Shown piece after piece: positions 1 through 64,000 of a DNA stretch of 64,000 bases. Both the position numbers and the translations under genes were made by a program. How positions within the stretch are numbered: position 1 is the stretch's first letter; every line of letters begins with the position of its first letter. The stretch comes from Phycisphaeraceae bacterium (GTDB taxonomy: Bacteria; Planctomycetota; Phycisphaerae; Phycisphaerales; Zrk34). The stretch is taken from NCBI GenBank assembly GCA_028282805.1, contig JANQHD010000010.1:124001-188000 (forward strand). Reading direction: 5' to 3'. The notes below the pieces were generated by a model. It saw only the letters and a program-made list of their open reading frames with translations. It did not search any database and had not been told where the DNA came from.

Positions 1-1347
1 GCGGTGGGCGGACCAGTCGGCCACGTCGAGGTCGGGGCCGGTCGTTTCGTGCACCGCGATGAAGTCGTAGGTGTTGTCGCGCTGCGCGGGGGTGTAGCCG
101 GCGGCGCGGATCAACCGGCAGATCTCCGCCTCGTTGAGGCAGTACGTCGTGCCCGCGGCGGAGACGACGTTCTCTTCCATCATCACGCTGCCCATGTCGT
201 TGGCGCCGAACTTCAGGCCGAGCTGGCCGATCTTCGGGCCCATGGTCACCCACGACGCGCCGATCGAGTGGATGTTGTCGAAGAACAGCCGGCTCAAAGC
301 CTGCGTGCGCAGGTAGTCGGTTGCGCCGGCGAGGCGGAGTTGTTTGCCGGCCTGTTTATGCGCTAAGCCGCAAGCGGCTTTGTCAAACGGGTCGACTTCA
401 CCGTGCAGCACGGCGTCGGCCAGCGCGTCGCCGGCGAACGGTTCGTTCGATTCGGGGTCCCACTGGGGCACGCGGCCGAGGGGGGTGTGGTCGGGCTGGA
501 AGGGCCAGCTGATGAAGCTGACGTACCGGCCGGGCCAGAGGTTTTTCATCGCCTCGTCTTGCGCATCGCGGATCATGCCCATGTGCATGAAGCGGTCGGC
601 GACGCCCTCGATGTGACCGAACATCATGGTGCTGCTGGTGAACATGCCGAGTTGGTGCGCGACGCGCATCACGTCGAGCCACTCGGTGCCGGTGGCCTTG
701 GTCGAGCCGATGCGCCGGCGGACGTGTTCGACGAGTATCTCGCCGCCCCCACCGGGCAGGGATTTCAAACCCGCGTCGCGCAAACGCTTCATGATGGCTT
801 CGAGCTTGGCGACAAACACGTCGCGCGGCAGTTCGCCGGCCCGGGTCGCGCCGGGCGTGGGGAAGCCGTCGATGTCGAACACGGCGACGAACTCGACGAA
901 CTCCGGCGGGCTGAACGCGTGCAGGTGCACCTGCGGGAACTCGTCGGAAAGCCAGCCGAGTAAGTCTTCGTAGAACGCGATCGGCAGGTCGGGGTGCATG
1001 CCGCCCTGCAAGAGCACCTGCGTGCCGCCGATGTCGGCCAGCTCGCCGATCTTGGTGCGCAGCTCATTTTTGCTGAGCACGTAGGCGTCGTCGTCGCCGT
1101 CGTCGCGGCGGAAGGCGCAGAACGTGCACTTGGCGCTGCACACGTTGGTGTAGTTGACGTTGCGGTCGATGACGTAGGTGCGGACCTTGTTGCCGTGCAT
1201 GCGGTCGGCGGCGGTCGTGGCCCACTCGCCGAGGTCGTGGATCGACGCGTGGCGGTACAGCTCGATGGCCTGCTCGACCGTGAGCCTCGCCCGCCCGGCG
1301 ACCACGGCGTCGATGTCACAGATGTCATGGATCGGTTTGCCGGTCAT
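1..1347 (-). CDS. mqnC: Cyclic dehypoxanthinyl futalosine synthase (MqnC), 3' end beyond window
   Basis: Radical SAM enzyme of the futalosine route to menaquinone. It closes the ring of dehypoxanthine futalosine in the cytoplasm. The N-terminal 70-77 region carries the CxxxCxxC iron-sulfur motif (C70, C74, C77) after YVIDRNVNYTN, a pattern typical of MqnC rather than MqnE or CofH. Downstream come a PGGGGEIL segment and the family block SWVTMGPKIGQLGLKFGAND. All 449 codons are open down to base 1, so the C-terminus lies outside the window. An insertion with the peptide AACGLAH is encoded by a dispersed palindromic repeat at 360-382 and lengthens the usual roughly 370-residue protein. No other menaquinone gene is visible here. 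Confidence 0.88.
   Translation of the reverse strand, partial: MTGKPIHDICDIDAVVAGRARLTVEQAIELYRHASIHDLGEWATTAADRMHGNKVRTYVIDRNVNYTNVCSAKCTFCAFRRDDGDDDAYVLSKNELRTKIGELADIGGTQVLLQGGMHPDLPIAFYEDLLGWLSDEFPQVHLHAFSPPEFVEFVAVFDIDGFPTPGATRAGELPRDVFVAKLEAIMKRLRDAGLKSLPGGGGEILVEHVRRRIGSTKATGTEWLDVMRVAHQLGMFTSSTMMFGHIEGVADRFMHMGMIRDAQDEAMKNLWPGRYVSFISWPFQPDHTPLGRVPQWDPESNEPFAGDALADAVLHGEVDPFDKAACGLAHKQAGKQLRLAGATDYLRTQALSRLFFDNIHSIGASWVTMGPKIGQLGLKFGANDMGSVMMEENVVSAAGTTYCLNEAEICRLIRAAGYTPAQRDNTYDFIAVHETTGPDLDVADWSAHR
360..382. repeat. Family C palindromic repeat, inside mqnC
   Basis: Core GCTAAGCCGCAAGCGGCTT. The AGCCGC-AA-GCGGCT palindrome lies next to GCTAA. It is read in frame in mqnC as the peptide AACGLA. 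Other copies are at 1770, 32700, 52085 and 60932. Confidence 0.8.
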
Positions 1348-1391
1348 CGCTGGTCAAGTGTAGCCGCCAAGCCCGGCGTAGGCCACGGCGG

Positions 1392-1397
1392 TACAAT
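1392..1397 (+). promoter_or_regulatory. -10 hexamer for leaderless sulfatase mRNA
   Basis: TACAAT ends 7 bases before the ATG at 1405, with no Shine-Dalgarno sequence. Transcription would start at or next to the A of the start codon. Confidence 0.5.
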
Positions 1398-1404
1398 CGG
1401 GGGC

Positions 1405-2895
1405 ATGCCGGACCAACGGCCGAACATCGTGCTGCTGTGCGGGGAGGACACGGGGCTGCACCTGGGGTGTTACGGCCACGGCTGCGCGACGACGCCGAAC
1501 CTGGACCGGCTGGCCGGCGAGGGGGCGCGGTACACAAACGCGTTCAGCTGCGCGCCGGTGTGTGCGCCGTCGCGCAGCTCGCTGGTGACGGGGCGCTACC
1601 CGTGGTCGATCGGCACGCACCACATGCGCAGCGTGCTGCGCCGGCCGCCGCGGCTGTTTACGCAGGAGCTGCGCGATGCGGGGTACCGCGTGGCGTGGCC
1701 GACGAAGACGGATTTCAACTTCGAGCCACCGGGCGGGTTTGCGGACACGACGGAGGATTGGATTGGAGAAGCGCTAAGCGGCAAGCCGCAAGGACCGTTT
1801 TTCGGGTTCATGAACTTCGACATCACGCACGAGTCGGGGGTTTGGGACGTGCCGAACTGGCTCGCCGACGACTTCGCGTCGCGCACGGCGGGGTTGCCGG
1901 ATGCGTTGCGGCACGACCCGGCGAGGGTAGATGTGCCGGCGTACCTGCCGGACAACGAGGTGACACGGCGGGACCTCGCGCGGTACTTCGACTGTTTGGC
2001 GTTGCAAGACATTCGCGTGGGCCGGGTGTTGGAGGCGATCGACCGTTCGCCGATGGCGGAGAACACGGTGGTGATCTACCTGGCGGATCACGGGCGGGGC
2101 CTGCCGCGTGAGAAGCGGTGGGTGTACGACGCGGGGGTGCACTTGCCGCTGATCGTGCGCTGGCCGGGGCGGATCGAGCCGGGCGCGGTGTGCGACGCGT
2201 TGGTGTCGTGGGTGGACGTGCCGGCGACGATGCTTTCGCTGGCGGGCGTGGGCGTGCCGGGTGATTACGACGGGCGTGTGTTTTTGGGCGACGACCGCGC
2301 AGCGCCGCGCGAATACGTGTTCGCCGGGCGGGACCGGATGGACTGCGCGTTCGACCGCGTGCGCGCGGTGCGTTCGGGGCGTTACCTGTACGTGCGGAAC
2401 TTCTGGCCGGACTTGCCTTACGCGCAGTGTCAGCCGTACATGGAGCAGGAGCCGACGCTGGCGGAGATGCGGCGTTTGCACGCGGCGGGCGAGCTCGACG
2501 GGCCGGCGGCGCTGTTCATGGCGGAGCGCAAGCCGGTCGAGGAGTTGTACGACTGCGAGGCGGACCGGGACAACGTGCACAACCTCGCCGACGACCCGGC
2601 GCACGGCGCGGCGTTGGCCGAGCACCGGGCGGCGCTGGACCGGCACCTCGATGAGGCGGGCGACCTGGGCGCGGTGCCCGAGCGCGAACTGGTGCGGCGG
2701 GGTTTGGTGACCGACTACGCCGAGACCGAACACCGCCCGCGGTTGGCGGCGCTGCCGGAAGCGGTGCGCGTGGGCGCGTTCCGTGCGCTGCTGACGGAAG
2801 AAGAAGCGCGGGCGTACGTTGACTCGTTGCCGACGCCGACGCTGCACCACGCGGCGGTGACGTACCGGACGCCAACGGCGCCGCCGAATGTGTGA
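1405..2895 (+). CDS. Sulfatase (type I, formylglycine-dependent)
   Basis: Hydrolyses sulfate esters, probably on a sulfated glycan or related metabolite. The formylglycine motif CAPSR is at residues 53-57, following the metal-binding region CGEDTG near residue 12 and continuing to SSLVTGRY. A second metal-site segment, LADHGRG, is near the middle. The product is 496 residues, normal for the family. No signal peptide is apparent, so it may act in the cytoplasm. The ATG at 1405 was chosen because PNIVLL, the conserved first strand, follows at once and a TACAAT hexamer sits 7 bases upstream. The stretch ALSGKPQGP is encoded by a dispersed repeat (1770-1793). Its substrate is unknown and no sulfatase-maturing enzyme is nearby. 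Confidence 0.93.
   Translation: MPDQRPNIVLLCGEDTGLHLGCYGHGCATTPNLDRLAGEGARYTNAFSCAPVCAPSRSSLVTGRYPWSIGTHHMRSVLRRPPRLFTQELRDAGYRVAWPTKTDFNFEPPGGFADTTEDWIGEALSGKPQGPFFGFMNFDITHESGVWDVPNWLADDFASRTAGLPDALRHDPARVDVPAYLPDNEVTRRDLARYFDCLALQDIRVGRVLEAIDRSPMAENTVVIYLADHGRGLPREKRWVYDAGVHLPLIVRWPGRIEPGAVCDALVSWVDVPATMLSLAGVGVPGDYDGRVFLGDDRAAPREYVFAGRDRMDCAFDRVRAVRSGRYLYVRNFWPDLPYAQCQPYMEQEPTLAEMRRLHAAGELDGPAALFMAERKPVEELYDCEADRDNVHNLADDPAHGAALAEHRAALDRHLDEAGDLGAVPERELVRRGLVTDYAETEHRPRLAALPEAVRVGAFRALLTEEEARAYVDSLPTPTLHHAAVTYRTPTAPPNV
1770..1793. repeat. Family C repeat variant inside sulfatase gene
   Basis: AGCGCTAAGCGGCAAGCCGC plus AAGG. This is the family C core with the two arms exchanged (GCGGC-AA-GCCGC). 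It is read in frame as ALSGKPQG. Confidence 0.7.
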
Positions 2896-2970
2896 CGGTG
2901 GGCGTTGGTTTGACACACACCCTGCGCGCGCAGGCGCATCAACCCACCCGTGAACCATCAACACCGGAAG

Positions 2971-2996
2971 CACCGCCCTGCGGGCGGTCGCTAAAC
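2971..2996. repeat. Family A palindromic repeat between sulfatase and DinB-like gene
   Basis: ACCGCCCTGCGGGCGGTCGC followed by TAAAC. This is a GC hairpin next to GCTAAAC, placed just after the convergent gene ends. It could help end transcription, although there is no T-tract. Confidence 0.6.
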
Positions 2997-2997
2997 G

Positions 2998-3480
2998 TTA
3001 TTCGGCGGTGGCCATGTAGGGCAGGGGCGGGACCTTGCCGATCAGGCGGGCGTAGACGCTGAGCGCGCCGCGGTGGTGGGCGGTGTGCTCCTCGATGCCG
3101 CTGAGGATCGCCACACGCGGCATGCCGGGCAGCATCGGGCCGTCGGGCACGGGGGCCATCATGTCTTCGGGGCTGTACCCGGCGGTCAGTTCGAGCAGGC
3201 GCGTGAAGGCCGCGTCGAGTTGGGCGCGGGCGGCGGCGAGCGAAGTGACGGTGCGGACCTGCCGATCGAGCGCCTCGAAGTCCATGTTCCAGGGCTTGTG
3301 CTCGAGGCCGCCTTCGATGAACCAGTTGATCGTGTCGGCCACGTGCGCGACCTGTTGGGCGGCGGTGTACATGCCCTCGGCGGGGGCGAAGGCGGAATCG
3401 GCCTCGTCGAGGGCGCTGGTCGAGCGGTTGAAAAACTCCTGCATCTTGCTGATCCACCCGCAGTACTGTTCGTTGGCCAT
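2998..3480 (-). CDS. DinB-superfamily protein
   Basis: Small helical protein of 160 residues resembling the DinB/DfsA four-helix fold, which usually binds a metal through three histidines. Candidate ligands are the His in HVADTINWF near residue 58 and the pair in EEHTAHHRGALS near residue 137. The start at MANEQYC is set by a strong Shine-Dalgarno sequence (AAAGGAG, five bases upstream). It converges on the sulfatase, with a family A repeat between the two stops. The family includes bacillithiol/mycothiol-dependent enzymes and many of unknown role, and nothing here fixes the substrate. Confidence 0.82.
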   Translation of the reverse strand: MANEQYCGWISKMQEFFNRSTSALDEADSAFAPAEGMYTAAQQVAHVADTINWFIEGGLEHKPWNMDFEALDRQVRTVTSLAAARAQLDAAFTRLLELTAGYSPEDMMAPVPDGPMLPGMPRVAILSGIEEHTAHHRGALSVYARLIGKVPPLPYMATAE

Positions 3481-3655
3481 GGAAACTCCTTTCACATGAT
3501 GTTTGGTAAATGTTTGGATATCGCGATCAATGTAACACCGCCCCGCTTCGGGGTCAAGATGAATCTGTAACGATCGCGGTGCGTCATTCGTATCAGAGGG
3601 CGAACGGGTCAGACCCCACCGGACGTGCAACAATTAACAGACACGGAGTAGCGTG

Positions 3656-4693
3656 ATGAACCGTTTGATGATGATGACCGTGGCCCTCGTAATGACTATC
3701 AGCGGCAGCACCGCATGGGCCGGGGACCTGGACAAGCAGATCGTGCCGGCCGACGCGAAGGTCGTGATGCACCTGGACTTCGAAGCCATGCTCGCCAGCG
3801 AGTTCGGCAAGTTGGTGGTCGCGGACCTGGAGCAGCTGGGCCTGAAAGAGAAGGTCGAGCACATGAAGCAGCAGCTCGGGTTGGACCCGCTGGTCGATTT
3901 CGACTCGGCGACGATCTACACCCGCACGTGGGACGAGAACGAGTTTGTCATGCTGCTGCGGATGAACGGGAACCTGGAAAAGCTGCGCGAGTTGGCGACG
4001 CTGGCCAAGGAGTACGAGCAGAGCGAATACAACAAACACGCCGTGCACTCGTGGCTCGATAATCATAAGGGCAAGGAGGTCCGCAAGTACTGCGCCGAGG
4101 TCGGCGGCCGGCCCGACGGGCAGACGCTGCTGGTGTTCGGCCACAGCAAGGGCTCGGTTCAGGGCGCGGTGGACCTGCTCGAAGGCCAGGGTTCGACGCT
4201 GCGGCGTACGGGATCGGAGGTGCTGGGCACGACACCGAAGCCCGGCTGCACCGTGTTCATCGCGGTCGACAACCTGCAGTCGGTGCCCGAGCAGATGAAG
4301 CAGAAGAAGCAGCACACGCCGGTGCTGAACGTGCTGAACTCGCTGGTGGTTCAGATGGGCGAGCACGAGGGCGAGTCGTTTGTCGAGGTCACCGGCGGCG
4401 CGATCAACGAGCAGAAGGCCAACCAGGCCCGCGTGTTCCTCAACGGCATGCTCGCGATGGGCGCCATGCACGTTAACAGCAACGGCGGCGAGGCCGGGCC
4501 GATCTTTTCGGCGCTGTTGCAGGACGTGACCATCGGCGGCGAGGGCGCGGAGGTCACCGTCCGCTTCACGCACGACGCAAAGGAACTGCACGCGAAGATC
4601 AAGGCGCTGCACGAGATGAAGACGGCCGGTCGCCACGGCTGGCACCACGGTGAACACGGCGATCACGACGAAGGCGACCACGCGTCGGAGTAA
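3656..4693 (+). CDS. Secreted protein with histidine-rich C-terminus
   Basis: I do not recognise a named family. A signal peptide of about 22 residues (MNRLMMMTVALVMTISGSTAWA) precedes a mixed alpha/beta body that resembles planctomycete exported proteins starting IVPADAKVVMHLDFEAML. The last 20 residues are rich in His, Asp and Glu (GWHHGEHGDHDEGDHASE) and could bind a metal such as zinc or nickel. The ATG at 3656 has GGAG seven bases upstream, and an in-frame GTG at 3653 is also possible. The next gene, an ECF sigma factor, begins at the 3' end, so the three genes 3656-5761 probably form one transcript. Confidence 0.75.
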   Translation: MNRLMMMTVALVMTISGSTAWAGDLDKQIVPADAKVVMHLDFEAMLASEFGKLVVADLEQLGLKEKVEHMKQQLGLDPLVDFDSATIYTRTWDENEFVMLLRMNGNLEKLRELATLAKEYEQSEYNKHAVHSWLDNHKGKEVRKYCAEVGGRPDGQTLLVFGHSKGSVQGAVDLLEGQGSTLRRTGSEVLGTTPKPGCTVFIAVDNLQSVPEQMKQKKQHTPVLNVLNSLVVQMGEHEGESFVEVTGGAINEQKANQARVFLNGMLAMGAMHVNSNGGEAGPIFSALLQDVTIGGEGAEVTVRFTHDAKELHAKIKALHEMKTAGRHGWHHGEHGDHDEGDHASE

Positions 4694-5330
4694 GGCAACG
4701 AAGGGTTTGGTTTTGGAAGCACGCACAGACAACCCGGCCGCGGTAGTCGACGAAGCGCTGGTGGCGCGGGCGAAGGCGGGTTGCACGGATTCGTTCGACG
4801 AGTTGGCGCGGCGCTGGCGGCCGCGCCTCGTCGCGGCGCTGTGGAAACGCACGGGCAGCGAGGCCGACGCCGAGGACGTGGCGCAGGACGCGCTGGTGCG
4901 GGCGCACGAAAAGCTGCACCTGCACGACGGGAAGTACCGGTTTTCGACGTGGCTGTTCACGATCGCGTTCCGGCTGGACATCAGCCGGCGGCGGAAGGTC
5001 AAGCCGACCGTGTCGCTGGGCGAGTACGACGCGGCCGACGCGAAGCAACCGACGCCCGCCGAGGCCAGCGCCCGGCGCGAGGCGAACGACAACCTGTGGG
5101 CGGTCGCCGAGCGTAAGCTGAGCGAGCCGTACTACACGGCGCTTTGGCTTCGGTACGGCGAGGACATGCCGCCGAACGAGATCGCGAGGGTGATGAAGAA
5201 GACCACGCTGGCGGTGCGGGTGATGCTGCACCGCGCGAGGCGGGGGCTGGCGCCGCACGTGGCGGAGCTGGCGGGGGTGACGACCGACAACCCTAAGCCC
5301 GCGATGAAACTGAGCGGGGGTGTGACATGA
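4650..5330 (+). CDS. ECF-type RNA polymerase sigma factor
   Basis: Sigma-70 family factor of the extracytoplasmic-function type. Region 2 spans roughly residues 45-115 (FDELARRWRPRLVAALW through EDVAQDALVRAHEKL and FSTWLFTIAFRLDISRRRK). Region 4 spans about 155-205 (LWLRYGEDMPPNEIARVM...VMLHRARRGL). The ATG at 4650 lies within the upstream gene; TTG codons at 4707 and 4713 would avoid the overlap and would start just before the conserved part. The stop overlaps the next start (ATGA), so the following small membrane protein is probably translationally coupled and may be the regulator of this sigma factor. Confidence 0.9.
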   Translation: MNTAITTKATTRRSKATKGLVLEARTDNPAAVVDEALVARAKAGCTDSFDELARRWRPRLVAALWKRTGSEADAEDVAQDALVRAHEKLHLHDGKYRFSTWLFTIAFRLDISRRRKVKPTVSLGEYDAADAKQPTPAEASARREANDNLWAVAERKLSEPYYTALWLRYGEDMPPNEIARVMKKTTLAVRVMLHRARRGLAPHVAELAGVTTDNPKPAMKLSGGVT

Positions 5331-5761
5331 TCGTTGACTACCTCAATTGGCTGTTCACCCGCAAGCGCGATCGCGCGGCTCACGACGCGGTGGCTCAGCG
5401 GCTGCGCGACGACCGCGCGGCGTGGGCCGAGCGGCGCGGGGCGCAGCCGAGCGCCGAGCCCGCGCCGGGCTACAGGCTGCCCTACGCCTTGGGGGCGCTG
5501 TCGATGGCGGCGGCGGTGTTGATCGCCGTGACGGTGGGCTTGCGGTTTTTGCCGGAGGACGCGCCGGCCGGGCCACCGCTGGATACCGCGGCGCTGAGCG
5601 AGCTGAACCCGCCCGCGCTGCTGGCGGCGACGAACCAAGCGGCGGAGGCGGCGTTCGAGCGGCAATGGCAGGCGATCGCCAATGATGCGCGTGCGGGGTT
5701 GGCGATGGTGCTTGCGCCGCTGCCGAACCTGCCGGAAACGACAGGGGACAACCCGTCGTGA
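5327..5761 (+). CDS. Single-pass membrane protein, possible anti-sigma partner
   Basis: Unrecognised 144-residue protein. About 50 charged N-terminal residues would face the cytoplasm, followed by one membrane segment (ALGALSMAAAVLIAVTVGLRFL, about 52-73) and an Ala/Pro-rich outer domain of about 70 residues. This layout and the ATGA overlap with the sigma factor gene are typical of an anti-sigma factor, but no zinc-binding HxxxCxxC motif is present. The partnership is inferred from gene order only. Confidence 0.65.
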   Translation: MIVDYLNWLFTRKRDRAAHDAVAQRLRDDRAAWAERRGAQPSAEPAPGYRLPYALGALSMAAAVLIAVTVGLRFLPEDAPAGPPLDTAALSELNPPALLAATNQAAEAAFERQWQAIANDARAGLAMVLAPLPNLPETTGDNPS

Positions 5762-5780
5762 CGCTCCGTGTTTCGCGGCG

Positions 5781-5786
5781 TACAAT
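5781..5786 (+). promoter_or_regulatory. -10 hexamer for lysA (leadered)
   Basis: TACAAT with the start codon 28 bases downstream, leaving room for a short leader that carries the GGAG ribosome site. This contrasts with the leaderless genes in the window. Confidence 0.45.
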
Positions 5787-5813
5787 GCGCGGCCGCTTAA
5801 ACGGAGCACGGCC

Positions 5814-7121
5814 ATGGACTGGTTCAACTACCGCGACGGACAGTTATTCTGTGAGGACGTAAACGTCGACGAGCTGGCGGCCGAGTTCGGCACGCCGCTG
5901 TATGTCTATTCGCGCAAGACGCTGGAACACCACTACGACGAGCTGACCAAGGCGTTTGCCGAGCTCGACCCGATGGTGTGTTACTCGATCAAGAGCTGCG
6001 GCAACGTGCACATCGTCAAGCTGCTGGCCGAACGCGGCAGCGGGATGGACGTGGTCAGCGGCGGCGAGCTGTACCGGGCGATCAAGGCCAACGCCAACCC
6101 GGCGAAGGTCGTGTACGCCGGGGTGGGCAAGACCGACGACGAGATCAAGTTCGCCCTGCAGCGGGGCATCGGCTACTTCAACATCGAGTCGGAGGCCGAG
6201 TTCGAGAACATCGCCCACATCGCCAACAAGATGCAGATGACGGCCAACGCGGCGCTGCGGATCAACCCGGACGTCGACCCCAAGACCCACGCCAAGACCA
6301 CCACGGGCAAGAAGGAGTCGAAGTTCGGCGTGGACATCGAGCGGGCCAAGCGGTTCTTCGAGCGCTACGGCCGCGACAAGTTCATCCGGCTCAACGCGCT
6401 GCACCTGCACATCGGCTCGCCGGTGTACTCGGCCGAGCCCTACGTCAACGCGATCACCAAGGCGCTGGGGCTGATCGACGAGCTGCGGGCGATGGGCTTC
6501 GAGATCACGGCGCTGGACATCGGCGGCGGCTACGGCGCGAACTACGTGCACGAGCAGACGCCGCCCTACGCCGAGTACGCCGAGCGGATCGTGCCGCTGC
6601 TCAAGCCGTTCGTGGACGGCGGGGGCCGGGTGATCATCGAACCGGGGCGGACGATCGCGTGTAACGCGGGCGTGTTGCTGTCGCGCGTGCAGTACATCAA
6701 GGTCGGCGGGCAGAAGAAGTTTGTGATACTCGACACGGGCATGCACCACCTGGTCCGCCCGGCGATGTACGAGTCGTTCCACTTCATCTGGCCGACCAAC
6801 GTCGCGCCGGCGCACGAGCCGGCGCAGCGGCTGGAGACGATGCCCAACGAGGGGCTCGACCCGGCCGACGTGGTGGGCCCGATCTGCGAGACCGGCGACT
6901 GCTTCGCCAAGGACCGCCCGCTGCCGCCGGTGGCGCGCGGCGACCTGATGGCGATCTTCGCCGCCGGCGCCTACGGCATGGTCATGGCCTCGAACTACAA
7001 CGCCATGCCCCGCCCCGCCGAGGTGCTGGTGTCGGGCAAGGGCTACGAGCTGATCCGCCGACGCGAGACCTACGACGACCTGGTCGCCGCGGAGATGGAA
7101 CTGGATTTGATGCCGATCTGA
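5814..7121 (+). CDS. lysA: Diaminopimelate decarboxylase
   Basis: PLP-dependent fold-III enzyme that decarboxylates meso-diaminopimelate to L-lysine, the last step of lysine synthesis. The Schiff-base lysine is K60 in CYSIKSCGN. The glycine-rich phosphate site is DIGGGYG, and the partner-subunit active-site motif is GPICETGDCF near residue 360. The product is 435 residues, slightly longer than usual. The ATG at 5814 follows ACGGAG at a good distance, and MDWFNYRDGQLFCEDV matches the family N-terminus. The gene stands alone. A perfect 26-base palindrome begins 8 bases after the stop and a large inverted repeat follows, separating it from the convergent gene. Confidence 0.96.
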   Translation: MDWFNYRDGQLFCEDVNVDELAAEFGTPLYVYSRKTLEHHYDELTKAFAELDPMVCYSIKSCGNVHIVKLLAERGSGMDVVSGGELYRAIKANANPAKVVYAGVGKTDDEIKFALQRGIGYFNIESEAEFENIAHIANKMQMTANAALRINPDVDPKTHAKTTTGKKESKFGVDIERAKRFFERYGRDKFIRLNALHLHIGSPVYSAEPYVNAITKALGLIDELRAMGFEITALDIGGGYGANYVHEQTPPYAEYAERIVPLLKPFVDGGGRVIIEPGRTIACNAGVLLSRVQYIKVGGQKKFVILDTGMHHLVRPAMYESFHFIWPTNVAPAHEPAQRLETMPNEGLDPADVVGPICETGDCFAKDRPLPPVARGDLMAIFAAGAYGMVMASNYNAMPRPAEVLVSGKGYELIRRRETYDDLVAAEMELDLMPI

Positions 7122-7128
7122 ATCGTAC

Positions 7129-7154
7129 GGCGTGGTCACTTAAGTGACCACGCC
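7129..7154. repeat. Family D perfect 26-bp palindrome
   Basis: Half-site GGCGTGGTCACTT followed by its exact reverse complement. A second copy with a one-base centre difference ends queC at 36959-36984. It lies 7 bases past the lysA stop and has no T-tract. Confidence 0.85.
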
Positions 7155-7171
7155 ATTCATGTCACACACAC

Positions 7172-7247
7172 CGTTTAGCCGCGACCCGAAGGGGAGCGCG
7201 TGGGTTGGGGCATTAGGAAGCGCTCCCCTGCGGGTCGCGGCTAAACG
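7172..7247. repeat. Pair of inverted family B repeats forming a 28-bp hairpin
   Basis: Left arm 7172-7199 begins CGTTTAGCCGCGACCCG. Right arm 7220-7247 is its reverse complement with one mismatch. The loop is 20 bases. It sits between the convergent lysA and rhomboid-like genes and could stop transcription both ways. Confidence 0.85.
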
Positions 7248-7258
7248 TGCCTAACGGT

Positions 7259-8083
7259 TTATGGCACAGGATTGTCGGCGCCGCCCGGCAGGTGCTGTTC
7301 GCAATAGCATTGCGCGTCGCCGTGCTCGTCGTGGTCGTAGCGGAAGTGTTCGTCGGGGTGGGTCTGGTCGGTCTTGCCGCACACCACGCAGCGGTGGAAC
7401 GGCTCGCGGTCGTCGGTTTGCATCGCCTCGATGCGCCGCGACATGCGGCGGTGGCTGGTGCGGGCCCAGCGCACGACGTCCCCGCCGCAGAACAGGAAGA
7501 AGTTGACCACCGCGGCCGCCGCCATCAGCGCCGCCGTGCGGTGGTCCCACATCTCCGGCCCGGACGCCGCGAGGCCCCGGCCGATCACCCACGAGATCAT
7601 CAGCCACTGCAACAACGCGAGCCACTTGACCTTGATCGGCAACACGAAGAACAACCGCAGCTCGAAGTCCGGGTACAGCGCCGCGAAAGCCAGGAACACC
7701 GAGGCCCCGATGTAGAGGTTGTCGCCCGGCACGTTGAACGCGAACAACACGACCCAGGTCATCACGACCGCGACCAGCAGGTACACGTTGTAGCGGAACG
7801 TGCCCCAGGTGTGGTCGAGGGCGGAGCCCATCAGCCAGAACAGGTACCAAGCGAAGAACGCCCAGAGCGGGTGGATCGGCGGCGGGATGAACACGAAGCT
7901 GATCAGCCGCCACACCTCGCCCTTGCGCACCGCCTCGGGGTCGAGCGCCAGCGAGGGGATCAGGTCCGGGTTCGTCTGCGCCGCGATGTACATGACCACC
8001 TGCACCGCCACGAGGGCGACGGTGGTGTGCGGGATCGCGAAACGCCCCAGCTTTCTCTCGATGGCGCGCAACCAGCGGGTCAT
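7259..8083 (-). CDS. Rhomboid-like membrane protein with C-terminal Cys/His cluster
   Basis: About six membrane segments in 274 residues with the rhomboid layout. A GASV motif (S128) stands where active rhomboids have GASG, the helix after LRLFFVLPIKVKWLALL follows, and H181 (MWDHRTAAL) sits where the catalytic histidine is expected. If Ser and His pair, it could be an intramembrane protease. The altered glycine also allows an inactive rhomboid-like role. The C-terminal cytoplasmic part (about 231-265) holds CVVCGKTDQTH and CYCEQH, a likely zinc-binding knuckle not typical of rhomboids. It is divergent from ruvB, 62 bases away. Confidence 0.75.
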   Translation of the reverse strand: MTRWLRAIERKLGRFAIPHTTVALVAVQVVMYIAAQTNPDLIPSLALDPEAVRKGEVWRLISFVFIPPPIHPLWAFFAWYLFWLMGSALDHTWGTFRYNVYLLVAVVMTWVVLFAFNVPGDNLYIGASVFLAFAALYPDFELRLFFVLPIKVKWLALLQWLMISWVIGRGLAASGPEMWDHRTAALMAAAAVVNFFLFCGGDVVRWARTSHRRMSRRIEAMQTDDREPFHRCVVCGKTDQTHPDEHFRYDHDEHGDAQCYCEQHLPGGADNPVP

Positions 8084-8133
8084 GGCGACGGATTCTAGCA
8101 GATCGCGATGATGCCATTTCCACCGCGGGCGGT

Positions 8134-8139
8134 TAAACT
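8134..8139 (+). promoter_or_regulatory. -10 hexamer for leaderless ruvB mRNA
   Basis: TAAACT, then six bases (CATGCC), then the ATG at 8146. No ribosome-binding site is present. Confidence 0.6.
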
Positions 8140-8145
8140 CATGCC

Positions 8146-9186
8146 ATGGCCAAGCAGCGCATCGTTTCCGGTCAGCCGACCCACGACACCGAGGACGTCG
8201 CCGCCCTGTCGCTGCGCCCGGCCACGCTCGACGAGTACATCGGCCAGGCCAAGCTCGTGGAAAAGCTGCGCATCGCGCTGGGCGCCGCCAAGCAGCGCGA
8301 CGAGGCGATGGAACACGTGCTGCTGCACGGCCCGCCGGGCCTGGGCAAGACCACCCTCGCCCACGTCATCGCCAACGAGATGGCCGCCCAGGTCACCGTG
8401 ACCTCGGGCCCGGCGATCACCAAGGGCGCCGACCTCGTGGGCACGCTGACCAAGCTCCAGCCGCACGACGTTTTGTTCATCGACGAGGTGCACCGCATGC
8501 CCGTGGCGGTGGAGGAGTACGTCTACTCGGCGATGGAGGACTACAAGATCGACTTCGTGGTCGATTCGGGCATGCACGCCAAGACGATCACCCTGCCGCT
8601 CAAGCCGTTCACGCTGATCGGCGCGACGACGCGCGCCGGATTGCTCAGCGGGCCGATGCGCAGCCGGTTCGGGCTGACGCACCACCTCGATTTTTACGGC
8701 ACCGACGAGACGCAGACGATTTTGCGGCGCAGCGCGGGTCTGTTGGGTATCGAAAACCCCGACGAAGAAGCTTTGGCGGTGATCGCGTCGCGCAGCCGGG
8801 GCACGCCGCGCGTGGCCAACCGGTTGCTGCGCCGCGTGCGCGACTTCGCCATGATGCGCCGCGAGGGGCAGTTTTCCCGGCAGACGGTCGTTGAAGCCTT
8901 GGAGCTCGAGGGCGTCGATGCGCTCGGGCTCGACGAGTTGGACCGGATGTACCTGCAAACCATCGGCGACGTGTACCGCGGCGGGCCGGTCGGCCTGGAG
9001 GCGATCGCCGCGACGCTCAGCGAAGACGCCGGCACGCTCGAAGACATGGTCGAGCCGTACCTTTTGCAGATCGGGTTCCTCGCCCGCACGCGGCGGGGCC
9101 GGCAGCTGACGCGCCGCGCCGCCGAACACCTGGGGCTTTCGCTGTCGGACCAAGCGACGGAAGGCGACCTGTTCGATGAGGGCTGA
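8146..9186 (+). CDS. ruvB: Holliday junction branch migration DNA helicase RuvB
   Basis: Hexameric AAA+ motor that drives branch migration of Holliday junctions with RuvA. Walker A GPPGLGKT is at residues 62-69, Walker B LFIDEVH near 108-114, sensor 1 LIGATTRAG near 165, the arginine-finger region SGPMRSRFG follows, and a winged-helix C-terminus ends in RTRRGRQLTRRA. The length, 346 residues, is normal. The start follows a TAAACT hexamer by six bases, so the mRNA is predicted to be leaderless. ruvA and ruvC are not next to it. The 3' end overlaps the next gene by 11 bases. Confidence 0.97.
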   Translation: MAKQRIVSGQPTHDTEDVAALSLRPATLDEYIGQAKLVEKLRIALGAAKQRDEAMEHVLLHGPPGLGKTTLAHVIANEMAAQVTVTSGPAITKGADLVGTLTKLQPHDVLFIDEVHRMPVAVEEYVYSAMEDYKIDFVVDSGMHAKTITLPLKPFTLIGATTRAGLLSGPMRSRFGLTHHLDFYGTDETQTILRRSAGLLGIENPDEEALAVIASRSRGTPRVANRLLRRVRDFAMMRREGQFSRQTVVEALELEGVDALGLDELDRMYLQTIGDVYRGGPVGLEAIAATLSEDAGTLEDMVEPYLLQIGFLARTRRGRQLTRRAAEHLGLSLSDQATEGDLFDEG

Positions 9187-9901
9187 ACCCGGCAAGCCCA
9201 ATCGGAGCCGGCGGTTTGTGGTCTTCGCCATGGTGCTCAGCATCCTCGTGCTCCCCGTCTTCATCCTCGCCGCCCTGACCTACGAACGGTTTGAGAAACC
9301 GATCGGTCATGACACCCACGTCGAATGCTGCGTTCGATGTTATTCGACGCGCGAGCACTATTACCAAGTCGTGTTCGGTGAGTTTGGACTGCCCGTGGTC
9401 CGCCTGCCCGACACAAATGTGCTCACGTTTCAATCCGATCGATACCCGGGTTGCACGCACGCCTGGAAGGCCGGTTACGTGACCGCGTGCCCGAAGCCGT
9501 TGCAAGCGGGTGAAGTGGTGTTGGTCGAGCGAGACGGCCGATACGGCGCGATCGTGTTTCGGCGCGTCGAGTCTTTGCAATCCGTTACCGACTACGAGGT
9601 TTACATCGCGGATCCGGAAACCGGCGACCTCAATCCCGAGAATCCGAAGGTCCAGCGGTATGACGGACGTACCGCAATGAACTTCGACTCGCCCTTCGGT
9701 ACACACACATGGTCAACGAATGATCGAGGGGCCGGCATCCTACACTACGCTCACATACCGGGCGCAGAGCGGGACGGTCGTGCCCCGCTCCTGCGGTACT
9801 GCCTGACGGGAGAGTTGGAACTCGCCACATTGAACCCGGCCGACCCCAAGTGGGTTTATCGATGCTCGGTTACCGATCCCGGCTGGTCACCCGAGCGTTG
9901 A
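9176..9901 (+). CDS. Hypothetical membrane-anchored exported protein
   Basis: Not recognised. A positively charged N-terminus (MRAEPGKPNRSRRF) precedes one hydrophobic segment (about 15-35) that would anchor a 200-residue domain outside the cytoplasm. That domain has six cysteines, including HVECCVRCYS near residue 48, and is mostly beta in appearance. Its GC content seems lower than that of its neighbours. The ATG at 9176 lies inside the end of ruvB, implying coupled translation. Residues 107-150 (LQAGEVVLVERDGRYGAIVFRRVE) might form a small barrel, but this is only a guess. Confidence 0.65.
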   Translation: MRAEPGKPNRSRRFVVFAMVLSILVLPVFILAALTYERFEKPIGHDTHVECCVRCYSTREHYYQVVFGEFGLPVVRLPDTNVLTFQSDRYPGCTHAWKAGYVTACPKPLQAGEVVLVERDGRYGAIVFRRVESLQSVTDYEVYIADPETGDLNPENPKVQRYDGRTAMNFDSPFGTHTWSTNDRGAGILHYAHIPGAERDGRAPLLRYCLTGELELATLNPADPKWVYRCSVTDPGWSPER

Positions 9902-10025
9902 TAATCCTGAGACGACACATTGGGCCCATCTCGTTTTTCACGCTCAACCCGTCGCCGCCGAACATATAGGATTGACCATCCGTAGTGATGGTGACGATAC
10001 GCCGCTCTTCGAGGAGCAAAACACG

Positions 10026-10736
10026 ATGGCCGCACACACCCGCAGGGACTTTCTGCGCCGCGCGACGACGGGCCTGGCCGTGCTTGGGGCGGGCGGGCTG
10101 ACGCTACCCGCCGGTGCCCAACCCACGCCCGCCAGCGGCGACCTCGGTGATTACGCCGAGTTCCTCAAGGGCGAGGCAACCACCACCACCGCGCCCGCCC
10201 CGACCGGCAAGTGGGCGGCGACGGAAGACAACATCCTCGGCCCCTACCACCGCGAGGGCGCGCCGTTCCGCGCGAAGGTCACGCCGCCGCTCGAACCGGG
10301 CGACACGCTCGTGGTCAACGGGCGGGTGTGGGCGCTGGACACGCGCAAGCCGATCGCCGGCGTGGTGATCGACATCTGGCAGGCCAACGCCAAAGGCCGC
10401 TACGACAACGACGACCGGCGCAACCCCCCGGCCAAGGGCGTGTTCAAGAACCGCTGCCGGCTGATCACCGACGAGCAGGGCTATTACGAGTACGAAACCA
10501 TCCACCCCGGCCGGTACCTCAACGGCCGACAGTACCGCCCCGCCCACATCCACTACCTCGTGCGCGTCAAGGGGTATCGGCAACTGGTCACGCAGCTGTA
10601 CTTCAAGGGCGACCCGATGAACGACAAAGACCCGTTCATCAAGCCGTCGCTGATCATCGAACCCAAGGCCGTGACCATCGAGCACGGCACGTATAAAGTC
10701 GGCACGTTCGACATCGTGCTGCCCCCCACACCATGA
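10026..10736 (+). CDS. Exported intradiol ring-cleavage dioxygenase
   Basis: Non-haem Fe(III) enzyme related to catechol 1,2- and protocatechuate 3,4-dioxygenases. The N-terminus has a twin-arginine signal (TRRDFLRRATTGLAVLGAGG), so it is exported folded. The catalytic domain runs from about residue 60 (ILGPYHREGAPFR) to the end. Likely iron ligands are the Tyr of GRYDN, the Tyr of GRQY and the two His of RPAHIH, which fit the usual 2-Tyr/2-His set. The start at 10026 has AGGAG about ten bases upstream. The next gene overlaps by ATGA, suggesting a two-gene unit with a secreted beta-propeller protein. The physiological substrate is unknown. Confidence 0.9.
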   Translation: MAAHTRRDFLRRATTGLAVLGAGGLTLPAGAQPTPASGDLGDYAEFLKGEATTTTAPAPTGKWAATEDNILGPYHREGAPFRAKVTPPLEPGDTLVVNGRVWALDTRKPIAGVVIDIWQANAKGRYDNDDRRNPPAKGVFKNRCRLITDEQGYYEYETIHPGRYLNGRQYRPAHIHYLVRVKGYRQLVTQLYFKGDPMNDKDPFIKPSLIIEPKAVTIEHGTYKVGTFDIVLPPTP

Positions 10737-11611
10737 ACAAACCCACCGGGCTGATCGTGTGGTTGATCTGTTGCACCGCTTCCGGGGCGGGCGAGCCGCA
10801 GTACGGCAAGGCCGAACCGCTCGCCGAGTTGGCCGACCGGCGCATCACCGAGTCGAGCGGCGTGGCGGTCAGCCGGCTGAGCGAGGGCGTGATCTGGATG
10901 CACAACGACTCGGGCGACAAGCCCGTGCTCTACGCGACCAACGAGCAAGGCGAGGCGCTGGGGCGCTTCGAGGTGACGGGCGCCGAGGCGACCGACTGGG
11001 AAGACATGTGTTCGTTCAAACTCGACGACACCGCGTACCTGCTGGTCGCCGACTGCGGCAACAACGGCCGCAACCGCGACCCGCTCCAGTTGTACCTCGT
11101 GCCCGAGAAGCCAGTCGTCAAGGGCGAGAAGGTGCGCCTGCGCGCCGAGCAGACGATCCGGTACCGCTTCGCCGACGGCCGACACGACTGCGAATCGATC
11201 GCCTTCGACCCGGCCACGCGCACGATCTACCTGGCGACCAAGCACTTCCGGCAACCCGGCACGCACGCGAAGGTGTACGCGCTGAAGCTGCCCGACGAGC
11301 CCACCGACCGCGTCCACGAACTCGAACCGGTCGCCACGCTGCCCACGCCGGTGACCATGGCGATGGACCTCAGCCCCGACGGCAAATATTTTGCTGTGCT
11401 TTCCGGTCTGAAAATCCTGCTGTACGAACGTCACGAAGATCAGACGTGGGCGCAGGCGCTGCGCGGCGAGCCGGCGAAGCTGGACCTGCCCGCCGTGCGC
11501 CAATTCGAAGCGCTGTGCTTCGCCGCGGACGGCCGGTCGCTGTACCTGACCAGCGAGGGCCAACCGTGCCCGATGTGGAAGTACGCGTACCGGCCGGTGA
11601 ACGACGAGTGA
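10733..11611 (+). CDS. Secreted beta-propeller-like protein
   Basis: A 292-residue exported protein with a short signal peptide (LIVWLICCTASGAG). The repeated strands, with motifs such as ESSGVAVSRLSEGVIWMHNDSGD, YLLVADCGNNGRNR and CESIAFDPATRTIYLATK, suggest a beta-propeller of the type found in SdiA-regulated or phytase-like esterase families. DWEDMCSF and DCESIAF are the most family-like blocks. It is coupled by an ATGA overlap to the intradiol dioxygenase. I cannot name a substrate, and it may only bind a ligand or metal. Confidence 0.72.
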   Translation: MNKPTGLIVWLICCTASGAGEPQYGKAEPLAELADRRITESSGVAVSRLSEGVIWMHNDSGDKPVLYATNEQGEALGRFEVTGAEATDWEDMCSFKLDDTAYLLVADCGNNGRNRDPLQLYLVPEKPVVKGEKVRLRAEQTIRYRFADGRHDCESIAFDPATRTIYLATKHFRQPGTHAKVYALKLPDEPTDRVHELEPVATLPTPVTMAMDLSPDGKYFAVLSGLKILLYERHEDQTWAQALRGEPAKLDLPAVRQFEALCFAADGRSLYLTSEGQPCPMWKYAYRPVNDE

Positions 11612-11704
11612 TCAAACCCACGCCAGCTTCCCCGGTCAAACAGATCGACAATCGATGCACTACAATGGCCGCGCCGGCGTCTTTCGTGCGGAAGGAGTGT
11701 CCGC

Positions 11705-12823
11705 ATGAACAGGCCGCTTGCGAGTTTCATTGCGCTGTTGTCGTTCTGCACGCTTATGCCCTGCACACAAGCTGAAAACGTGTTCCGCCCCGGCGAAATC
11801 TGGCCCGACAACCACGGCGTGCACATCAACGCGCACGGCGGCGGCGTCCTCCACCACGACGGCGTCTACTACTGGTTCGGCGAACACAAGACCGAAGGCC
11901 GGGGCGGCAACCAGGCGAACGTCGGCGTCCACGTCTATCGCTCGACCGACCTTTACAATTGGAAAGACGAGGGCATCGCGCTGAAGGTCGTCGACGAGCC
12001 GGGCCACGACATCGAGCGCGGCTGCGTCCTTGAACGGCCGAAGGTGATCTACAACGAAAAGACGAAGAAGTTCGTCATGTGGTTCCACCTCGAGCTCAAG
12101 GGCCAGGGCTACGCCGCGGCGCGCACCGCCGTCGCGGTCGCCGACCACGTGACCGGGCCGTACACGTACCTCCGCTCGCTGCGGCCGCACGCGGGCGTCT
12201 GGCCGACCAACGCCGTCGAGGGGCGTGGGCCGCAGAACGGATACCTCCGCCGCGACTTCGCCGGCGGGCAGATGTCGCGCGACATGACGCTGTTCGTCGA
12301 CGACGATGGCAAGGCGTACCACATCACCGCCTCGGAAGAGAACCGCACGCTGCACATCTCGCTGCTCACCGACGACTACCTCGACTTCACCGACCAGTAT
12401 GTGCGCGTCTTCCCCGGCGGCGCGAACGAGGCCCCGGCGATCTGCAAGCACAACGACAAGTATTACATGATCACCTCGGGGCTGACCGGCTGGGCGCCCA
12501 ACGCCGCGCGCAGCGCCGTGGCCGACTCGGTCATGGGCCCGTGGAAGCCGCTGGGCAACCCCGCCGTGGGCGTCAACCCGGCCAACGGCCTGGGCCCGGA
12601 AAAAACCTTCGGCGCGCAGAGCACGTTCATCCTCCCCGTGGCGGGCAAGGACGGCGCGTTCATCGCGATGTTCGACCAGTGGCGGCCGCGCAACGCCATC
12701 GACGGCCGATACGTCTGGCTGCCGGTCGAGTTTGTGGACGGACGCATCGTCGTGCGCTACCGTGAGCGGTGGGACTTGTCGGTGTTCGACGAACCCGCGG
12801 CCGCCACGCAGCCGGCGGATTGA
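11705..12823 (+). CDS. Glycoside hydrolase family 43-like enzyme
   Basis: Secreted five-bladed propeller enzyme of 372 residues. The signal peptide MNRPLASFIALLSFCTLMPCTQA is followed by IWPDNHGVHINAHGGGVLHHDGVYYWFGEHK, the first blade with a candidate catalytic Asp. The family-like block RPKVIYNEKTKKFVMWFH and later SRDMTLFVDDDGKAYHITAS and EAPAICKHNDKYYMITSG fit the GH43 proteins that often act on beta-galactans. The specificity is not fixed by sequence. The promoter is probably TACAAT near 11661, with a leader carrying GGAAGGAG before the ATG. Confidence 0.85.
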   Translation: MNRPLASFIALLSFCTLMPCTQAENVFRPGEIWPDNHGVHINAHGGGVLHHDGVYYWFGEHKTEGRGGNQANVGVHVYRSTDLYNWKDEGIALKVVDEPGHDIERGCVLERPKVIYNEKTKKFVMWFHLELKGQGYAAARTAVAVADHVTGPYTYLRSLRPHAGVWPTNAVEGRGPQNGYLRRDFAGGQMSRDMTLFVDDDGKAYHITASEENRTLHISLLTDDYLDFTDQYVRVFPGGANEAPAICKHNDKYYMITSGLTGWAPNAARSAVADSVMGPWKPLGNPAVGVNPANGLGPEKTFGAQSTFILPVAGKDGAFIAMFDQWRPRNAIDGRYVWLPVEFVDGRIVVRYRERWDLSVFDEPAAATQPAD

Positions 12824-12847
12824 TGCCAACCCGCCACGGAGCGCCCC

Positions 12848-13594
12848 ATGCGTCGAGCCCTCGCGACGTTGTGCCTGCTGAGCCTTTGCCCGTGCACCCC
12901 CGCCAGCGCCGAGACCTTCACCCACGACCAGATCCTCACCAACCTCGTCGAGTCCCACGGCATCGACCGGTGGGACAAGGTCGAAACCCTCCGCTTCACC
13001 TTCCACGTCCAACGCCCCAAGTCCGAGTTGAAACGCGTGTGGACCTGGTCGCCGAAGACCAACGTCGTGAAGCTGATGTACGACCCGAAGCCCGACGAGA
13101 CCAAGGTCGTCGAATACGACCGTGACGAGCTCGACGGCGACACGCCCAGGGAAATCCGCAAGATCGACCGCTGGTTCATCAACGATTCGTTCTGGCTGCT
13201 GCTGCCGTTGCACTTGCAGTGGTCGCAAGACGTCAAGCTCACCGACGGGCCGATGCGCCTCGCGCCGATGGGCCGGGTCATCGCCCGCGAGATCACCGTG
13301 ACCTACCCCGAGCAGGGCGGCGGCTACACGCCCGGCGACGTGTACAAGCTCTACGTCGACGACCAGTGGCGCATCCACCAGTGGGCGTTCCACCGCGCCG
13401 GCGCCGACAAGCCCAGCCTCACGTGCATCTGGGTGCAGGACATCCAGGCCGGCCCGCTGACGCTCTGCTCGTACTACGGCAACCCCGACACGAAGTTCAA
13501 GCTCTACATGACCAACGTCTCGGTCAAGCTCACCGGCGAAGACGGCTGGCACGACGCGAAGAAGGTCAAACACCCCTGCCGCAACTGCCCATAA
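12848..13594 (+). CDS. Hypothetical secreted protein
   Basis: A 248-residue exported protein: a signal peptide (about 1-21, ending ASAE) and a body dominated by beta-strands with amphipathic pattern (LRFTFHVQRPKSELKRVWTWSPKTN, REITVTYPEQGGGYTPGDVYKLYVDDQWRIHQW). The layout recalls LolA-like lipoprotein-sorting or DUF-type outer-membrane proteins, but no signature residues stand out. The last residues, KHPCRNCP, contain a CxxC. It starts 24 bases after the GH43 gene and may share its transcript. Confidence 0.65.
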   Translation: MRRALATLCLLSLCPCTPASAETFTHDQILTNLVESHGIDRWDKVETLRFTFHVQRPKSELKRVWTWSPKTNVVKLMYDPKPDETKVVEYDRDELDGDTPREIRKIDRWFINDSFWLLLPLHLQWSQDVKLTDGPMRLAPMGRVIAREITVTYPEQGGGYTPGDVYKLYVDDQWRIHQWAFHRAGADKPSLTCIWVQDIQAGPLTLCSYYGNPDTKFKLYMTNVSVKLTGEDGWHDAKKVKHPCRNCP

Positions 13595-13637
13595 GCGGTT
13601 AAACTGTGGCGACCACCTCGCACCTGGGGACATCGCC

Positions 13638-14862
13638 ATGCGTTTGCGCCCCTTCGTTATCGGTTTCATGCTCGCCGTGTTGCCCGCGCTGCCCGGGTTC
13701 GGTGATGGCAAGGCTTTTTCCATCGCCGTGCCGGTGGTGCAGACGCCCGACCAGCAGGCGCTGCTCGTGTGGCACGAGGGCGTCGAAACGCTCGTGGTCG
13801 AAACGAACCTCGTCGGCGAAGGGAGCGAGTTCGCGTGGGTCGTGCCGACGCCGAGCGTGCCCGAGGTGTCACCGGCGACAAAGGGTTTGTTCCCGACGTT
13901 GCAGCAACTGACGCAACCGCGAGGGCTTCAAGGTCGCCGATGAAGACGTGGCCGTGATCGACAGCTACATAAAAAACGGCTGGGTGTTCACCGCGGCGAG
14001 GCTGCGCAAGGAATCAACGAGCGATGACCGCCTGACCCCCCACCCGCTGACGTTCAAGTTCAAGACCGACCAGCCGGTCTACCCGCTTCGGCTGACGGGC
14101 GTGGGCAACGACGACTGCCGGATCGACCTGCATGTCGCCGGCGCACGGCGGGCTGCAGCGCCACCCTTCACGGTAGAACGCTGCGGCAAGTTGGATCGGG
14201 GCAGAAAGTTCGAAAGAAAAGACCGAATCTACTGCGATCACCCGGCCATGCGCGAATTGACAGACGGCGCCGCCGTGATCACCCGCCTCAACGCCACGCT
14301 CTCGCCGAAGGAGATGACCGACGACCTGACCATCGGCTGGGAACCGTACCGACACCACGAGCTGCTGAAGTTCACCCGCAGCGCCGCGCTCGAGCTGGGT
14401 TTCAACGTCGCGTTCAGCTTCCTGCTCACCGTTGGCATCATCTGGTTGATGCGAAAGCCGTTGCCCAAGGTGTCGCTTCGAGTGCTAGGCCCCACAATCG
14501 TGATCGCGGCGGCTTTAGTTGCCGTCACCTACGCCGCCCTGCCAACGATCCACACTCGATCTACAAACTGGTTCAAAGACTCGATCCGGATGTCAATGAC
14601 AAGGAACTTAGGCGACGACATCGAACGGCGGATCAAGAACAATCCCGACATCCCCGTCGACCTCGACCAAATCAGGGTCTGGATCAAAGAAGCGATGCGA
14701 GACGACGAGGAATACGAGCGATTCGGCCCCATCCACGAAGAGGACTCGCCCGGCAACTACACGCTGGAAGAGCGGGATGGAAAGATCATCTACACTATCT
14801 ATGGTAGATACGGTGGAGCAGATTCCGCCGTGATCTGGCCGCTCGACGAAGAGGAACCATGA
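13638..14862 (+). pseudogene. DUF2330-type membrane protein gene, frameshifted
   Basis: The 5' part (13638-13943) codes a signal peptide and the DUF2330 N-terminal block: QQALLVWHEGVETLVVETN, FAWVVPTPSVPEVS, then LFPTLQQLTQP. It ends in a frameshift product at TGA 13941. The 3' part is open in the +1 frame from about 13921 (EGFKVADEDVAVIDSYIKNGWVFTAARL) to 14862, with two membrane segments near its middle. The family pattern continues across the junction but in another frame, and the stretch that normally links the two blocks is missing. The simplest reading is an internal deletion of a length not divisible by three. A separate 3' product could start at GTG 13948. Confidence 0.72.
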
Positions 14863-15647
14863 CCCAGGTGACCGAGCATTTTTACGACTTGCCGCTGTAC
14901 TACGACATCGCGTTCGACTGGGACGCGAGCGACGAGGTGGCGATACTGGAGCACGTGTTCACCGAGCACGCGGACGGGGAGGTTTTGCGCGTGCTCGAGC
15001 CGGCGTGCGGGACCGGGCGGTTGCTGCGGGCGCTGGCGGCGCAAGGCTACGCCATGACCGGCTACGACCTGAACCAACCCATGGTCGACTTCGCGCAGCG
15101 GCACACCCCCGGAAACGTTGTGGTCGTTCAGGCGGACATGACGTCGGCGACGTTCGACGAGCCGTTTGATGCGGCGTTGTGCCCGATCAACTCGTTGGGG
15201 CACTTGATCACCGACGAGAACATCGCGGCGCACCTGCGTTGCACGGGCGAGTCGTTGCGCAAGGGCGGCGTGTACGTGATCCAGCTGTCGAGCGTGTACG
15301 AGGACCTGACCGAGTTCGAGCCCGAGCAGTGGACGACGATCCGTGACGGCGTGACCGTCGACCTGACGTGGGAAGTGGTCGCCGAAGACGTCGACACCCG
15401 CCTCGCCCACCACCGCAGCAAGCTCGTCGTCGACCACGGCGACGACCACTACGAATACACCGAAGACCACACGATGCGCGTGTGGACCTACGACGACATC
15501 AAACGCCTGGTGGCCGACTGCGGTTGCTTCGAGCTTGTCGCGATCTACGGCGAAGAGCACGAGCCGATCGACCTCGACACCGAAATCACGGGCGAGACGG
15601 GCAACCTGTATTACGTGCTCAAGCGCTCCCCTGCGGGTCGCGGCTAA
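14859..15647 (+). CDS. Class I SAM-dependent methyltransferase
   Basis: Rossmann-fold methyltransferase of 262 residues. Motif I, VLEPACGTGRLLRALAAQG, binds the methyl donor around residues 45-63. The acidic end of strand 2 is TGYDLNQ, and motif IV is DAALCPINSLGHL. The acceptor is unknown. It overlaps the DUF2330 remnant by ATGA. Its last codons (KRSPAGRG and the TAA stop) are provided by a family B repeat shared with the convergent tatD gene, and the two genes overlap by 29 bases. Confidence 0.88.
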   Translation: MTQVTEHFYDLPLYYDIAFDWDASDEVAILEHVFTEHADGEVLRVLEPACGTGRLLRALAAQGYAMTGYDLNQPMVDFAQRHTPGNVVVVQADMTSATFDEPFDAALCPINSLGHLITDENIAAHLRCTGESLRKGGVYVIQLSSVYEDLTEFEPEQWTTIRDGVTVDLTWEVVAEDVDTRLAHHRSKLVVDHGDDHYEYTEDHTMRVWTYDDIKRLVADCGCFELVAIYGEEHEPIDLDTEITGETGNLYYVLKRSPAGRG

Positions 15648-16424
15648 ACGGGGGTTCATACAACCCGTAGAAACGCTCGGCGTTGGCGTCGGTGAGTTGT
15701 TCGAAGGCCTCGAACTCGACGCCGCGCAGGTCGGCGAGGAAGCGGGCGGTGGCCACGACGAACTTCGGTTCGTTGGGGCGGACCTTGCGGTGCGGCTCGG
15801 GCGACAGGTACGGCGCATCGGTTTCGACCATCAGCCGGTCGTCGGGCACGAGCTCGGCCGAGGCGCGTACCTCGGGGGCGTTCTTGTAAGTGACGATGCC
15901 CGTGATGCTGATCCAGCAGCCCGCGTCGAGCACCTTGCGGGCGTCGGCCGGGGGCTCGGTGAAGCAGTGAAACACGAAGCGCGACGGGTCGAGGCCCGAC
16001 TCGCCGATGATCGCGAGCGTGTCGTCGACGGCTTTGCGGCAGTGAATCACGATCGGCTTGTCGATGCGGCGTGCGTTCACCGCTTCAAGCTGCGCACGGA
16101 ACAGCGCGTGCTGCACGTCGCGCGGCGGGTCGTCGTAATGGTAGTCGACGCCCATCTCGCCGACCGCTGCGCACTTGGGGTCGGCCAGAAGTTCGAGCGA
16201 CGCGGCATACGCCTCGGCGTCGTATTCGTCGGCGTAGTGCGGGTGCACGCCCACCGTGAACCACACGCTGTCGTGCGCACGGGCCACGGCCTGCGCCTTG
16301 TAAGCGTCGGCGGGTGTGGTGCCGACGGTGATCATGCGCCCCACGCCCGCGGCGTGCGCATCGGCGATGACCTCGTCGACACGGTCGGCGAGCTGCGGGA
16401 ACGTCAGGTGGCAGTGGGTGTCGA

Positions 16425-16428
<4 letters not shown>
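15619..16428 (-). CDS. TatD-family metal-dependent hydrolase
   Basis: TIM-barrel nuclease of the TatD family, thought to act as a 3'-5' exonuclease on DNA or RNA. Metal ligands are visible as DTHCHL (residues 3-8), the Glu of [25 protein letters not shown] and [10 protein letters not shown]. The length, 269 residues, is normal. It is translationally coupled to mtnA by an ATGA overlap. The C-terminal tail FSRDPQGSA is encoded by the same repeat that ends the convergent methyltransferase gene, so the repeat appears to have replaced the original ends of both. Confidence 0.92.
15621..15650. repeat. Family B repeat shared by two convergent gene ends
   Basis: AAGCGCTCCCCTGCGGGTCG then CGGCTAAACG. 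It supplies the methyltransferase stop (TAA at 15645-15647) and the last codons of tatD, whose stop touches its left edge. Confidence 0.85.
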
Positions 16429-17474
<1,046 letters not shown>

Positions 17475-17495
17475 GATACGCCATCCGCCGCCCGC

Positions 17496-20400
17496 TCACA
17501 CCGCCACGGCCTTGCCCGGCTGCGTGAACAACAGTCGGCTCGCGACCCGCTCGACGTCGATGCCGAGCATCGCCGCCACCGCCCGGCGGTACGCTTCGAT
17601 CTGTGGGCGGTAGTGCGCGACGGCCGCGTCGAGCAGTTGCGGGTCGTCGCCCACGGCATCGGTTTTGTAATCGATCACCACGGCACGCGTCACCGCATCG
17701 CCCTCGCGCTCGACGACCAGGCGGTCGATCACACCCTCGACGACCTGGTCGCCGAGCCGCACCGCGAACGGCTGCTCACGCTGAACCGTCGCGCCGGGCG
17801 TAAACCCGTCACGGCTAAGCTCGCGCCGCACCTCGTTACGCCCGAGCGTGCGCTCGAACTCGTCGGCCCAGCGATCGATCTCGCCGTCAAAGCCGATGCG
17901 TTCGGCCGCGGCGGCAAGCGCCGCGCGATCGGGCACGTCGCCGTCGAGCCATTCGATCAGCTCGAACCACGCGTGCACGAGCGAGCCGACCTGCCGCCCG
18001 CCGCCGCTGCGCAGGCGCAACACGTGGTTGAGGTCGACGTGCGTGCCGCCCTCGAGGCTGCTCGGGCTGACGTGCGCGAGCATGCGTTTGCGTGTCGCGT
18101 CGGCCGCCAGCTTGACGCGCGGCAGCGCCGTTGCCTCGGCGTGCACCGGCGCATCGCCGCGTTCGGTCGACCAGTTCGCATCGCCCGATTCGTAGAACAC
18201 GTCGTCACCCGGCTGCGGCGGTTCGTCGCCGACCAGCGCCGCCCGCACCACGCGCGCGAACGACAACGCCGACTCGCTCTTACCGGCGGGCTTGACGACC
18301 ATGTGCAGCGCGTGCTTCGCCCGGGTCATCGCCACGTACAGCGCGCTGAGGTCGTCGCGCACACGCCGGCCGCGCTCCTGCTGATACACCGCCTCACACT
18401 CGGGCACCAGCGGGCGCAACGCCTCGGCCAGCGCCGGCATCACGCGTGTGATCGGCCCGATCGGGTTGTCGCGGTAGCACCACACCTCACCGTCGACCTG
18501 CCCGATCGTGCTGTCGAGCTCGGGCAGCACGACGATGTCAAACTCCAACCCCTTCGACTGGTGTACCGTCATCACGCGCACGCGCGCCGAGCTGGGGTCT
18601 TCCACACGAAGCGTCGCGATCAACGCCACGAAATCGCCCGGCCGCAGCGTCGCCTCGGCCTCGTAGTCGTAAGCACGCTCGACCAACTGGTACACGCGCG
18701 CCAAGTCACGCGCGTCGCAATGCGGCGCCAGCAACTCGGCCCAACGCCGAATCGTTCGGCCGTAGCCCTCGACCAACAGCCCTCGCCGCACGTCGTGTGC
18801 CAACCGCTGCGCCGCTCCCTCGTCGTGGTGGTCGTGGTAACCGACCTCGCCCCCCAGCGGCGTGTGCGCCACAAAATAACGCGCCAACTTATCGCCCGGG
18901 TGATCGGCCAGCCGCAACAAGTTCAACACCGCCATCACGGCGGGCGAATCGGTCAGCGGGTTGCCGCCCTCTTCGCTGGCGGCCACACCCCGCCGACGCA
19001 GCTCGTAAATCAGCCGCGCGACCGACTTGTTGGTGCGCGTGAGCACGCCGATATCGCGGTGCGGGTGTTCATTTGCAAGCTGCGCCACCCGGTCGGCGGC
19101 GCGCTGCAGCGTCAGCCTCGATTGGGTCGAACGATCACCCTTCGGCGCAACCTCGATCGACACGTAGCCCGACAGCTTTGAAAAATGCGCCCGGTGCTCT
19201 GCAAATGAGTTCGCCCACTCACCCGCCTCACCGCTCAGCCCCGCGCCGACCAACACCGGGTTCTCCGCGATCGAACCGAACACCGCGTTGACCGCATCGA
19301 GCACCACCTGCGACGAACGCCAGCTCTTGCTCAGCGTTGCGCCGCCCAGCGCGTAGTGCCTGCCGATCGCCTCCACCAGCAACGGCTCGCCCCCACGCCA
19401 GCCGTATATCGACTGCTTCGGGTCGGCCACGATCAGCGTCGCCCGGCTGCCGTCGGCGTGCGAAAGCACCTCGTCCAACAACGGCGCCATCGCCCGCCAC
19501 TGCTCGACCGACGTGTCTTGAAACTCGTCGAGCAGCACGTGCGTCATCCGCCCGTCGAGCCGGTAAAAAAGGTCCGTGCGGTCGACGCCATCGCCCCCCG
19601 CCAGCGCCGCCGTCGCGTCCTCAAACCGGTACTGCCGCCGCTCTCGCTGAAGCCGCGCATACTGCTCGGCAAACCGTTCGGCCAGCTCGCCCATCGCGCG
19701 GGCCTGATCGATCACACCACGCCGCACCACCGCACGCGCGTGCGCGATCAACGGCCCTAGCGCTTCCACATACTCACGCGATATGTCGGCACGGTCGTAC
19801 ACCCCCACGCCCGCGACAACGCGCGTAACCAGCGCGTTCTCCGCAAACCCGAACCAGTCACCAACCCAAGCGCAATCGACGGCGTGCTTGACCGCGTTCA
19901 ACCAGTTCCGCTTCGGCTTGCCAGCCTTCGTCATCGGCCGATCGACCTGGTTCAACCGAGTCAACGCCTCTTCGATCGCCGGCCGATCGAGCAACCCGCC
20001 CCCGTCGTTCGCAAGCCAACCCCACGCCCCCGGCTCGACCTGCCGTTGCACCGCGCCGATCCGCCCGGTCAGCCGCATCAACCGTTCGTGCGTGCTGCGC
20101 GACAGGTCGCCGCGGTTGAGCAAACGCATCAGCGTCACCACCGGCTGCGGGTCGTCGGTGTCGAGCACCGCGCTGACCGCGTCGCTGCGCAGCACCCGCT
20201 GCGCCACCTCGTCGGCGATCCGCCAGCCCGGTGGCAAACCGAGTTCGAGCGTAAAGCTCGTCACCGCGCGAACAAAAAAGCTGTCCAACGTGCCGATGTT
20301 CAGCCGGTGCACACGCCGCACAAGCTCGCCGAGCAGTTCCAAACAGCGTGCCCGATCCAACGGCACACCGGTGTGCTCCGAAAGCTCGCTCGCCGCCCCA

Positions 20401-20597
20401 TCACTCAAGCCCGCCGCCGCCAGCCGCGTGAGCACGCGGTCGAGTATCTCGCCCGCCGCCTTGCGGGTGAACGTCGACGCAAAAATACGCTCCGGCGACT
20501 CGCCGCACGCCAGCAGTTGAATCAGCCGCGTCGACAGCGCAAAGGTCTTACCCGACCCCGCCGACGCGATGATCAACTCACGCTTGTAACCGTTCAT
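17496..20597 (-). CDS. AddA-like helicase-nuclease (UvrD/RecB family)
   Basis: UvrD-type superfamily 1 helicase with a C-terminal nuclease, expected to pair with the AddB-like protein to process double-strand breaks. Walker A ASAGSGKT lies at about residues 10-17. Further motifs are LLDEFQDTS (Walker B), ADPKQSIYGWRGG, VMTVHQSKGLEFDIVVLPEL and YVAMTRAKHAL. The nuclease motif near the end is VEGVIDRL...AVVIDYKTD. The product is 1033 residues. The ATG at 20597 overlaps the addB-like stop (ATGA) and begins right before the Walker A strand. An upstream in-frame extension of Arg/Gly-rich sequence is part of addB in another frame. Confidence 0.92.
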   Translation of the reverse strand: MNGYKRELIIASAGSGKTFALSTRLIQLLACGESPERIFASTFTRKAAGEILDRVLTRLAAAGLSDGAASELSEHTGVPLDRARCLELLGELVRRVHRLNIGTLDSFFVRAVTSFTLELGLPPGWRIADEVAQRVLRSDAVSAVLDTDDPQPVVTLMRLLNRGDLSRSTHERLMRLTGRIGAVQRQVEPGAWGWLANDGGGLLDRPAIEEALTRLNQVDRPMTKAGKPKRNWLNAVKHAVDCAWVGDWFGFAENALVTRVVAGVGVYDRADISREYVEALGPLIAHARAVVRRGVIDQARAMGELAERFAEQYARLQRERRQYRFEDATAALAGGDGVDRTDLFYRLDGRMTHVLLDEFQDTSVEQWRAMAPLLDEVLSHADGSRATLIVADPKQSIYGWRGGEPLLVEAIGRHYALGGATLSKSWRSSQVVLDAVNAVFGSIAENPVLVGAGLSGEAGEWANSFAEHRAHFSKLSGYVSIEVAPKGDRSTQSRLTLQRAADRVAQLANEHPHRDIGVLTRTNKSVARLIYELRRRGVAASEEGGNPLTDSPAVMAVLNLLRLADHPGDKLARYFVAHTPLGGEVGYHDHHDEGAAQRLAHDVRRGLLVEGYGRTIRRWAELLAPHCDARDLARVYQLVERAYDYEAEATLRPGDFVALIATLRVEDPSSARVRVMTVHQSKGLEFDIVVLPELDSTIGQVDGEVWCYRDNPIGPITRVMPALAEALRPLVPECEAVYQQERGRRVRDDLSALYVAMTRAKHALHMVVKPAGKSESALSFARVVRAALVGDEPPQPGDDVFYESGDANWSTERGDAPVHAEATALPRVKLAADATRKRMLAHVSPSSLEGGTHVDLNHVLRLRSGGGRQVGSLVHAWFELIEWLDGDVPDRAALAAAAERIGFDGEIDRWADEFERTLGRNEVRRELSRDGFTPGATVQREQPFAVRLGDQVVEGVIDRLVVEREGDAVTRAVVIDYKTDAVGDDPQLLDAAVAHYRPQIEAYRRAVAAMLGIDVERVASRLLFTQPGKAVAV

Positions 20598-23446
20598 CCC
20601 TCGCCCCCCGCTTCCGCATCGTCGGCAAACTGCTCGACACCACACAACTCCGCGAACGGGTCGAACGACACGCGCCGCTCCGGGTCGTACGTAAACGCGC
20701 CGCCGCGCACCAAGCGCACCACCCCGGCCGCCTCGTTGTCTGCGCTCGCCAGCACATCGGCGCCCCACGACGCCTCGGCCAGCGTGTCCGCTTCCCCGCG
20801 CCCCGGCAACAACAAATAACCGAGCTTCACCTCATCCACCGACTCCGGCGCAACCCTCGGCCGACCCGACTCGTCAAACCAGCAGCGCAACAAGTGCCGG
20901 TACAACGGCAGTTGCAAGTCGACCCAACGCCCCGACTTGGTTCGGTGCGTTTCGTCCGGCCCCGCGCCCTTGTCCGACGTCTTGTAATCAAACACCGCCC
21001 ACTCACCCGTATCCGGCCGATGGTCGATGCGGTCGATCTTGCCGTGCAAGTACATCGGCTCGCCATCAACCACCAGCGCCGCATCCCGCTCGCTAAACCT
21101 GACCTCCACGCCCGCGATCCGCCAACCCGCTTCCGCCCAACCCGCCTGCCACTCGGCAAACCGGTGCAACCGCTCGCGCATCTGCGCCAACTGCACGCGC
21201 ACCGCCGGCTGCGGTTGTCGGCCGAAGCGCTCGACCACCAGCCGATCCAGCGCCCCGTCGAGGTACGACACGATCCGCCCCGCCTCGGTCGCGTCGTTCA
21301 CTTCGCTGCGCCCGAAGCGCTCGAGCACGTCGTGCGCTAAGCCGCCGAACACACCGCCGTCCATCTCCACCGCCAGGTCGTCCAACGGCTCCAACCCCAA
21401 CCCACGCGCCAAGCAAAACCGATATGGGTCGGTCAACACCGCCCGAAAATCCGTCACACGCAAGTACTCGAACGGTCGCTCCGCTCGCACCACACGCTCC
21501 GGCGGCAACACAAACGCGCTGCGCGCAGCGGGCGTCGCATCCGGCGGCACCAAACTCGAAGCCGCCCGTGGCTCATCGCCATAAAACCGCACCACACGCC
21601 GCGCCGCCGCCTCATCGTCCACCGCGAACATCAACCGCGACGGCGTCAACGGGTCGCCCGCCGCGGTACACCGACCGGCGATCAGCGCCACATCATCGCG
21701 CGACCGAACGATCGCGCTCAGCGCGTGCGCATCACGCGCGTACCGCCGGTCGTTGTCCGGCAGGCCCACCACGCTGCGCAAGCCGTTCGGCAAAAACACG
21801 TCCGCGTTCCGCGACTCGGGTATCGCCCCTTCGTTGAAACCCACCACCACCATCGCCGGCGCATCGTCGAGCGCCAACTCCAGCCAACCCAAAATCTCCA
21901 CCGCCGCCTCGTCCGCCTCGGGCGGCACCGCGGCCTGCTCGGCCAAACGCAACACCAACGCGATCGCCTCGTCGGCGCCGCACACGCCGTCCAACGCCTC
22001 CGGCAAGCCCTGCAACTGCTGCAAGCCGTCGCCCAACGCCGCGCACGCCGCCACCACCGCCCGGCCCTCGGGCGTGTGCCGGTTGATCGCCTCCGCCCCG
22101 TAAACCGATCGCAGCACCTGCGCGATCGGCTCCGCCCACGCGCTCAGCGCCCCCCGCCCGCTCAAACCACCCAGCAGCTCCGGCCGGTGCACCGCCTCGT
22201 ACACCCGGCGCAACGGCTCGCGCACACGCTCGGCCCCCAACCAGCGCTCCGTGATCCGCCCCTGCAAATGATCGGCGTAGTAGCGGTCCAACAACGTCAA
22301 CCACGAATCGACCGCGTCGGGCGCCAACGCCCCGCCCTCCCCGCCGTGCGTCAGCAACCAGCCCGACAGGTCCGGGTGACGCAGCAACGCCGCGAACGCG
22401 CGGTAACTCGAATCGCGCAAGTACTCGCCGCACGCCGACAGCAAACGGTAAGGCCCCGTCCGCGCCACCGGCCGGCCCGCCGCGTAACGCATCGGCACCC
22501 CGAACTCCGGCAGCAACTGCTCGAGGTACGACACCAGCTGATCGTCGCCCACCCCGATCGTGATCTGCTCAGCGCTGTACCGGCCCTCGAAACCGTCGAG
22601 GCAACGCACCAGTTCCACCGCCTGGTCCACCGGGCGCTCGGCCACACGCAAACAGTCTTCGTCGATGTCGATCGGCGCATCCAGCCAAGCGTCGCTGATC
22701 ACCGCGCCCCATCCATCAAACCGGTCGGCTAGCGTTTCCGGCGCTTGCACCAAACTGTGCGCCTCGCACTCGGCGCGTTCGAGCATCGCCCGCACCACAC
22801 CCGGCATATCCGACAGGCCCACCAAACACAACTTGCGCTCGCAGCACAGCTCGCCGCCGCGCGCCGCGTCGAGCCGGGCGTCCGAGCGATCGCAGCGTCC
22901 GATCGCTTGCATCTGCTGCCGGTAACGCCCGTGCACCTCGGCCAGCGCACGCCAGCGTGGCTCGTCGTTGAAGCCGTCCATCTGGCAGCCCAACCGCGCC
23001 ACGTCGCCAAACGTCAGCGCTTCGCCCGCCAGTTCGCGGTGCAGCCGCATGACCATCGCCGCCAGCGCATCCCACTGCCCGGCGTCGCCGGCCGCGGGCG
23101 GCTCGGGCAGCACACGCTGCAACAAATGCGCATCCGTTCCACGCAGCGCCGCGGCCCACGCCAGCCGACAGGTCAACTCGTCGGCGATCGGCACCGCCGG
23201 GCGGTACAACAGCTCGGGCAACGCACCGACCGTCAGCGTCCGCGGGGGCGTCAACGGCCGGCCCAACCGCTCGGCGCAATCGAGCAACAGCTCCGTCAGC
23301 CGCCGCCCCGCGCGCCGGCCGGGTACGACCACGACCCACCCGCCGAGGTCGATCGGGCCGTCACCACCGGCGCGACCCACCAGCCAGTCGGCCGCCGAAA
23401 CCAGGGCCGGGGCGTCCCACCCGAGAAAGATGCGCTGCGTCGCCAT
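20594..23446 (-). CDS. AddB-like exonuclease subunit
   Basis: A 950-residue protein with a RecB-type PD-(D/E)XK nuclease near residues 770-860 (HGKIDRIDHRPDTGEWAVFDYKTSD) and an inactive helicase-like body. In Bacillus AddB the N-terminus has a Walker A motif; here the equivalent (MATQRIFLGWDAPALVSAAD) lacks GxGKT, so ATP binding by this subunit is doubtful. The gene precedes the AddA-like gene with a four-base overlap. The start codon lies six bases after TATACT on the minus strand, and 34 bases from the divergent purM start. Confidence 0.86.
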   Translation of the reverse strand: MATQRIFLGWDAPALVSAADWLVGRAGGDGPIDLGGWVVVVPGRRAGRRLTELLLDCAERLGRPLTPPRTLTVGALPELLYRPAVPIADELTCRLAWAAALRGTDAHLLQRVLPEPPAAGDAGQWDALAAMVMRLHRELAGEALTFGDVARLGCQMDGFNDEPRWRALAEVHGRYRQQMQAIGRCDRSDARLDAARGGELCCERKLCLVGLSDMPGVVRAMLERAECEAHSLVQAPETLADRFDGWGAVISDAWLDAPIDIDEDCLRVAERPVDQAVELVRCLDGFEGRYSAEQITIGVGDDQLVSYLEQLLPEFGVPMRYAAGRPVARTGPYRLLSACGEYLRDSSYRAFAALLRHPDLSGWLLTHGGEGGALAPDAVDSWLTLLDRYYADHLQGRITERWLGAERVREPLRRVYEAVHRPELLGGLSGRGALSAWAEPIAQVLRSVYGAEAINRHTPEGRAVVAACAALGDGLQQLQGLPEALDGVCGADEAIALVLRLAEQAAVPPEADEAAVEILGWLELALDDAPAMVVVGFNEGAIPESRNADVFLPNGLRSVVGLPDNDRRYARDAHALSAIVRSRDDVALIAGRCTAAGDPLTPSRLMFAVDDEAAARRVVRFYGDEPRAASSLVPPDATPAARSAFVLPPERVVRAERPFEYLRVTDFRAVLTDPYRFCLARGLGLEPLDDLAVEMDGGVFGGLAHDVLERFGRSEVNDATEAGRIVSYLDGALDRLVVERFGRQPQPAVRVQLAQMRERLHRFAEWQAGWAEAGWRIAGVEVRFSERDAALVVDGEPMYLHGKIDRIDHRPDTGEWAVFDYKTSDKGAGPDETHRTKSGRWVDLQLPLYRHLLRCWFDESGRPRVAPESVDEVKLGYLLLPGRGEADTLAEASWGADVLASADNEAAGVVRLVRGGAFTYDPERRVSFDPFAELCGVEQFADDAEAGGEG

Positions 23447-23480
23447 GGCGTGAGTATACGCCCCCCGCTAAACTCCGCAC
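23447..23480. promoter_or_regulatory. 34-bp divergent leaderless promoter region, addB-like / purM
   Basis: Minus-strand TATACT (23453-23458) is six bases from the addB-like ATG. Plus-strand TAAACT (23469-23474) is six bases from the purM ATG. Each -35 position would fall in or next to the other gene's start, so the two polymerases would compete. Confidence 0.65.
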
Positions 23481-24551
23481 ATGGCTAAAAAAGGCATGAC
23501 ATACGCCGACGCCGGCGTCGATATCGAGGCGGGCGACCAGATGGTGAACCTGATCCGCCGTCACATGCAGCGCACCTACGGCCCGCGCGTGATCGGCCAA
23601 CACGGCGCGTTCGCCGGCATGTTCCGGTTGGACTACAACGAACGCCTGTTCAAACGCAATTACCGCGACCCGGTGCTCGTGTCCTGCACCGACGGCGTGG
23701 GCACCAAGGTGCTGTTGGCCATCGAGATGGGCGTGCACGACACGGTCGGCCAGGACGTGGTGGCGATGAACGTCAACGACATGATCGTGCAGGGCGCCGA
23801 GCCGTTGTTTTTTTTGGATTACATCGGCACGAGCAAGTGCGACCCGCGGTGGATGGCCGACATCGTCAAGGGCGTGGCCGACGGCTGCGAGATGTCCGAC
23901 TGCGCCCTGCTCGGCGGCGAGACCGCGGAGATGCCCGACGTGTACGGCGAGGGTGAGTACGACCTAGCCGGGTTCGCCGTGGGTGTGGTCGAACTGCACC
24001 GCGCGATCGACCCGTCGCGCGTCGAGAAAGGCGACATCGTGCTCGGCCTGGCCTCGTCGGGCGTGCACTCCAACGGCTACACGCTCGTGCGCAAGATCGT
24101 CGAATCCGCCGGGCTCGACTTGAACCAGGTATACGACGAACTCGACGGCGAACGCACGCTCGGCCGGGTGCTGCTGGAACCGACGCGCATCTACGTCAAG
24201 CCCGTGCTCGGCGTGCTCCGCCACTACCGGGTGAAGAAGGTCGTCTCCGGCATGGCGCACATCACCGGCGGCGGCCTGGTCGGCAACGTCAACCGCGCCC
24301 TGCCCGACGACTGCAACGCCAAGCTCACCCGCGGCTCGTGGGACATCCCCCCCGTGTTCGACTTCCTCGCCAAACACGGCAACGTGGAACCCGACGAGAT
24401 GGACCGCGTGTTCAACAACGGCATCGGGTATACGCTGATCGTCCGCCCCGACTTCGCCGCGAGCGTGAAGCAGCAACTCGAAAAAGCCGGCGAGACGGTC
24501 TACGAGATCGGCAAGATCACCCCCGGAAGCGGCAAGGTGACGTGGGGGTGA
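23481..24551 (+). CDS. purM: Phosphoribosylformylglycinamidine cyclo-ligase
   Basis: ATP-dependent closure of the imidazole ring in purine synthesis (FGAM to AIR). Family blocks are TYADAGVDIEAGDQMV at the N-terminus, SCTDGVGTKVLLA, MNVNDMIVQGAEPLFFLDYI, LLGGETAEMP and HITGGGLVGNVNRALP. The product is 356 residues, as expected. The ATG at 23481 has TAAACT six bases before it and no Shine-Dalgarno sequence. It stands alone, apart from the divergent addAB-like pair. Confidence 0.97.
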   Translation: MAKKGMTYADAGVDIEAGDQMVNLIRRHMQRTYGPRVIGQHGAFAGMFRLDYNERLFKRNYRDPVLVSCTDGVGTKVLLAIEMGVHDTVGQDVVAMNVNDMIVQGAEPLFFLDYIGTSKCDPRWMADIVKGVADGCEMSDCALLGGETAEMPDVYGEGEYDLAGFAVGVVELHRAIDPSRVEKGDIVLGLASSGVHSNGYTLVRKIVESAGLDLNQVYDELDGERTLGRVLLEPTRIYVKPVLGVLRHYRVKKVVSGMAHITGGGLVGNVNRALPDDCNAKLTRGSWDIPPVFDFLAKHGNVEPDEMDRVFNNGIGYTLIVRPDFAASVKQQLEKAGETVYEIGKITPGSGKVTWG

Positions 24552-24866
24552 GTTCCGGGTTTCAGGTTTCAAGTCCCAAGTTTTAGGAACCCCCGGTGGA
24601 ACCGGGGGCTAATGGGCGCGGCGAAGGATTGGCCGTTAGCCCCGGGTTTCACCCGGGGGGCTTGCCGGGGGCGGGTTTGCATGGTGGGGGCGGTTTTCGG
24701 TACACTTTCGGGTCTTCGCCCGAGCGGTGGATCGGCCCGTGTGGGTCGGCCGAGCGGGCGGGATGGGAAACGGTCTTTCCGCAAAGTCGTACCACGCGGA
24801 TTTGGCCGGCCCGAACCCCTCGCGTCCTGCGGCGGGTCGGGTGGAACAATACCCCTCAAGGTATTC
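24552..24866. other. 315-base gap: tandem array, GC palindromes and rpsA leader
   Basis: Contains an array of GGTTTCA-type units (24557-24587) and two opposed GC palindromes (24588-24612 and 24635-24660), each with a GCTAA/TTAGC edge. Then a TACACT-like hexamer near 24700 and about 155 bases of leader follow. A GGGTCTTCGCCC hairpin near 24710 could belong to an S1 autoregulatory element, by analogy only. AAGG lies five bases before the rpsA ATG. No gene is seen. Confidence 0.55.
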
Positions 24867-26759
<1,893 letters not shown>

Positions 26760-26788
26760 ACGCGCTCGGTCGTTCAACCCAACTGCAC

Positions 26789-26822
26789 AGAGGCGCAGCC
26801 CGCGCGGCTGCGCCTCTTTTTT
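26789..26822 (+). terminator. Rho-independent terminator after rpsA
   Basis: 12-bp stem AGAGGCGCAGCC with its complement, a five-base loop, then TTTTTT. Confidence 0.9.
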
Positions 26823-26950
26823 GTGTTGCGCACCGGGCGTGCGGCGGGAACGGGCGGGTCGGCCCCTGCGGAAAATACGTAACCATGTCGTCTTTATTAG
26901 ACTCGGGAACCGGCCGATACCCCAAAGACAATCAACGGTCTTCAGGGACG

Positions 26951-26986
26951 AACACACCGGGGCGTTGAACGGTGTGTTTGTGTTTG
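26951..26986 (+). other. Hairpin in the leader of the small chemoreceptor-like gene
   Basis: AACACACCG pairs with CGGTGTGTT across a ten-base loop and is followed by a T-rich stretch. It could be an attenuator or terminator in the roughly 220-base region upstream of 27047. No known riboswitch was recognised. Confidence 0.35.
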
Positions 26987-27046
26987 TCGCAAGGGGTCGC
27001 AAGAGCTCAGCACCTGGGCTGTGTGCACGACCGGACAGGAATCGAT

Positions 27047-27340
27047 ATGAACCTCACCATTTCCAAGAGGCTGACCCTGGGTTTCAGCGTGGTGGTTGTG
27101 CTGGTCGCCGTCATGGCGGCCGTGGCCCTCTGGTCGGGCCAGAAGACCCGCCGGGCCGTCGAGCGGGTCGCCAAGTCCGTCGAGTCGATCAACGCCGTGT
27201 CCAACCAGGCCGCCCAAGGCGCCGAGCAGGCCGCGGCCGCCGCGTCGCAGCTGTCGCAACGCTCCGGCGACTTACAACGCCTGGTCGGGCAATTCAAAAT
27301 CCATCACTCAGGCGAGGCCGACAGCGGCCGAGCCGCGTAA
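27047..27340 (+). CDS. Miniature chemoreceptor-like protein (deletion remnant)
   Basis: A 97-residue protein whose first 32 residues (MNLTISKRLTLGFSVVVVL...) look like the N-terminus and first membrane helix of a methyl-accepting chemotaxis protein. Its last 45 residues (INAVSNQAAQGAEQAAAAAS, SGDLQRLVGQFKI) look like the very end of such a receptor's signalling domain. The sensor, HAMP, methylation and hairpin-tip regions between are absent, but the frame is intact. AGGA lies six bases before the ATG, and a strong terminator follows. It may be a dead remnant or a small modulator of receptor arrays; the sequence cannot decide. Confidence 0.7.
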   Translation: MNLTISKRLTLGFSVVVVLVAVMAAVALWSGQKTRRAVERVAKSVESINAVSNQAAQGAEQAAAAASQLSQRSGDLQRLVGQFKIHHSGEADSGRAA

Positions 27341-27371
27341 GGTCAAACACGGGGATCTGGATTCCGGGACT

Positions 27372-27399
27372 AAAAGTGCGCGCCGGGGCGCGCACTTTT
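27372..27399. terminator. Bidirectional terminator between chemoreceptor-like gene and fucosidase
   Basis: 13-bp stem AAAAGTGCGCGCC with its complement, giving a T-run on both strands between convergent genes. Confidence 0.88.
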
Positions 27400-27457
27400 G
27401 TCATGCGCCCGACAAAACGCACACACGGCACGGCCGGGCCGCGCTTACTCGGCGTGG

Positions 27458-28804
27458 TTATTCCAACTCGACAGCCACCACCGTCGCGTGCGGGTCGTGC
27501 GCCTCTTTCGGCAGGGTGATCGTGACCATGCCCGCTTCGTCCGACACGACCGGCAAGGGCTGGCCTGGTTTGGCGAGCAGCCGGGCGCTCTTCGTCACGC
27601 CGCCCAGGCCCGCCACGACCAGCTCGCCGTCGCCGGGCCAGTCGAACACGTGCAGGTACACGGTTTTGCCCTTGCGTGTGCTGCGGCCCCACTCGGGCTG
27701 GATCGGCCCGGCTTGCGTGCCGTAGATCGCTTCGCCGTTGACCTTCAGCCACTCGCCCATGGCGCGCAGCCGGTCGACCGACGCTTGCGGGATGCGCCCC
27801 TTGGCGTCGGGCCCGACGTTCAGCAGGTAGTTGCCGCCCTTGCTCGCGGTGTCGATCAGGTTGCGGATCAGCTGCGTGGTCGACTTCCACTGGTGGTCGT
27901 CGACCTTGTAACCCCATGACTTGTTCATGGTCATGCACGATTCCCAGTCGACGCCGGGCAGGCCGGTCTTGGGGATCTGCTGCTCGGGCGTGCCGAAGTC
28001 GCCGACGTGGTCGCCCTCTTTGGTCAACCCCTCCATGCCCTTGCGGCCCCTGCCCACGCGGTTGTTGATCAGCAGGTCGTCGTTGAGGCTGCGCAACCAC
28101 TCGTACATCGCCTTGCCGTCGGCCTCGGTCCACCACGGTGTCCACTCGCCGTCGAACCAGAGCACGTGGGTCTTGTAGTCGCGCACGAGCGGTTCGAGCT
28201 GGGCCTTCATGTACGCGATGTACGCTTGTTTTTCTTCGGGCTTGATCTTCGTGGGGTTCCACACAGGCCGGCCGGCCTTGTTCAGCTTGTTCGGAAGCTG
28301 CGACCGGTGGTGCCAATCCATGATCGAGTAGTACGTGCAGAAGCGGATGCCCCGCTTGGCGCACGCCTCGCTCAGCTCCATCAGCGGGTCGCGGTCGAAC
28401 GGCGTGGCGTCGATGATGTCCCACTCGGTCGCGGGGCTGTCGAACATCGTGAACCCGTCGTGGTGTTTCGACGTGATGACCAGGTACTTCATGCCCGCGT
28501 CCTTGGCCAGCTGCACCCACTCGTCGGCGTCGAACTCGGTGGGGTTGAAATCCTTGGCGTACTTTTCATACTCGTCGCGCGGGATGTTGGCGCGGGTCAT
28601 GATCCACTCGCTGATCCCGCGCACCTCCTTGCCGTCGTACCGCCCGGCCGGCACGGCGTAGACGCCCCAGTGGATGAACAAACCGAACCGCGCCTCACGC
28701 CACCAGCCCATCCGCCCATCGTCCGCAACCTTGGGCGCATCGGCGTAACAAAACGAAGCGAAGCAGACCACCGCCACGATCACGACCACAGCATGTTGCC
28801 ACAT
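27458..28804 (-). CDS. Alpha-L-fucosidase (GH29)
   Basis: Retaining glycosidase that removes alpha-linked L-fucose. The signal peptide (about residues 1-22, ending CYADA) indicates export. The active-site block KHHDGFTMF is at residues 113-121, and the nucleophile is D218 in VLWFDGEW. The product is 448 residues, typical of the catalytic domain plus a C-terminal beta domain. The start has GGAGGTGA four to six bases upstream. With the sulfatase and GH43 enzyme it suggests growth on fucose-containing sulfated polysaccharides, though the genes are not clustered. The neighbouring divergent MFS transporter could carry a sugar, which is unproven. Confidence 0.94.
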   Translation of the reverse strand: MWQHAVVVIVAVVCFASFCYADAPKVADDGRMGWWREARFGLFIHWGVYAVPAGRYDGKEVRGISEWIMTRANIPRDEYEKYAKDFNPTEFDADEWVQLAKDAGMKYLVITSKHHDGFTMFDSPATEWDIIDATPFDRDPLMELSEACAKRGIRFCTYYSIMDWHHRSQLPNKLNKAGRPVWNPTKIKPEEKQAYIAYMKAQLEPLVRDYKTHVLWFDGEWTPWWTEADGKAMYEWLRSLNDDLLINNRVGRGRKGMEGLTKEGDHVGDFGTPEQQIPKTGLPGVDWESCMTMNKSWGYKVDDHQWKSTTQLIRNLIDTASKGGNYLLNVGPDAKGRIPQASVDRLRAMGEWLKVNGEAIYGTQAGPIQPEWGRSTRKGKTVYLHVFDWPGDGELVVAGLGGVTKSARLLAKPGQPLPVVSDEAGMVTITLPKEAHDPHATVVAVELE

Positions 28805-28845
28805 AAGTCACCTCCAGCGTTACCAACAAGACGCCCGCGGGCCGC

Positions 28846-28851
28846 TAAGAT
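28846..28851 (+). promoter_or_regulatory. -10 hexamer for leaderless MFS gene
   Basis: TAAGAT, seven bases before ATG 28859. It lies directly after a CCCGCGGG palindrome and within a GCTAAG word like the edge of the dispersed repeats. Confidence 0.5.
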
Positions 28852-28858
28852 GCTCGCC

Positions 28859-30076
28859 ATGAAACTCGGCTGGCTCAAATGGCACTACGTGCTCGTCTAC
28901 GGCACGCTCGGCTCGCTCATGCCCTACCTGCCCGTGTACTGCCGGCAGATGGGCCTCAGCCCCTCGCAGATCGGCCTGGTCAGCGGCGTGTTCGGCGTGG
29001 CCGTGCTGATCAGCCCGCCGCTCTACACCGCCCTGGCCGACCGCTGGGCCAACAACCGCCGGCTCATCGGTTTGTGTTACGCCGTGGCCGCCGTGGCCGT
29101 GGCGGCGCTGGCGGCGCGGGGCACGTTCCCCGCCATCTTCGCCGCGCACCTGCTGTTCTCGCTGGGGTTCACGGCCATGATCCCCATGCTCGACGGCCTG
29201 ACCTTCAGCGTCCTGCACGCCCCGGCCGACGAGGGCGACCCCGCCGGCGCCGTGGCGCAGAAACCGCCCTACCAGTCGATCCGCATCTTCGGCAGCGTCG
29301 GGTGGATGATCCCCGGCTTCCTGCTCGCGGCGCTGGTCGCCTTCCACGTCGCCGACCTGACCGTCAGCTACACCGCCATGGGGTTGTGCGTCGCGTGCTG
29401 CGTGCTGGGGTTGGCCACCGTGTTCGCCCTGCCGCAGCGGCGCGCCACGAAAGAGAAGGCCTCGGCGTTGCCCACGGTCGAGGCGTTGCGCGTGTTCGCC
29501 CGGCCACCGGTCGCCGCGTACATGACGGCGCTGTGCGCCCTGTTCATCGCCTCCAGCATCTACTTCATGTTCTACCCGCTCTACCTCGACCAACTCGGCA
29601 TCGACACGGCGCTGATCGGCCTGATCACCAACCTCGGCGTGCTCGTCGAGCTGCCGTTCATGATCGCCTCGGCGTGGATGATCCGGCGCTTCGGCTTCAA
29701 GGGCGTGATGATCTTCGGCGCGCTGTGCGTGCAAGTGCGGCTGATCCTCATGGCCGCCTGGCCCACGCCGCTCGTCGCCATCGGCACGCAGATCTTCCAC
29801 GGCCCGACGGTGGTGGCGCTGTACCTGCTGCCGCCGATGTTCATCAACGACCAGGCCGACGAACGCTACCGCTCGTCGATCCAGGGCCTCAAGGCGGTGC
29901 TGGTGTTCGGCATCGCGCGCATCGTCGGCTCGGTCTGGGGCGGCCGGCTGGGCGAAACCTCCCTCGGCGCCGCGTTCGCCGCGGCGTCCGTGCTGGCCGG
30001 GGTCGCGGTCCTCGTGCTGCTGTTCGTGTTCCGTGATGCAAAAGCCTCAAGCCCGCCCCACCGCTCGGCAGGTTGA
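28859..30076 (+). CDS. MFS transporter (MFS_1-like)
   Basis: Twelve-helix major facilitator of 405 residues, starting LKWHYVLVYGTLGSLMPYLPVYCRQMGLSPSQIGLVSG. This resembles the nucleoside/phenylpropionate-type MFS_1-like family. An Arg/Asp-rich loop ALADRWANNRRL (about 60-72) matches the MFS motif between helices 2 and 3. A start at 28859 is preferred because TAAGAT ends seven bases before it; an in-frame ATG at 28850 overlaps that hexamer. The substrate is not predictable. It is divergent from the fucosidase, with 54 bases between starts. Confidence 0.86.
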   Translation: MKLGWLKWHYVLVYGTLGSLMPYLPVYCRQMGLSPSQIGLVSGVFGVAVLISPPLYTALADRWANNRRLIGLCYAVAAVAVAALAARGTFPAIFAAHLLFSLGFTAMIPMLDGLTFSVLHAPADEGDPAGAVAQKPPYQSIRIFGSVGWMIPGFLLAALVAFHVADLTVSYTAMGLCVACCVLGLATVFALPQRRATKEKASALPTVEALRVFARPPVAAYMTALCALFIASSIYFMFYPLYLDQLGIDTALIGLITNLGVLVELPFMIASAWMIRRFGFKGVMIFGALCVQVRLILMAAWPTPLVAIGTQIFHGPTVVALYLLPPMFINDQADERYRSSIQGLKAVLVFGIARIVGSVWGGRLGETSLGAAFAAASVLAGVAVLVLLFVFRDAKASSPPHRSAG

Positions 30077-30134
30077 CAACCGACCACCCAACCGATTGAC
30101 TACCCCGTTCCCCAAGCACCCACGGAGCGGAGTC

Positions 30135-31562
30135 ATGACGACCACCACCGACCGAAAGCAAGCCACCGAAGCCCTGCTCGCCGACCACGGCCAGGGCCAC
30201 CTGCTGACCTGGTTCGACCAGCTCGACGACGCCGGCCAGGCCAAGCTGCTCGACCAGGTCGACGCGATCAACTGGGACCGGATCGACGGCCTGATCGACC
30301 AATACGTCAAACAAAAACCGCTGTTCGAGTTGCCCGACGACGTCGAGCCCGCCTCGTATTACCCCAAACAACCCACGACCGAACTGGAAGGCAAGTACGC
30401 CGAAGCCCGCGCGCTCGGCGAACAAATGCTGCGCGACGGCAAGGTCGCCGCGTTCGTCGTCGCCGGCGGCAGCGGCACCCGCCTCGGCTGGCCCGGCCCC
30501 AAGGGCACGTACCCCGGCACGCCGATCCGCGAAAAAACACTGTTCCACGTGTTCGCCGAGTACCTGCTGAAGGTCGGTGAGAAGTACGGCGTCACCCCGC
30601 CGTGGTACGTGATGACCAGCCCCGCCAACGACGCCGACACCCGCGCCGCCTTCGAACAAAACCACTACTTCGGCCTCAGCGCCGACGGCGTGATGTTCTT
30701 CCAGCAGGGCACCATGCCCTCGATCGCCTACGACGGCAGGCTGTTCATGTCCGACAAAGACTCGATGGTGCTCAACGCCGACGGCCACGGCGGGTCGCTC
30801 AAGGCCCTCTACCGCAGCGGCGCGATCGCCGACATGCAGCGCCGCGGCGTCGAACAGATCAGCTACTTCCAGGTCGACAACCCCAACGTCAAGTGCGTCG
30901 ACCCGCTGTTCGTCGGCCTGCACGCAATCGACGGCGCGCAGATGTCCAGCAAGATGCTGCCCAAGGTCGAGCCCAAAGAAAAGCTCGGCAACTTCTGCCT
31001 CATCGACGGCAAGATGACCGTCGTCGAGTACTCCGACCTGCCCGACGAGCTGGCTGAACAACGCCTCGAAGACGGCTCGCTGCGCTTCCTCGCGGGCTCG
31101 ATCGCGATCCACGTGATCGCCGTCGACTTCGTCGAGCAGCTCAACGCCGGCGGCGATTTGAACCTGCCCTTCCACCGCGCCGACAAGAAGGTGCCGCACC
31201 TCGACTTCGAGACCGGCCAACCCGTCGAGCCCGCCGAACCGAACGGCGTGAAGCTGGAGCAGTTCGTGTTCGACGCCCTGCCGTTCGGTGAGCGGTCAAT
31301 CGTGCTGGAGACCGATCGGGTCGAAGAGTTCGCGCCGATCAAGAACGCCGAGGGCGTCGACTCGGCCGTGTCGAGCAAGCGGCTTCAAACCGAGCGCGCC
31401 GCGCGCTGGCTCGAAATGGCCGGCGTGAGCGTGCCCCGCAAGGCCGACGGCTCGGTCGACGCGGTGATCGAGCTTAGCCACCTCACCGCGATCGAGCCCG
31501 ACGACTTGCAGGCCGCCGACCTGCCCGCGTCGATCGCACCCGGCAGCGAGATCGCCCTGTAA
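30135..31562 (+). CDS. UDPGP-family nucleotide-sugar pyrophosphorylase
   Basis: Resembles eukaryotic-type UDP-N-acetylglucosamine pyrophosphorylase (UAP1/UDPGP family), which forms UDP-sugars from UTP and sugar 1-phosphate. The nucleotide loop VVAGGSGTRLGWPGPKG is at about residues 113-129. The family blocks WYVMTSPANDADT, FFQQGTMPSIAYDG, YFQVDNPNVK and NGVKLEQFVFDALPF follow. The product is 475 residues. The ATG at 30135 has a CGGAG site just upstream. The sugar (GlcNAc, glucose or galactose) cannot be assigned from sequence alone. Confidence 0.9.
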   Translation: MTTTTDRKQATEALLADHGQGHLLTWFDQLDDAGQAKLLDQVDAINWDRIDGLIDQYVKQKPLFELPDDVEPASYYPKQPTTELEGKYAEARALGEQMLRDGKVAAFVVAGGSGTRLGWPGPKGTYPGTPIREKTLFHVFAEYLLKVGEKYGVTPPWYVMTSPANDADTRAAFEQNHYFGLSADGVMFFQQGTMPSIAYDGRLFMSDKDSMVLNADGHGGSLKALYRSGAIADMQRRGVEQISYFQVDNPNVKCVDPLFVGLHAIDGAQMSSKMLPKVEPKEKLGNFCLIDGKMTVVEYSDLPDELAEQRLEDGSLRFLAGSIAIHVIAVDFVEQLNAGGDLNLPFHRADKKVPHLDFETGQPVEPAEPNGVKLEQFVFDALPFGERSIVLETDRVEEFAPIKNAEGVDSAVSSKRLQTERAARWLEMAGVSVPRKADGSVDAVIELSHLTAIEPDDLQAADLPASIAPGSEIAL

Positions 31563-31601
31563 ACAACCGGTTTCGTGCTCAGAAACACGGCCGCGCCCCG
31601 A

Positions 31602-31607
31602 TAGAAT
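31602..31607 (+). promoter_or_regulatory. -10 hexamer for leaderless gene at 31614
   Basis: TAGAAT then six bases then GTG 31614. Confidence 0.5.
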
Positions 31608-31613
31608 GGTGCG

Positions 31614-32090
31614 GTGAAACGTTCGCGCACCGTGATCGCCGCCGTGCTTGCGCTGTTGCTGGTTGCGCTGTCGCTGCTAACCGTTCGCCTGTTCCACGCC
31701 AGGCAACACAGCGAGGTGTTCCCCGAACGCCTCACGATCCGCAACGCGGCGGAGGCCGCGCGCTTGCGCGACGAGCTGGTCGGCAGGCACCAGCTCGAGG
31801 CGCTGCGCACGCTGCCGTGGGTCGACCAGCGAACGCAGGTGACCCACACTTTTTCCGTCGACAACCTCAAAGCACGGCTCGATCATTGCCGCGGCGTGCC
31901 GACGCTCACGGAGAAACTTGACGCGCTGTTCGGCGATTGGCGACGGCGCACGGCGTACACCCCGTACGCGACGTTCGACCCGGCGAGCGTGTGGCGCGTG
32001 CCGTGCGAGCCGATCGCCGGCGAACTGGTGATCCATTTTGAACACCACAACGTCGCGTCGCTCGAGTTCATGCCCGCCAATCAGAAATGA
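31614..32090 (+). CDS. Hypothetical small exported or membrane-anchored protein
   Basis: Unrecognised, 158 residues. One N-terminal hydrophobic helix (VIAAVLALLLVALSLLTVRLF) would anchor it or act as a signal. The rest is charged and includes EVFPERLTIRNAAEAARLRDEL. It starts with GTG six bases after TAGAAT, fitting the leaderless pattern. Its 3' end overlaps the convergent glycerate kinase gene by 23 bases. Confidence 0.6.
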   Translation: MKRSRTVIAAVLALLLVALSLLTVRLFHARQHSEVFPERLTIRNAAEAARLRDELVGRHQLEALRTLPWVDQRTQVTHTFSVDNLKARLDHCRGVPTLTEKLDALFGDWRRRTAYTPYATFDPASVWRVPCEPIAGELVIHFEHHNVASLEFMPANQK

Positions 32091-33174
32091 CCGCCGCGGC
32101 GCGCTGGACGAGCAGCGCCTCGGCGTCGGCGAGCGCTTGTTCGAGCGTGACGCCGGCGCCGACGAGCGTTTCGTAGCGGCTCAAGCCGTGCTGCAGGCAG
32201 CGCTCGGCCCCGTCGCCGGCGCAACCGGCGATGGCGATGGTGGGCACGCCGAACTGAGCGGCGCGTTGGGCGACGCCGATGGTGGCTTTGCCGTTCAGCG
32301 ATTGGGCGTCGAGCCGGCCCTCGCCGGTGATGACCAGGTCGGCTTGTTGCACGCGCTGGTCGAAACCCACCGCGTCGAGCACGAGTTCGACGCCCCGCCG
32401 CATGGTGGCGCCGGCGAACACGACCATGCCAAAACCCAGCCCGCCGGCGGCGCCGAAGCCGGCTTGCATCGGGTCGACGCCGAGCAGCTGCGCCAGGTGG
32501 GCGAGGCCGGCGTCGAGCTGCGCGACCTGTGCGGGGGTGGCGCCTTTTTGCGGTGCGTAGACGTGCGCCGCGCCGTCGGGGCCGACCAGCGGGTTGGTCA
32601 CGTCGCAGGCGACCACGAGTTCGGTTTTATTGAAGCGCGGGTCGCGCGTGCCCAGATCGATCGCGGTGACCTGCATCAAATCGCCGCCGGTCAGCGGCCG
32701 CGCTAAGCCGCAAGCGGCGTTTGCGCCGAGCGCCTGGGCCATGCCGAGCCCGCCGTCGCAGGTGGCGCTGCCGCCGAGGCCGACGATGACCCGGCGGCAG
32801 CCCGCGTCGAGGGCGCGGCGGATCAACTCGCCGACGCCGAACGTGGTCGTGGCGGTCGGGTCGCGGCGGTCGTGCGGCACGAGGTGCATGCCCGCGGCGG
32901 CGGCCATCTCGATCACGGCGGTGGCGCCGTCGCCGAGCGTGCCCCATTGTGCGTCAACCGGTTCACCCAAAGGCCCGGTGACCCGATGGGTGTGGAAGGC
33001 CCCGCCGGTCGCGGCGACGAGGGCGTCGACCGTGCCTTCGCCGCCGTCGGCGATGGGGCAGGGGTCGGCGGTGGCGTTTGGGCAAGCCGATCGGACGCCC
33101 CGGGCGATGGCCTCGGCGGCCCGGCGGGCGGAAAGCGACTGCTTGAAACTGTCCGGCGCGATCAGCACGTGCAT
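32068..33174 (-). CDS. Glycerate kinase (GarK/GlxK family)
   Basis: Phosphorylates D-glycerate, feeding glyoxylate or sugar-acid breakdown into glycolysis. Family blocks: MHVLIAPDSFKQSLSARRAAEAI at the start, CPIADGGEGTVDAL, VIVGLGGSATCDGGLGMAQALGA, PLVGPDGAAHVYAPQKGA and LVITGEGRLDAQSLNGKA. The product is 368 residues. The stretch AACGLARPL in the middle is encoded by a family C repeat, the same peptide as in MqnC. The start at 33174 is fixed by the conserved N-terminus; upstream in-frame codons are intergenic. Confidence 0.94.
   Translation of the reverse strand: MHVLIAPDSFKQSLSARRAAEAIARGVRSACPNATADPCPIADGGEGTVDALVAATGGAFHTHRVTGPLGEPVDAQWGTLGDGATAVIEMAAAAGMHLVPHDRRDPTATTTFGVGELIRRALDAGCRRVIVGLGGSATCDGGLGMAQALGANAACGLARPLTGGDLMQVTAIDLGTRDPRFNKTELVVACDVTNPLVGPDGAAHVYAPQKGATPAQVAQLDAGLAHLAQLLGVDPMQAGFGAAGGLGFGMVVFAGATMRRGVELVLDAVGFDQRVQQADLVITGEGRLDAQSLNGKATIGVAQRAAQFGVPTIAIAGCAGDGAERCLQHGLSRYETLVGAGVTLEQALADAEALLVQRAAAVISDWRA
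32700..32723. repeat. Family C repeat inside glycerate kinase gene
   Basis: GCGCTAAGCCGCAAGCGGC core, read on the minus strand as AACGLA in the same frame as the mqnC copy. Confidence 0.8.
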
Positions 33175-33344
33175 GAAAAGGCCCTGCGCAAGCGTTGCAG
33201 TGTCGAACCCCTGACCCGGGGTGGGGCGTCTAAATACTTGGGGCGTCGGGGGTAAGCCCCCTCCGCCTTGCCCGCCCCTGTAGGGCCAATTATAGTGAAC
33301 CCGGCGTGAACGCACGCCCCGGCCGAACGATCTGGAGGCGATCC

Positions 33345-34619
33345 ATGAAGTTGCAACCCTGCTGGCGAAGCCTGGCCTTGGTGTCCGTGGCGATCGTGCT
33401 GCTCGCCGTGTCGGCGGCGTCGGCCAAGACGGCCATCGTCTACACCAACGACCGCGAAACCCCCTACCGCGGCGAGTTCGTCAACGAGACCGCCGACCGG
33501 TTCATCATCCGCTCCAAGAGCGGCATCAACATCCCCATCCCCAAAAACAAGATCCGCAAGATCGAGTGGGAGCTGACGCTCACCGAGCAGTACGAGCAGA
33601 AGCGCAAGGCCATCGCCGACGACGACGGGGCCGGCCGCTACAAGCTGGCGCGCTGGGCCTACGACCAGAACACCGCCGAGGGCGACGCGCTGGCCAAGCG
33701 TGAGCTCGAGAGCCTGATGCTGACCCAGCCGGACCACAAGCCGGCGAAGACCCTGCACGGCCTGGTCGTGGCGCGGGTGGAAAAACGCAAGGCCGACCAG
33801 CTCAACGCCCAGGACAACGACCACAACAGGCCCAAGCCGGACCCGCCGGCCAACGGCGACAAGCCCGACAAGCCCAAGGCGCCCGCGACGCTCGACCGCG
33901 AGCAGTGCAACACGCTGAAGGTGTACGTGCTGGAGGTGGACTCGAGGCCGCCGCCGCGCCTGTCGATCGCGCCGAAGGTGTTGGAGGAGTTTTACGAGCA
34001 GTACCGCGCGAACCCGGCGCTGTCGGAGTACGGGGGCCGGGCCGGCAAGAACCGGTTCAAGAACCTCAAGGCCCACGAGCAGCTGATGTTGATGTTCGAC
34101 GCCAAGGCGCGCGACTACTACGGCAAGGTGATCGTGCGCAACGAGCCGGCGCCGCTGCGCGAGTACCGCACGAAGTGGCAGCGGGTGCTGGTGCTCAGCA
34201 ACCTCCGCCACTTCCCCGAGCAGACCAAGGGCGTCTACCTGCTGACCGACAAGGCCAAGGCCACCACCGAGGCCTACGCGTACACCAACCTGTTGATGCT
34301 GCACCGCGCGACGCACGACGGGCAGAAGTTCATCGACCCCGAGCAGCCGCGTCAGTCGCTGCTGTTGCAGTGGGCGCTGCCGCGCGACGACGCGGACTTC
34401 CCCGCGCCCGAGGCGGCGCGCTGGCGGCCGATCTTCCGCGGCAAGGACGACCCGCGGGTCGGCGAGTTCGTGGCGTGGGTCGAGTCGTTCTACGCGTTCG
34501 GCACGTCGTTCCCGATCGAGTTTGCGCCACCGAAGCCCGAGGACGCAACCGAGGCCGAGCCGCAAGCCGAGGGCGAGCAGCCCAAGACGCCCGCCCAGAC
34601 CCCCCAGCCCGCCGGTTGA
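33345..34619 (+). CDS. Hypothetical secreted protein
   Basis: A 424-residue exported protein of unknown family. The signal peptide (about 1-26, ending AASAK) is followed by a beta-rich domain (IVYTNDRETPYRGEFVNETADRFII) that resembles small RNA-binding or SH3-like barrels seen in planctomycete exported proteins. Then come a charged helical region, a Lys/Pro/Asp-rich linker near residue 165, and a globular C-terminal part (VYVLEVDSRPPPRLSIAPKVLEEFYEQY) with a Pro/Glu-rich tail. GGAGG six bases before the ATG sets the start. A TATAGT hexamer near 33290 could be its promoter. Confidence 0.72.
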   Translation: MKLQPCWRSLALVSVAIVLLAVSAASAKTAIVYTNDRETPYRGEFVNETADRFIIRSKSGINIPIPKNKIRKIEWELTLTEQYEQKRKAIADDDGAGRYKLARWAYDQNTAEGDALAKRELESLMLTQPDHKPAKTLHGLVVARVEKRKADQLNAQDNDHNRPKPDPPANGDKPDKPKAPATLDREQCNTLKVYVLEVDSRPPPRLSIAPKVLEEFYEQYRANPALSEYGGRAGKNRFKNLKAHEQLMLMFDAKARDYYGKVIVRNEPAPLREYRTKWQRVLVLSNLRHFPEQTKGVYLLTDKAKATTEAYAYTNLLMLHRATHDGQKFIDPEQPRQSLLLQWALPRDDADFPAPEAARWRPIFRGKDDPRVGEFVAWVESFYAFGTSFPIEFAPPKPEDATEAEPQAEGEQPKTPAQTPQPAG

Positions 34620-34695
34620 CCCGCCCGGCCGCCGGTGTGCGGCCGCCAGCGCCCCCCGCTATACTCGTGACGCGACGCACCACGGGAAAGGCAGG

Positions 34696-36180
34696 ATGTA
34701 CCCAGTGAAACGCTTATTGATGATGCTGGCCCTGTTGGCCCTCGCCGCCTGCAGCCCCGACGAGAACGCCCAAGCGCAAAAAGAGGCGGCCGACGCCTTC
34801 AACGACGCGATGACCCACGTCCGCAACGCCAGCGCCGGCTACCCCGCCGGCCAAGGCCAGGCGCCCGACGTGGACTACGAGGCGTTCCGCATCAAGGAGC
34901 TGACGGAGGCGGCGAAGAAGCTCGAAAAGATCAAGAACAAGGGCTCGAACGCGCAGAAGTCCAACGCCTCGATGACGCTGTCGTTCGTGCTCAGCGAGCT
35001 GGGCGCCGACGCCACGACGCGCGCCGCGTCCGCCTGGGCCCGGCACCAGCAGGCCTGCGACGAGGTCCGCGCCACCCTCGCCCGCTCGGGGCTCGCCGGC
35101 GAGCTGGCCCAGACCTACGGCAGCATCGACACCTCCGCCAACAGCGAGCAGCTGGCGGAGATGAAACAGACCACCTCGCGCCAGCGCAACGATCTGCTCG
35201 GCAAGGTGAGCCAAATCGAATTGAAGCTGCGCGACCTGCAACGGCAAAAAGACAAGCTCGACGCCAAGCGCAAGGAACTGACCCTCGAGAGCAACGACTA
35301 CCGCAACCGCAGCTACGAAGCCAAGGGCGAGCTGCGGTACGAGCTGTACCTCAAGTCGGCGAACCTCAGCCTCGAAGCCGACAACCTCGGGGCGCAGGCC
35401 GAACGGCTCGGCCAGGACATCGCCCAGCTCCAGAGCGACCGGCGCGACCACCAGCACCAGCTGCGGTGGCTGGACGAACGGCTGGCGGGCATCCAGCGCG
35501 CGATGGCCAGCGTCACCGGGCACAGCAAGTCGTACCAGGACCACGCCGCGCGCTCGAGCGACGAGGCCGAGGCTTTGGCCGGGCAGCTGATCGAGCAGCT
35601 CGGCAAGCTCAACGAAGACCACAAGAACCGTGTCCGCGCCGCGTACGCGGAGGCGACGGGCTACACCCGCCGCGCCGGCGAGGCGGCGAAGGCCGGGGCG
35701 AGCCGCGCGCCCAGGCTGGCCAAGCGTTCGGCCCGCGCCACCCACGCCCTGCGCGCCATGGCCAACGCCCGGCTGCACGAAGAGGCGGCCCGGGCCGACG
35801 CGGGGTTCGCGTACGTCGTCGAGCTGATCTCCGACGCGGCCGACGAGTCGCTGCCCGCGCAGACCGCCGCGACCATCCGCGAGATGCACGCGGCGCTGGG
35901 CGAGCAGGCCAAGGCCTCCAACGACGCGGCGGTCGAGGCCTACGAGCAGGCCGCCGCCCCCATCGACCACGCCGCCGAGAACGCCCGCGACGAGCAGAAG
36001 ACCGAGGCGCTGGTCCGGCAGGTCGACCTGTACACCACGCTGGCGGACCTGTCGGGCGAGCTGGCCTACCGGGAAAAACTCGACGAGGCCAAGGCGAACC
36101 TGCAAGCGTGGCAAGACGAGCAGGCGCAACAAGCCGCCGAAGAGGCCGCGCTCGAAGCCGAGGAAGCGCCCGCCGAGTGA
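34696..36180 (+). CDS. Coiled-coil lipoprotein
   Basis: A 494-residue protein with a lipoprotein signal (RLLMMLALLALAAC, lipobox LAAC near residue 18), so it should be anchored to a membrane facing the periplasm. Most of the rest is predicted coiled coil: long heptad-like helices in QIELKLRDLQRQKDKLDAKRKELT, AERLGQDIAQLQSDRRDHQHQL and the Ala/Glu-rich C-terminus. No catalytic motif is visible. The start is ATG 34696 or the in-frame GTG 34705. A terminator follows. It probably shares a promoter (TATACT near 34661) with no other gene. Confidence 0.75.
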   Translation: MYPVKRLLMMLALLALAACSPDENAQAQKEAADAFNDAMTHVRNASAGYPAGQGQAPDVDYEAFRIKELTEAAKKLEKIKNKGSNAQKSNASMTLSFVLSELGADATTRAASAWARHQQACDEVRATLARSGLAGELAQTYGSIDTSANSEQLAEMKQTTSRQRNDLLGKVSQIELKLRDLQRQKDKLDAKRKELTLESNDYRNRSYEAKGELRYELYLKSANLSLEADNLGAQAERLGQDIAQLQSDRRDHQHQLRWLDERLAGIQRAMASVTGHSKSYQDHAARSSDEAEALAGQLIEQLGKLNEDHKNRVRAAYAEATGYTRRAGEAAKAGASRAPRLAKRSARATHALRAMANARLHEEAARADAGFAYVVELISDAADESLPAQTAATIREMHAALGEQAKASNDAAVEAYEQAAAPIDHAAENARDEQKTEALVRQVDLYTTLADLSGELAYREKLDEAKANLQAWQDEQAQQAAEEAALEAEEAPAE

Positions 36181-36205
36181 CCCCGTCTCTGGCAAAACCC
36201 ACCAC

Positions 36206-36236
36206 GCCCCGTCGACGCCGGCGGGGCTTGTTTTTT
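36206..36236 (+). terminator. Terminator after coiled-coil lipoprotein gene
   Basis: GCCCCG paired with CGGGGC across a ten-base loop, followed by TTGTTTTTT. Confidence 0.7.
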
Positions 36237-36257
36237 CAGGGCCCCGCGCGCGTGAGC

Positions 36258-36263
36258 TAGAAT
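36258..36263 (+). promoter_or_regulatory. -10 hexamer for leaderless queC
   Basis: TAGAAT, six bases before ATG 36270. An earlier ATG at 36264 directly touches the hexamer. Confidence 0.55.
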
Positions 36264-36269
36264 ATGGCC

Positions 36270-36977
36270 ATGACCGACGAACCCCGCCAACCCGCCGTCG
36301 TGCTGCTGTCCGGCGGCCTGGACAGCGCCACCGCCGCCGCCATCGCCAGGGCCGAGGGCTTCGACCTGCACGCCCTGTCGTTCGACTACGGCCAACGCCA
36401 CCGCGTCGAGCTCGACGCCGCCAAAGCCATCGCCGAGCACCTCGGCGTGGTCGAGCACCGCTGGGCGCAGATCGACCTGCGCACGTTCGGCCGCTCGGCG
36501 CTGACCGACCAGATCGCCGTGCCCAAGGACCGCGACGAGGCCGACATGACCCGCGGCATCCCCGTGACCTACGTGCCGGCGCGCAACACGATCTTCCTCA
36601 GCTACGCCCTGGCCTACGCCGAGGTGCTCGGGGCGAGCGACATCGTCATCGGGGTCAACGCCGTCGACTACTCCGGCTACCCCGACTGCCGGGGCGAGTA
36701 CATCGAAGCGTTCGAGCGCATGGCGAACCTCGCGACCAAGGCCGGCGTCGAGGGCCGCCGCATGACCATCCACACGCCGCTGATCGACCTGCCGAAGGTG
36801 GACATCATCCGCCGGGGCTTAGAACTCGGCGTCGATTACGCCTTGACCCACTCGTGCTACGACCCCGACGAAGCGGGCAGGCCGTGCGGGCGCTGCGACT
36901 CGTGTTTGCTGCGCACCCACGCGTTCGAACAACTGGGCATGACCGACCCCGCACTCACGGCGTGGTCACTGAAGTGA
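36270..36977 (+). CDS. queC: 7-cyano-7-deazaguanine synthase
   Basis: ATP-dependent conversion of 7-carboxy-7-deazaguanine to preQ0 in queuosine synthesis. The PP-loop [11 protein letters not shown] is at residues 14-24 and the zinc site [10 protein letters not shown] near residue 212. The product is 235 residues. The start at 36270 is preferred over ATG 36264 because the -10 hexamer would overlap the latter. A family D palindrome covers the final codons (AWSLK) and the stop, so the natural tail may have been altered. It is followed by queE 17 bases later. Confidence 0.95.
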
Positions 36978-36984
36978 CCACGCC
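36959..36984. repeat. Family D palindrome at the queC end
   Basis: GGCGTGGTCACT paired with AGTGACCACGCC, identical to the copy at 7129 apart from one central base. It includes the queC stop. Confidence 0.85.
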
Positions 36985-36994
36985 AAACGAACCC

Positions 36995-37687
36995 ATGAAC
37001 ACACCCACCTTGATGATCAACGAGCTGTTCCACTCGATCCAGGGCGAGAGCACCTGGGCGGGGCTGCCGTGCGTGTTCGTCCGGCTCACCGGCTGCCACC
37101 TGCGCTGCGGCTACTGCGACACCGAGTACGCCTTCCACGAAGGCGAGCGCACGACGCTCGACCAGATCGTCGCACAGATCGAAACACTCGGCCCGCGCAC
37201 CCGGCTCGTCGAAATCACCGGCGGCGAACCGCTGCTGCAACCGAACGTGCACCCGCTGATGGCCCGGTTGGCCGACGCCGGCTACACCGTGCTGATCGAG
37301 ACCAGCGGCGCGTGCGACATCGCGGCGTGCGACCCGCGCGTGATCCGCATCATGGACCTGAAAACCCCCGGCTCGGGCGAGGTCGAAAAAAACAACTGGG
37401 CCAACCTCGACAAACTGAACGCGCGCGACGAGGTCAAGTTCGTGCTCACCAGCCGGGCCGACTACGAGTGGGCCCGCGACGTGATCCAAAAGCACGACCT
37501 GCCCGCACAAGTGAACGCCGTGCTGCTCAGCGCCGCGCACGCGACGCCCGCGACCGACGAACTGCCGGGCTCCGGCGGCTTGCCGCTCAGCGACCTGGCC
37601 GGGTGGGTGCTCGAAGACGCCCTGCCCGTCCGCCTGCAAACGCAGCTGCACAAGCTCATCTGGCACCCGAGCGCGCGGGGGGTGTAG
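36995..37687 (+). CDS. queE: 7-carboxy-7-deazaguanine synthase
   Basis: Radical SAM enzyme that turns carboxytetrahydropterin into 7-carboxy-7-deazaguanine. The cluster-binding CxxxCxxC is C34, C38, C41 (GCHLRCGYCDTEYAF), preceded by FHSIQGESTWAG. The SAM-binding EITGGEPLLQ is near residue 80. The product is 230 residues. ATG 36995 begins just before the conserved NELFHSIQGE; ATG 37013 is a shorter alternative. It is second in the queC-E-D-G cluster. Confidence 0.95.
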   Translation: MNTPTLMINELFHSIQGESTWAGLPCVFVRLTGCHLRCGYCDTEYAFHEGERTTLDQIVAQIETLGPRTRLVEITGGEPLLQPNVHPLMARLADAGYTVLIETSGACDIAACDPRVIRIMDLKTPGSGEVEKNNWANLDKLNARDEVKFVLTSRADYEWARDVIQKHDLPAQVNAVLLSAAHATPATDELPGSGGLPLSDLAGWVLEDALPVRLQTQLHKLIWHPSARGV

Positions 37688-37693
37688 GGATGT

Positions 37694-37762
37694 TCGATCG
37701 GCGATGTGCGATGTGCGATCTGATATGATTGGCAGATTGCAGATCGGAGATCGAAGATCGCA
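37694..37762. repeat. Heptamer tandem arrays between queE and queD
   Basis: GCGATGT units followed by GCAGATT/GCAGATC/GGAGATC-type units, ending four bases before the queD ATG. Confidence 0.75.
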
Positions 37763-37765
37763 CCT

Positions 37766-38128
37766 ATGAAGGTTCGCCTCACCAAATCGTTCAGCTTCGA
37801 AGCTGCGCACTGGCTGCCGACGTTCCCCGAGGGCCACAAGTGCCGGCGGATGCACGGCCACTCGTTCCACGTCGACGTCATCGTCGCCGGCGAGGTCGAC
37901 GAAGCCGCGGGCTTCCTCATCGACTACGGCGACATCAAGCAAGCCATCGCCCCGGTCGAAAAACAGCTCGACCACTACGTGCTCAACGAGATCGAGGGCC
38001 TGGAGAACCCCACCGCCGAGGTGCTGGCGCGGTGGATCTGGCAACGGCTCCAGCCCACCCTGCCCCTGCTCGACGAGGTCGTCGTGCACGAAACCTGCAC
38101 CACCGCCTGCCACTACCGCGGCGATTGA
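37766..38128 (+). CDS. queD: 6-carboxy-5,6,7,8-tetrahydropterin synthase
   Basis: Forms carboxytetrahydropterin from dihydroneopterin triphosphate, the first committed queuosine step. It belongs to the 6-pyruvoyltetrahydropterin synthase family. Zinc ligands are H15, H30 and H32, and the catalytic C26 is in CRRMHGHSF. DYGDIK and VHETCTTACHY complete the pattern. The product is 120 residues, as expected. It is flanked on both sides by tandem arrays but lies in line with queE and queG. Confidence 0.95.
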   Translation: MKVRLTKSFSFEAAHWLPTFPEGHKCRRMHGHSFHVDVIVAGEVDEAAGFLIDYGDIKQAIAPVEKQLDHYVLNEIEGLENPTAEVLARWIWQRLQPTLPLLDEVVVHETCTTACHYRGD

Positions 38129-38131
38129 TTC

Positions 38132-38166
38132 GAATCCGGAATGCGGAATGCGGAATCCGGAATCAC
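38132..38166. repeat. Heptamer tandem array (GGAATSC) after queD
   Basis: Five units of GAATCCG/GAATGCG. The same array, again next to a family A palindrome, occurs at 48005-48037. Confidence 0.85.
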
Positions 38167-38170
38167 CCCT

Positions 38171-38195
38171 ATTTAGCGGCGGCACTCCGTGCCGC
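38171..38195. repeat. Family A palindrome upstream of queG
   Basis: ATTTAGCGGCGGCACTCCGT followed by GCCGC, a GGCAC/GTGCC hairpin next to TTTAGC. Confidence 0.8.
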
Positions 38196-38232
38196 GATCG
38201 CCGCGCCGCGGCGAACCCGCAGACAATCGCGG

Positions 38233-38238
38233 TAAACT
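38233..38238 (+). promoter_or_regulatory. -10 hexamer for leaderless queG
   Basis: TAAACT then six bases then GTG 38245. Confidence 0.55.
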
Positions 38239-38244
38239 GTGTGC

Positions 38245-39333
38245 GTGACCGGCACGCGAACCAACACCCACGCCCTCGCCGCCGAGCTCGGCTTCGCCCT
38301 GTGCGGTATCTGCGAGGCCAAACCCAGCGACCACGCGCACGCCGTCCGCAACTGGCTCGCCGCCGGTCAGCACGGCGAAATGAAATGGCTCGCCGACCAC
38401 CTCGACAAACGCCTCGACCCGACGCGCCTGCTCGAAGGCGCGAAGTCGATCATCTGCGTCGCCGACCTTCTGCCCTCGAGCCTTAAGCCTCAAGCCTCAA
38501 CCTTCCCCGCCGGCCGGATCGCGCGTTACGCGCACGTCAGCGATTACCACAAGGTGATGAAGAAGCGCCTGTTCCAACTCGCCGATGCGCTGCGCGAGCG
38601 ACACCCCGACGACCAGTTCAAGGTCTGCGTCGACACCGCCCCGCTGCTCGAGCGCGAGCACGCCCAGCGGGCCGGCCTCGGTTGGACGGGCAAGCACACG
38701 CTCACCCTCAACGAGAAGCTCGGCTCGCACCTGCTGCTCGGCGAGGTCGTCACCACCCTCGCCCTGCCCCCCGACCCGCCCGCCGTCGACCACTGCGGCA
38801 CGTGCACCCGGTGCATCGACGCCTGCCCCACCGACGCGATCACCCCCCGCTCGGTCGACGCCACCCGGTGCATCAGCTACCTGACCATCGAGCACCGCGG
38901 CGAGATCGACCCGCAGTTCTTCCAACCCATCGGCGACTGGCTCTACGGCTGCGACATCTGCCAGGACGTCTGCCCCTACGTCGCCAAGGCCACCCCCCCG
39001 CCCCCGGAACCGCCCCCGGAATCACCCCCGCAGCAGCCCCAGCCCCCGGAAAGGTTGCCGCCGGGTTATGACAGGCATCGCGCGAGCCTGCCCCTGCTTG
39101 ACGTGCTCGGGTGGGACGAACAGGCCCGGCGCGACGCGTTCGTCAAGTCCGCCATGAAGCGGGCCAAGCTCGACATGATCAAGCGCAACGCGCTGATCGT
39201 GGCGGGCAACCATTTGCGGCAATACCCCGACGCCGCGCTGCGGGCCCGCGTGCAGCGGGTCGCGTCCGATAGCACCGAGCCGGCGCTGGTCCGCCGCACG
39301 GCCCAAGCGGTGCTCGCCGATTTAGGCCAATAA
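38245..39333 (+). CDS. queG: Epoxyqueuosine reductase
   Basis: Cobalamin- and iron-sulfur-dependent reduction of epoxyqueuosine in tRNA to queuosine. Two [4Fe-4S] motifs are seen: CGTCTRCIDACP (about residues 187-198) and CDICQDVCPY (about 234-243). DTAPLLEREHAQRAGLGWTGKHT carries the catalytic Asp region. The product is 362 residues. GTG 38245 is chosen on the leaderless pattern. Two departures are visible: a short SSLKPQAST stretch encoded by a tandem array near residue 79, and a Pro-rich insert (TPPPPEPPPESPPQQPQPP) after the second cluster. Confidence 0.94.
   Translation: MTGTRTNTHALAAELGFALCGICEAKPSDHAHAVRNWLAAGQHGEMKWLADHLDKRLDPTRLLEGAKSIICVADLLPSSLKPQASTFPAGRIARYAHVSDYHKVMKKRLFQLADALRERHPDDQFKVCVDTAPLLEREHAQRAGLGWTGKHTLTLNEKLGSHLLLGEVVTTLALPPDPPAVDHCGTCTRCIDACPTDAITPRSVDATRCISYLTIEHRGEIDPQFFQPIGDWLYGCDICQDVCPYVAKATPPPPEPPPESPPQQPQPPERLPPGYDRHRASLPLLDVLGWDEQARRDAFVKSAMKRAKLDMIKRNALIVAGNHLRQYPDAALRARVQRVASDSTEPALVRRTAQAVLADLGQ
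38478..38502. repeat. Heptamer array inside queG
   Basis: About three and a half units of CCTCAAG/CCTTAAG, coding LKPQAS in QueG. Confidence 0.75.
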
Positions 39334-39431
39334 CCGACAGTTGAGCCAAAACGCTCCGCTACGTATGGTACGGCCTCCAATTTGGGCCGATACACCACCA
39401 AGGGGTGGGCTGACGGAGCAGACCGAGACCC

Positions 39432-40847
39432 ATGAGAAAAGCAATCAACCTGTTGCAGGAATGGTCGATCCCGCTGATCGCCGGCGTGTTCGTGGCGCTG
39501 TTCGTGGCCAACACGAACCACAAGCTCTACGAAACGCTCGTCGAGACGCCGATCTACAAGCTGCCCCATGCGCTGGCCGAACTCGACAAGGCCGACGCCA
39601 AGCACAAGCCGGCCGAAGCGCCGCACGTGGAAAAGGATCAAGCTGTCGCGCCCGCCGACCACCCCCAACCCACCGCGCCCGTCACTCAAGACTCAAGCCT
39701 CAAGACTCAAGACTCAACCCACCACGCCGACGAAAAAGCCCACGCCGGCCACGACGACCACCACGGCCCGTGGTTCGACCACTACCTGACCCTGCACTTC
39801 CTCATCAACGACATCTTCATGGTGCTCTTCTTCGGCATCGCCGCCAAGGAGATCACCGAGTCGGTTTTGCCGGGCGGCGCGCTCAACCCGCCGAGCAAGG
39901 CCGTCAACCCACTGCTGGGCACCATCGGCGGCGTGGTCGGGCCCGTCGGCGCCTTCTTCGCGCTCAACTACTTCATGGGCGAGCCGATGTGGAACAAGGG
40001 CTGGGGCATCCCCACCGCCACCGACATCGCGCTGGCCTGGCTGGTCGCGCGCTTCGTGTTCGGCCAGGGGCACCCGGCGGTCAGCTTCCTGTTGCTGCTG
40101 GCCGTGGCCGACGACGCGATCGGCCTGGGCATCATCGCCTTCGGCTACCCCGACCCGACCAACCCCACCGAATGGGCCAACACCATCTGGATCCTGCCCG
40201 GCATGGCCATCGCCTGGTCGCTGCGCCGGCTGGGGGTGAAAAAGTGGTGGCCTTACATCCTGTTCGGCGGCATGCTGAGCTGGTGGGGCCTGAAGAGCGC
40301 GCACCTGCACCCGGCGTTGGCGTTGGTGCCGATCGTGCCGTTCCTGCCCGCCGCCCCGCGCGACCTGGGCATGTACGCCGAGGAAGCCGACTACGAAGAA
40401 CGCGAAGAGAAGGGACACGAGCACTCCACCCTCGAAAACTTCGAGCACGACCTCAAGGCCCTCGTCGACTTCGGCCTGTTCTTCTTCGCCTTCGCCAACG
40501 CCGGCGTCGGCTTCTCCACCATGAACAACCTGACCTGGGTCGTGTTCCTCAGCCTTTTGCTCGGCAAGATCGTCGGCATCACCGGACTCAGCTGGATCGG
40601 CACGAAGCTCGGCGCCCCCCTGCCGGTGGGCATGAAGACCAAGCACCTGTTCGTCGCCTCGATCATCGCGGGCATCGGTTTGACCGTCGCCCTTTTCGTC
40701 GCCGGCCAGGCCTTCCTCGGCCCCGGCGAGGTGCTCGCCCAAAACATGGCCGCCTCCAAGATGGGCGCCCTGTTCTCCGGCGGCATCTGCCTCATCGCCA
40801 TCGTCGCCGGCTACCTGCTCAAGGTGAAGGGCAACAACGGCAACTGA
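39432..40847 (+). CDS. nhaA: NhaA-family Na+/H+ antiporter, atypical
   Basis: Exchanges sodium for protons across the inner membrane. The NhaA signatures GIPTATDIALAWLVARF and VADDAIGLGIIAF (with the paired aspartates) are present, as is the first helix EWSIPLIAGVFVALFVANT. At 471 residues it is longer than the roughly 390-residue norm. An outer loop of about 75 residues after helix 1 is hydrophilic and ends in HADEKAHAGHDDHHGPWFDH; part of it (SSLKTQDST) is encoded by five CTCAAGA-type heptamers. A second charged loop near 320-345 is also expanded. A strong terminator follows. A CCACC/GGTGG hairpin lies in the short leader. Confidence 0.93.
   Translation: MRKAINLLQEWSIPLIAGVFVALFVANTNHKLYETLVETPIYKLPHALAELDKADAKHKPAEAPHVEKDQAVAPADHPQPTAPVTQDSSLKTQDSTHHADEKAHAGHDDHHGPWFDHYLTLHFLINDIFMVLFFGIAAKEITESVLPGGALNPPSKAVNPLLGTIGGVVGPVGAFFALNYFMGEPMWNKGWGIPTATDIALAWLVARFVFGQGHPAVSFLLLLAVADDAIGLGIIAFGYPDPTNPTEWANTIWILPGMAIAWSLRRLGVKKWWPYILFGGMLSWWGLKSAHLHPALALVPIVPFLPAAPRDLGMYAEEADYEEREEKGHEHSTLENFEHDLKALVDFGLFFFAFANAGVGFSTMNNLTWVVFLSLLLGKIVGITGLSWIGTKLGAPLPVGMKTKHLFVASIIAGIGLTVALFVAGQAFLGPGEVLAQNMAASKMGALFSGGICLIAIVAGYLLKVKGNNGN
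39684..39718. repeat. Heptamer array inside nhaA
   Basis: Five units of ACTCAAG with single variants, read in frame as part of a hydrophilic loop. Confidence 0.88.
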
Positions 40848-40869
40848 ACTTGGATCGCACCGATACACC

Positions 40870-40902
40870 AAAGCCCACCCATGGCCATGGGTGGGCTTTT
40901 TT
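40870..40902 (+). terminator. Terminator after nhaA
   Basis: AAAGCCCACCCATGG pairs with its reverse complement, then TTTTTT. Confidence 0.93.
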
Positions 40903-40955
40903 GGTGAATTGGTGAATCAGTTAATTGGTCAACCGGTCGATTGGTCAATCGGTCA
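40901..40955. repeat. Left 8-base tandem array bounding the GIY-YIG cassette
   Basis: Units of ATTGGTCA/ATTGGTGA/ATCGGTCA. The array at 41917-41965 is its imperfect reverse complement, so the two are inverted flanks. Confidence 0.85.
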
Positions 40956-41029
40956 GCCATATCCGGCATGGCGCGTCATGCGCCGAATGCTACTGATCTG
41001 CTCGATGTCCCCTACTGACTGATTTGACC

Positions 41030-41845
41030 TCAGTTACGGTTATGTCCATGTGGTCGCGTCAGCAGGAGTTGTTTCCAGTGAGACTCGCGGGCGAGGATGT
41101 CTTGGCTGCTTGATCGTGTGTCAGCGGTTTCGAGGATGCCGTATTGGAAGTTGGCAGCGTAGTCGGAACCCTGCTCGTCGAGCAGAAGGCACAGCTCATG
41201 GTTGCCACCGTGGCTGGTCTGGGCGTAAGCACACCAACGGCCCCAGATGCCCTCGTCGCCCGTGGCGCTTCCGATGTAGAGCTTGCCGGTTTTTTGGTCG
41301 GCGATGATGTATACACCAGCAACACTAGACAGAGCACTTCTCCAAGAAGTGCTCTGTTGTTTGACAATCAGATCGAGTTGCTGTTTGGTGAGTAGCGTTT
41401 GAGTGTAGCCTGGGAATTCGGCAACCCGTATACGTTCGGCGCGAATCTCTGCGACTTGTAGCGAGGACTCCCATTGCTCGGCGTCGAGATAGGGTTGCCT
41501 GCCACGGCGTTCAAAGGCAACGATCAGCCGTCCGTCTAGCTCTTCTGATGCGATACGTCTGTCTAAGCGATAGCGATAACGAGTTTTTTGATCTACCCGA
41601 TCACAGCCTTGGACGGTGTAGACTCCGGCAAACAGCCATCGATTTCGGGTCAGCTTAATCAGGGAAATCACAAAGTCTCGTTTGAAGTTCTTCCTCGTCT
41701 GCCAAGACTGCCAGTCGTCGAACTCACCAGCAAGGTAAACATCGAGTGGGTTTTCACCATCGTCGTTAGTTGTAGCAAGATGAATTTTGCAGCGTTCAGG
41801 GAGTAACTCCTGGTCAAGTACCTGTATGAACTTGAAGAATTTCAT
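41030..41845 (-). CDS. GIY-YIG nuclease-domain protein
   Basis: A 271-residue protein with a C-terminal GIY-YIG domain: GVYI (177-180), LYIG (189-192), arginine R203 in WGRW, and likely metal-binding E254 in RESHWK, all spaced as in active enzymes. Residues 1-160 form an N-terminal domain I do not recognise (YLAGEFDDWQSWQTRKNFKR and a charged middle). Base composition is near even, far below the GC of both neighbours, suggesting recent gain. The gene sits alone between inverted tandem arrays. The start MKFFKF follows AGGGG by about seven bases; an ATG at 41860 is possible. A role in defence, repair or homing is unproven. Confidence 0.85.
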   Translation of the reverse strand: MKFFKFIQVLDQELLPERCKIHLATTNDDGENPLDVYLAGEFDDWQSWQTRKNFKRDFVISLIKLTRNRWLFAGVYTVQGCDRVDQKTRYRYRLDRRIASEELDGRLIVAFERRGRQPYLDAEQWESSLQVAEIRAERIRVAEFPGYTQTLLTKQQLDLIVKQQSTSWRSALSSVAGVYIIADQKTGKLYIGSATGDEGIWGRWCAYAQTSHGGNHELCLLLDEQGSDYAANFQYGILETADTRSSSQDILARESHWKQLLLTRPHGHNRN

Positions 41846-41916
41846 GTCAGAACCCCTCATCCAAAGGCAGAAACAAGTCCGTTCTAGCTGGGCGCGCCTC
41901 GAAGACTCGAAGCACC

Positions 41917-41965
41917 CGATTGACCGATCAACTGATTAACCGATCAACCAATTCACCAATCAACT
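41917..41965. repeat. Right 8-base tandem array bounding the GIY-YIG cassette
   Basis: Units of CGATCAAC/CAATTCAC, running up to the stop codon of the antiporter gene. Confidence 0.85.
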
Positions 41966-43301
41966 ACTCTTCTCCCTTTGCCTCACCGCTTTTCGCCAGG
42001 GCCCAGCGGAAGCCGAGGGGGCCGAGGAGCATGTTGATCGCGATGACGCCCAACAGCAGCGCGGCGGTCTGGTCGGCCCAGGGGGCGGAATCGAACGCGT
42101 TTTTGACAAGCATCACCAGCGCTAAAGCGACGCCGGCCTGGGGGATGAAACCGAGCCACACGCGGCCGCGCCATGCGGGGTCGAGCTTGACCATGGGCCC
42201 GGCGATGCGGCAGGAGGCCCACACCGAGCCGGTGCGCAGCAGCACGATCACCAGCAGCACCAACAGCACGCGCCATTCGCCGAACACGCCGAGCTCGAGC
42301 CCGGCGCCGGCGGCGCCGAAGAACAGGCAGAACACAGGCAGGCTCAGCGATTCGATCTCGTGGAACAGCGGGTCGGTCACCTCCGACCACAGGTTCTCCA
42401 TGATCAGGCCCGCGGCCAAGCCCATGAGCAGCGGCTCGAAATGGATCGGCTTACCGGCGATCGAAAACGCCTGCTCGCCGACCAGCGCGATCAGCATGCA
42501 GGAGCCGATGATGAAGATCACCAGGTGCGCGCCGACCTTGCGGACGTACAGCGCCATCGCCGCGCCCATCACCGCGCCCACGGCGAGCGAGCCGACCAGC
42601 TGCACCGCCACGGCCAACAAGAACCCGCCCGACAGCGTCGCGTCCTCGTCGGTGAAGGCCTTGCAGAACGTGAGCGTCGCGGCGAAGACGACGACCATCG
42701 CCATGTCCTTGCAGATGGTCACGGCGAGCGTGGTGCGGGCGACGGGGCCGTCGGCCTGCGTCTCGTTGATGACGGCCATGACGATCGCGGGGCTGTTGGC
42801 CGCGGCGACCACGCCGATGAGCACCGCCGCGACGGCGCGGACCGCCGTCGGTTGCTCGGCGAGGAACGGGATCAGCGTGCTGCCGGCGAACACCGCGCCG
42901 CCGACCACGAGCCAGACGATGACGATCATCACGCCCGCGATGGTGAAGAGCTTGCCGATCTGGTCTTTGAGCCAGTGCCACTTCATCTCGCCGCCGGCGG
43001 TCAGCGCGATCAGCGACACGGCCAGGTCGCCGGCGAACCGGAGCTCGTCGCGCTGGTCGCGGTCGATCAGGCTCAGCGCGAAGGGGCCGACGAGGATGCC
43101 GAACACGAGGTAGCCGCTGACCTTGGGCAGCTTGATGCGCTTGACGAGCAGGCCGGTCAGCCACGCGCCGAGCATGAGCAGGCCGACGTTCATCGCCACG
43201 CCCATGTAAGGCAGGGCCGCCTGCGCCGCGACCCGGTCGCTCACCAGGTCGACCACGAAGCACAGGAGGATCAGCAGCAACCAACAGATGAGCAGCCTCA
43301 C
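41964..43301 (-). CDS. CPA2-type cation:proton antiporter
   Basis: A multi-pass transporter of 445 residues of the Kef/NapA-like CPA2 family, exchanging a monovalent cation for protons. About 12-13 hydrophobic helices are seen. The block YLVFGILVGPFAL is near residue 66, and VAAANSPAIVMAVINETQADGP (about 165-186) matches the unwound-helix region of CPA2 proteins. No regulatory RCK domain is attached, so control may come from the EIIA-like and PII-like proteins in the same operon. Its start overlaps the stop of the second antiporter gene. Its stop touches the tandem array that flanks the GIY-YIG cassette. Confidence 0.88.
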   Translation of the reverse strand: MRLLICWLLLILLCFVVDLVSDRVAAQAALPYMGVAMNVGLLMLGAWLTGLLVKRIKLPKVSGYLVFGILVGPFALSLIDRDQRDELRFAGDLAVSLIALTAGGEMKWHWLKDQIGKLFTIAGVMIVIVWLVVGGAVFAGSTLIPFLAEQPTAVRAVAAVLIGVVAAANSPAIVMAVINETQADGPVARTTLAVTICKDMAMVVVFAATLTFCKAFTDEDATLSGGFLLAVAVQLVGSLAVGAVMGAAMALYVRKVGAHLVIFIIGSCMLIALVGEQAFSIAGKPIHFEPLLMGLAAGLIMENLWSEVTDPLFHEIESLSLPVFCLFFGAAGAGLELGVFGEWRVLLVLLVIVLLRTGSVWASCRIAGPMVKLDPAWRGRVWLGFIPQAGVALALVMLVKNAFDSAPWADQTAALLLGVIAINMLLGPLGFRWALAKSGEAKGEE

Positions 43302-44608
43302 GCCTCACCCCCCTCGGCGGTCGCGGCGCGGGCTTGCTGCGATTCGCTGTGCCAGCGTTCGGGTTGCGCGACGCGGCTGAGCATGGGCGTCAGGTCGCTG
43401 ACCAGGCCGAGCGCGATGACGATCATGACCAGCTGGCCGCCGGGCAGCAGCGGGTGCGTGGCGGCTTCGTGTCCGCCGATGGCGTAGGCGGTGGCCAGGG
43501 CGACGGCGAGTGGCGCCTGCCGGAGGGGGCCGACCATGACGCTGGTGCGTCGCGCCGACGGTTCGACGGCGGTGACGAGCTTGGGGCCGAGCAGGGTTTT
43601 GACCAATAGCCGGGCGACGAGCAGCGCACCGACCATGACCCACGCGCGCCAGCCCATGGTGGGGTCGGCGACGACGCCGGCGGTGAGCATGAGCGCCATG
43701 CCGATGGGTTGCTCGGCGTCGACGATGACGCGTTGGAAGCGGGTGAGCGTCTGGCCCGGCAGGTTGACGATGACGATGCCGACGACCATGCCGACGAACA
43801 GGGCGCTGACGGCCATGGTCGCCGCGGCGCCGGCGGCGAAGGCGACGAGGCCGAGCAACACGACGAGGAACTCGCCGTGGCCGCGGCCGGCGAGGTTCAT
43901 CAGCCAGTAGCCGAGCAGGCCGCAGACCAGCGCGGCGACGACGGAGACGGCGAGGCCGAGGCCCAGCGCGTCGCCGGCGAGGGCGAGCGCGCCGCCGTCG
44001 CCGTGGCGGATGGCCATGGTCATCAACCCGAAGGCGACGATCGCGCCCACGGAGGCCAGGCCGCTGACGGCGCGCAACACCGCGGCAGGCCGGGCGAGGG
44101 CGGGCTGGTGGCTGGCGAGGCTGCGCGTCTCGGCCGACCAGCCGACGCCGGCGGCGCCGAGCACGACGGCCAACACCACGCACGGCGCGACCGAGCTTTC
44201 GCCGAACACGAACCACAACACGGCGAACGCCGCGCCGCCGAGCGCGGCGATGCTGGCCAGCGCATCGATGACCGCGCCACGGATGGTGTGCTTCGGCAGC
44301 AGCCTGGGGATATCGCCGCGCAGCTGCAGGCCGACCATCAGGCCGACCCAGCCGAGGCAGAACAGGATCAGCGGCCGCAGCACGTCGACGTGGGCGGCGT
44401 CGACGAGTTTCAGCGCATGGGGGCCGACGATCATGCCGATGCCCACGGCGATCCACCCGCCGGTGGTGAGCGTGGCGCCCAGGGCGCTGCGCCGCCAGGA
44501 CCACAGCAGCCGGCTGGAGCCGACCAGCGCGAGCGTGACCAGCAGGGCCAAGCCGATGAGGATGCGCAGGCCCGAGCTTGCCTCGGAAGCGGCGGCGAGG
44601 ATCGTCAA
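43298..44608 (-). CDS. Second, divergent antiporter-like membrane protein
   Basis: A 436-residue protein with about 12 hydrophobic helices and a general CPA2 outline (IAVGIGMIVGPHALKL near residue 53; ALFVGMVVGIVIVNLP near 260), but with little similarity to the adjacent antiporter in the key loop. A conserved Asn/Asp pair for transport is not obvious, so it might be a partner subunit or a divergent exchanger. It is the third gene of the EIIA-PII-antiporter operon, with a four-base overlap downstream and 22 bases upstream. Confidence 0.8.
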   Translation of the reverse strand: MTILAAASEASSGLRILIGLALLVTLALVGSSRLLWSWRRSALGATLTTGGWIAVGIGMIVGPHALKLVDAAHVDVLRPLILFCLGWVGLMVGLQLRGDIPRLLPKHTIRGAVIDALASIAALGGAAFAVLWFVFGESSVAPCVVLAVVLGAAGVGWSAETRSLASHQPALARPAAVLRAVSGLASVGAIVAFGLMTMAIRHGDGGALALAGDALGLGLAVSVVAALVCGLLGYWLMNLAGRGHGEFLVVLLGLVAFAAGAAATMAVSALFVGMVVGIVIVNLPGQTLTRFQRVIVDAEQPIGMALMLTAGVVADPTMGWRAWVMVGALLVARLLVKTLLGPKLVTAVEPSARRTSVMVGPLRQAPLAVALATAYAIGGHEAATHPLLPGGQLVMIVIALGLVSDLTPMLSRVAQPERWHSESQQARAATAEGGEA

Positions 44609-44630
44609 GCGGTTCGCTCCTGTGCTCGCG

Positions 44631-44987
44631 TCACTCGGACGGCTTGCGTTTGATGTGGAAATCTTCGACCGGCAACGTCGCGCAGAGCACGCTCTGCATG
44701 TCTTCGTATTGGCCGACGAGTTCGTCGAGCACCCCGTACACCTTTTCGATGACCGACTCGGGCAGCACGGAGAGGATCACGCGGCTGCCGGTGTGCTCGG
44801 GGAACAGGCTGGCGAGGCCGGCGAACATGGGCATCTCCTGCCGGATGATCGAGCCCATGCCGCGCGACTCGAGCACGGTGGCCCCGGGCACGCCGATGTC
44901 GAGGAAGCCGGTCAGCAGCTCGTCGACGAGTTCGGCGCGGTCGATGATGACGACCACGAGTTTTTTCGCCTCGGGCGCATCAGCCAT
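44631..44987 (-). CDS. PII-like signalling protein
   Basis: A 118-residue protein with the ferredoxin-like PII fold pattern: LVVVIIDRAELVDELLTGFLDIGVPGATVLESRGMGS, a long loop (IIRQEMPMFAGLASLFPEH), then SRVILSVLPESVIEKVYGVLDELV. The classical uridylylated tyrosine loop is not evident, so it belongs with PII-like proteins (such as those next to bicarbonate or ion transporters) that often bind a nucleotide. It overlaps the EIIA-like gene by eight bases and precedes two antiporters, so control of cation transport is a reasonable inference. Confidence 0.82.
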   Translation of the reverse strand: MADAPEAKKLVVVIIDRAELVDELLTGFLDIGVPGATVLESRGMGSIIRQEMPMFAGLASLFPEHTGSRVILSVLPESVIEKVYGVLDELVGQYEDMQSVLCATLPVEDFHIKRKPSE

Positions 44988-45444
44988 GGCGCGCGTCCTC
45001 CGCGAGCAGCCGGTCGTACAGGTCGTTGGGGTCGGCGGCGGCGCGCAAAGACTTCAGCGCGCCGGGCGCGTGGCAGATGCGGGCCAGCCGCGCCAGCAGG
45101 CTCACGTGCTGCCAGGCGGACTCGGGCGCGCCGACGAGCACGAACACCACATCGCTGGCCGGGTGCTTGTCGTTGCCGAAGCCCACGCCCTTGCGCAGCA
45201 GGACGGTGGCGACGAAGGTCTTCGGCGCGCCGTCGTACATCGCGTGGGGGAAGGCGACGCCCTCGGGGGTGGAGGTGGGCATGTGGCTCTCGCGGGCGGC
45301 CAGCGCCGACTCGAGCGCGGCGGGGTCGATCTGGCCGATCGTCGCGGCCACGTGGTCGGCGACCTTGCCCAGCAGTTCGTCGCGCGAGCCGATGCCGTCG
45401 AGCACGAGCGTCAGCTCCGGTTGGATCAATGGTTCGAGCTTCAT
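44980..45444 (-). CDS. PTS EIIA-like (fructose/nitrogen type) regulatory protein
   Basis: A single-domain 154-residue EIIA of the fructose/Ntr type. The phosphorylated histidine is H67 in PEGVAFPHAMYD, and LLRKGVGFGNDKHPASDVVFVLVGAPESAWQHVSLLARLARI is the usual core. No sugar permease is nearby, so it likely has a regulatory role like EIIA-Ntr, which controls potassium transport in enterobacteria. It is the first gene of the cluster with the PII-like protein and two antiporters; pdxA lies 83 bases upstream on the same strand. Confidence 0.9.
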   Translation of the reverse strand: MKLEPLIQPELTLVLDGIGSRDELLGKVADHVAATIGQIDPAALESALAARESHMPTSTPEGVAFPHAMYDGAPKTFVATVLLRKGVGFGNDKHPASDVVFVLVGAPESAWQHVSLLARLARICHAPGALKSLRAAADPNDLYDRLLAEDARHG

Positions 45445-45527
45445 ATTCGCTGCCCCAATGTGCGCGGACGCCCAATCGCCCGCGGCAGGCGGCACGAGTG
45501 TACCACAGTCGCCAAGCTTTCGGCGGG

Positions 45528-46604
45528 TCAGCGCTTGCGGTCGACCCCGTTGGCCCGGGGCGCGCCGTGTTGGATCGGCCCGTGCTGCGCCAGCTTGATC
45601 GCCAGGTCGATCGCCGCGCTCAGCGAAGACGGGTCGGCCTTGTTCTTGCCGACGATGTCGAACGCCGTGCCGTGGTCCGGCGAGGTCCGCACGATCGGCA
45701 ACCCCAGCGTCAGGTTCACCGCCTCGTCGAACGCCAGCAGCTTCACCGGGATCAGCCCCTGGTCGTGGTACATCGCCACCACCAGATCGTACCGCCCCGC
45801 GGCCGCGTCGCGGAAGATCGTGTCGCCCGGGAAAGGCCCGTGGCAGTCGATGCCCTGTTCCCGCGCCATCTTGATCGCCGGTTCGATCAGGCGCTGCTCT
45901 TCGTCGCCGAACAGACCGTTCTCGCCGGCGTGCGGGTTCAAGCCGCACACCGCAACCTTCGGTTCGTCGACGCCCATCGCGCGGCAGGCCTGGTACCCAA
46001 GGTCGATCGGGTCGAACACCCTGCCGATCGTCAGCACGTTGCGGATATCCATCAACGGCAGGTGCACCGTCGCCAGCGCCACGTTCAGCTTCGAAGAGGC
46101 GAACATCATCACGCTGCGCTTCGCGTGCGTCAGCGCCTGCAGCATCTCCGTGTGCCCCGGCCAGCGGCAGCCCGCGGCGTGCCACGACTCCTTGCAGATC
46201 GGCGCCGTGACCAGCGCGTCGACCCGCCCCAGCTCGTCGGGCGCTTTGAGCGCATCGGCGATCGCGTCTTTCAAGAACGCCAGCGACGCCAGCCCGCCCT
46301 GCCGCGAGGGTTGGGGGTGCGCCTGGCCGAGCATGGTGAACTCGTCGTAGTCGAGCACGACGATGTCCCGCCGCAGCTCGAAGCCGACGCGCGGGCTGTC
46401 GTGCTGCACCCGCCACCAGTAAGGCTCGACCTCCGCCAGGTCCGCCGCGTACGCCAGCAGCTCGTTCATGCCGTACACGACAAACTTCGCCCGCCGCCGC
46501 AGGCCCGCGTCGGCCAGCGCCTTGACCACCACCTCGGGCCCCACCCCCGCCGGGTCGCCCATGGTGATGCCGATGGTCGGTCGATGTTTCGCCGTGTCAC
46601 TCAT
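45528..46604 (-). CDS. pdxA: 4-hydroxythreonine-4-phosphate dehydrogenase
   Basis: NAD-dependent oxidation in the DXP-dependent pyridoxal phosphate pathway. The N-terminal block IGITMGDPAGVGPEV, metal-binding His in HLPL, NPHAGENGLFGDEE and MYHDQGLIPVKLL, and RTSPDHGTAFDIVGK are all present. The product is 358 residues. Start ATG 46604 lies six bases after TAAGAT on the minus strand; GTG 46610 would fall inside that spacer. Whether it is cotranscribed with the EIIA-PII-antiporter genes is open. Confidence 0.96.
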   Translation of the reverse strand: MSDTAKHRPTIGITMGDPAGVGPEVVVKALADAGLRRRAKFVVYGMNELLAYAADLAEVEPYWWRVQHDSPRVGFELRRDIVVLDYDEFTMLGQAHPQPSRQGGLASLAFLKDAIADALKAPDELGRVDALVTAPICKESWHAAGCRWPGHTEMLQALTHAKRSVMMFASSKLNVALATVHLPLMDIRNVLTIGRVFDPIDLGYQACRAMGVDEPKVAVCGLNPHAGENGLFGDEEQRLIEPAIKMAREQGIDCHGPFPGDTIFRDAAAGRYDLVVAMYHDQGLIPVKLLAFDEAVNLTLGLPIVRTSPDHGTAFDIVGKNKADPSSLSAAIDLAIKLAQHGPIQHGAPRANGVDRKR

Positions 46605-46610
46605 CCCCAC

Positions 46611-46616
46611 ATCTTA
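46611..46616 (-). promoter_or_regulatory. -10 hexamer for leaderless pdxA
   Basis: TAAGAT on the minus strand, six bases before ATG 46604. Confidence 0.55.
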
Positions 46617-46622
46617 GCATTT

Positions 46623-46652
46623 CGTTTAGCGACGGCCCGCAGGGCCGGGTTT
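46623..46652. repeat. Family A palindrome between pdxA and pyrC
   Basis: CGTTTAGCGACGGCCCGCAG then GGCCGGGTTTC, a GGCCC/GGGCC hairpin next to GTTTAGC, upstream of both divergent genes. Confidence 0.75.
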
Positions 46653-46708
46653 CACCGTTTCGTCCTTCGCCTTTCGAATTTCGATTTTCTCGTTATCCTT
46701 AACACCCA

Positions 46709-48004
46709 ATGCCCACCCTCACCATCACCAACGGACGCCTCATCGACCCCGCCAACGGCGTCGACACGAAAACCGACCTCGCCCTCGACAAGGGCAAGGT
46801 GGTCAAGGTCGGCAAGATCGCCAAGCCCGCCGGCAAGGTCTTCGACGCCGCCGGCTGCATCGTCACGCCCGGCCTGATCGACCCGCACGTGCACCTGCGC
46901 GAGCCCGGTCAGGAAGACAAGGAGACCATCGCCACCGGCTCGGCCGCGGCGGTCCACGGCGGGTTCACCACCGTCGTGTGCATGGCCAACACCTCCCCCG
47001 CCATCGACGACGACTCGCGCATCGAGTTCATCTACCGACAGGCCGAAGAAACCGCTTCGTGCCACGTCTACCCCACCGGCTGCGTGACCAAGGGCCGCCG
47101 CGGCGAAGAGCTGGCCGAGGTCGGCCTGATGAGCGAGGCGGGCGCCGTGGCGTTCACCGACGACGGCGACGCCATCGCCTCCGCCGCGATGATGCTCAAA
47201 GCCCTGGCCTACGTGAAGATGACCGGCAAGGTGCTCATGCAGCACTGCGAAGAGCCCGCGCTGACCGACGCCGGCGCCATGAACGCCGGCGCGCTGGCCA
47301 CGCGTCTCGGCCTCGCCGGCCGACCCGCCGTCGCTGAAGCCCTCGTCATCCAGCGCGACATCCTGCTCAACGAATCGGTCGGCTGCCGGTACCACGTGCA
47401 ACACCTGTCCAGCGCGCTCGGCGTCGACCTGATCCGCCGCGCCCGCAAGGCCGGCCAGCCCGTCACCACCGAGGTCAGCCCCCACCACCTGCTGCTCACC
47501 GAAGACGACTGCGCCACCTACGACTCGAACTACAAGATGAACCCCCCGCTCCGCACCAAGCGCGACGTCAAAGCCCTGCTCAAGGCGGTCAAGGACGGCG
47601 TGATCACCATCCTCGCCACCGACCACGCGCCCCACACCCGCGAAGAGAAAGAGGTCGGCTTCCCCAACGCCCCCTCCGGCATCCTCGGCCTCGACTGCGC
47701 GTTACCCCTCTACATCAAGGCGCTGATCGAAACCGACACCATCGACTGGCCCCGCCTCGTGGAGATGATGACCGTCCGCCCCGCCGAGCTGTGCAACCTC
47801 GACGCCAAAGGCCACCTCTCCCCCGGCGCCGACGCGGACGTGACGGTCATCGACCCGAAAGAGTCGTGGACCATCGACGTCAACGCTTTCGCGAGCAAAG
47901 CCCGCAACTGCCCCTTCCACGGCTGGTCTGTGAACGGGCGCGCCATCGCCACGATCGTCGCCGGCAAGGTGGCGCTCAACCGCGACAAATCACGCTTGAA
48001 GTAA
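46709..48004 (+). CDS. pyrC: Dihydroorotase
   Basis: Zinc amidohydrolase that cyclises carbamoyl aspartate in pyrimidine synthesis. Metal ligands are H59 and H61 in DPHVHLREPGQEDKET, later HHL in EVSPHHLLLTEDD, and the catalytic Asp in LATDHAPHTREEK. The active-site block NTSPAIDDDSRIEF and KMNPPLRTKRD agree. The product is 431 residues, the long class I form. A TATCCT hexamer nine bases before the ATG may give a near-leaderless mRNA. Other pyr genes are not nearby. Confidence 0.95.
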   Translation: MPTLTITNGRLIDPANGVDTKTDLALDKGKVVKVGKIAKPAGKVFDAAGCIVTPGLIDPHVHLREPGQEDKETIATGSAAAVHGGFTTVVCMANTSPAIDDDSRIEFIYRQAEETASCHVYPTGCVTKGRRGEELAEVGLMSEAGAVAFTDDGDAIASAAMMLKALAYVKMTGKVLMQHCEEPALTDAGAMNAGALATRLGLAGRPAVAEALVIQRDILLNESVGCRYHVQHLSSALGVDLIRRARKAGQPVTTEVSPHHLLLTEDDCATYDSNYKMNPPLRTKRDVKALLKAVKDGVITILATDHAPHTREEKEVGFPNAPSGILGLDCALPLYIKALIETDTIDWPRLVEMMTVRPAELCNLDAKGHLSPGADADVTVIDPKESWTIDVNAFASKARNCPFHGWSVNGRAIATIVAGKVALNRDKSRLK

Positions 48005-48037
48005 ATCCGGAATGCGGAATCCGGAATCCGGAATCAC
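48005..48037. repeat. Heptamer tandem array after pyrC
   Basis: ATCCGGA/ATGCGGA units, as at 38132-38166. Confidence 0.85.
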
Positions 48038-48053
48038 CAATACACGGCGCGAC

Positions 48054-48081
48054 ATTTAGCGACGGCACTCCGTGCCGTTTA
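48054..48081. repeat. Family A palindrome at the 3' end of the zinc-ribbon gene
   Basis: ATTTAGCGACGGCACTCCGT then GCCGTTTA. It overlaps the 3' end of the minus-strand gene 48079-48387. Confidence 0.8.
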
Positions 48082-48387
48082 CGCTTGCACCTGCGCGCCG
48101 TGGTGGTGCTCCGCTTCGTCCGGCACACGTTCGACCGCCAGCCAGCGGAACCCGCGGCACCCGCGGCAGAACCCGAGCGTGCGTTTGCTCGCCGACGCCG
48201 CCTTGTAGCGCACCAAACCCGCCTCGCCCGCGTCGCGCGTTCGGCCGCACCGCGTGCAGCGCAGTTGCCAACCGGGCGCGAAGCCGCCCGTGTTTTTCGT
48301 CACGGAGCACATCACCACCAGCAGGCACACGACCAACACCAACCACGCCACGCCGGCGGAAACCAGGATGACCATGTACCAAGGCAT
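48079..48387 (-). CDS. Small membrane protein with cysteine pairs
   Basis: A 102-residue protein with one membrane helix (VILVSAGVAWLVLVVCLLVVM, about 5-25) and two Cys pairs (CTRCGRTRD near 44 and CRGCRGFRW near 74) that could hold a zinc ion. The function is unknown. AAAGGG upstream supports ATG 48387. The C-terminus HHHGAQVQA ends at the edge of a family A repeat. Confidence 0.6.
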   Translation of the reverse strand: MPWYMVILVSAGVAWLVLVVCLLVVMCSVTKNTGGFAPGWQLRCTRCGRTRDAGEAGLVRYKAASASKRTLGFCRGCRGFRWLAVERVPDEAEHHHGAQVQA

Positions 48388-48501
48388 GACCCAACCCTTT
48401 CGCGTAACCCTTCCCCCCTGTAGACGACCGGAACACACGTTTTGTTCAACTAAAAAACACGCCCTAAAGCCCGGTTCTGAGGCGCAGCCGAAGACCGGGA
48501 T

Positions 48502-48792
48502 CTAATCAGGGAGTGTCGCCCGCGATTCCGCACACCGGGCTTTCGCTACGACCCACCACGAGGCGCTGGCCACAAACCCCAAACCCAACACGACCCACAA
48601 CACCCGGTGATGCTCCTGGGCCGCGATGCTGAACCTCGCCAACCAGGCCTTCCACAACGGCAATGCGACATCGAGGGAAGCCCAATGCGCCACCCACTTG
48701 GGCATGTAAAAGATCAATACCATGAAAACCGCGATCGACAGGGTCACCACGGCCAGCACGATCGATGCGAAGTAGACTTCTGCCCGATCCAA
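48502..48792 (-). CDS. Small two-helix membrane protein
   Basis: A 96-residue unknown protein with two hydrophobic helices (VYFASIVLAVVTLSIAVFMVLIFYM and VLWVVLGLGFVASASWWVVA). The start would be TTG 48792 with GGGAGG upstream at a reasonable distance. Codon use looks normal, but no homologue is recognised, so this is a tentative gene. Confidence 0.5.
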   Translation of the reverse strand: MDRAEVYFASIVLAVVTLSIAVFMVLIFYMPKWVAHWASLDVALPLWKAWLARFSIAAQEHHRVLWVVLGLGFVASASWWVVAKARCAESRATLPD

Positions 48793-48945
48793 CTAGGGAT
48801 ACCTCCCACACAAAAAGGGAACTCGGCGTATACCCACAAGACGCTCGGCCCGGCCATCTTTTTCAACGCACCGACCACAATCCGCCACGCGCCACCAAAC
48901 CCGACTCTGAAGCATCGCCGAAGGCCCGGGCCGCTCGCGGGCGGC

Positions 48946-49350
48946 TTAACCACAGCGTGCGGCGGCTGGCGCCGGCTTGAGTATTTGCGTGCGCACGCCC
49001 CACGCGCCGTGCGCAAAGGCCGGCTCTTCATCAAGCGCGATCGTGATCCCCGTCGCATCGATGCCGCGGATTTCAACCGATCGTTGCCCGTGCTCCGTGG
49101 TCCATCGCAGCGTGCGACCGCTCAACACCCACTCGCCTTTGGCGACGACCCGCGATCCGACCGACTCTTCATAAACGCCGCCAGCCCCGAACGTCTGCAC
49201 GACCGGCACAAAGCCCCGGCCCGTCGTCCAAGACCCCACGACAAGTTCCGCCAAGCCGCCCGGCTCGGGTGCGGCCGCGGCCCGGTCACGATGGGTTGAG
49301 CAGCCGAACGCAAACATCAACGCAAGCACAACCGTGGCGAGTCGAAACAT
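48946..49350 (-). CDS. Small lipoprotein
   Basis: A 134-residue protein with a lipoprotein signal (MFRLATVVLALMFAFGC; Cys17). It then shows a short all-beta pattern (LVVGSWTTGRGFVPVVQTFGAGGVYEESVG, RTLRWTTEHGQRSVEIRGI) similar to small lipocalin- or META-like lipoproteins. Function unknown. The stop lies at the edge of a degenerate GC palindrome (48928-48951) with TTAA. Confidence 0.65.
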   Translation of the reverse strand: MFRLATVVLALMFAFGCSTHRDRAAAAPEPGGLAELVVGSWTTGRGFVPVVQTFGAGGVYEESVGSRVVAKGEWVLSGRTLRWTTEHGQRSVEIRGIDATGITIALDEEPAFAHGAWGVRTQILKPAPAAARCG

Positions 49351-49493
49351 GGCTCATGCTCCTTGTGCGCGAAAACCAACGAGTTCGTCACCGACGCCCG
49401 ATACAAGTACAGACGCCGCCCGATCAGGGGTTTTCGCGTGTAACGCACGCGTGTTTTCCACGTCTTACCGTTCGGCTGCACAGGAGGGCCACG

Positions 49494-49958
49494 ATGGGCC
49501 ACCCCCAAAAACCCCAACCCAGCGCGTTCGTGTGGAACGCGGGCGCGTGGTTTGGCAGCCAGTGCGGCAGCTCGGCGTGGTTAGCGGTCATGGGCGTGTA
49601 TTGGCTCGGCAAGGACCCGCTCGCGGCGGGGCTGTGCCTCGGCGGGTTCCTGCTCATCAACGCGTGGGGGTTTTACCTGTGGGCCCGCCGCGACAAGCTC
49701 AACGCCTACGCGGCGTTGCAACGCCTGATGCTGGTGTTCTCGGTCGTCGCCGCGGCGGTGATCGTCGTGGTGAACCTGCGCGGTCACAGCGAACCGCCGA
49801 GCGAGCCCACGTGGGCGTCGACGCACTTGCCGTACGGTTTGATCGCGCTGGGCCCGGCGCTGATGCTCGTTTTCTACATGCGCGAACAAAGCGCCCGCCG
49901 GCGCCCGAACGACGCGTCGCCGCTGCGCGGCGAAAACGGCACCCAGTGCCGTCGCTAA
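49494..49958 (+). CDS. Small integral membrane protein
   Basis: Unknown, 154 residues with four likely membrane helices (SSAWLAVMGVYWLG, GLCLGGFLLINAWGFYLWA, LMLVFSVVAAAVIVVVNL, GLIALGPALMLVFYM). AGGAGG six bases before ATG 49494 fixes the start. The last residues (GENGTQCRR) and the stop come from a family A repeat. Confidence 0.68.
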   Translation: MGHPQKPQPSAFVWNAGAWFGSQCGSSAWLAVMGVYWLGKDPLAAGLCLGGFLLINAWGFYLWARRDKLNAYAALQRLMLVFSVVAAAVIVVVNLRGHSEPPSEPTWASTHLPYGLIALGPALMLVFYMREQSARRRPNDASPLRGENGTQCRR

Positions 49959-49960
49959 AT
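49933..49960. repeat. Family A repeat supplying a stop codon
   Basis: AAAACGGCACCCAGTGCCGT then CGCTAAAT. A near-identical 40-base context recurs at 57288. Confidence 0.85.
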
Positions 49961-49974
49961 AGGCGCGCCGCCCG

Positions 49975-50010
49975 CAAGACTCAAAGCTCAAGACTCAAGA
50001 CTCAAGACTC
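49975..50010. repeat. Heptamer array (CTCAAGA)
   Basis: Five units ending near the DUF1963-like gene stop. Confidence 0.88.
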
Positions 50011-50012
50011 TT

Positions 50013-50630
50013 TCAACAACACTGCCAGAGGAACTTGCCGGTCTTGCCGTCTTCGGCGATGAACGCGTAGCCGATGCCGCCGTCGCCGAAGTTGATCGAG
50101 AACGGCACGCGCGTCGAGTCGAGTTCCATCAGCAGCTTCCACTCACCCGGGCCGGGGAACTCGTCGTCCTGGATGAAGATCGGGCTGCCGGCGATCTTGT
50201 TGCCGTCCAGCGCCTCGGCGTATTCGCCCCATTGGTCGTCGGACCAGTCGGCCCGCTCGTCCTGCGGCACGAACTCGGGGTCTTCCGACAGCTCGGTTTG
50301 CACCGCGAACTCGTACGGCTCGGGCACCAGCTTCTTCTTGAACATCTTCTTGACCATCCGGTAAAGCGTCGGCCCCTCGGCGTCGGGCTCCCACGTGCCG
50401 TCGACGTATTCGTCGCCGTCGGTCATGAACACGTACGCCATCTTTGCTTCGAGCTCGCCGAACAGCTCCGGCTCCAGCGCGATCTGGCAGATGAAGCGCA
50501 TCGGCTGGCCCGTCTCGGCGCTGGTCGGCCACTGCGGGGTGTCGAGCCACACCGGCTGGCCGCCGAACTTGGTCACCGGCTGGCGGATGGGCTGCTTCGA
50601 TTCCACGAACCCGATCGACTTCCGCTTCAT
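50013..50630 (-). CDS. DUF1963 (YwqG-like) protein
   Basis: A cytoplasmic 205-residue protein with the YwqG-type start TKFGGQPVWLDTPQWPTS and ICQIALEPELFGELEAKMAYVFM. The family function is not known. ATG 50630 precedes MKRKSIGFVESKQP; an upstream in-frame extension is intergenic. Tandem heptamer arrays lie beyond its 3' end and about 90 bases upstream. Confidence 0.75.
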   Translation of the reverse strand: MKRKSIGFVESKQPIRQPVTKFGGQPVWLDTPQWPTSAETGQPMRFICQIALEPELFGELEAKMAYVFMTDGDEYVDGTWEPDAEGPTLYRMVKKMFKKKLVPEPYEFAVQTELSEDPEFVPQDERADWSDDQWGEYAEALDGNKIAGSPIFIQDDEFPGPGEWKLLMELDSTRVPFSINFGDGGIGYAFIAEDGKTGKFLWQCC

Positions 50631-50720
50631 GGCGTGATCCCCGCTAAAGTTGGATAAGTGGGCGAGCCAGTCGGCCGTATCCTCAACCCACGCCCGCCCG
50701 CCGTCAAGAAACGGCCCCTC

Positions 50721-50749
50721 ACGACTCACGACTCAAGACTCAAGACTCG
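50721..50749. repeat. Heptamer array (CTCAAGA)
   Basis: Four units between the DUF1963-like and YbaK genes. Confidence 0.82.
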
Positions 50750-50864
50750 ATTTCCCTCGCCCCACCCCCAACGACCGGGGTAAAATAAGGGTGTCCGTTC
50801 TGGATGCCTGCCAACCTATTGGCGTCCGGTTCGCTCCGGGCGCCGCGTGAGAAAGGAGCGAGCC

Positions 50865-51326
50865 ATGCCCCTCAACAAGCTCCGGCAGTTCCTCGATTCC
50901 AACGGGGTCAAGTACGTCTGCATCAGCCATTCGCAGGCGTTCACGGCCCAGGAGGTCGCCGCGTCGGCGCACATCCCCGGCGACGAGCTGGCCAAGACCG
51001 TGATCGTCCGGATGGACGACGAGCTGGCGATGGTGGTGCTGCCGGCGACGCGCAAGGTCGACCTGCAATCGCTGCGCGAGGCGACCGGCAGCGACAAGGT
51101 CGCCCTGGCCAGCGAGTCCGAGTTCGCCGAGGTGTTCGGCGGCTGCGAGGTGGGCGCGATGCCCCCCTTCGGCAACCTGTACGACATGGACGTGTACGTC
51201 GACGAGTCGTTGCGCGACGACGAGACGATCGCTTTCAACGCCGGCTCGCACACCGAGCTGGTTCAGATGGCCTACGACGACTTCGAACGGCTGGTTCAGC
51301 CGAAGATCGCGTCGTTGACGTTCTGA
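50865..51326 (+). CDS. YbaK/ProX-type aminoacyl-tRNA deacylase
   Basis: Removes mischarged amino acids from tRNA in trans. A 153-residue single-domain protein with SHSQAFTAQEVAASAHIPGDELAKTVIVRMD, a Lys in the K-T-V position, and GAMPPFGNLYDMDVYVDES near the active site. AAAGGAG seven bases before ATG 50865. A TAAAAT hexamer near 50781 may be the promoter. It could be a YbaK or ProX type; sequence alone does not settle the substrate. Confidence 0.88.
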   Translation: MPLNKLRQFLDSNGVKYVCISHSQAFTAQEVAASAHIPGDELAKTVIVRMDDELAMVVLPATRKVDLQSLREATGSDKVALASESEFAEVFGGCEVGAMPPFGNLYDMDVYVDESLRDDETIAFNAGSHTELVQMAYDDFERLVQPKIASLTF

Positions 51327-51380
51327 TGGCGCGACGTTTGCTTGGTCCGTTCTGAACCGTAGCCGTGAGGAGATTGGTTG

Positions 51381-51836
51381 ATGCCCGCTAAGCACACCGC
51401 AGAGATTGTTGTGGCGGACGCCGTGCTCGCCCGCTACCTGCATTGCAGCGTCGCCCCGCTCGACCGCTGCCACGTCGAGCAGCGCGACGAGGTCCGCTGG
51501 CAAGCCGACGAACGCGAGTACGGCCGGCCGCAGCCGCGCGCCGGGCTGACCGGCAACACGTCGGAGAGCCACGAGCACGAGGAACAACTCAACCGGGCGG
51601 CCAAGCAGCTGCTGGCCTGGATGAAGCGCAAGGTCGTCCCGCCCAGCGGCGAGCCGTTGGTGCTGTTCGTGCCGCCGCGGCTGATCGGCGCGCTGCGCCG
51701 CGCGGGGTTCAACGGCCTCAGCGACCACGTGCAGCTGCACGAAGCCGACCTGGCCAAGCTCGACGCCACCGCCCTGGCCAGGCACGGCGCGATCCAGCAG
51801 CTGGTCGGTCTGGGCCGACCGCGCGGCCACGCGTAA
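51381..51836 (+). CDS. Host-attachment-like protein
   Basis: A 151-residue protein similar to the family annotated as 'host attachment' or required for attachment. It has a short beta strand start (TAEIVVADAVLARYLHC), a hydrophilic middle, then LVLFVPPRLIGALRRAGFNG and a C-terminal helix. The structural family resembles release-factor-like baeRF folds, and the functional name is historic. GAGGAG nine bases before ATG 51381 supports the start. Confidence 0.75.
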   Translation: MPAKHTAEIVVADAVLARYLHCSVAPLDRCHVEQRDEVRWQADEREYGRPQPRAGLTGNTSESHEHEEQLNRAAKQLLAWMKRKVVPPSGEPLVLFVPPRLIGALRRAGFNGLSDHVQLHEADLAKLDATALARHGAIQQLVGLGRPRGHA

Positions 51837-52098
51837 TAGCGGATCGTTCGTTTTCTGCGCGCCGCAGCGCCGTGCGCGCGGGCGCGCCGTGCCGTGTTAT
51901 TCGCGTGCAAACGCCGATGCGCCTGCGCCACGGTGCGCACGGCGTCACTTTGGTGCGCGACCGCGTGCGCAACAGCGCGGCGTGCGGCGCGCCGGCGCGT
52001 CGCGAAAAAACGGCAATCGTGGTTTACAGCGCGTGAGGCACGATCGCCGCGATCGCGCTTTGGCAAAACGATCGTTCTGTGCGCGAGCCGCTCGCGGC
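51837..52098. other. GCGC-dense intergenic region without a gene
   Basis: Unusually dense in TGCGC and GCGC words, with a GCGATCGC octamer near 52050 and GATCGTT near both ends. No convincing reading frame or known RNA is seen. Confidence 0.5.
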
Positions 52099-52105
52099 TT
52101 AGCGC
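52085..52105. repeat. Family C repeat supplying the stop of the next gene
   Basis: GAGCCGCTCGCGGCTTAGCG. Its CGCTAA word is the last Arg codon plus stop of the gene 52099-52923. Confidence 0.75.
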
Positions 52106-52923
52106 ACCGGCTGTTCGATGTGGCCGTGTTCCGGTTGGGCTTGCGGCTCAACCGGCGCGGGGGTTGGAGCCGGCTCGTCGGGCGTTTCCGCCTCTTCCGG
52201 CTCGTCGGCGATGCCGCGGGCCTTGTTCAGTTCGGTCAGCGCCGCTTTGACTTCGGGCGCGGCCTCGGATTCGCCGTGGCGCTCGAGGTACTCGCCCATC
52301 ACCTGCGCCGCCTGGGTTTGGCGCTCGGCCAGCGGCAACCGGGTGCGGCCGATCTCCAACAGGTCCGCCGTCATCAGCCAGAAGTCGCCGGTGGGCTTGG
52401 CCTGTTCGTCGTCGACGGTCTTCGCCCGCCGCGCGGTGATGCGCAGCTTCTTGATGAGTTGGTCGACGCCCTCGGCGTGCGGTTCGTCGGTGATCGCCGT
52501 GTAAATCGCCTGCAACTGCACGCTCAAAGCCTGCAACCGCAGCGGGCCCGGGCGGCTGTTCTGGTACAGCAGGTACGCGTTGTCCGACAGGTCCGCCAGC
52601 TGACGCTGCGCATCGGCACGCGTCGCCCGCTCGCCCGGCGGGATCACCAGGTTCCGCACACGCTCGGCCAACACCTTCTCGGTCGGCTCCGGGGCGGCCG
52701 GCTCGGCTTGCTGGGCCTGTGGCGCCTCGGCCGGCTGCGTCGTGGGTGGGTGGGCCTCGGTCGCGTCGGCCTGTGGCGCGGTGTCAGCGGTGACCGGGGT
52801 TTCGGCATCCCGCTCAACGATGGTGATGTCCGCCTCGGCGTTGGCCTCGGCGGTCGGCGCGTCGTTCTGGGCCAGGGCCGGCGAGGCAAAAGTGACGAGC
52901 ACGATGAGTGTGATCGGCTTCAT
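52099..52923 (-). CDS. Hypothetical secreted Ala/Pro/Glu-rich protein
   Basis: A 274-residue exported protein. The signal peptide (ending SPALAQ) is followed by an acidic low-complexity region (about 22-85), then a helical domain with ERVRNLVIPPGERATRADAQRQLADL and LIKKLRITARRA. The last 45 residues are Pro/Glu-rich. Nothing catalytic is visible. The stop codon belongs to a family C repeat. A TATGCT hexamer nine bases before the ATG may be its promoter. It is divergent from dnaB. Confidence 0.65.
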   Translation of the reverse strand: MKPITLIVLVTFASPALAQNDAPTAEANAEADITIVERDAETPVTADTAPQADATEAHPPTTQPAEAPQAQQAEPAAPEPTEKVLAERVRNLVIPPGERATRADAQRQLADLSDNAYLLYQNSRPGPLRLQALSVQLQAIYTAITDEPHAEGVDQLIKKLRITARRAKTVDDEQAKPTGDFWLMTADLLEIGRTRLPLAERQTQAAQVMGEYLERHGESEAAPEVKAALTELNKARGIADEPEEAETPDEPAPTPAPVEPQAQPEHGHIEQPVR

Positions 52924-52977
52924 GACACCAAAAGCATACCGCGCCGCAACCCGGCGATCACGGTGGTGCAAAAAAGA

Positions 52978-53007
52978 TTGGCCGGGCGGGCCCGGGCGGT
53001 GTACGAT
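52978..53007 (+). promoter_or_regulatory. Promoter upstream of dnaB
   Basis: TTGGCC, 18-base spacer, TACGAT. About 75 bases of leader follow with AGGA near 53070. Confidence 0.5.
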
Positions 53008-53083
53008 CGTTAATTGACAGGCCTTCCACGGCCCATCCCGGCCCCGTTGCGGGCCGCCCATCTGACGGTAGGATGCCGAACGT

Positions 53084-54514
53084 ATGACCACCGCACGGAC
53101 GCGCACCGAGCCCTTTGAAATTCGCGGCGACGAGCTGACGAGGCTGTTCGACCGCCTGCCCCCCGGTGCCCCGGAGGCGGAGGTCTCGCTGCTGGGCTCG
53201 CTGATCCTCGCCGGCGCCGGCGACGTGCACATCATCGGCGACGTGCTGCAAATCCTCGGCGGGCCCGACGACTTCGAGAAGCCCGCCCACCAGACGCTCT
53301 ACCGCATCATCGTCGAGCTGTACGACCGCCACCGCGCGCTGGACACGGTGCAGATCGTCCAGGAGCTGCGCACGCAGCACGTGCTCGACGAGGTCGGCGG
53401 CAGCGAGTACATCATCCAATTGGCCGAGTCGGTGCCCATCGCCGAGAACGCCCCGTACTACGCGCAGCTGGTGAAGAACGCGGCCAAGCGACGCCAATTG
53501 ATCCGCGCCACCGGCGGCATCCTCAAACGCGCCTACGAATCGACGGAAGAGGCCGACGCGTTGATCGACCGCGCCGAGCAGGCGATCTTCAAGATCGCCC
53601 AGGGCCGCAGCGGCGAGGAGGCCGAGTCGCTGATCGACCTGGTGCAGCAGGCCTACGAGCAGCTCGACCGCCGGCACGAGGAAGGCATCACCCTCACCGG
53701 TCAGGCGACCGGCTACCACGAGCTGGACGACATGCTCAGCGGTTTGCAGAAGAGCGAGATGATCATCATCGCGGCGCGGCCGTCGATGGGTAAGACGGCG
53801 TTCGCGCTGAACATCGCCGAGAACATCGCGCTCAACGCCAAGCAGCCGGTGGCGTTCTTCTCGCTGGAGATGAGCAAGCAGCAGCTGGCCGAGCGCCTGA
53901 TGAGCAGCCGGGCGGGCGTGGACGGCCAGCGGATGCGGCGCAACATGCTCAACGCCGACGAGTTCCGCCGGCTTCAGGAGGTGGTGGGCGAGAGCTACGA
54001 CGCGCCGCTGTACATCGACGACACCCCGGGCCTGAGCATCCTCGAGCTGCGCGCCAAGTGCCGGCGGCTGGCGGCGCGGCACGACATCAAGGCGGTGTTC
54101 ATCGACTACCTGCAGCTGATGAGCAGCGCCGGCGCCGAGTCGCGCCAGCAGGAAGTCAGCGAGATCTCCCGCGGCATCAAGGCGCTGGCCCGCGAGCTGA
54201 GCGTGCCCGTGATCGCGCTGAGCCAGTTGAACCGAAACCCCGAGGGCCGCGCCGACAACAAGCCGTTGCTGTCGGACCTGCGCGAGTCGGGCTCGATCGA
54301 GCAGGACGCCGACGTGGTGATGATGCTCCACCGCGAGGAGTACTACCACAAGGACGAGGGCTGGGCGCTGGAGAACCCGGAGAAGGTCGGCCTGGCCGAG
54401 GTGATCATCGCCAAGCAGCGCAACGGCCCGACGGGCATCTGCGGCCTGCACTTCAACGGCAACACCACCCGCTTCGAGAACCGCGCCCACGCCTACGGCG
54501 GCGACGCGATGTGA
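53084..54514 (+). CDS. dnaB: Replicative DNA helicase DnaB
   Basis: Hexameric helicase that unwinds DNA at the replication fork. The N-terminal primase-binding domain (about 30-130) starts PEAEVSLLGSLI. The RecA-like motor has ARPSMGKT (231-238), FFSLEMSKQQLAERL, VFIDYLQLM and SQLNRNPEGRADNKPLLSDLRESGSIEQDADVVMML. The product is 476 residues without an intein. It is followed by a terminator-like CCGGACT/AGTCCGG hairpin at 54615-54641. Confidence 0.97.
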   Translation: MTTARTRTEPFEIRGDELTRLFDRLPPGAPEAEVSLLGSLILAGAGDVHIIGDVLQILGGPDDFEKPAHQTLYRIIVELYDRHRALDTVQIVQELRTQHVLDEVGGSEYIIQLAESVPIAENAPYYAQLVKNAAKRRQLIRATGGILKRAYESTEEADALIDRAEQAIFKIAQGRSGEEAESLIDLVQQAYEQLDRRHEEGITLTGQATGYHELDDMLSGLQKSEMIIIAARPSMGKTAFALNIAENIALNAKQPVAFFSLEMSKQQLAERLMSSRAGVDGQRMRRNMLNADEFRRLQEVVGESYDAPLYIDDTPGLSILELRAKCRRLAARHDIKAVFIDYLQLMSSAGAESRQQEVSEISRGIKALARELSVPVIALSQLNRNPEGRADNKPLLSDLRESGSIEQDADVVMMLHREEYYHKDEGWALENPEKVGLAEVIIAKQRNGPTGICGLHFNGNTTRFENRAHAYGGDAM

Positions 54515-54520
54515 GGGGTG

Positions 54521-54551
54521 AGCCAATAGGCATAAGGCAAGAGGCAACAGG
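54521..54551. repeat. Heptamer array (GGCAWAA/GGCAAGA) after dnaB
   Basis: Units such as GGCATAA, GGCAAGA, GGCAACA. Related units recur after the CDF gene at 55658. Confidence 0.75.
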
Positions 54552-54566
54552 TCATTGATGGACCTG

Positions 54567-54599
54567 GGTGGCTCGGTGGCTGGATGGCTTGATGGCTTT
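54567..54599. repeat. 8-base tandem array (GGTGGCTC/GATGGCTT)
   Basis: Four units. Confidence 0.75.
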
Positions 54600-54614
54600 C
54601 CTTGTGACTCGAAT

Positions 54615-54650
54615 CCGGACTTGCGCTGCGCTACAGTCCGGCTTGGTTTT
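54615..54650 (+). terminator. Likely dnaB terminator
   Basis: CCGGACT pairs with AGTCCGG, followed by CTTGGTTTT. Confidence 0.55.
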
Positions 54651-54743
54651 CGGGGAGCCTAAACCGTAAAGAAGGGTTGGCTGAGTCGTGCGACGCGGCG
54701 TGCGCGGGGGTATAGTTCATTACACCACCCCCGGAGTATGACG

Positions 54744-55664
54744 ATGCACACACGCGCGCTGCCGGCGACGCACGACCACAGCTTCGGGCAGGACCGCGTC
54801 AAGCCCGGCGAACGCAAGACGCTGATCGTCGTGATCATCACGGCGGTCACCATGGTCGTCGAGGTCGCCGCGGGCATCGTGTTCGGGTCGATGGCGCTGC
54901 TGGCCGACGGGCTGCACATGGGCTCGCACGCGGTGGCGCTGGTCATCGCGGTCGTGGCCTACCGCTACGCCCGCAAGCACGCCCACGACCAGCGCTTCTG
55001 CTTCGGCACGGGCAAGGTCAACGCCCTGGCCGGGTTTGCGGGCGCGATCCTGCTGGCGGTGTTCGCGCTGATCATGGCGATCGAGTCGTTCGAACGCTTC
55101 ATCAACCCCGTCGAGATCCACTTCAACTTCGCCATCGGCGTGGCCGTCGTGGGCCTGATCGTCAACGGCGCGTCGATGGTCATACTCGGCGAACACCACC
55201 ACGGGCACAGCCATCATCGCGACCACGATCACCACGGCCACGACCACAACCTGCGGTCGGCGTACCTGCACGTGTTGGCCGATGCGCTGACGAGCCTGTT
55301 GGCGATCGTGGCGCTGCTGTCGGCGAAGTACTTCGACCAGGTGTGGATGGACCCGGCGATGGGCGTGGTCGGCGCGATCCTCGTGGCGCGGTGGTCGGTC
55401 GGCCTGATGCGGCAGTCGGGCGGCGTGCTGCTCGACCGGCAGACGTCGGACGACCTGTTGGAGAAGACCAAGGCGGCGATCGAGGCCGAGGGCGACGCGA
55501 CCGTGTGGGACCTGCACATCTGGTCGATCGGCCCGGGCATCCACGCGGCGATCATCGCGCTGGCGACCGACCAGCCGCAGCACCCCGACGTGTACCGCAA
55601 GCGGCTGCCCGAAGCGTTGGGGCTGGTGCACGTGACGGTCGAGGTGCAGCCGAGAAAGGCGTAA
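54744..55664 (+). CDS. CDF-family divalent cation efflux protein
   Basis: Exports zinc, cobalt, nickel or a similar ion in exchange for protons. About six membrane helices and a cytoplasmic C-terminal ferredoxin-like domain. Metal-site motifs are ADGLHMGSHAVAL in helix 2 and HVLADALTSLLAI in helix 5. A His-rich loop (GEHHHGHSHHRDHDHHGHDH, about 148-167) sits between helices 4 and 5. The product is 306 residues from ATG 54744, which has GGAG seven bases upstream; an ATG six bases earlier touches it. A TATAGT hexamer near 54711 could be the promoter. The ion is not determined. Confidence 0.92.
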   Translation: MHTRALPATHDHSFGQDRVKPGERKTLIVVIITAVTMVVEVAAGIVFGSMALLADGLHMGSHAVALVIAVVAYRYARKHAHDQRFCFGTGKVNALAGFAGAILLAVFALIMAIESFERFINPVEIHFNFAIGVAVVGLIVNGASMVILGEHHHGHSHHRDHDHHGHDHNLRSAYLHVLADALTSLLAIVALLSAKYFDQVWMDPAMGVVGAILVARWSVGLMRQSGGVLLDRQTSDDLLEKTKAAIEAEGDATVWDLHIWSIGPGIHAAIIALATDQPQHPDVYRKRLPEALGLVHVTVEVQPRKA

Positions 55665-55732
55665 GGCAAGAGGCATAAGCCAATAGACCAACGGGCGCCT
55701 CGGGCGGCTTATGGCTTATACCTTATGGCTTG
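55658..55732. repeat. Two opposed heptamer arrays, CDF gene to nadK
   Basis: GGCAAGA/GGCATAA units (55658-55687) and their inverted form GGCTTAT (55704-55732). They could fold into one hairpin. Confidence 0.7.
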
Positions 55733-55748
55733 CCCGACGCGATGGGGA

Positions 55749-55754
55749 TAAACT
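55749..55754 (+). promoter_or_regulatory. -10 hexamer for near-leaderless nadK
   Basis: TAAACT, eight bases before ATG 55763. Confidence 0.45.
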
Positions 55755-55762
55755 AACCCGAT

Positions 55763-56617
55763 ATGACACGGGTGGTACTGATCGCGAACCGTGACAAGGC
55801 AGGCGTGGTCGACGCGCTGCGGGAGTTCCGCCCGTGGCTCGAGCGGCGGGCCGAGATCGTCGGCGAGGTCGACGACCACGACGCGACGCCCCTCGGCTTC
55901 GACGATGCGCAGCTGTTCATCGTGCTCGGCGGCGACGGCACGATCCTCGCGCAGGCCAACCGCGTGGTCGACCACGGCGCGCCGATCGTCGGCGTGAACT
56001 TCGGCAAGCTGGGCTTCCTCGCCGAGTTCGACCTCGAACACCTCGAGGCGGCCTGGCCGATCATCACCGGCGACGCGTGCCCGATCAGCGAACGGCTGAT
56101 GCTCGAGGTCGAGGTTGCCGAGAACGGCGGCGAAATCACCTACCGGTCGCTCGCGCTCAACGAGTGCGCCGTCAGCGCGGGCCACCCCTTCCGCATGATC
56201 GAGCTCGAGCTCGAGATCAACAACCACAAGCACGGGCCCGGCGGCGTGCTGTTCCGCGGCGACGGCGTGATCGTGTCGACGCCCTCGGGCTCGACGGCCT
56301 ACAACGCCTCGGCGGGCGGCCCCATCGTCGCGCCCGACGTCGACGCGTTCGTGGTCACGCCCATCTGCCCGCAGTCGCTGTCGTTCCGCCCGCTGGTCGT
56401 GCACGGCGAAGACCACGTGCACATCCGCATGCACGCGGCCAACGAGGGCACGACGCTCACCACCGACGGCCGGGACAACCGCGTGCTGGCCAGCGGTTCG
56501 GTGGTGCACGTGTTCAGCCACGACCGCCGGCTGCGGCTGGTGCGCAACCCGGGCATGGCGTACTGGATGCGCCTGCGTGAGAAGATGCAGTGGGCCGCCG
56601 CCCCGCGCCGCGACTGA
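55763..56617 (+). CDS. nadK: NAD kinase
   Basis: ATP-dependent phosphorylation of NAD to NADP. The GGDGT motif (56-60) is in LFIVLGGDGTILAQANR, followed by NFGKLGFLAEF, NECAVSAGHPFRMIELEL, GDGVIVSTPSGSTAYNASAGGPI and TPICPQSLSFRPLV. The product is 284 residues. It starts eight bases after TAAACT. Confidence 0.96.
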   Translation: MTRVVLIANRDKAGVVDALREFRPWLERRAEIVGEVDDHDATPLGFDDAQLFIVLGGDGTILAQANRVVDHGAPIVGVNFGKLGFLAEFDLEHLEAAWPIITGDACPISERLMLEVEVAENGGEITYRSLALNECAVSAGHPFRMIELELEINNHKHGPGGVLFRGDGVIVSTPSGSTAYNASAGGPIVAPDVDAFVVTPICPQSLSFRPLVVHGEDHVHIRMHAANEGTTLTTDGRDNRVLASGSVVHVFSHDRRLRLVRNPGMAYWMRLREKMQWAAAPRRD

Positions 56618-56646
56618 AGCGCGGGTGCGGAGTGATTCGTGTTTCA

Positions 56647-56675
56647 CGTTTAGCCGCGACCCGGAGGGCAGCGCG
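56647..56675. repeat. Family B repeat upstream of the GNAT gene
   Basis: CGTTTAGCCGCGACCCGGAG then GGCAGCGCG. Its GGAGGG is the only ribosome-site candidate for the GNAT start nine bases beyond. Confidence 0.7.
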
Positions 56676-56677
56676 TC

Positions 56678-57247
56678 GTGCACCTGGAGATGCCCAGACC
56701 GGTACCCGAGTTCAGCGGCCGGCTGATCACCATGCGTCAGCCTGACCCGGCGGGCGATGCGCGCGATTACTTCGAGTTCAACCGCGAGCCGGCGATGCAC
56801 ACGTGGAGCGGCAAGCGGGCGCTGGGGTCGGTGGTCGAGGCGCAGGTGGAACTCGAGCGGTTCATGGCGATGGACCGGATCAGCACGTGGGTGATCGTCG
56901 ACCACGCGAGCGGGCGGGTGGTCGGCCGGTATTTTTTGAATCTCGAGCTGCGTGACGGCCTGCGCGTGGCCGGTGAGGGCAACCGCATCGCCAAGCCTTA
57001 CTGGCGCAAGGGCCACAACCGCGAGGCGCGACAATTTATGTTCGCTTACGCGTTCGGGCCGCTGCGGGCCGACCGCTACGAGACCGGCGCGTGGGCGGGC
57101 AACACCAACTCCATCAGGTCGATCGAGGCCCACGGCTTCGCGTTCAGCCGCACCGAACGGCAGTGGAACGAGAAACACCGCCGGGCGATGGAGATGCGTT
57201 ATTACGCGATGACCCGCGAGCGGTGGGAATGCGCGGTGCAAATGTAA
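56678..57247 (+). CDS. GNAT-family acetyltransferase
   Basis: RimJ/RimL-like N-acetyltransferase of 189 residues: LITMRQPDPAGDARDYFEFN at the start, then FLNLELRDGLRVAGEGNRIAKPYWRKGHNREARQFMFAYAF with the acetyl-CoA loop, and AGNTNSIRSIEAHGFAF. The substrate is unknown. GTG 56678 is used because GGAGGG from the repeat lies nine bases upstream; ATG 56690 is an alternative. Confidence 0.8.
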   Translation: MHLEMPRPVPEFSGRLITMRQPDPAGDARDYFEFNREPAMHTWSGKRALGSVVEAQVELERFMAMDRISTWVIVDHASGRVVGRYFLNLELRDGLRVAGEGNRIAKPYWRKGHNREARQFMFAYAFGPLRADRYETGAWAGNTNSIRSIEAHGFAFSRTERQWNEKHRRAMEMRYYAMTRERWECAVQM

Positions 57248-57287
57248 GCGACGGATCGCGCTTGAGGTAGTTCGCCGCGGCGCGGCG

Positions 57288-57316
57288 AAAACGGCACGCA
57301 GTGCCGTCGCTAAATA
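57288..57316. repeat. Family A repeat before the arsR-like gene
   Basis: AAAACGGCACGCAGTGCCGT then CGCTAAATA, nearly the same as at 49933. Confidence 0.85.
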
Positions 57317-57334
57317 ACGCGCCGGACTTCGGGG

Positions 57335-57361
57335 GCTCAAACCTTGAGCCTTAAGCCTGAA
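57335..57361. repeat. Heptamer array (CTCAAAC/CTTGAGC)
   Basis: Three to four units 12 bases before the ArsR operator. Confidence 0.6.
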
Positions 57362-57371
57362 CACCCCATAT

Positions 57372-57402
57372 TTGACTATGTGACAATTTAATCATATAGT
57401 CA
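57372..57402 (+). promoter_or_regulatory. Promoter with ArsR-type operator
   Basis: TTGACT (-35, 57372), 17-base spacer, TATAGT (-10, 57395-57400), and ATG six bases later. The palindrome TGACTATGTGA / TCATATAGTCA (10 of 11 matches) covers both elements, so bound repressor would block polymerase. Confidence 0.8.
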
Positions 57403-57406
57403 TGTT

Positions 57407-57745
57407 ATGGGCAAGGCGAAGCTGAGCAAGTCCGACCAGAAGCGTTACGCGCTTCAGGCGGAGGTGATCAAGGCGTTGGCGCACCCGATCCGGGTGGCGA
57501 TCGCGGACCTGTTGTCGGACGGCGAGCGGTGCGTGTGCGACATCGCCGATTACGTGGGGGCCGAGCGGTCGAACGTCTCGCGTCACCTGGCGGTGATGCA
57601 CAAGGCGGGCGTGGTCACGATGCGCAAGCGTGGGCTACAGGTGTTCTACGCGTTGCGGACGCCGTGCGTGAGGAGTTTTTTGAGTTGCGCGACAAAGACG
57701 TTGGAACTCGACATCAAGGAGCGTGCGAAGCTGATGGCCAGCTGA
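57407..57745 (+). CDS. ArsR-family metal-responsive repressor
   Basis: Winged-helix repressor of 112 residues. LKALAHPIRVAIADLLSDGERCVCDIADYV contains C42 and C44 (CVC) at the position of the arsenic or metal site in ArsR proteins. The recognition helix is RSNVSRHLAVMHKAGVV. The operator overlaps its own promoter, so it likely represses this gene and the adjacent permease gene. The inducer could be arsenite or another thiophilic metal. Confidence 0.93.
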   Translation: MGKAKLSKSDQKRYALQAEVIKALAHPIRVAIADLLSDGERCVCDIADYVGAERSNVSRHLAVMHKAGVVTMRKRGLQVFYALRTPCVRSFLSCATKTLELDIKERAKLMAS

Positions 57746-57764
57746 GCCGGGCACGAGCAGGCCG

Positions 57765-59222
57765 ATGAGCACGCGTTGTTGTCAATCAGCCGAGCAAGCC
57801 CCCACGGGCTCCGGGGCGCCCCAGGGTCCAGATCATTCCGGGGGGGTTGGGGCTTGCCGCGGGAAGGCGGGCGACGCGGCGTCGTACCGCGTGGCGCATG
57901 CCGGGGCGCCTGCCGCCCCACCATCGGCGTGGCGTAAGGAATGGAAAGCGCTGGCGATCGGGCTGGCGGTGTTCGGGGGGCTTTGGTTTTTGCCGACGGG
58001 CGAGGCGTGGTTCGAGCGATCGCTGGGCGCGGCGCTGGGGTTGGTCAAGTGGTACGCGCGCGAGCACGTGGTGCTGTGCCTGGTGCCGGCTTTTTTTATC
58101 GCGGGCGCGATCACGGCGTTCACGAGCCGAACTGCGGTGATGCGCACGATGGGGCCGAACGCACCGAAGGCGCTGGCGTACGCGGCGGCGTCGGTGAGCG
58201 GTGCGCTGCTGGCGGTGTGTTCGTGCACGGTGTTGCCGTTGTTCGCGAGCATCCGGCGGATGGGCGCGGGGCTCGGGCCGGCGTGCGCGTTTTTGTACAG
58301 CGGGCCGGCGGTCAACGTGCTGGCGGTGGTGCTGACGGCGAGCGTGCTCGGGCCGGGGCTGGGCGTGGCGCGCGGCGTCGGGGCGGTGGCGTTCAGCGTG
58401 GTGATCGGCGTGGCGATGCACGTGATCTACCGCAAGCGCGAAACGGTGATCACCACGGAACAAAACGAAACGCTCGCCGATGTGCCGACGCGCTCGGGCG
58501 GGCGGCACCTGTGGCTGCTGGGCGCGATGGTGGGCGTGTTGGTGTTTGCCAACTGGGGTGAGCCCGCCAGTGGGTCGGGGCTGTGGCAATACGTGTGGTC
58601 GGCGAAGTGGCTGATCACCGGCGTGTGCGCGGCGCTGTTGGGCATGGTGCTCGTCAAAGGGTACGGGGTCGGTTGGTGGAAGCTGGCGCTGGTCGGCGCG
58701 GCGACCGCGGTCGCGGGCTTCGCGGGCGGCGCAACGGCGGCGTTCGGCGCAGCGACGGTCGGGCTGGTGGCGGCGCTGAGCTTCGGTCAACGGCGTGACG
58801 AAACAAACGAGTGGGTGAACCAGTCGTGGGGCTTCGCCAAGCAGATCACCCCGCTGCTGCTGGCCGGCGTGCTGGTGTCGGGGTTTCTGCTGGGCCGGCC
58901 GGGCGAGGCGGGCCTGGTTCCGAGCGAATGGGTCGCGGGGCTGGTCGGGGGCAACTCGCTGTGGGCAAACCTGTGCGCGGCGATGATCGGCTCGCTGATG
59001 TACTTCGCGACGCTGACGGAGGTGCCGATCGTGCAGGGGTTGGTGGGCAACGGCATGGGCGAGGGCCCGGCGTTGGCGCTGCTGCTGGCGGGGCCGGCGG
59101 TGTCGCTGCCGAACCTGTTGGTGATCCGCTCGGTGTTGGGCACGGGCCGGACGGCGGTGTTCGCGCTGCTGGTCGTTGCGCTGAGCACGCTGGGCGGCTG
59201 GGTGTACGGGATGTGCGTCTGA
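57765..59222 (+). CDS. ArsP/SO_0444-type permease
   Basis: A large membrane permease of 485 residues in the DUF318/ArsP family that exports organoarsenicals or soft metals. The signature block AVCSCTVLPLFASIRRMGAGLGPACAFLYSGPAVN is at about residues 145-180. A second related block near the end is LTEVPIVQGLVGNGMGEGPALALLLAGPAVSLPN. The N-terminus has a Cys pair (RCCQ) that may bind metal. It follows arsR by 19 bases and should be under its control. Confidence 0.88.
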   Translation: MSTRCCQSAEQAPTGSGAPQGPDHSGGVGACRGKAGDAASYRVAHAGAPAAPPSAWRKEWKALAIGLAVFGGLWFLPTGEAWFERSLGAALGLVKWYAREHVVLCLVPAFFIAGAITAFTSRTAVMRTMGPNAPKALAYAAASVSGALLAVCSCTVLPLFASIRRMGAGLGPACAFLYSGPAVNVLAVVLTASVLGPGLGVARGVGAVAFSVVIGVAMHVIYRKRETVITTEQNETLADVPTRSGGRHLWLLGAMVGVLVFANWGEPASGSGLWQYVWSAKWLITGVCAALLGMVLVKGYGVGWWKLALVGAATAVAGFAGGATAAFGAATVGLVAALSFGQRRDETNEWVNQSWGFAKQITPLLLAGVLVSGFLLGRPGEAGLVPSEWVAGLVGGNSLWANLCAAMIGSLMYFATLTEVPIVQGLVGNGMGEGPALALLLAGPAVSLPNLLVIRSVLGTGRTAVFALLVVALSTLGGWVYGMCV

Positions 59223-59253
59223 CGGATTGACAGACCGCGCCGTGCACGTGAGC

Positions 59254-61416
59254 ATGCGGGCCATGGCATCATCAGACAAAAACCTGCGGGGCGGCCTGAC
59301 GTTCGAGCGGTTCGGCCGGGCGTACCATTTGCGCGTGCGCAGCGCGGCGGACCTGTCGCGTGTGTGTGAACTCGACGAGGCGCACTGGGTGGCGATCAGC
59401 GCGCCGATCAACACGCTGCACATGGACCGGGGTTTTTTGGAGATCATCGACACCGACAAAGACGGGCGCATTCGGCCGGATGAGCTGCGCCACGCGATCG
59501 CGTGGACGCTCGACGTGTTGCAAGACCACGCCGGGCTGGAGGCGGGCAGCAGCCGGCTGGTGCTGGGTGCGATCAACACCGACCACGCCGACGGTAAGCG
59601 GGCGCGGGAAGCGGCGCGGAAGATGCTCGACCGGCTGGGCGGCGGAGCTGAGGCGATCACGCTGGAGCAGGTGCGGTCGATCAAGGGGCTCGAGGCCGAC
59701 CGGTCGGTGAGCGAGACGGGCGTGGTGCTGGCCGACGCGGCGGAAGACGAGGCGACGGCGCGGTTCATCACCGACATCGTCAAGACGTTGGGCGGCAGCG
59801 GTCACCCGTCGGGCAAGGCGGGCGTCAGCGGTGACGACCTGACGCGCTTTATGGAGTTGGCGCGAGGGCTGCTCGACTGGCACGAGCGCGGCAAAGCGCC
59901 GGAGGTGCGGCCGCACGACGATAAGCCGGAAGCGTTCGACAATTACGTGAACTTGCGCGACAAGCTGGACCTGTTTTTCGCGCAGTGCAAAGCGTTGCAG
60001 ATGGACCGGTCGCTGTCAACGCGGTTCAGCCAAAACGCGGCGGGGCGCGACCTGAGCGACCCGTCGGCGATCGAGCGGATGATGCGCGAAGCGCCGATCG
60101 CCGCGCCCAACGCGGAGGGGGTGCTCGAACTGAGCGGGCCGATCAACCCGGCCTACCGCGATGACGTGAAGTGCTTTGCCGAGTGGGCGCTCGACGAACC
60201 AAAAGACAAGCTGGACGAAGCGCGTTGGCGCGCGATCAAACAGGCCTTCGCGGCGCGCGAGGCGTGGCTGGCGGAGAAGGCCGGCGGCGCGCTCGAAGCG
60301 CTGGGGTTGGACGCGCTACGCGACTACCTCGAAGGCGATTACGAACGGCGAGTGCGGGCGCTGATCGACCGGAGCGGGGAGACGGCTTTCGTGATGGACA
60401 ACGTGCGCACGGTCGAGACGCTGGTGTTGTATCAGGCGAACCTGATGCAACTCATCAACAACTACGTCAGCTTCCCGTCGTTGTACAAGCGCGGCGAGCG
60501 GGCGCTGTTCGACTACGGCGACCTGATCATGGACGGCCGGCGGTTCAACCTGGCGGTGCGGGTGTACGACCGCCAGGCCCACGCGCGGATCGCGGAGACG
60601 AGCCGGATGGCGGTGTTGTACCTGGAGGTCACGGGGCGCGGGGTGGGGCCTTACGAGGTGGCGGTGGCGGTGACGAGCGGGGGCAGGGGGAACCTGTGCG
60701 TGGGTAAGCGTGGGGTGTTTCACGACGTGGAGGGCCGGGAGTTGGACGCGCGGGTGGTGGCGATCATCGACAACCCGATCTCGCTGCGCGAGGCGGTGGC
60801 GGCGCCGTTCAAGCGGTTGGGCGGCGCGGTCATGGGGAAGATCGAATCGATCGGCGCATCGGCGGAGAAGAAGCTGGACAAGGCGGGCGCGGAGGCGGTG
60901 AGCGAGGTGCGGACGGCGCCGGACGAGAAGGGCGCTAAGCCGCAAGCGGCTTCCGGGCAGCTGGGGGGCGTGCTGGCGGGCGGGGGGATCGCGGTGGCGG
61001 CGCTGGGCTCGTCGCTGGCGTTCATCACCAAGACGCTGGCGGGGCTGAACGGCTGGCAAATCGCCGCGGGCCTCGGCGGCGCGATCGCGGCGGTGCTGTT
61101 GCCGACGCTGGTCATCGCCTTCGTCAAGCTGCGCAGCCGGGACCTCAGCGCCATGCTCGAGGGCTCGGGTTGGGCGATCAACGCCCGCATGCGGTTAAAC
61201 CGCCCACAGAGCCGGTACTTCACCGAACGGCCGGGCTACCCGGTGGGTGCGCGGGGCATCCGCCGGAACTACGCGATCTGGCTGATCGCGGTCGTGATCG
61301 TCGCGGCCGTGGCGTGGGTGGGCTGGGATTTGTGGCAAAAAGCCCAAGCCGACAACGCCCCACCACCACCGGGCGACAAGCAGCCGGCCGATTCACCGGA
61401 AACCATGAAAAAATAA
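59254..61416 (+). CDS. Large EF-hand membrane protein of unknown function
   Basis: Unrecognised, about 720 residues. A canonical EF-hand loop, [12 protein letters not shown] (residues 66-77), predicts calcium binding. The rest is mostly helical, with a mid-region ([20 protein letters not shown]) and three likely C-terminal membrane helices (around 575-600, 610-635 and 670-695). A repeat-encoded KGAKPQAAS is near residue 560. The start is uncertain: TTG 59227, ATG 59254 or ATG 59263 are in frame. It is near the arsR-permease pair but need not be coregulated. Confidence 0.72.
60932..60953. repeat. Family C repeat inside the EF-hand gene
   Basis: GCGCTAAGCCGCAAGCGGC core, coding GAKPQAA. Confidence 0.8.
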
Positions 61417-61462
61417 GGGCCTACGACGGACGACGAATAACTCGGGCCGGGCGGTTTCGGGC

Positions 61463-61468
61463 TATACT
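61463..61468 (+). promoter_or_regulatory. -10 hexamer for hisF
   Basis: TATACT, nine bases before ATG 61478. Confidence 0.5.
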
Positions 61469-61477
61469 ACGTGGTCT

Positions 61478-62323
61478 ATGCTTACCCGACGCCTGATTCC
61501 TTGCCTCGATGTCAAAGCCGGTCGCGTGGTCAAGGGCGTGAACTTCGTCGGCCTGCGCGACGCCGGCGACCCCGTGGAAATCGCCCGCCAGTACGACGAG
61601 CAGGGCGCCGACGAGCTGGTGTTCCTCGACATCACCGCCAGCCACGAAGACCGCGACATCGTTTACGACATCGTGCGGCAGGTGGCCGAGCAGTGCTTCA
61701 TGCCCTTCACGGTCGGCGGCGGCATCCGCACGATCGACGACGTGACCAAGCTGGTGCAGGCCGGGGCGGAAAAGGTTTCGATCAACACCGCGGCGGTGGT
61801 CGACCCGCCGATCGTCAGCGCCACGGCCAAGCGTTTCGGGCGCTGCGCGACGGTGGTGAACATCGACCCCAAGCGCGTCGACGCCGACGATTTCGTCAAG
61901 CGCACGGGCCAAGCGCCCGAGCGGCTCAGCGAAGACGGGCGCGTGTTCGAGGTGCACACGCACGGCGGGCGGACGCCGACGGGGCTGGAAGCGGTCGCGT
62001 GGGCGAAGCACGTCGTCGAGCTTGGCGCCGGCGAGATCGTGCTGACCAGCATGGACGCCGACGGCACGAAGGACGGCTACGACGTGGAGCTGACGCGCGC
62101 GGTGGTCGAGGCGGTGGACGTGCCGGTGGTGGCCAGCGGGGGCTGCGGGTCGCCGGGGCACATGTTTGACGTGTTAAAACCGATGGACCAGGGCGGCGCC
62201 GACGCGTCGGCCGCGCTGGCCGCGAGCATCTTTCACTACGGCGAATACACCGTCGCGCAGGCCAAGGCCTACCTGGCCGAGCGCGGCATCCCGGTCAGAA
62301 CGACGGAGGAAGTGACGGCATGA
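61478..62323 (+). CDS. hisF: Imidazole glycerol phosphate synthase subunit HisF
   Basis: TIM-barrel cyclase subunit of histidine synthesis that, with HisH, makes imidazole glycerol phosphate and [24 protein letters not shown] (catalytic Asp11 region), [60 protein letters not shown] and [12 protein letters not shown] fit the family. The product is 281 residues, a little long because of an insert near residues 130-160. pilT overlaps the stop (ATGA). Confidence 0.95.
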
Positions 62324-63474
62324 GCTCACACACCCACCCCCACATCGAAGATCAACCGATCAGCGTTGATCTGGAAGCGGACAAGGCGCACCTCGACCGG
62401 CTGGAGGGTTGCCGGCTGCGCGTGTTCTTCCAGCAGTGCATCAAGTACAAGGCGTCGGACCTGATCCTCAAGGCCGGCGCGAAGATCCGCCTGCGCCTGC
62501 GCAACGAGCTCAAGCCGCTGGACGCCGAGCCGTTCAGCCCCGAGGAGCTGGAGGACGACATCGAGCACATGCTCACCGAGCCCCAGCTCCAGCACTTCGT
62601 GAAGCACGGTTCGGTCGACATCGCCTACCAGTTCGACGAGGACAACCGCTTCCGCGTGAACATCTTCCGCGCCAAGGGCAACACCGCGCTGGCCGCGCGC
62701 CGCGTCAGCAGCGAGATCCTCAGCTACGAGCAGCTGAACCTGCCGCCGATCATGGCGGAGATCGCCGACGCGCGGCAGGGCCTGGTCCTGCTGTGCGGCG
62801 TGACCGGCTCGGGCAAGAGCACGACCATCGCGTCGATGCTCCAGCAGCTCAACGAGGCGCGCCAGGCGCACATCCTCACGCTCGAAGACCCGATCGAATA
62901 CATCTTCAAGGACGCGCGTTGCATCGTGAACCAGCGCGAGATCGGCGTGGACCTGCCGAACTTCGCCGAGGGCCTCAAGGCGCTGGTGCGTGAGAACCCG
63001 GACATCGTGCTGATCGGCGAGCTGCGCGACCGCGAGACCTTCGAGGCCGCGGTGCAGGCGGCGGAGACCGGCCACCTGGTGTTCGGCACGATCCACGCGT
63101 CGGGCGCCGCACAGGCGTTCGGCCGCATCTACAACCTCTTCGCCCCCGAGGAGCGCGACCTGATCCGCGACATGTTCTCCACGACCATGCGGGCGATCGT
63201 GTACCAGAAGCTGCTGCCGACGCTGCGGGAGGACGTGCCGCGCGTGCCGGCGCTGGAGATCCTGCTGAACAACCCCGTGGTCACCAAATACATCCAGGAC
63301 GGCCGGGAGGTCGAGCTGAACGACGTGATCCGCGATTCCCACCAGGAAGGCATGCTCGACTTTACCTCGAGTCTTGTTCAACTCACACAGAAAGAGTACA
63401 TTCACCCGAAGGTGGGAGAGGCGAACGCCCACAACCCGGACGAGTTCAAGATGCGTCTGAAGGGCATCGGCTAA
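62320..63474 (+). CDS. PilT-type twitching ATPase
   Basis: Hexameric ATPase that powers pilus retraction. Walker [10 protein letters not shown] at 160-168, Asp-box [12 protein letters not shown], Walker [38 protein letters not shown]. The N-terminal domain begins near residue 35. The product is 384 residues. It is coupled to hisF by ATGA, an unrelated pairing, and precedes a gene that may code a membrane-anchored secretion ATPase. Confidence 0.94.
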
Positions 63475-63532
63475 CCCCCCCGCAAGCCTGGCCAACGCCA
63501 CGCAAACCATACCTCATGAGGCGATCGCGCAC

Positions 63533-64000
63533 ATGACCTCCACGCTTGCCACCGAATCCGTCATCCTGATGAGCATCGCCAAGCCGGTCTTCTTCGTCGC
63601 GGTGATGATCGGCTGGGCCAAGTGGGTGACGGTCCTGGACAAGGACGCGGCCTACTTCTTCCTGCCCCGCCGCATGCTCAACGCCGCCAACCTCATCGCC
63701 GGGGCGCTCGGCTTCGTGCTCTGGCTGCTGATCCCCTTCTTCGCGCTGGGGTTGTTGGTGTTCCTGACGCTGGCCGGCGGCGCGGGCTACGCCTACATGT
63801 CGATCCGCAACCCGAAGGTGCCCGAGAAGGAGCGCTGGTCGCTGTCGGCCGAGACCTTCGCCAAGCTCTTCAAGCCCCGCGAGTCCAAGCAGAGCAAGGA
63901 AACCCAGCTCAAGTTCATCCAGATGGCCTCGCAGTCCAGCGCCCACTTCAAGGCCGTGCCCGACGAGGAAGACCCGCACTTCGAGCCGCACCTCAAGCTC
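63533..64000 (+). CDS. Membrane-anchored protein, possible PilB/GspE-type ATPase N-terminus (partial)
   Basis: Open for 156 codons to the window end. The start MTSTLATESVILMSIAKPVFFVAVMIGWAKWVTVLDKD has a membrane helix, and a second hydrophobic hairpin follows (LIAGALGFVLWLLIPFFALGLLVFLTLAGGAGYAYM). A charged segment with IQMASQSSAHFKAVPDEEDPHFEPHLKL then leads out of the window. Position after pilT and the layout suggest the membrane-anchored N-terminal region of a type II/IV secretion or pilus assembly ATPase, but the motor domain is not in the window. Confidence 0.6.
   Translation, partial: MTSTLATESVILMSIAKPVFFVAVMIGWAKWVTVLDKDAAYFFLPRRMLNAANLIAGALGFVLWLLIPFFALGLLVFLTLAGGAGYAYMSIRNPKVPEKERWSLSAETFAKLFKPRESKQSKETQLKFIQMASQSSAHFKAVPDEEDPHFEPHLKL

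What the first reader, a model, noticed from the sequence alone, without database searches (positions are those of the whole stretch)
40901..41965. AT-richer GIY-YIG gene bounded by inverted tandem-repeat arrays: possible mobile cassette
The gene has an intact GIY-YIG domain, an unknown N-terminal domain and a base composition unlike its neighbours. The 8-base arrays at 40901-40955 and 41917-41965 are reverse complements over about 48 bases and lie exactly at the ends of the terminator and the antiporter stop. This looks like an insertion unit whose ends are STRR-like repeats, perhaps one that uses the nuclease to spread or that arose by recombination between arrays.
Basis: partly seen in the sequence, partly recalled or inferred. 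Interest (0 to 1): 0.8.

Follow-up and report, generated by a model that had tools for sequence, protein, structure and literature searches.

The report
Anti-phage gene inside dispersed inverted repeats
A foreign, probably anti-phage nuclease gene sits between two inverted arrays of an 8-base repeat, and those arrays turn out to be one copy of an apparently undescribed repeat element scattered about 30 times through this bacterium's genome, usually placed right at the ends of genes.

Summary
In detail: a low-GC gene (GC3 0.57 against 0.92-0.95 for its neighbours) lies between inverted arrays of GGTCAATC-type octamers. The reading changes in three ways. (1) The arrays are not private to this gene. 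About 30 dispersed elements of the form [octamers]> core <[octamers] occur in the genome, all pairs in this orientation, normally with cores of 7-51 bp. A few occur in sister genera; the rest of the order gave one weak hit. Arms abut, and often supply, the stop codons of flanking genes. (2) The protein matches PADLOC UzuA (Uzume anti-phage defence, E 5e-63). Its model has an I-TevI-like GIY-YIG domain and an N-terminal domain closest to modified-base readers, so it is probably a modification-dependent restriction nuclease, not a mover. (3) Its nearest relatives lack the arrays, and array-bearing sister genomes lack the gene. Weak remnants of a core and a split arm beside the gene suggest it entered an existing element between two convergent antiporter genes; the same-genus genome has neither gene nor arrays there. 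A second element carries a four-helix-bundle gene. I found no description of this repeat element; what spreads it is unknown.

The parts
39432..40847 (+). NhaA-type Na+/H+ antiporter gene, left neighbour
   Evidence: ORF list; homologues 63-66% identical in sister genomes; NhaA name from sequence inspection
40873..40902 (+). terminator-like hairpin GCCCACCCATGGCCATGGGTGGGC with T-run
   Evidence: read in the sequence
40903..40958 (+). left octamer arm, 7 units pointing inward; outer two units of GGTGAATC type
40959..40995 (-). probable worn core of type B (CAGATCAGTAGCATTCGGCGCATGAC on the minus strand)
   Evidence: p about 0.004 for two of three core variants, not significant for the third; core-only profile finds nothing, so weak
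40996..41029 (-). probable degenerate right-arm remnant, about 4 units, ending at the stop codon of the gene
   Evidence: p about 0.0025 against shuffles; opposite orientation scores 8 against 19
41030..41860 (-). UzuA-like gene: N-terminal reader-like domain (about residues 1-147) and C-terminal GIY-YIG domain (179-276); likely start at 41845
   Evidence: PADLOC UzuA E 5.1e-63; structure models and comparisons
41918..41965 (-). right octamer arm, 6 units pointing inward, abutting the next stop codon
41964..43301 (-). CPA2-type cation/proton antiporter gene, right neighbour
   Evidence: ORF list; same order of genes in sister genomes; name from sequence inspection

Best explanation
A single-gene anti-phage nuclease (UzuA family, predicted type IV: a modified-base reader joined to a GIY-YIG domain) was acquired horizontally and now lies inside a pre-existing dispersed repeat element that filled the gap between two convergent antiporter genes. 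The element belongs to a family of about 30 copies: inverted arms of GGTCAATC octamers around a short core. Shown: the dispersed family and its fixed orientation, the arms at stop codons, the foreign composition of the gene, its absence with the arrays from the same-genus genome, its family. Inferred: that the gene split the right arm (about 4 worn units and a worn core on one side, 6 intact units on the other), by insertion or by recombination between octamer arrays, and that the nuclease cuts modified phage DNA. The nuclease is cargo, not the mover. What spreads the gene-less elements is unknown; one core type carries a hairpin like the REPs beside a RAYT (Y1) transposase gene of this genome.
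For: About 30 gene-less elements with the same arms. Core and arm remnants between the left array and the gene. Both outer arms are placed as expected for one element between the two antiporter 3' ends. Neither gene nor arrays in G001. GC3 of the gene. UzuA match. I-TevI-like domain Z 10.8; N-terminal domain alone nearest to the CMoRE 5hmC sensor, Z 6.5, then YTH, EVE, ASCH. 29 nearest relatives without octamer arrays.
Against: The remnant p-values are modest and uncorrected, and a core-only profile does not find the core. No genome shows this element without the gene, so order of events is inferred. G001 is distant (NhaA 66% identical). Reader-domain Z values are below 8 and Foldseek alone gives no significant N-terminal match. 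Two adjacent elements would look much the same.
Confidence: 0.55

Rival explanations
1. Two independent elements flank the gene: a complete, partly worn one between the NhaA and UzuA 3' ends, and a half element after the second antiporter. The inverted pair is then the outer arms of two elements.
For: The worn arm ends exactly at the UzuA stop codon, as arms do elsewhere. Single arms exist in the genome.
Against: Needs an extra half element; one split element explains both outer arms at once.
Confidence: 0.22
2. The arms are ends of a gene-capturing cassette that moves as a unit with its interior.
For: A second gene fills the core of another element. Cores differ between elements and between genera while arms persist.
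Against: Only 2 of more than 20 paired elements hold a gene; 8 of 9 four-helix-bundle genes have no arrays; remnants suggest entry into an arm; no copy of either gene-bearing unit elsewhere.
Confidence: 0.15
3. The GIY-YIG nuclease is the enzyme that spreads the elements, and this locus is the autonomous copy.
For: A single nuclease gene with the same ends as many gene-less copies resembles the REP and RAYT layout.
Against: Sister genomes with the elements lack the gene. The nearest relatives of the protein have no octamer arrays. Family and fold indicate defence.
Confidence: 0.05

Closest known systems
Uzume (UzuA), anti-phage defence family in PADLOC
   Same: Matches the UzuA profile over residues 28-276 at E 5.1e-63.
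   Different: Lies between octamer arrays; in some relatives the gene follows helicase-like and HNH-like genes instead. The published Uzume paper was not readable here.
CMoRE (PD-T4-3), type IV GIY-YIG nuclease for 5hmC DNA (PMC12923530)
   Same: One protein with a GIY-YIG domain and a domain resembling the CMoRE sensor.
   Different: Domain order is reversed; about 10% identity; no activity shown.
REP and BIME elements with RAYT transposases (PMC3733652)
   Same: Dispersed intergenic palindromic repeats near gene 3' ends; one core type has a REP-like hairpin resembling those beside a RAYT gene.
   Different: The arms are tandem octamer arrays in fixed inverted order; half the cores lack the hairpin; no RAYT gene lies next to octamer arrays.
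MITEs
   Same: Short, dispersed, non-coding, inverted ends.
   Different: Arm length varies by whole octamers, no target duplication could be seen, no cognate transposase found.
STRRs (short tandem heptamer repeats, from memory)
   Same: Intergenic head-to-tail arrays of a short unit.
   Different: Here arrays come as oriented inverted pairs around a shared core.

Membership tests
Uzume (UzuA) | Match to the PADLOC UzuA profile over most of the protein | tested here: met
   PDLC03973 E 5.1e-63, residues 28-276 on profile 21-278
Uzume (UzuA) | Protection against phage | not testable with these tools
   needs plaque assays
GIY-YIG nuclease superfamily | Fold and catalytic residues of the domain | tested here: met
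   I-TevI Z 10.8, rmsd 2.1, 88 residues; G182, Y184, Y195, G197, R208 invariant and E259, N274 nearly so in 32 sequences; the Pfam score itself is under the cut-off
Type IV modification-dependent restriction nuclease | Modified-base reader domain | tested here: inconclusive
   CMoRE sensor Z 6.5, YTH, EVE and ASCH Z about 4-5, all modest; Foldseek not significant
Type IV modification-dependent restriction nuclease | Cleavage of modified DNA only | not testable with these tools
   needs enzyme assays
Homing endonuclease | Gene lies in an intron or splits its target; relatives at matching sites | tested here: inconclusive
   Between genes here; flanks of the relatives inspected differ, but no systematic site comparison was made
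REP with RAYT transposase | RAYT gene flanked by the same repeat | tested here: not met
   No octamer arrays within 1.5 kb of the five Y1 matches; only the type A core hairpin resembles hairpins beside one of them
MITE | Target site duplication and a transposase recognising the ends | tested here: inconclusive
   No close empty sites to compare; no transposase with these ends seen
Integron cassette | attC sites and an integron integrase | not tested
   No integrase search was made

The most novel reading that the evidence does not exclude
Inverted octamer arrays are the ends of a new kind of gene-capturing mobile element in this bacterial family: arms that settle at stop codons, tolerate interiors from a hairpin to a whole gene, and have picked up an anti-phage gene and a four-helix-bundle gene.
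Probability: 0.18. Interest if true: 0.8.

Novelty: new variant of a known kind. Interest (0 to 1): 0.55.

Why it matters
Single defence genes move often between bacteria, and how they enter a chromosome without an obvious mobile element is often unclear. Here one lies in a small dispersed repeat that sits at gene ends and so offers a harmless landing site. The repeat family itself (inverted octamer arms, fixed orientation, arms that supply stop codons) was not found in the literature searched and raises a clear question: what copies it?

Tried and rejected
Nuclease as mover: rejected on distribution. The two arms coevolving as one hairpin: own arms are not more complementary than arms taken from different elements (score per base 0.82 against 0.98). 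RAYT genes flanked by octamer arrays: none within 1.5 kb. Four-helix-bundle genes generally array-flanked: 1 of 9. A cassette-array reading of the palindromes around relative L066: they look like an ordinary REP family after ordinary genes. Relatives in viral contigs: none found with the single-protein query. The transition excess in the units (580 to 97) is partly built in by the scoring that found the arms, so it is not used as evidence.

Full report
1. Observation. The arrays lie where stated, 40903-40958 and 41918-41965, with units of 8 bp close to GGTCAATC in opposite orientation. They align over 45 bp with 10 mismatches. The left array begins at the T-run of a terminator-like hairpin after NhaA; the right array overlaps the stop codon of the next antiporter by 2 bases. 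The gene between them has G+C 0.526 and GC3 0.567, against GC3 0.919 and 0.951 for its neighbours, which is good evidence for recent acquisition.

2. The arrays are a dispersed element family. Searching the window's own genome with the locus gave 16 matches, all but one to the arrays. Pattern searches gave up to 115 and 140 overlapping matches on the two strands, some at contig ends, so the arrays break the assembly. Reading 34 such places showed a constant layout: octamers pointing inward, a short core, octamers pointing inward from the other side. All 23 scored pairs have this order and none the reverse. Core lengths run from 7 to 51 bp, most often 24, 43 or 51, with two exceptions: this locus (959) and C23 (439). 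Cores form related types: type B of about 24 bp, and type A, the same start followed by a hairpin GGCCCGCTGAAGCGGGCC. A covariance model gives 33 hits (about 25 places, some found on both strands) in this genome, 1 to 5 in each of five sister genomes, and one weak hit elsewhere in the order. In sister genomes the layout recurs with related units (GGTTAACT) and other cores.

3. Arms and stop codons. In 33 arms facing a gene's 3' end, the stop codon falls in one phase of the octamer in 16 (p 5e-7 against 1 in 8); in 10 it is the TGA of the outermost RG-TGA-ATC unit. GTGAA-type units are concentrated at outer ends: 25 of 59 outermost, 1 of 84 deep. Read inward, GGTCAATC arrays contain no stop codon in any frame; read outward they contain TGA in every frame within 24 nt (from the unit sequence). 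Outer GTGA units can therefore end neighbouring genes, and an ORF in a core is ended by the arm, as for the C23 gene. Whether this is insertion preference or later selection is not known.

4. This locus. In the only same-genus genome (G001, NhaA 66% identical) the two antiporter genes are adjacent and convergent, with a short gap and neither arrays nor gene. Between the left array and the gene there is a stretch resembling core B (p about 0.004 for two of three variants, 0.28 for the third) followed by about 4 degenerate octamers in right-arm direction (p about 0.0025) that end at the stop codon of the gene. The simplest reading is one element between the antiporters whose right arm was split by the gene. 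Two adjacent elements cannot be excluded.

5. The gene. Pfam gives a sub-threshold GIY-YIG match, NCBIfam a sub-threshold group I intron endonuclease match, PADLOC gives UzuA at E 5.1e-63. Relatives occur in 402 plasmid records, 3 phage records and 112 stretches of GTDB genomes, from Pseudomonas to Prevotella. In some relatives the gene follows a helicase-like and an HNH-like gene, recognised by eye. AlphaFold2 gives mean pLDDT 93. Residues 179-276 match I-TevI (Z 10.8, 88 residues, rmsd 2.1). The N-terminal domain modelled alone lists first the 5hmC sensor of CMoRE (Z 6.5, 100 residues, rmsd 3.3), then YTH, EVE and ASCH domains at Z about 5 to 4. Z under 8 is not proof and Foldseek alone gives nothing significant, but the list is consistent, and CMoRE is itself a GIY-YIG anti-phage nuclease with the domains in the other order (PMC12923530); EVE and GIY-YIG fusions are also described (PMC7641849). 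I predict a modification-dependent restriction nuclease.

6. Is the nuclease the mover? Probably not. Arrays occur in sister genomes without the gene. Of 29 nearest relatives tested, none has octamer arrays; two have other flanking inverted repeats. L065 and L066 sit near a different REP-like palindrome, which in L066's genome follows ordinary genes.

7. What spreads the elements? Unknown. Five Y1 (RAYT-type) matches exist. One, at C52:82936, has hairpins on both sides resembling the type A core. The type A hairpin occurs 17 times, 14 next to octamer arrays and 3 alone. REP-like spread is plausible for type A but does not explain type B or the arms.

8. A second gene-bearing element. At C23:22175-22709 a four-helix-bundle gene (TIGR02436, E 1e-27) fills the core, its stop in the left arm and its start close to the right arm. 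It is one of nine such genes; the other eight have no arrays nearby.

9. Verdict. Observation confirmed, interpretation partly right. The gene is cargo of a known family. The repeat element is the less ordinary part; I found no description of it in the papers searched, though that library is incomplete.

Noticed in passing
L028:976-1510 (G000:C23:22175-22709): A four-helix-bundle (TIGR02436) gene fills the core of another octamer element; its stop codon lies inside the arm.
   Followed up: partly
window 39684-39717, 49975-50010, 50718-50748, 38132-38164, 48004-48035: Heptamer tandem arrays (ACTCAAG and GAATCCG types), some inside genes such as the NhaA linker; a second kind of short tandem repeat in this genome.
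   Followed up: no
L061:840-1995 (G000:C52 near 82936): RAYT-type transposase gene with REP-like hairpins (CCCGCACCGCTNAAGCGGTGCTCGCC) on both sides.
   Followed up: partly
L023, L020, L044; L025, L032, L033: Contigs C11 and C53 both end in the sequence that starts C17, and C39 and C40 share a start that matches C26; arrays tangle the assembly or mark inversions or mixed populations.
   Followed up: no
L191 (G062:C13), L192 (G062:C50): REP-like palindrome CGCCTCCCCCGGGNNTCCGGGGGAGG, 33 matches in that genome, in runs of the same direction, also on both sides of the UzuA relative.
   Followed up: partly
L069, L071, L073, L090: Helicase-like and HNH-like genes directly upstream of UzuA relatives, possibly a larger defence locus.
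   Followed up: no
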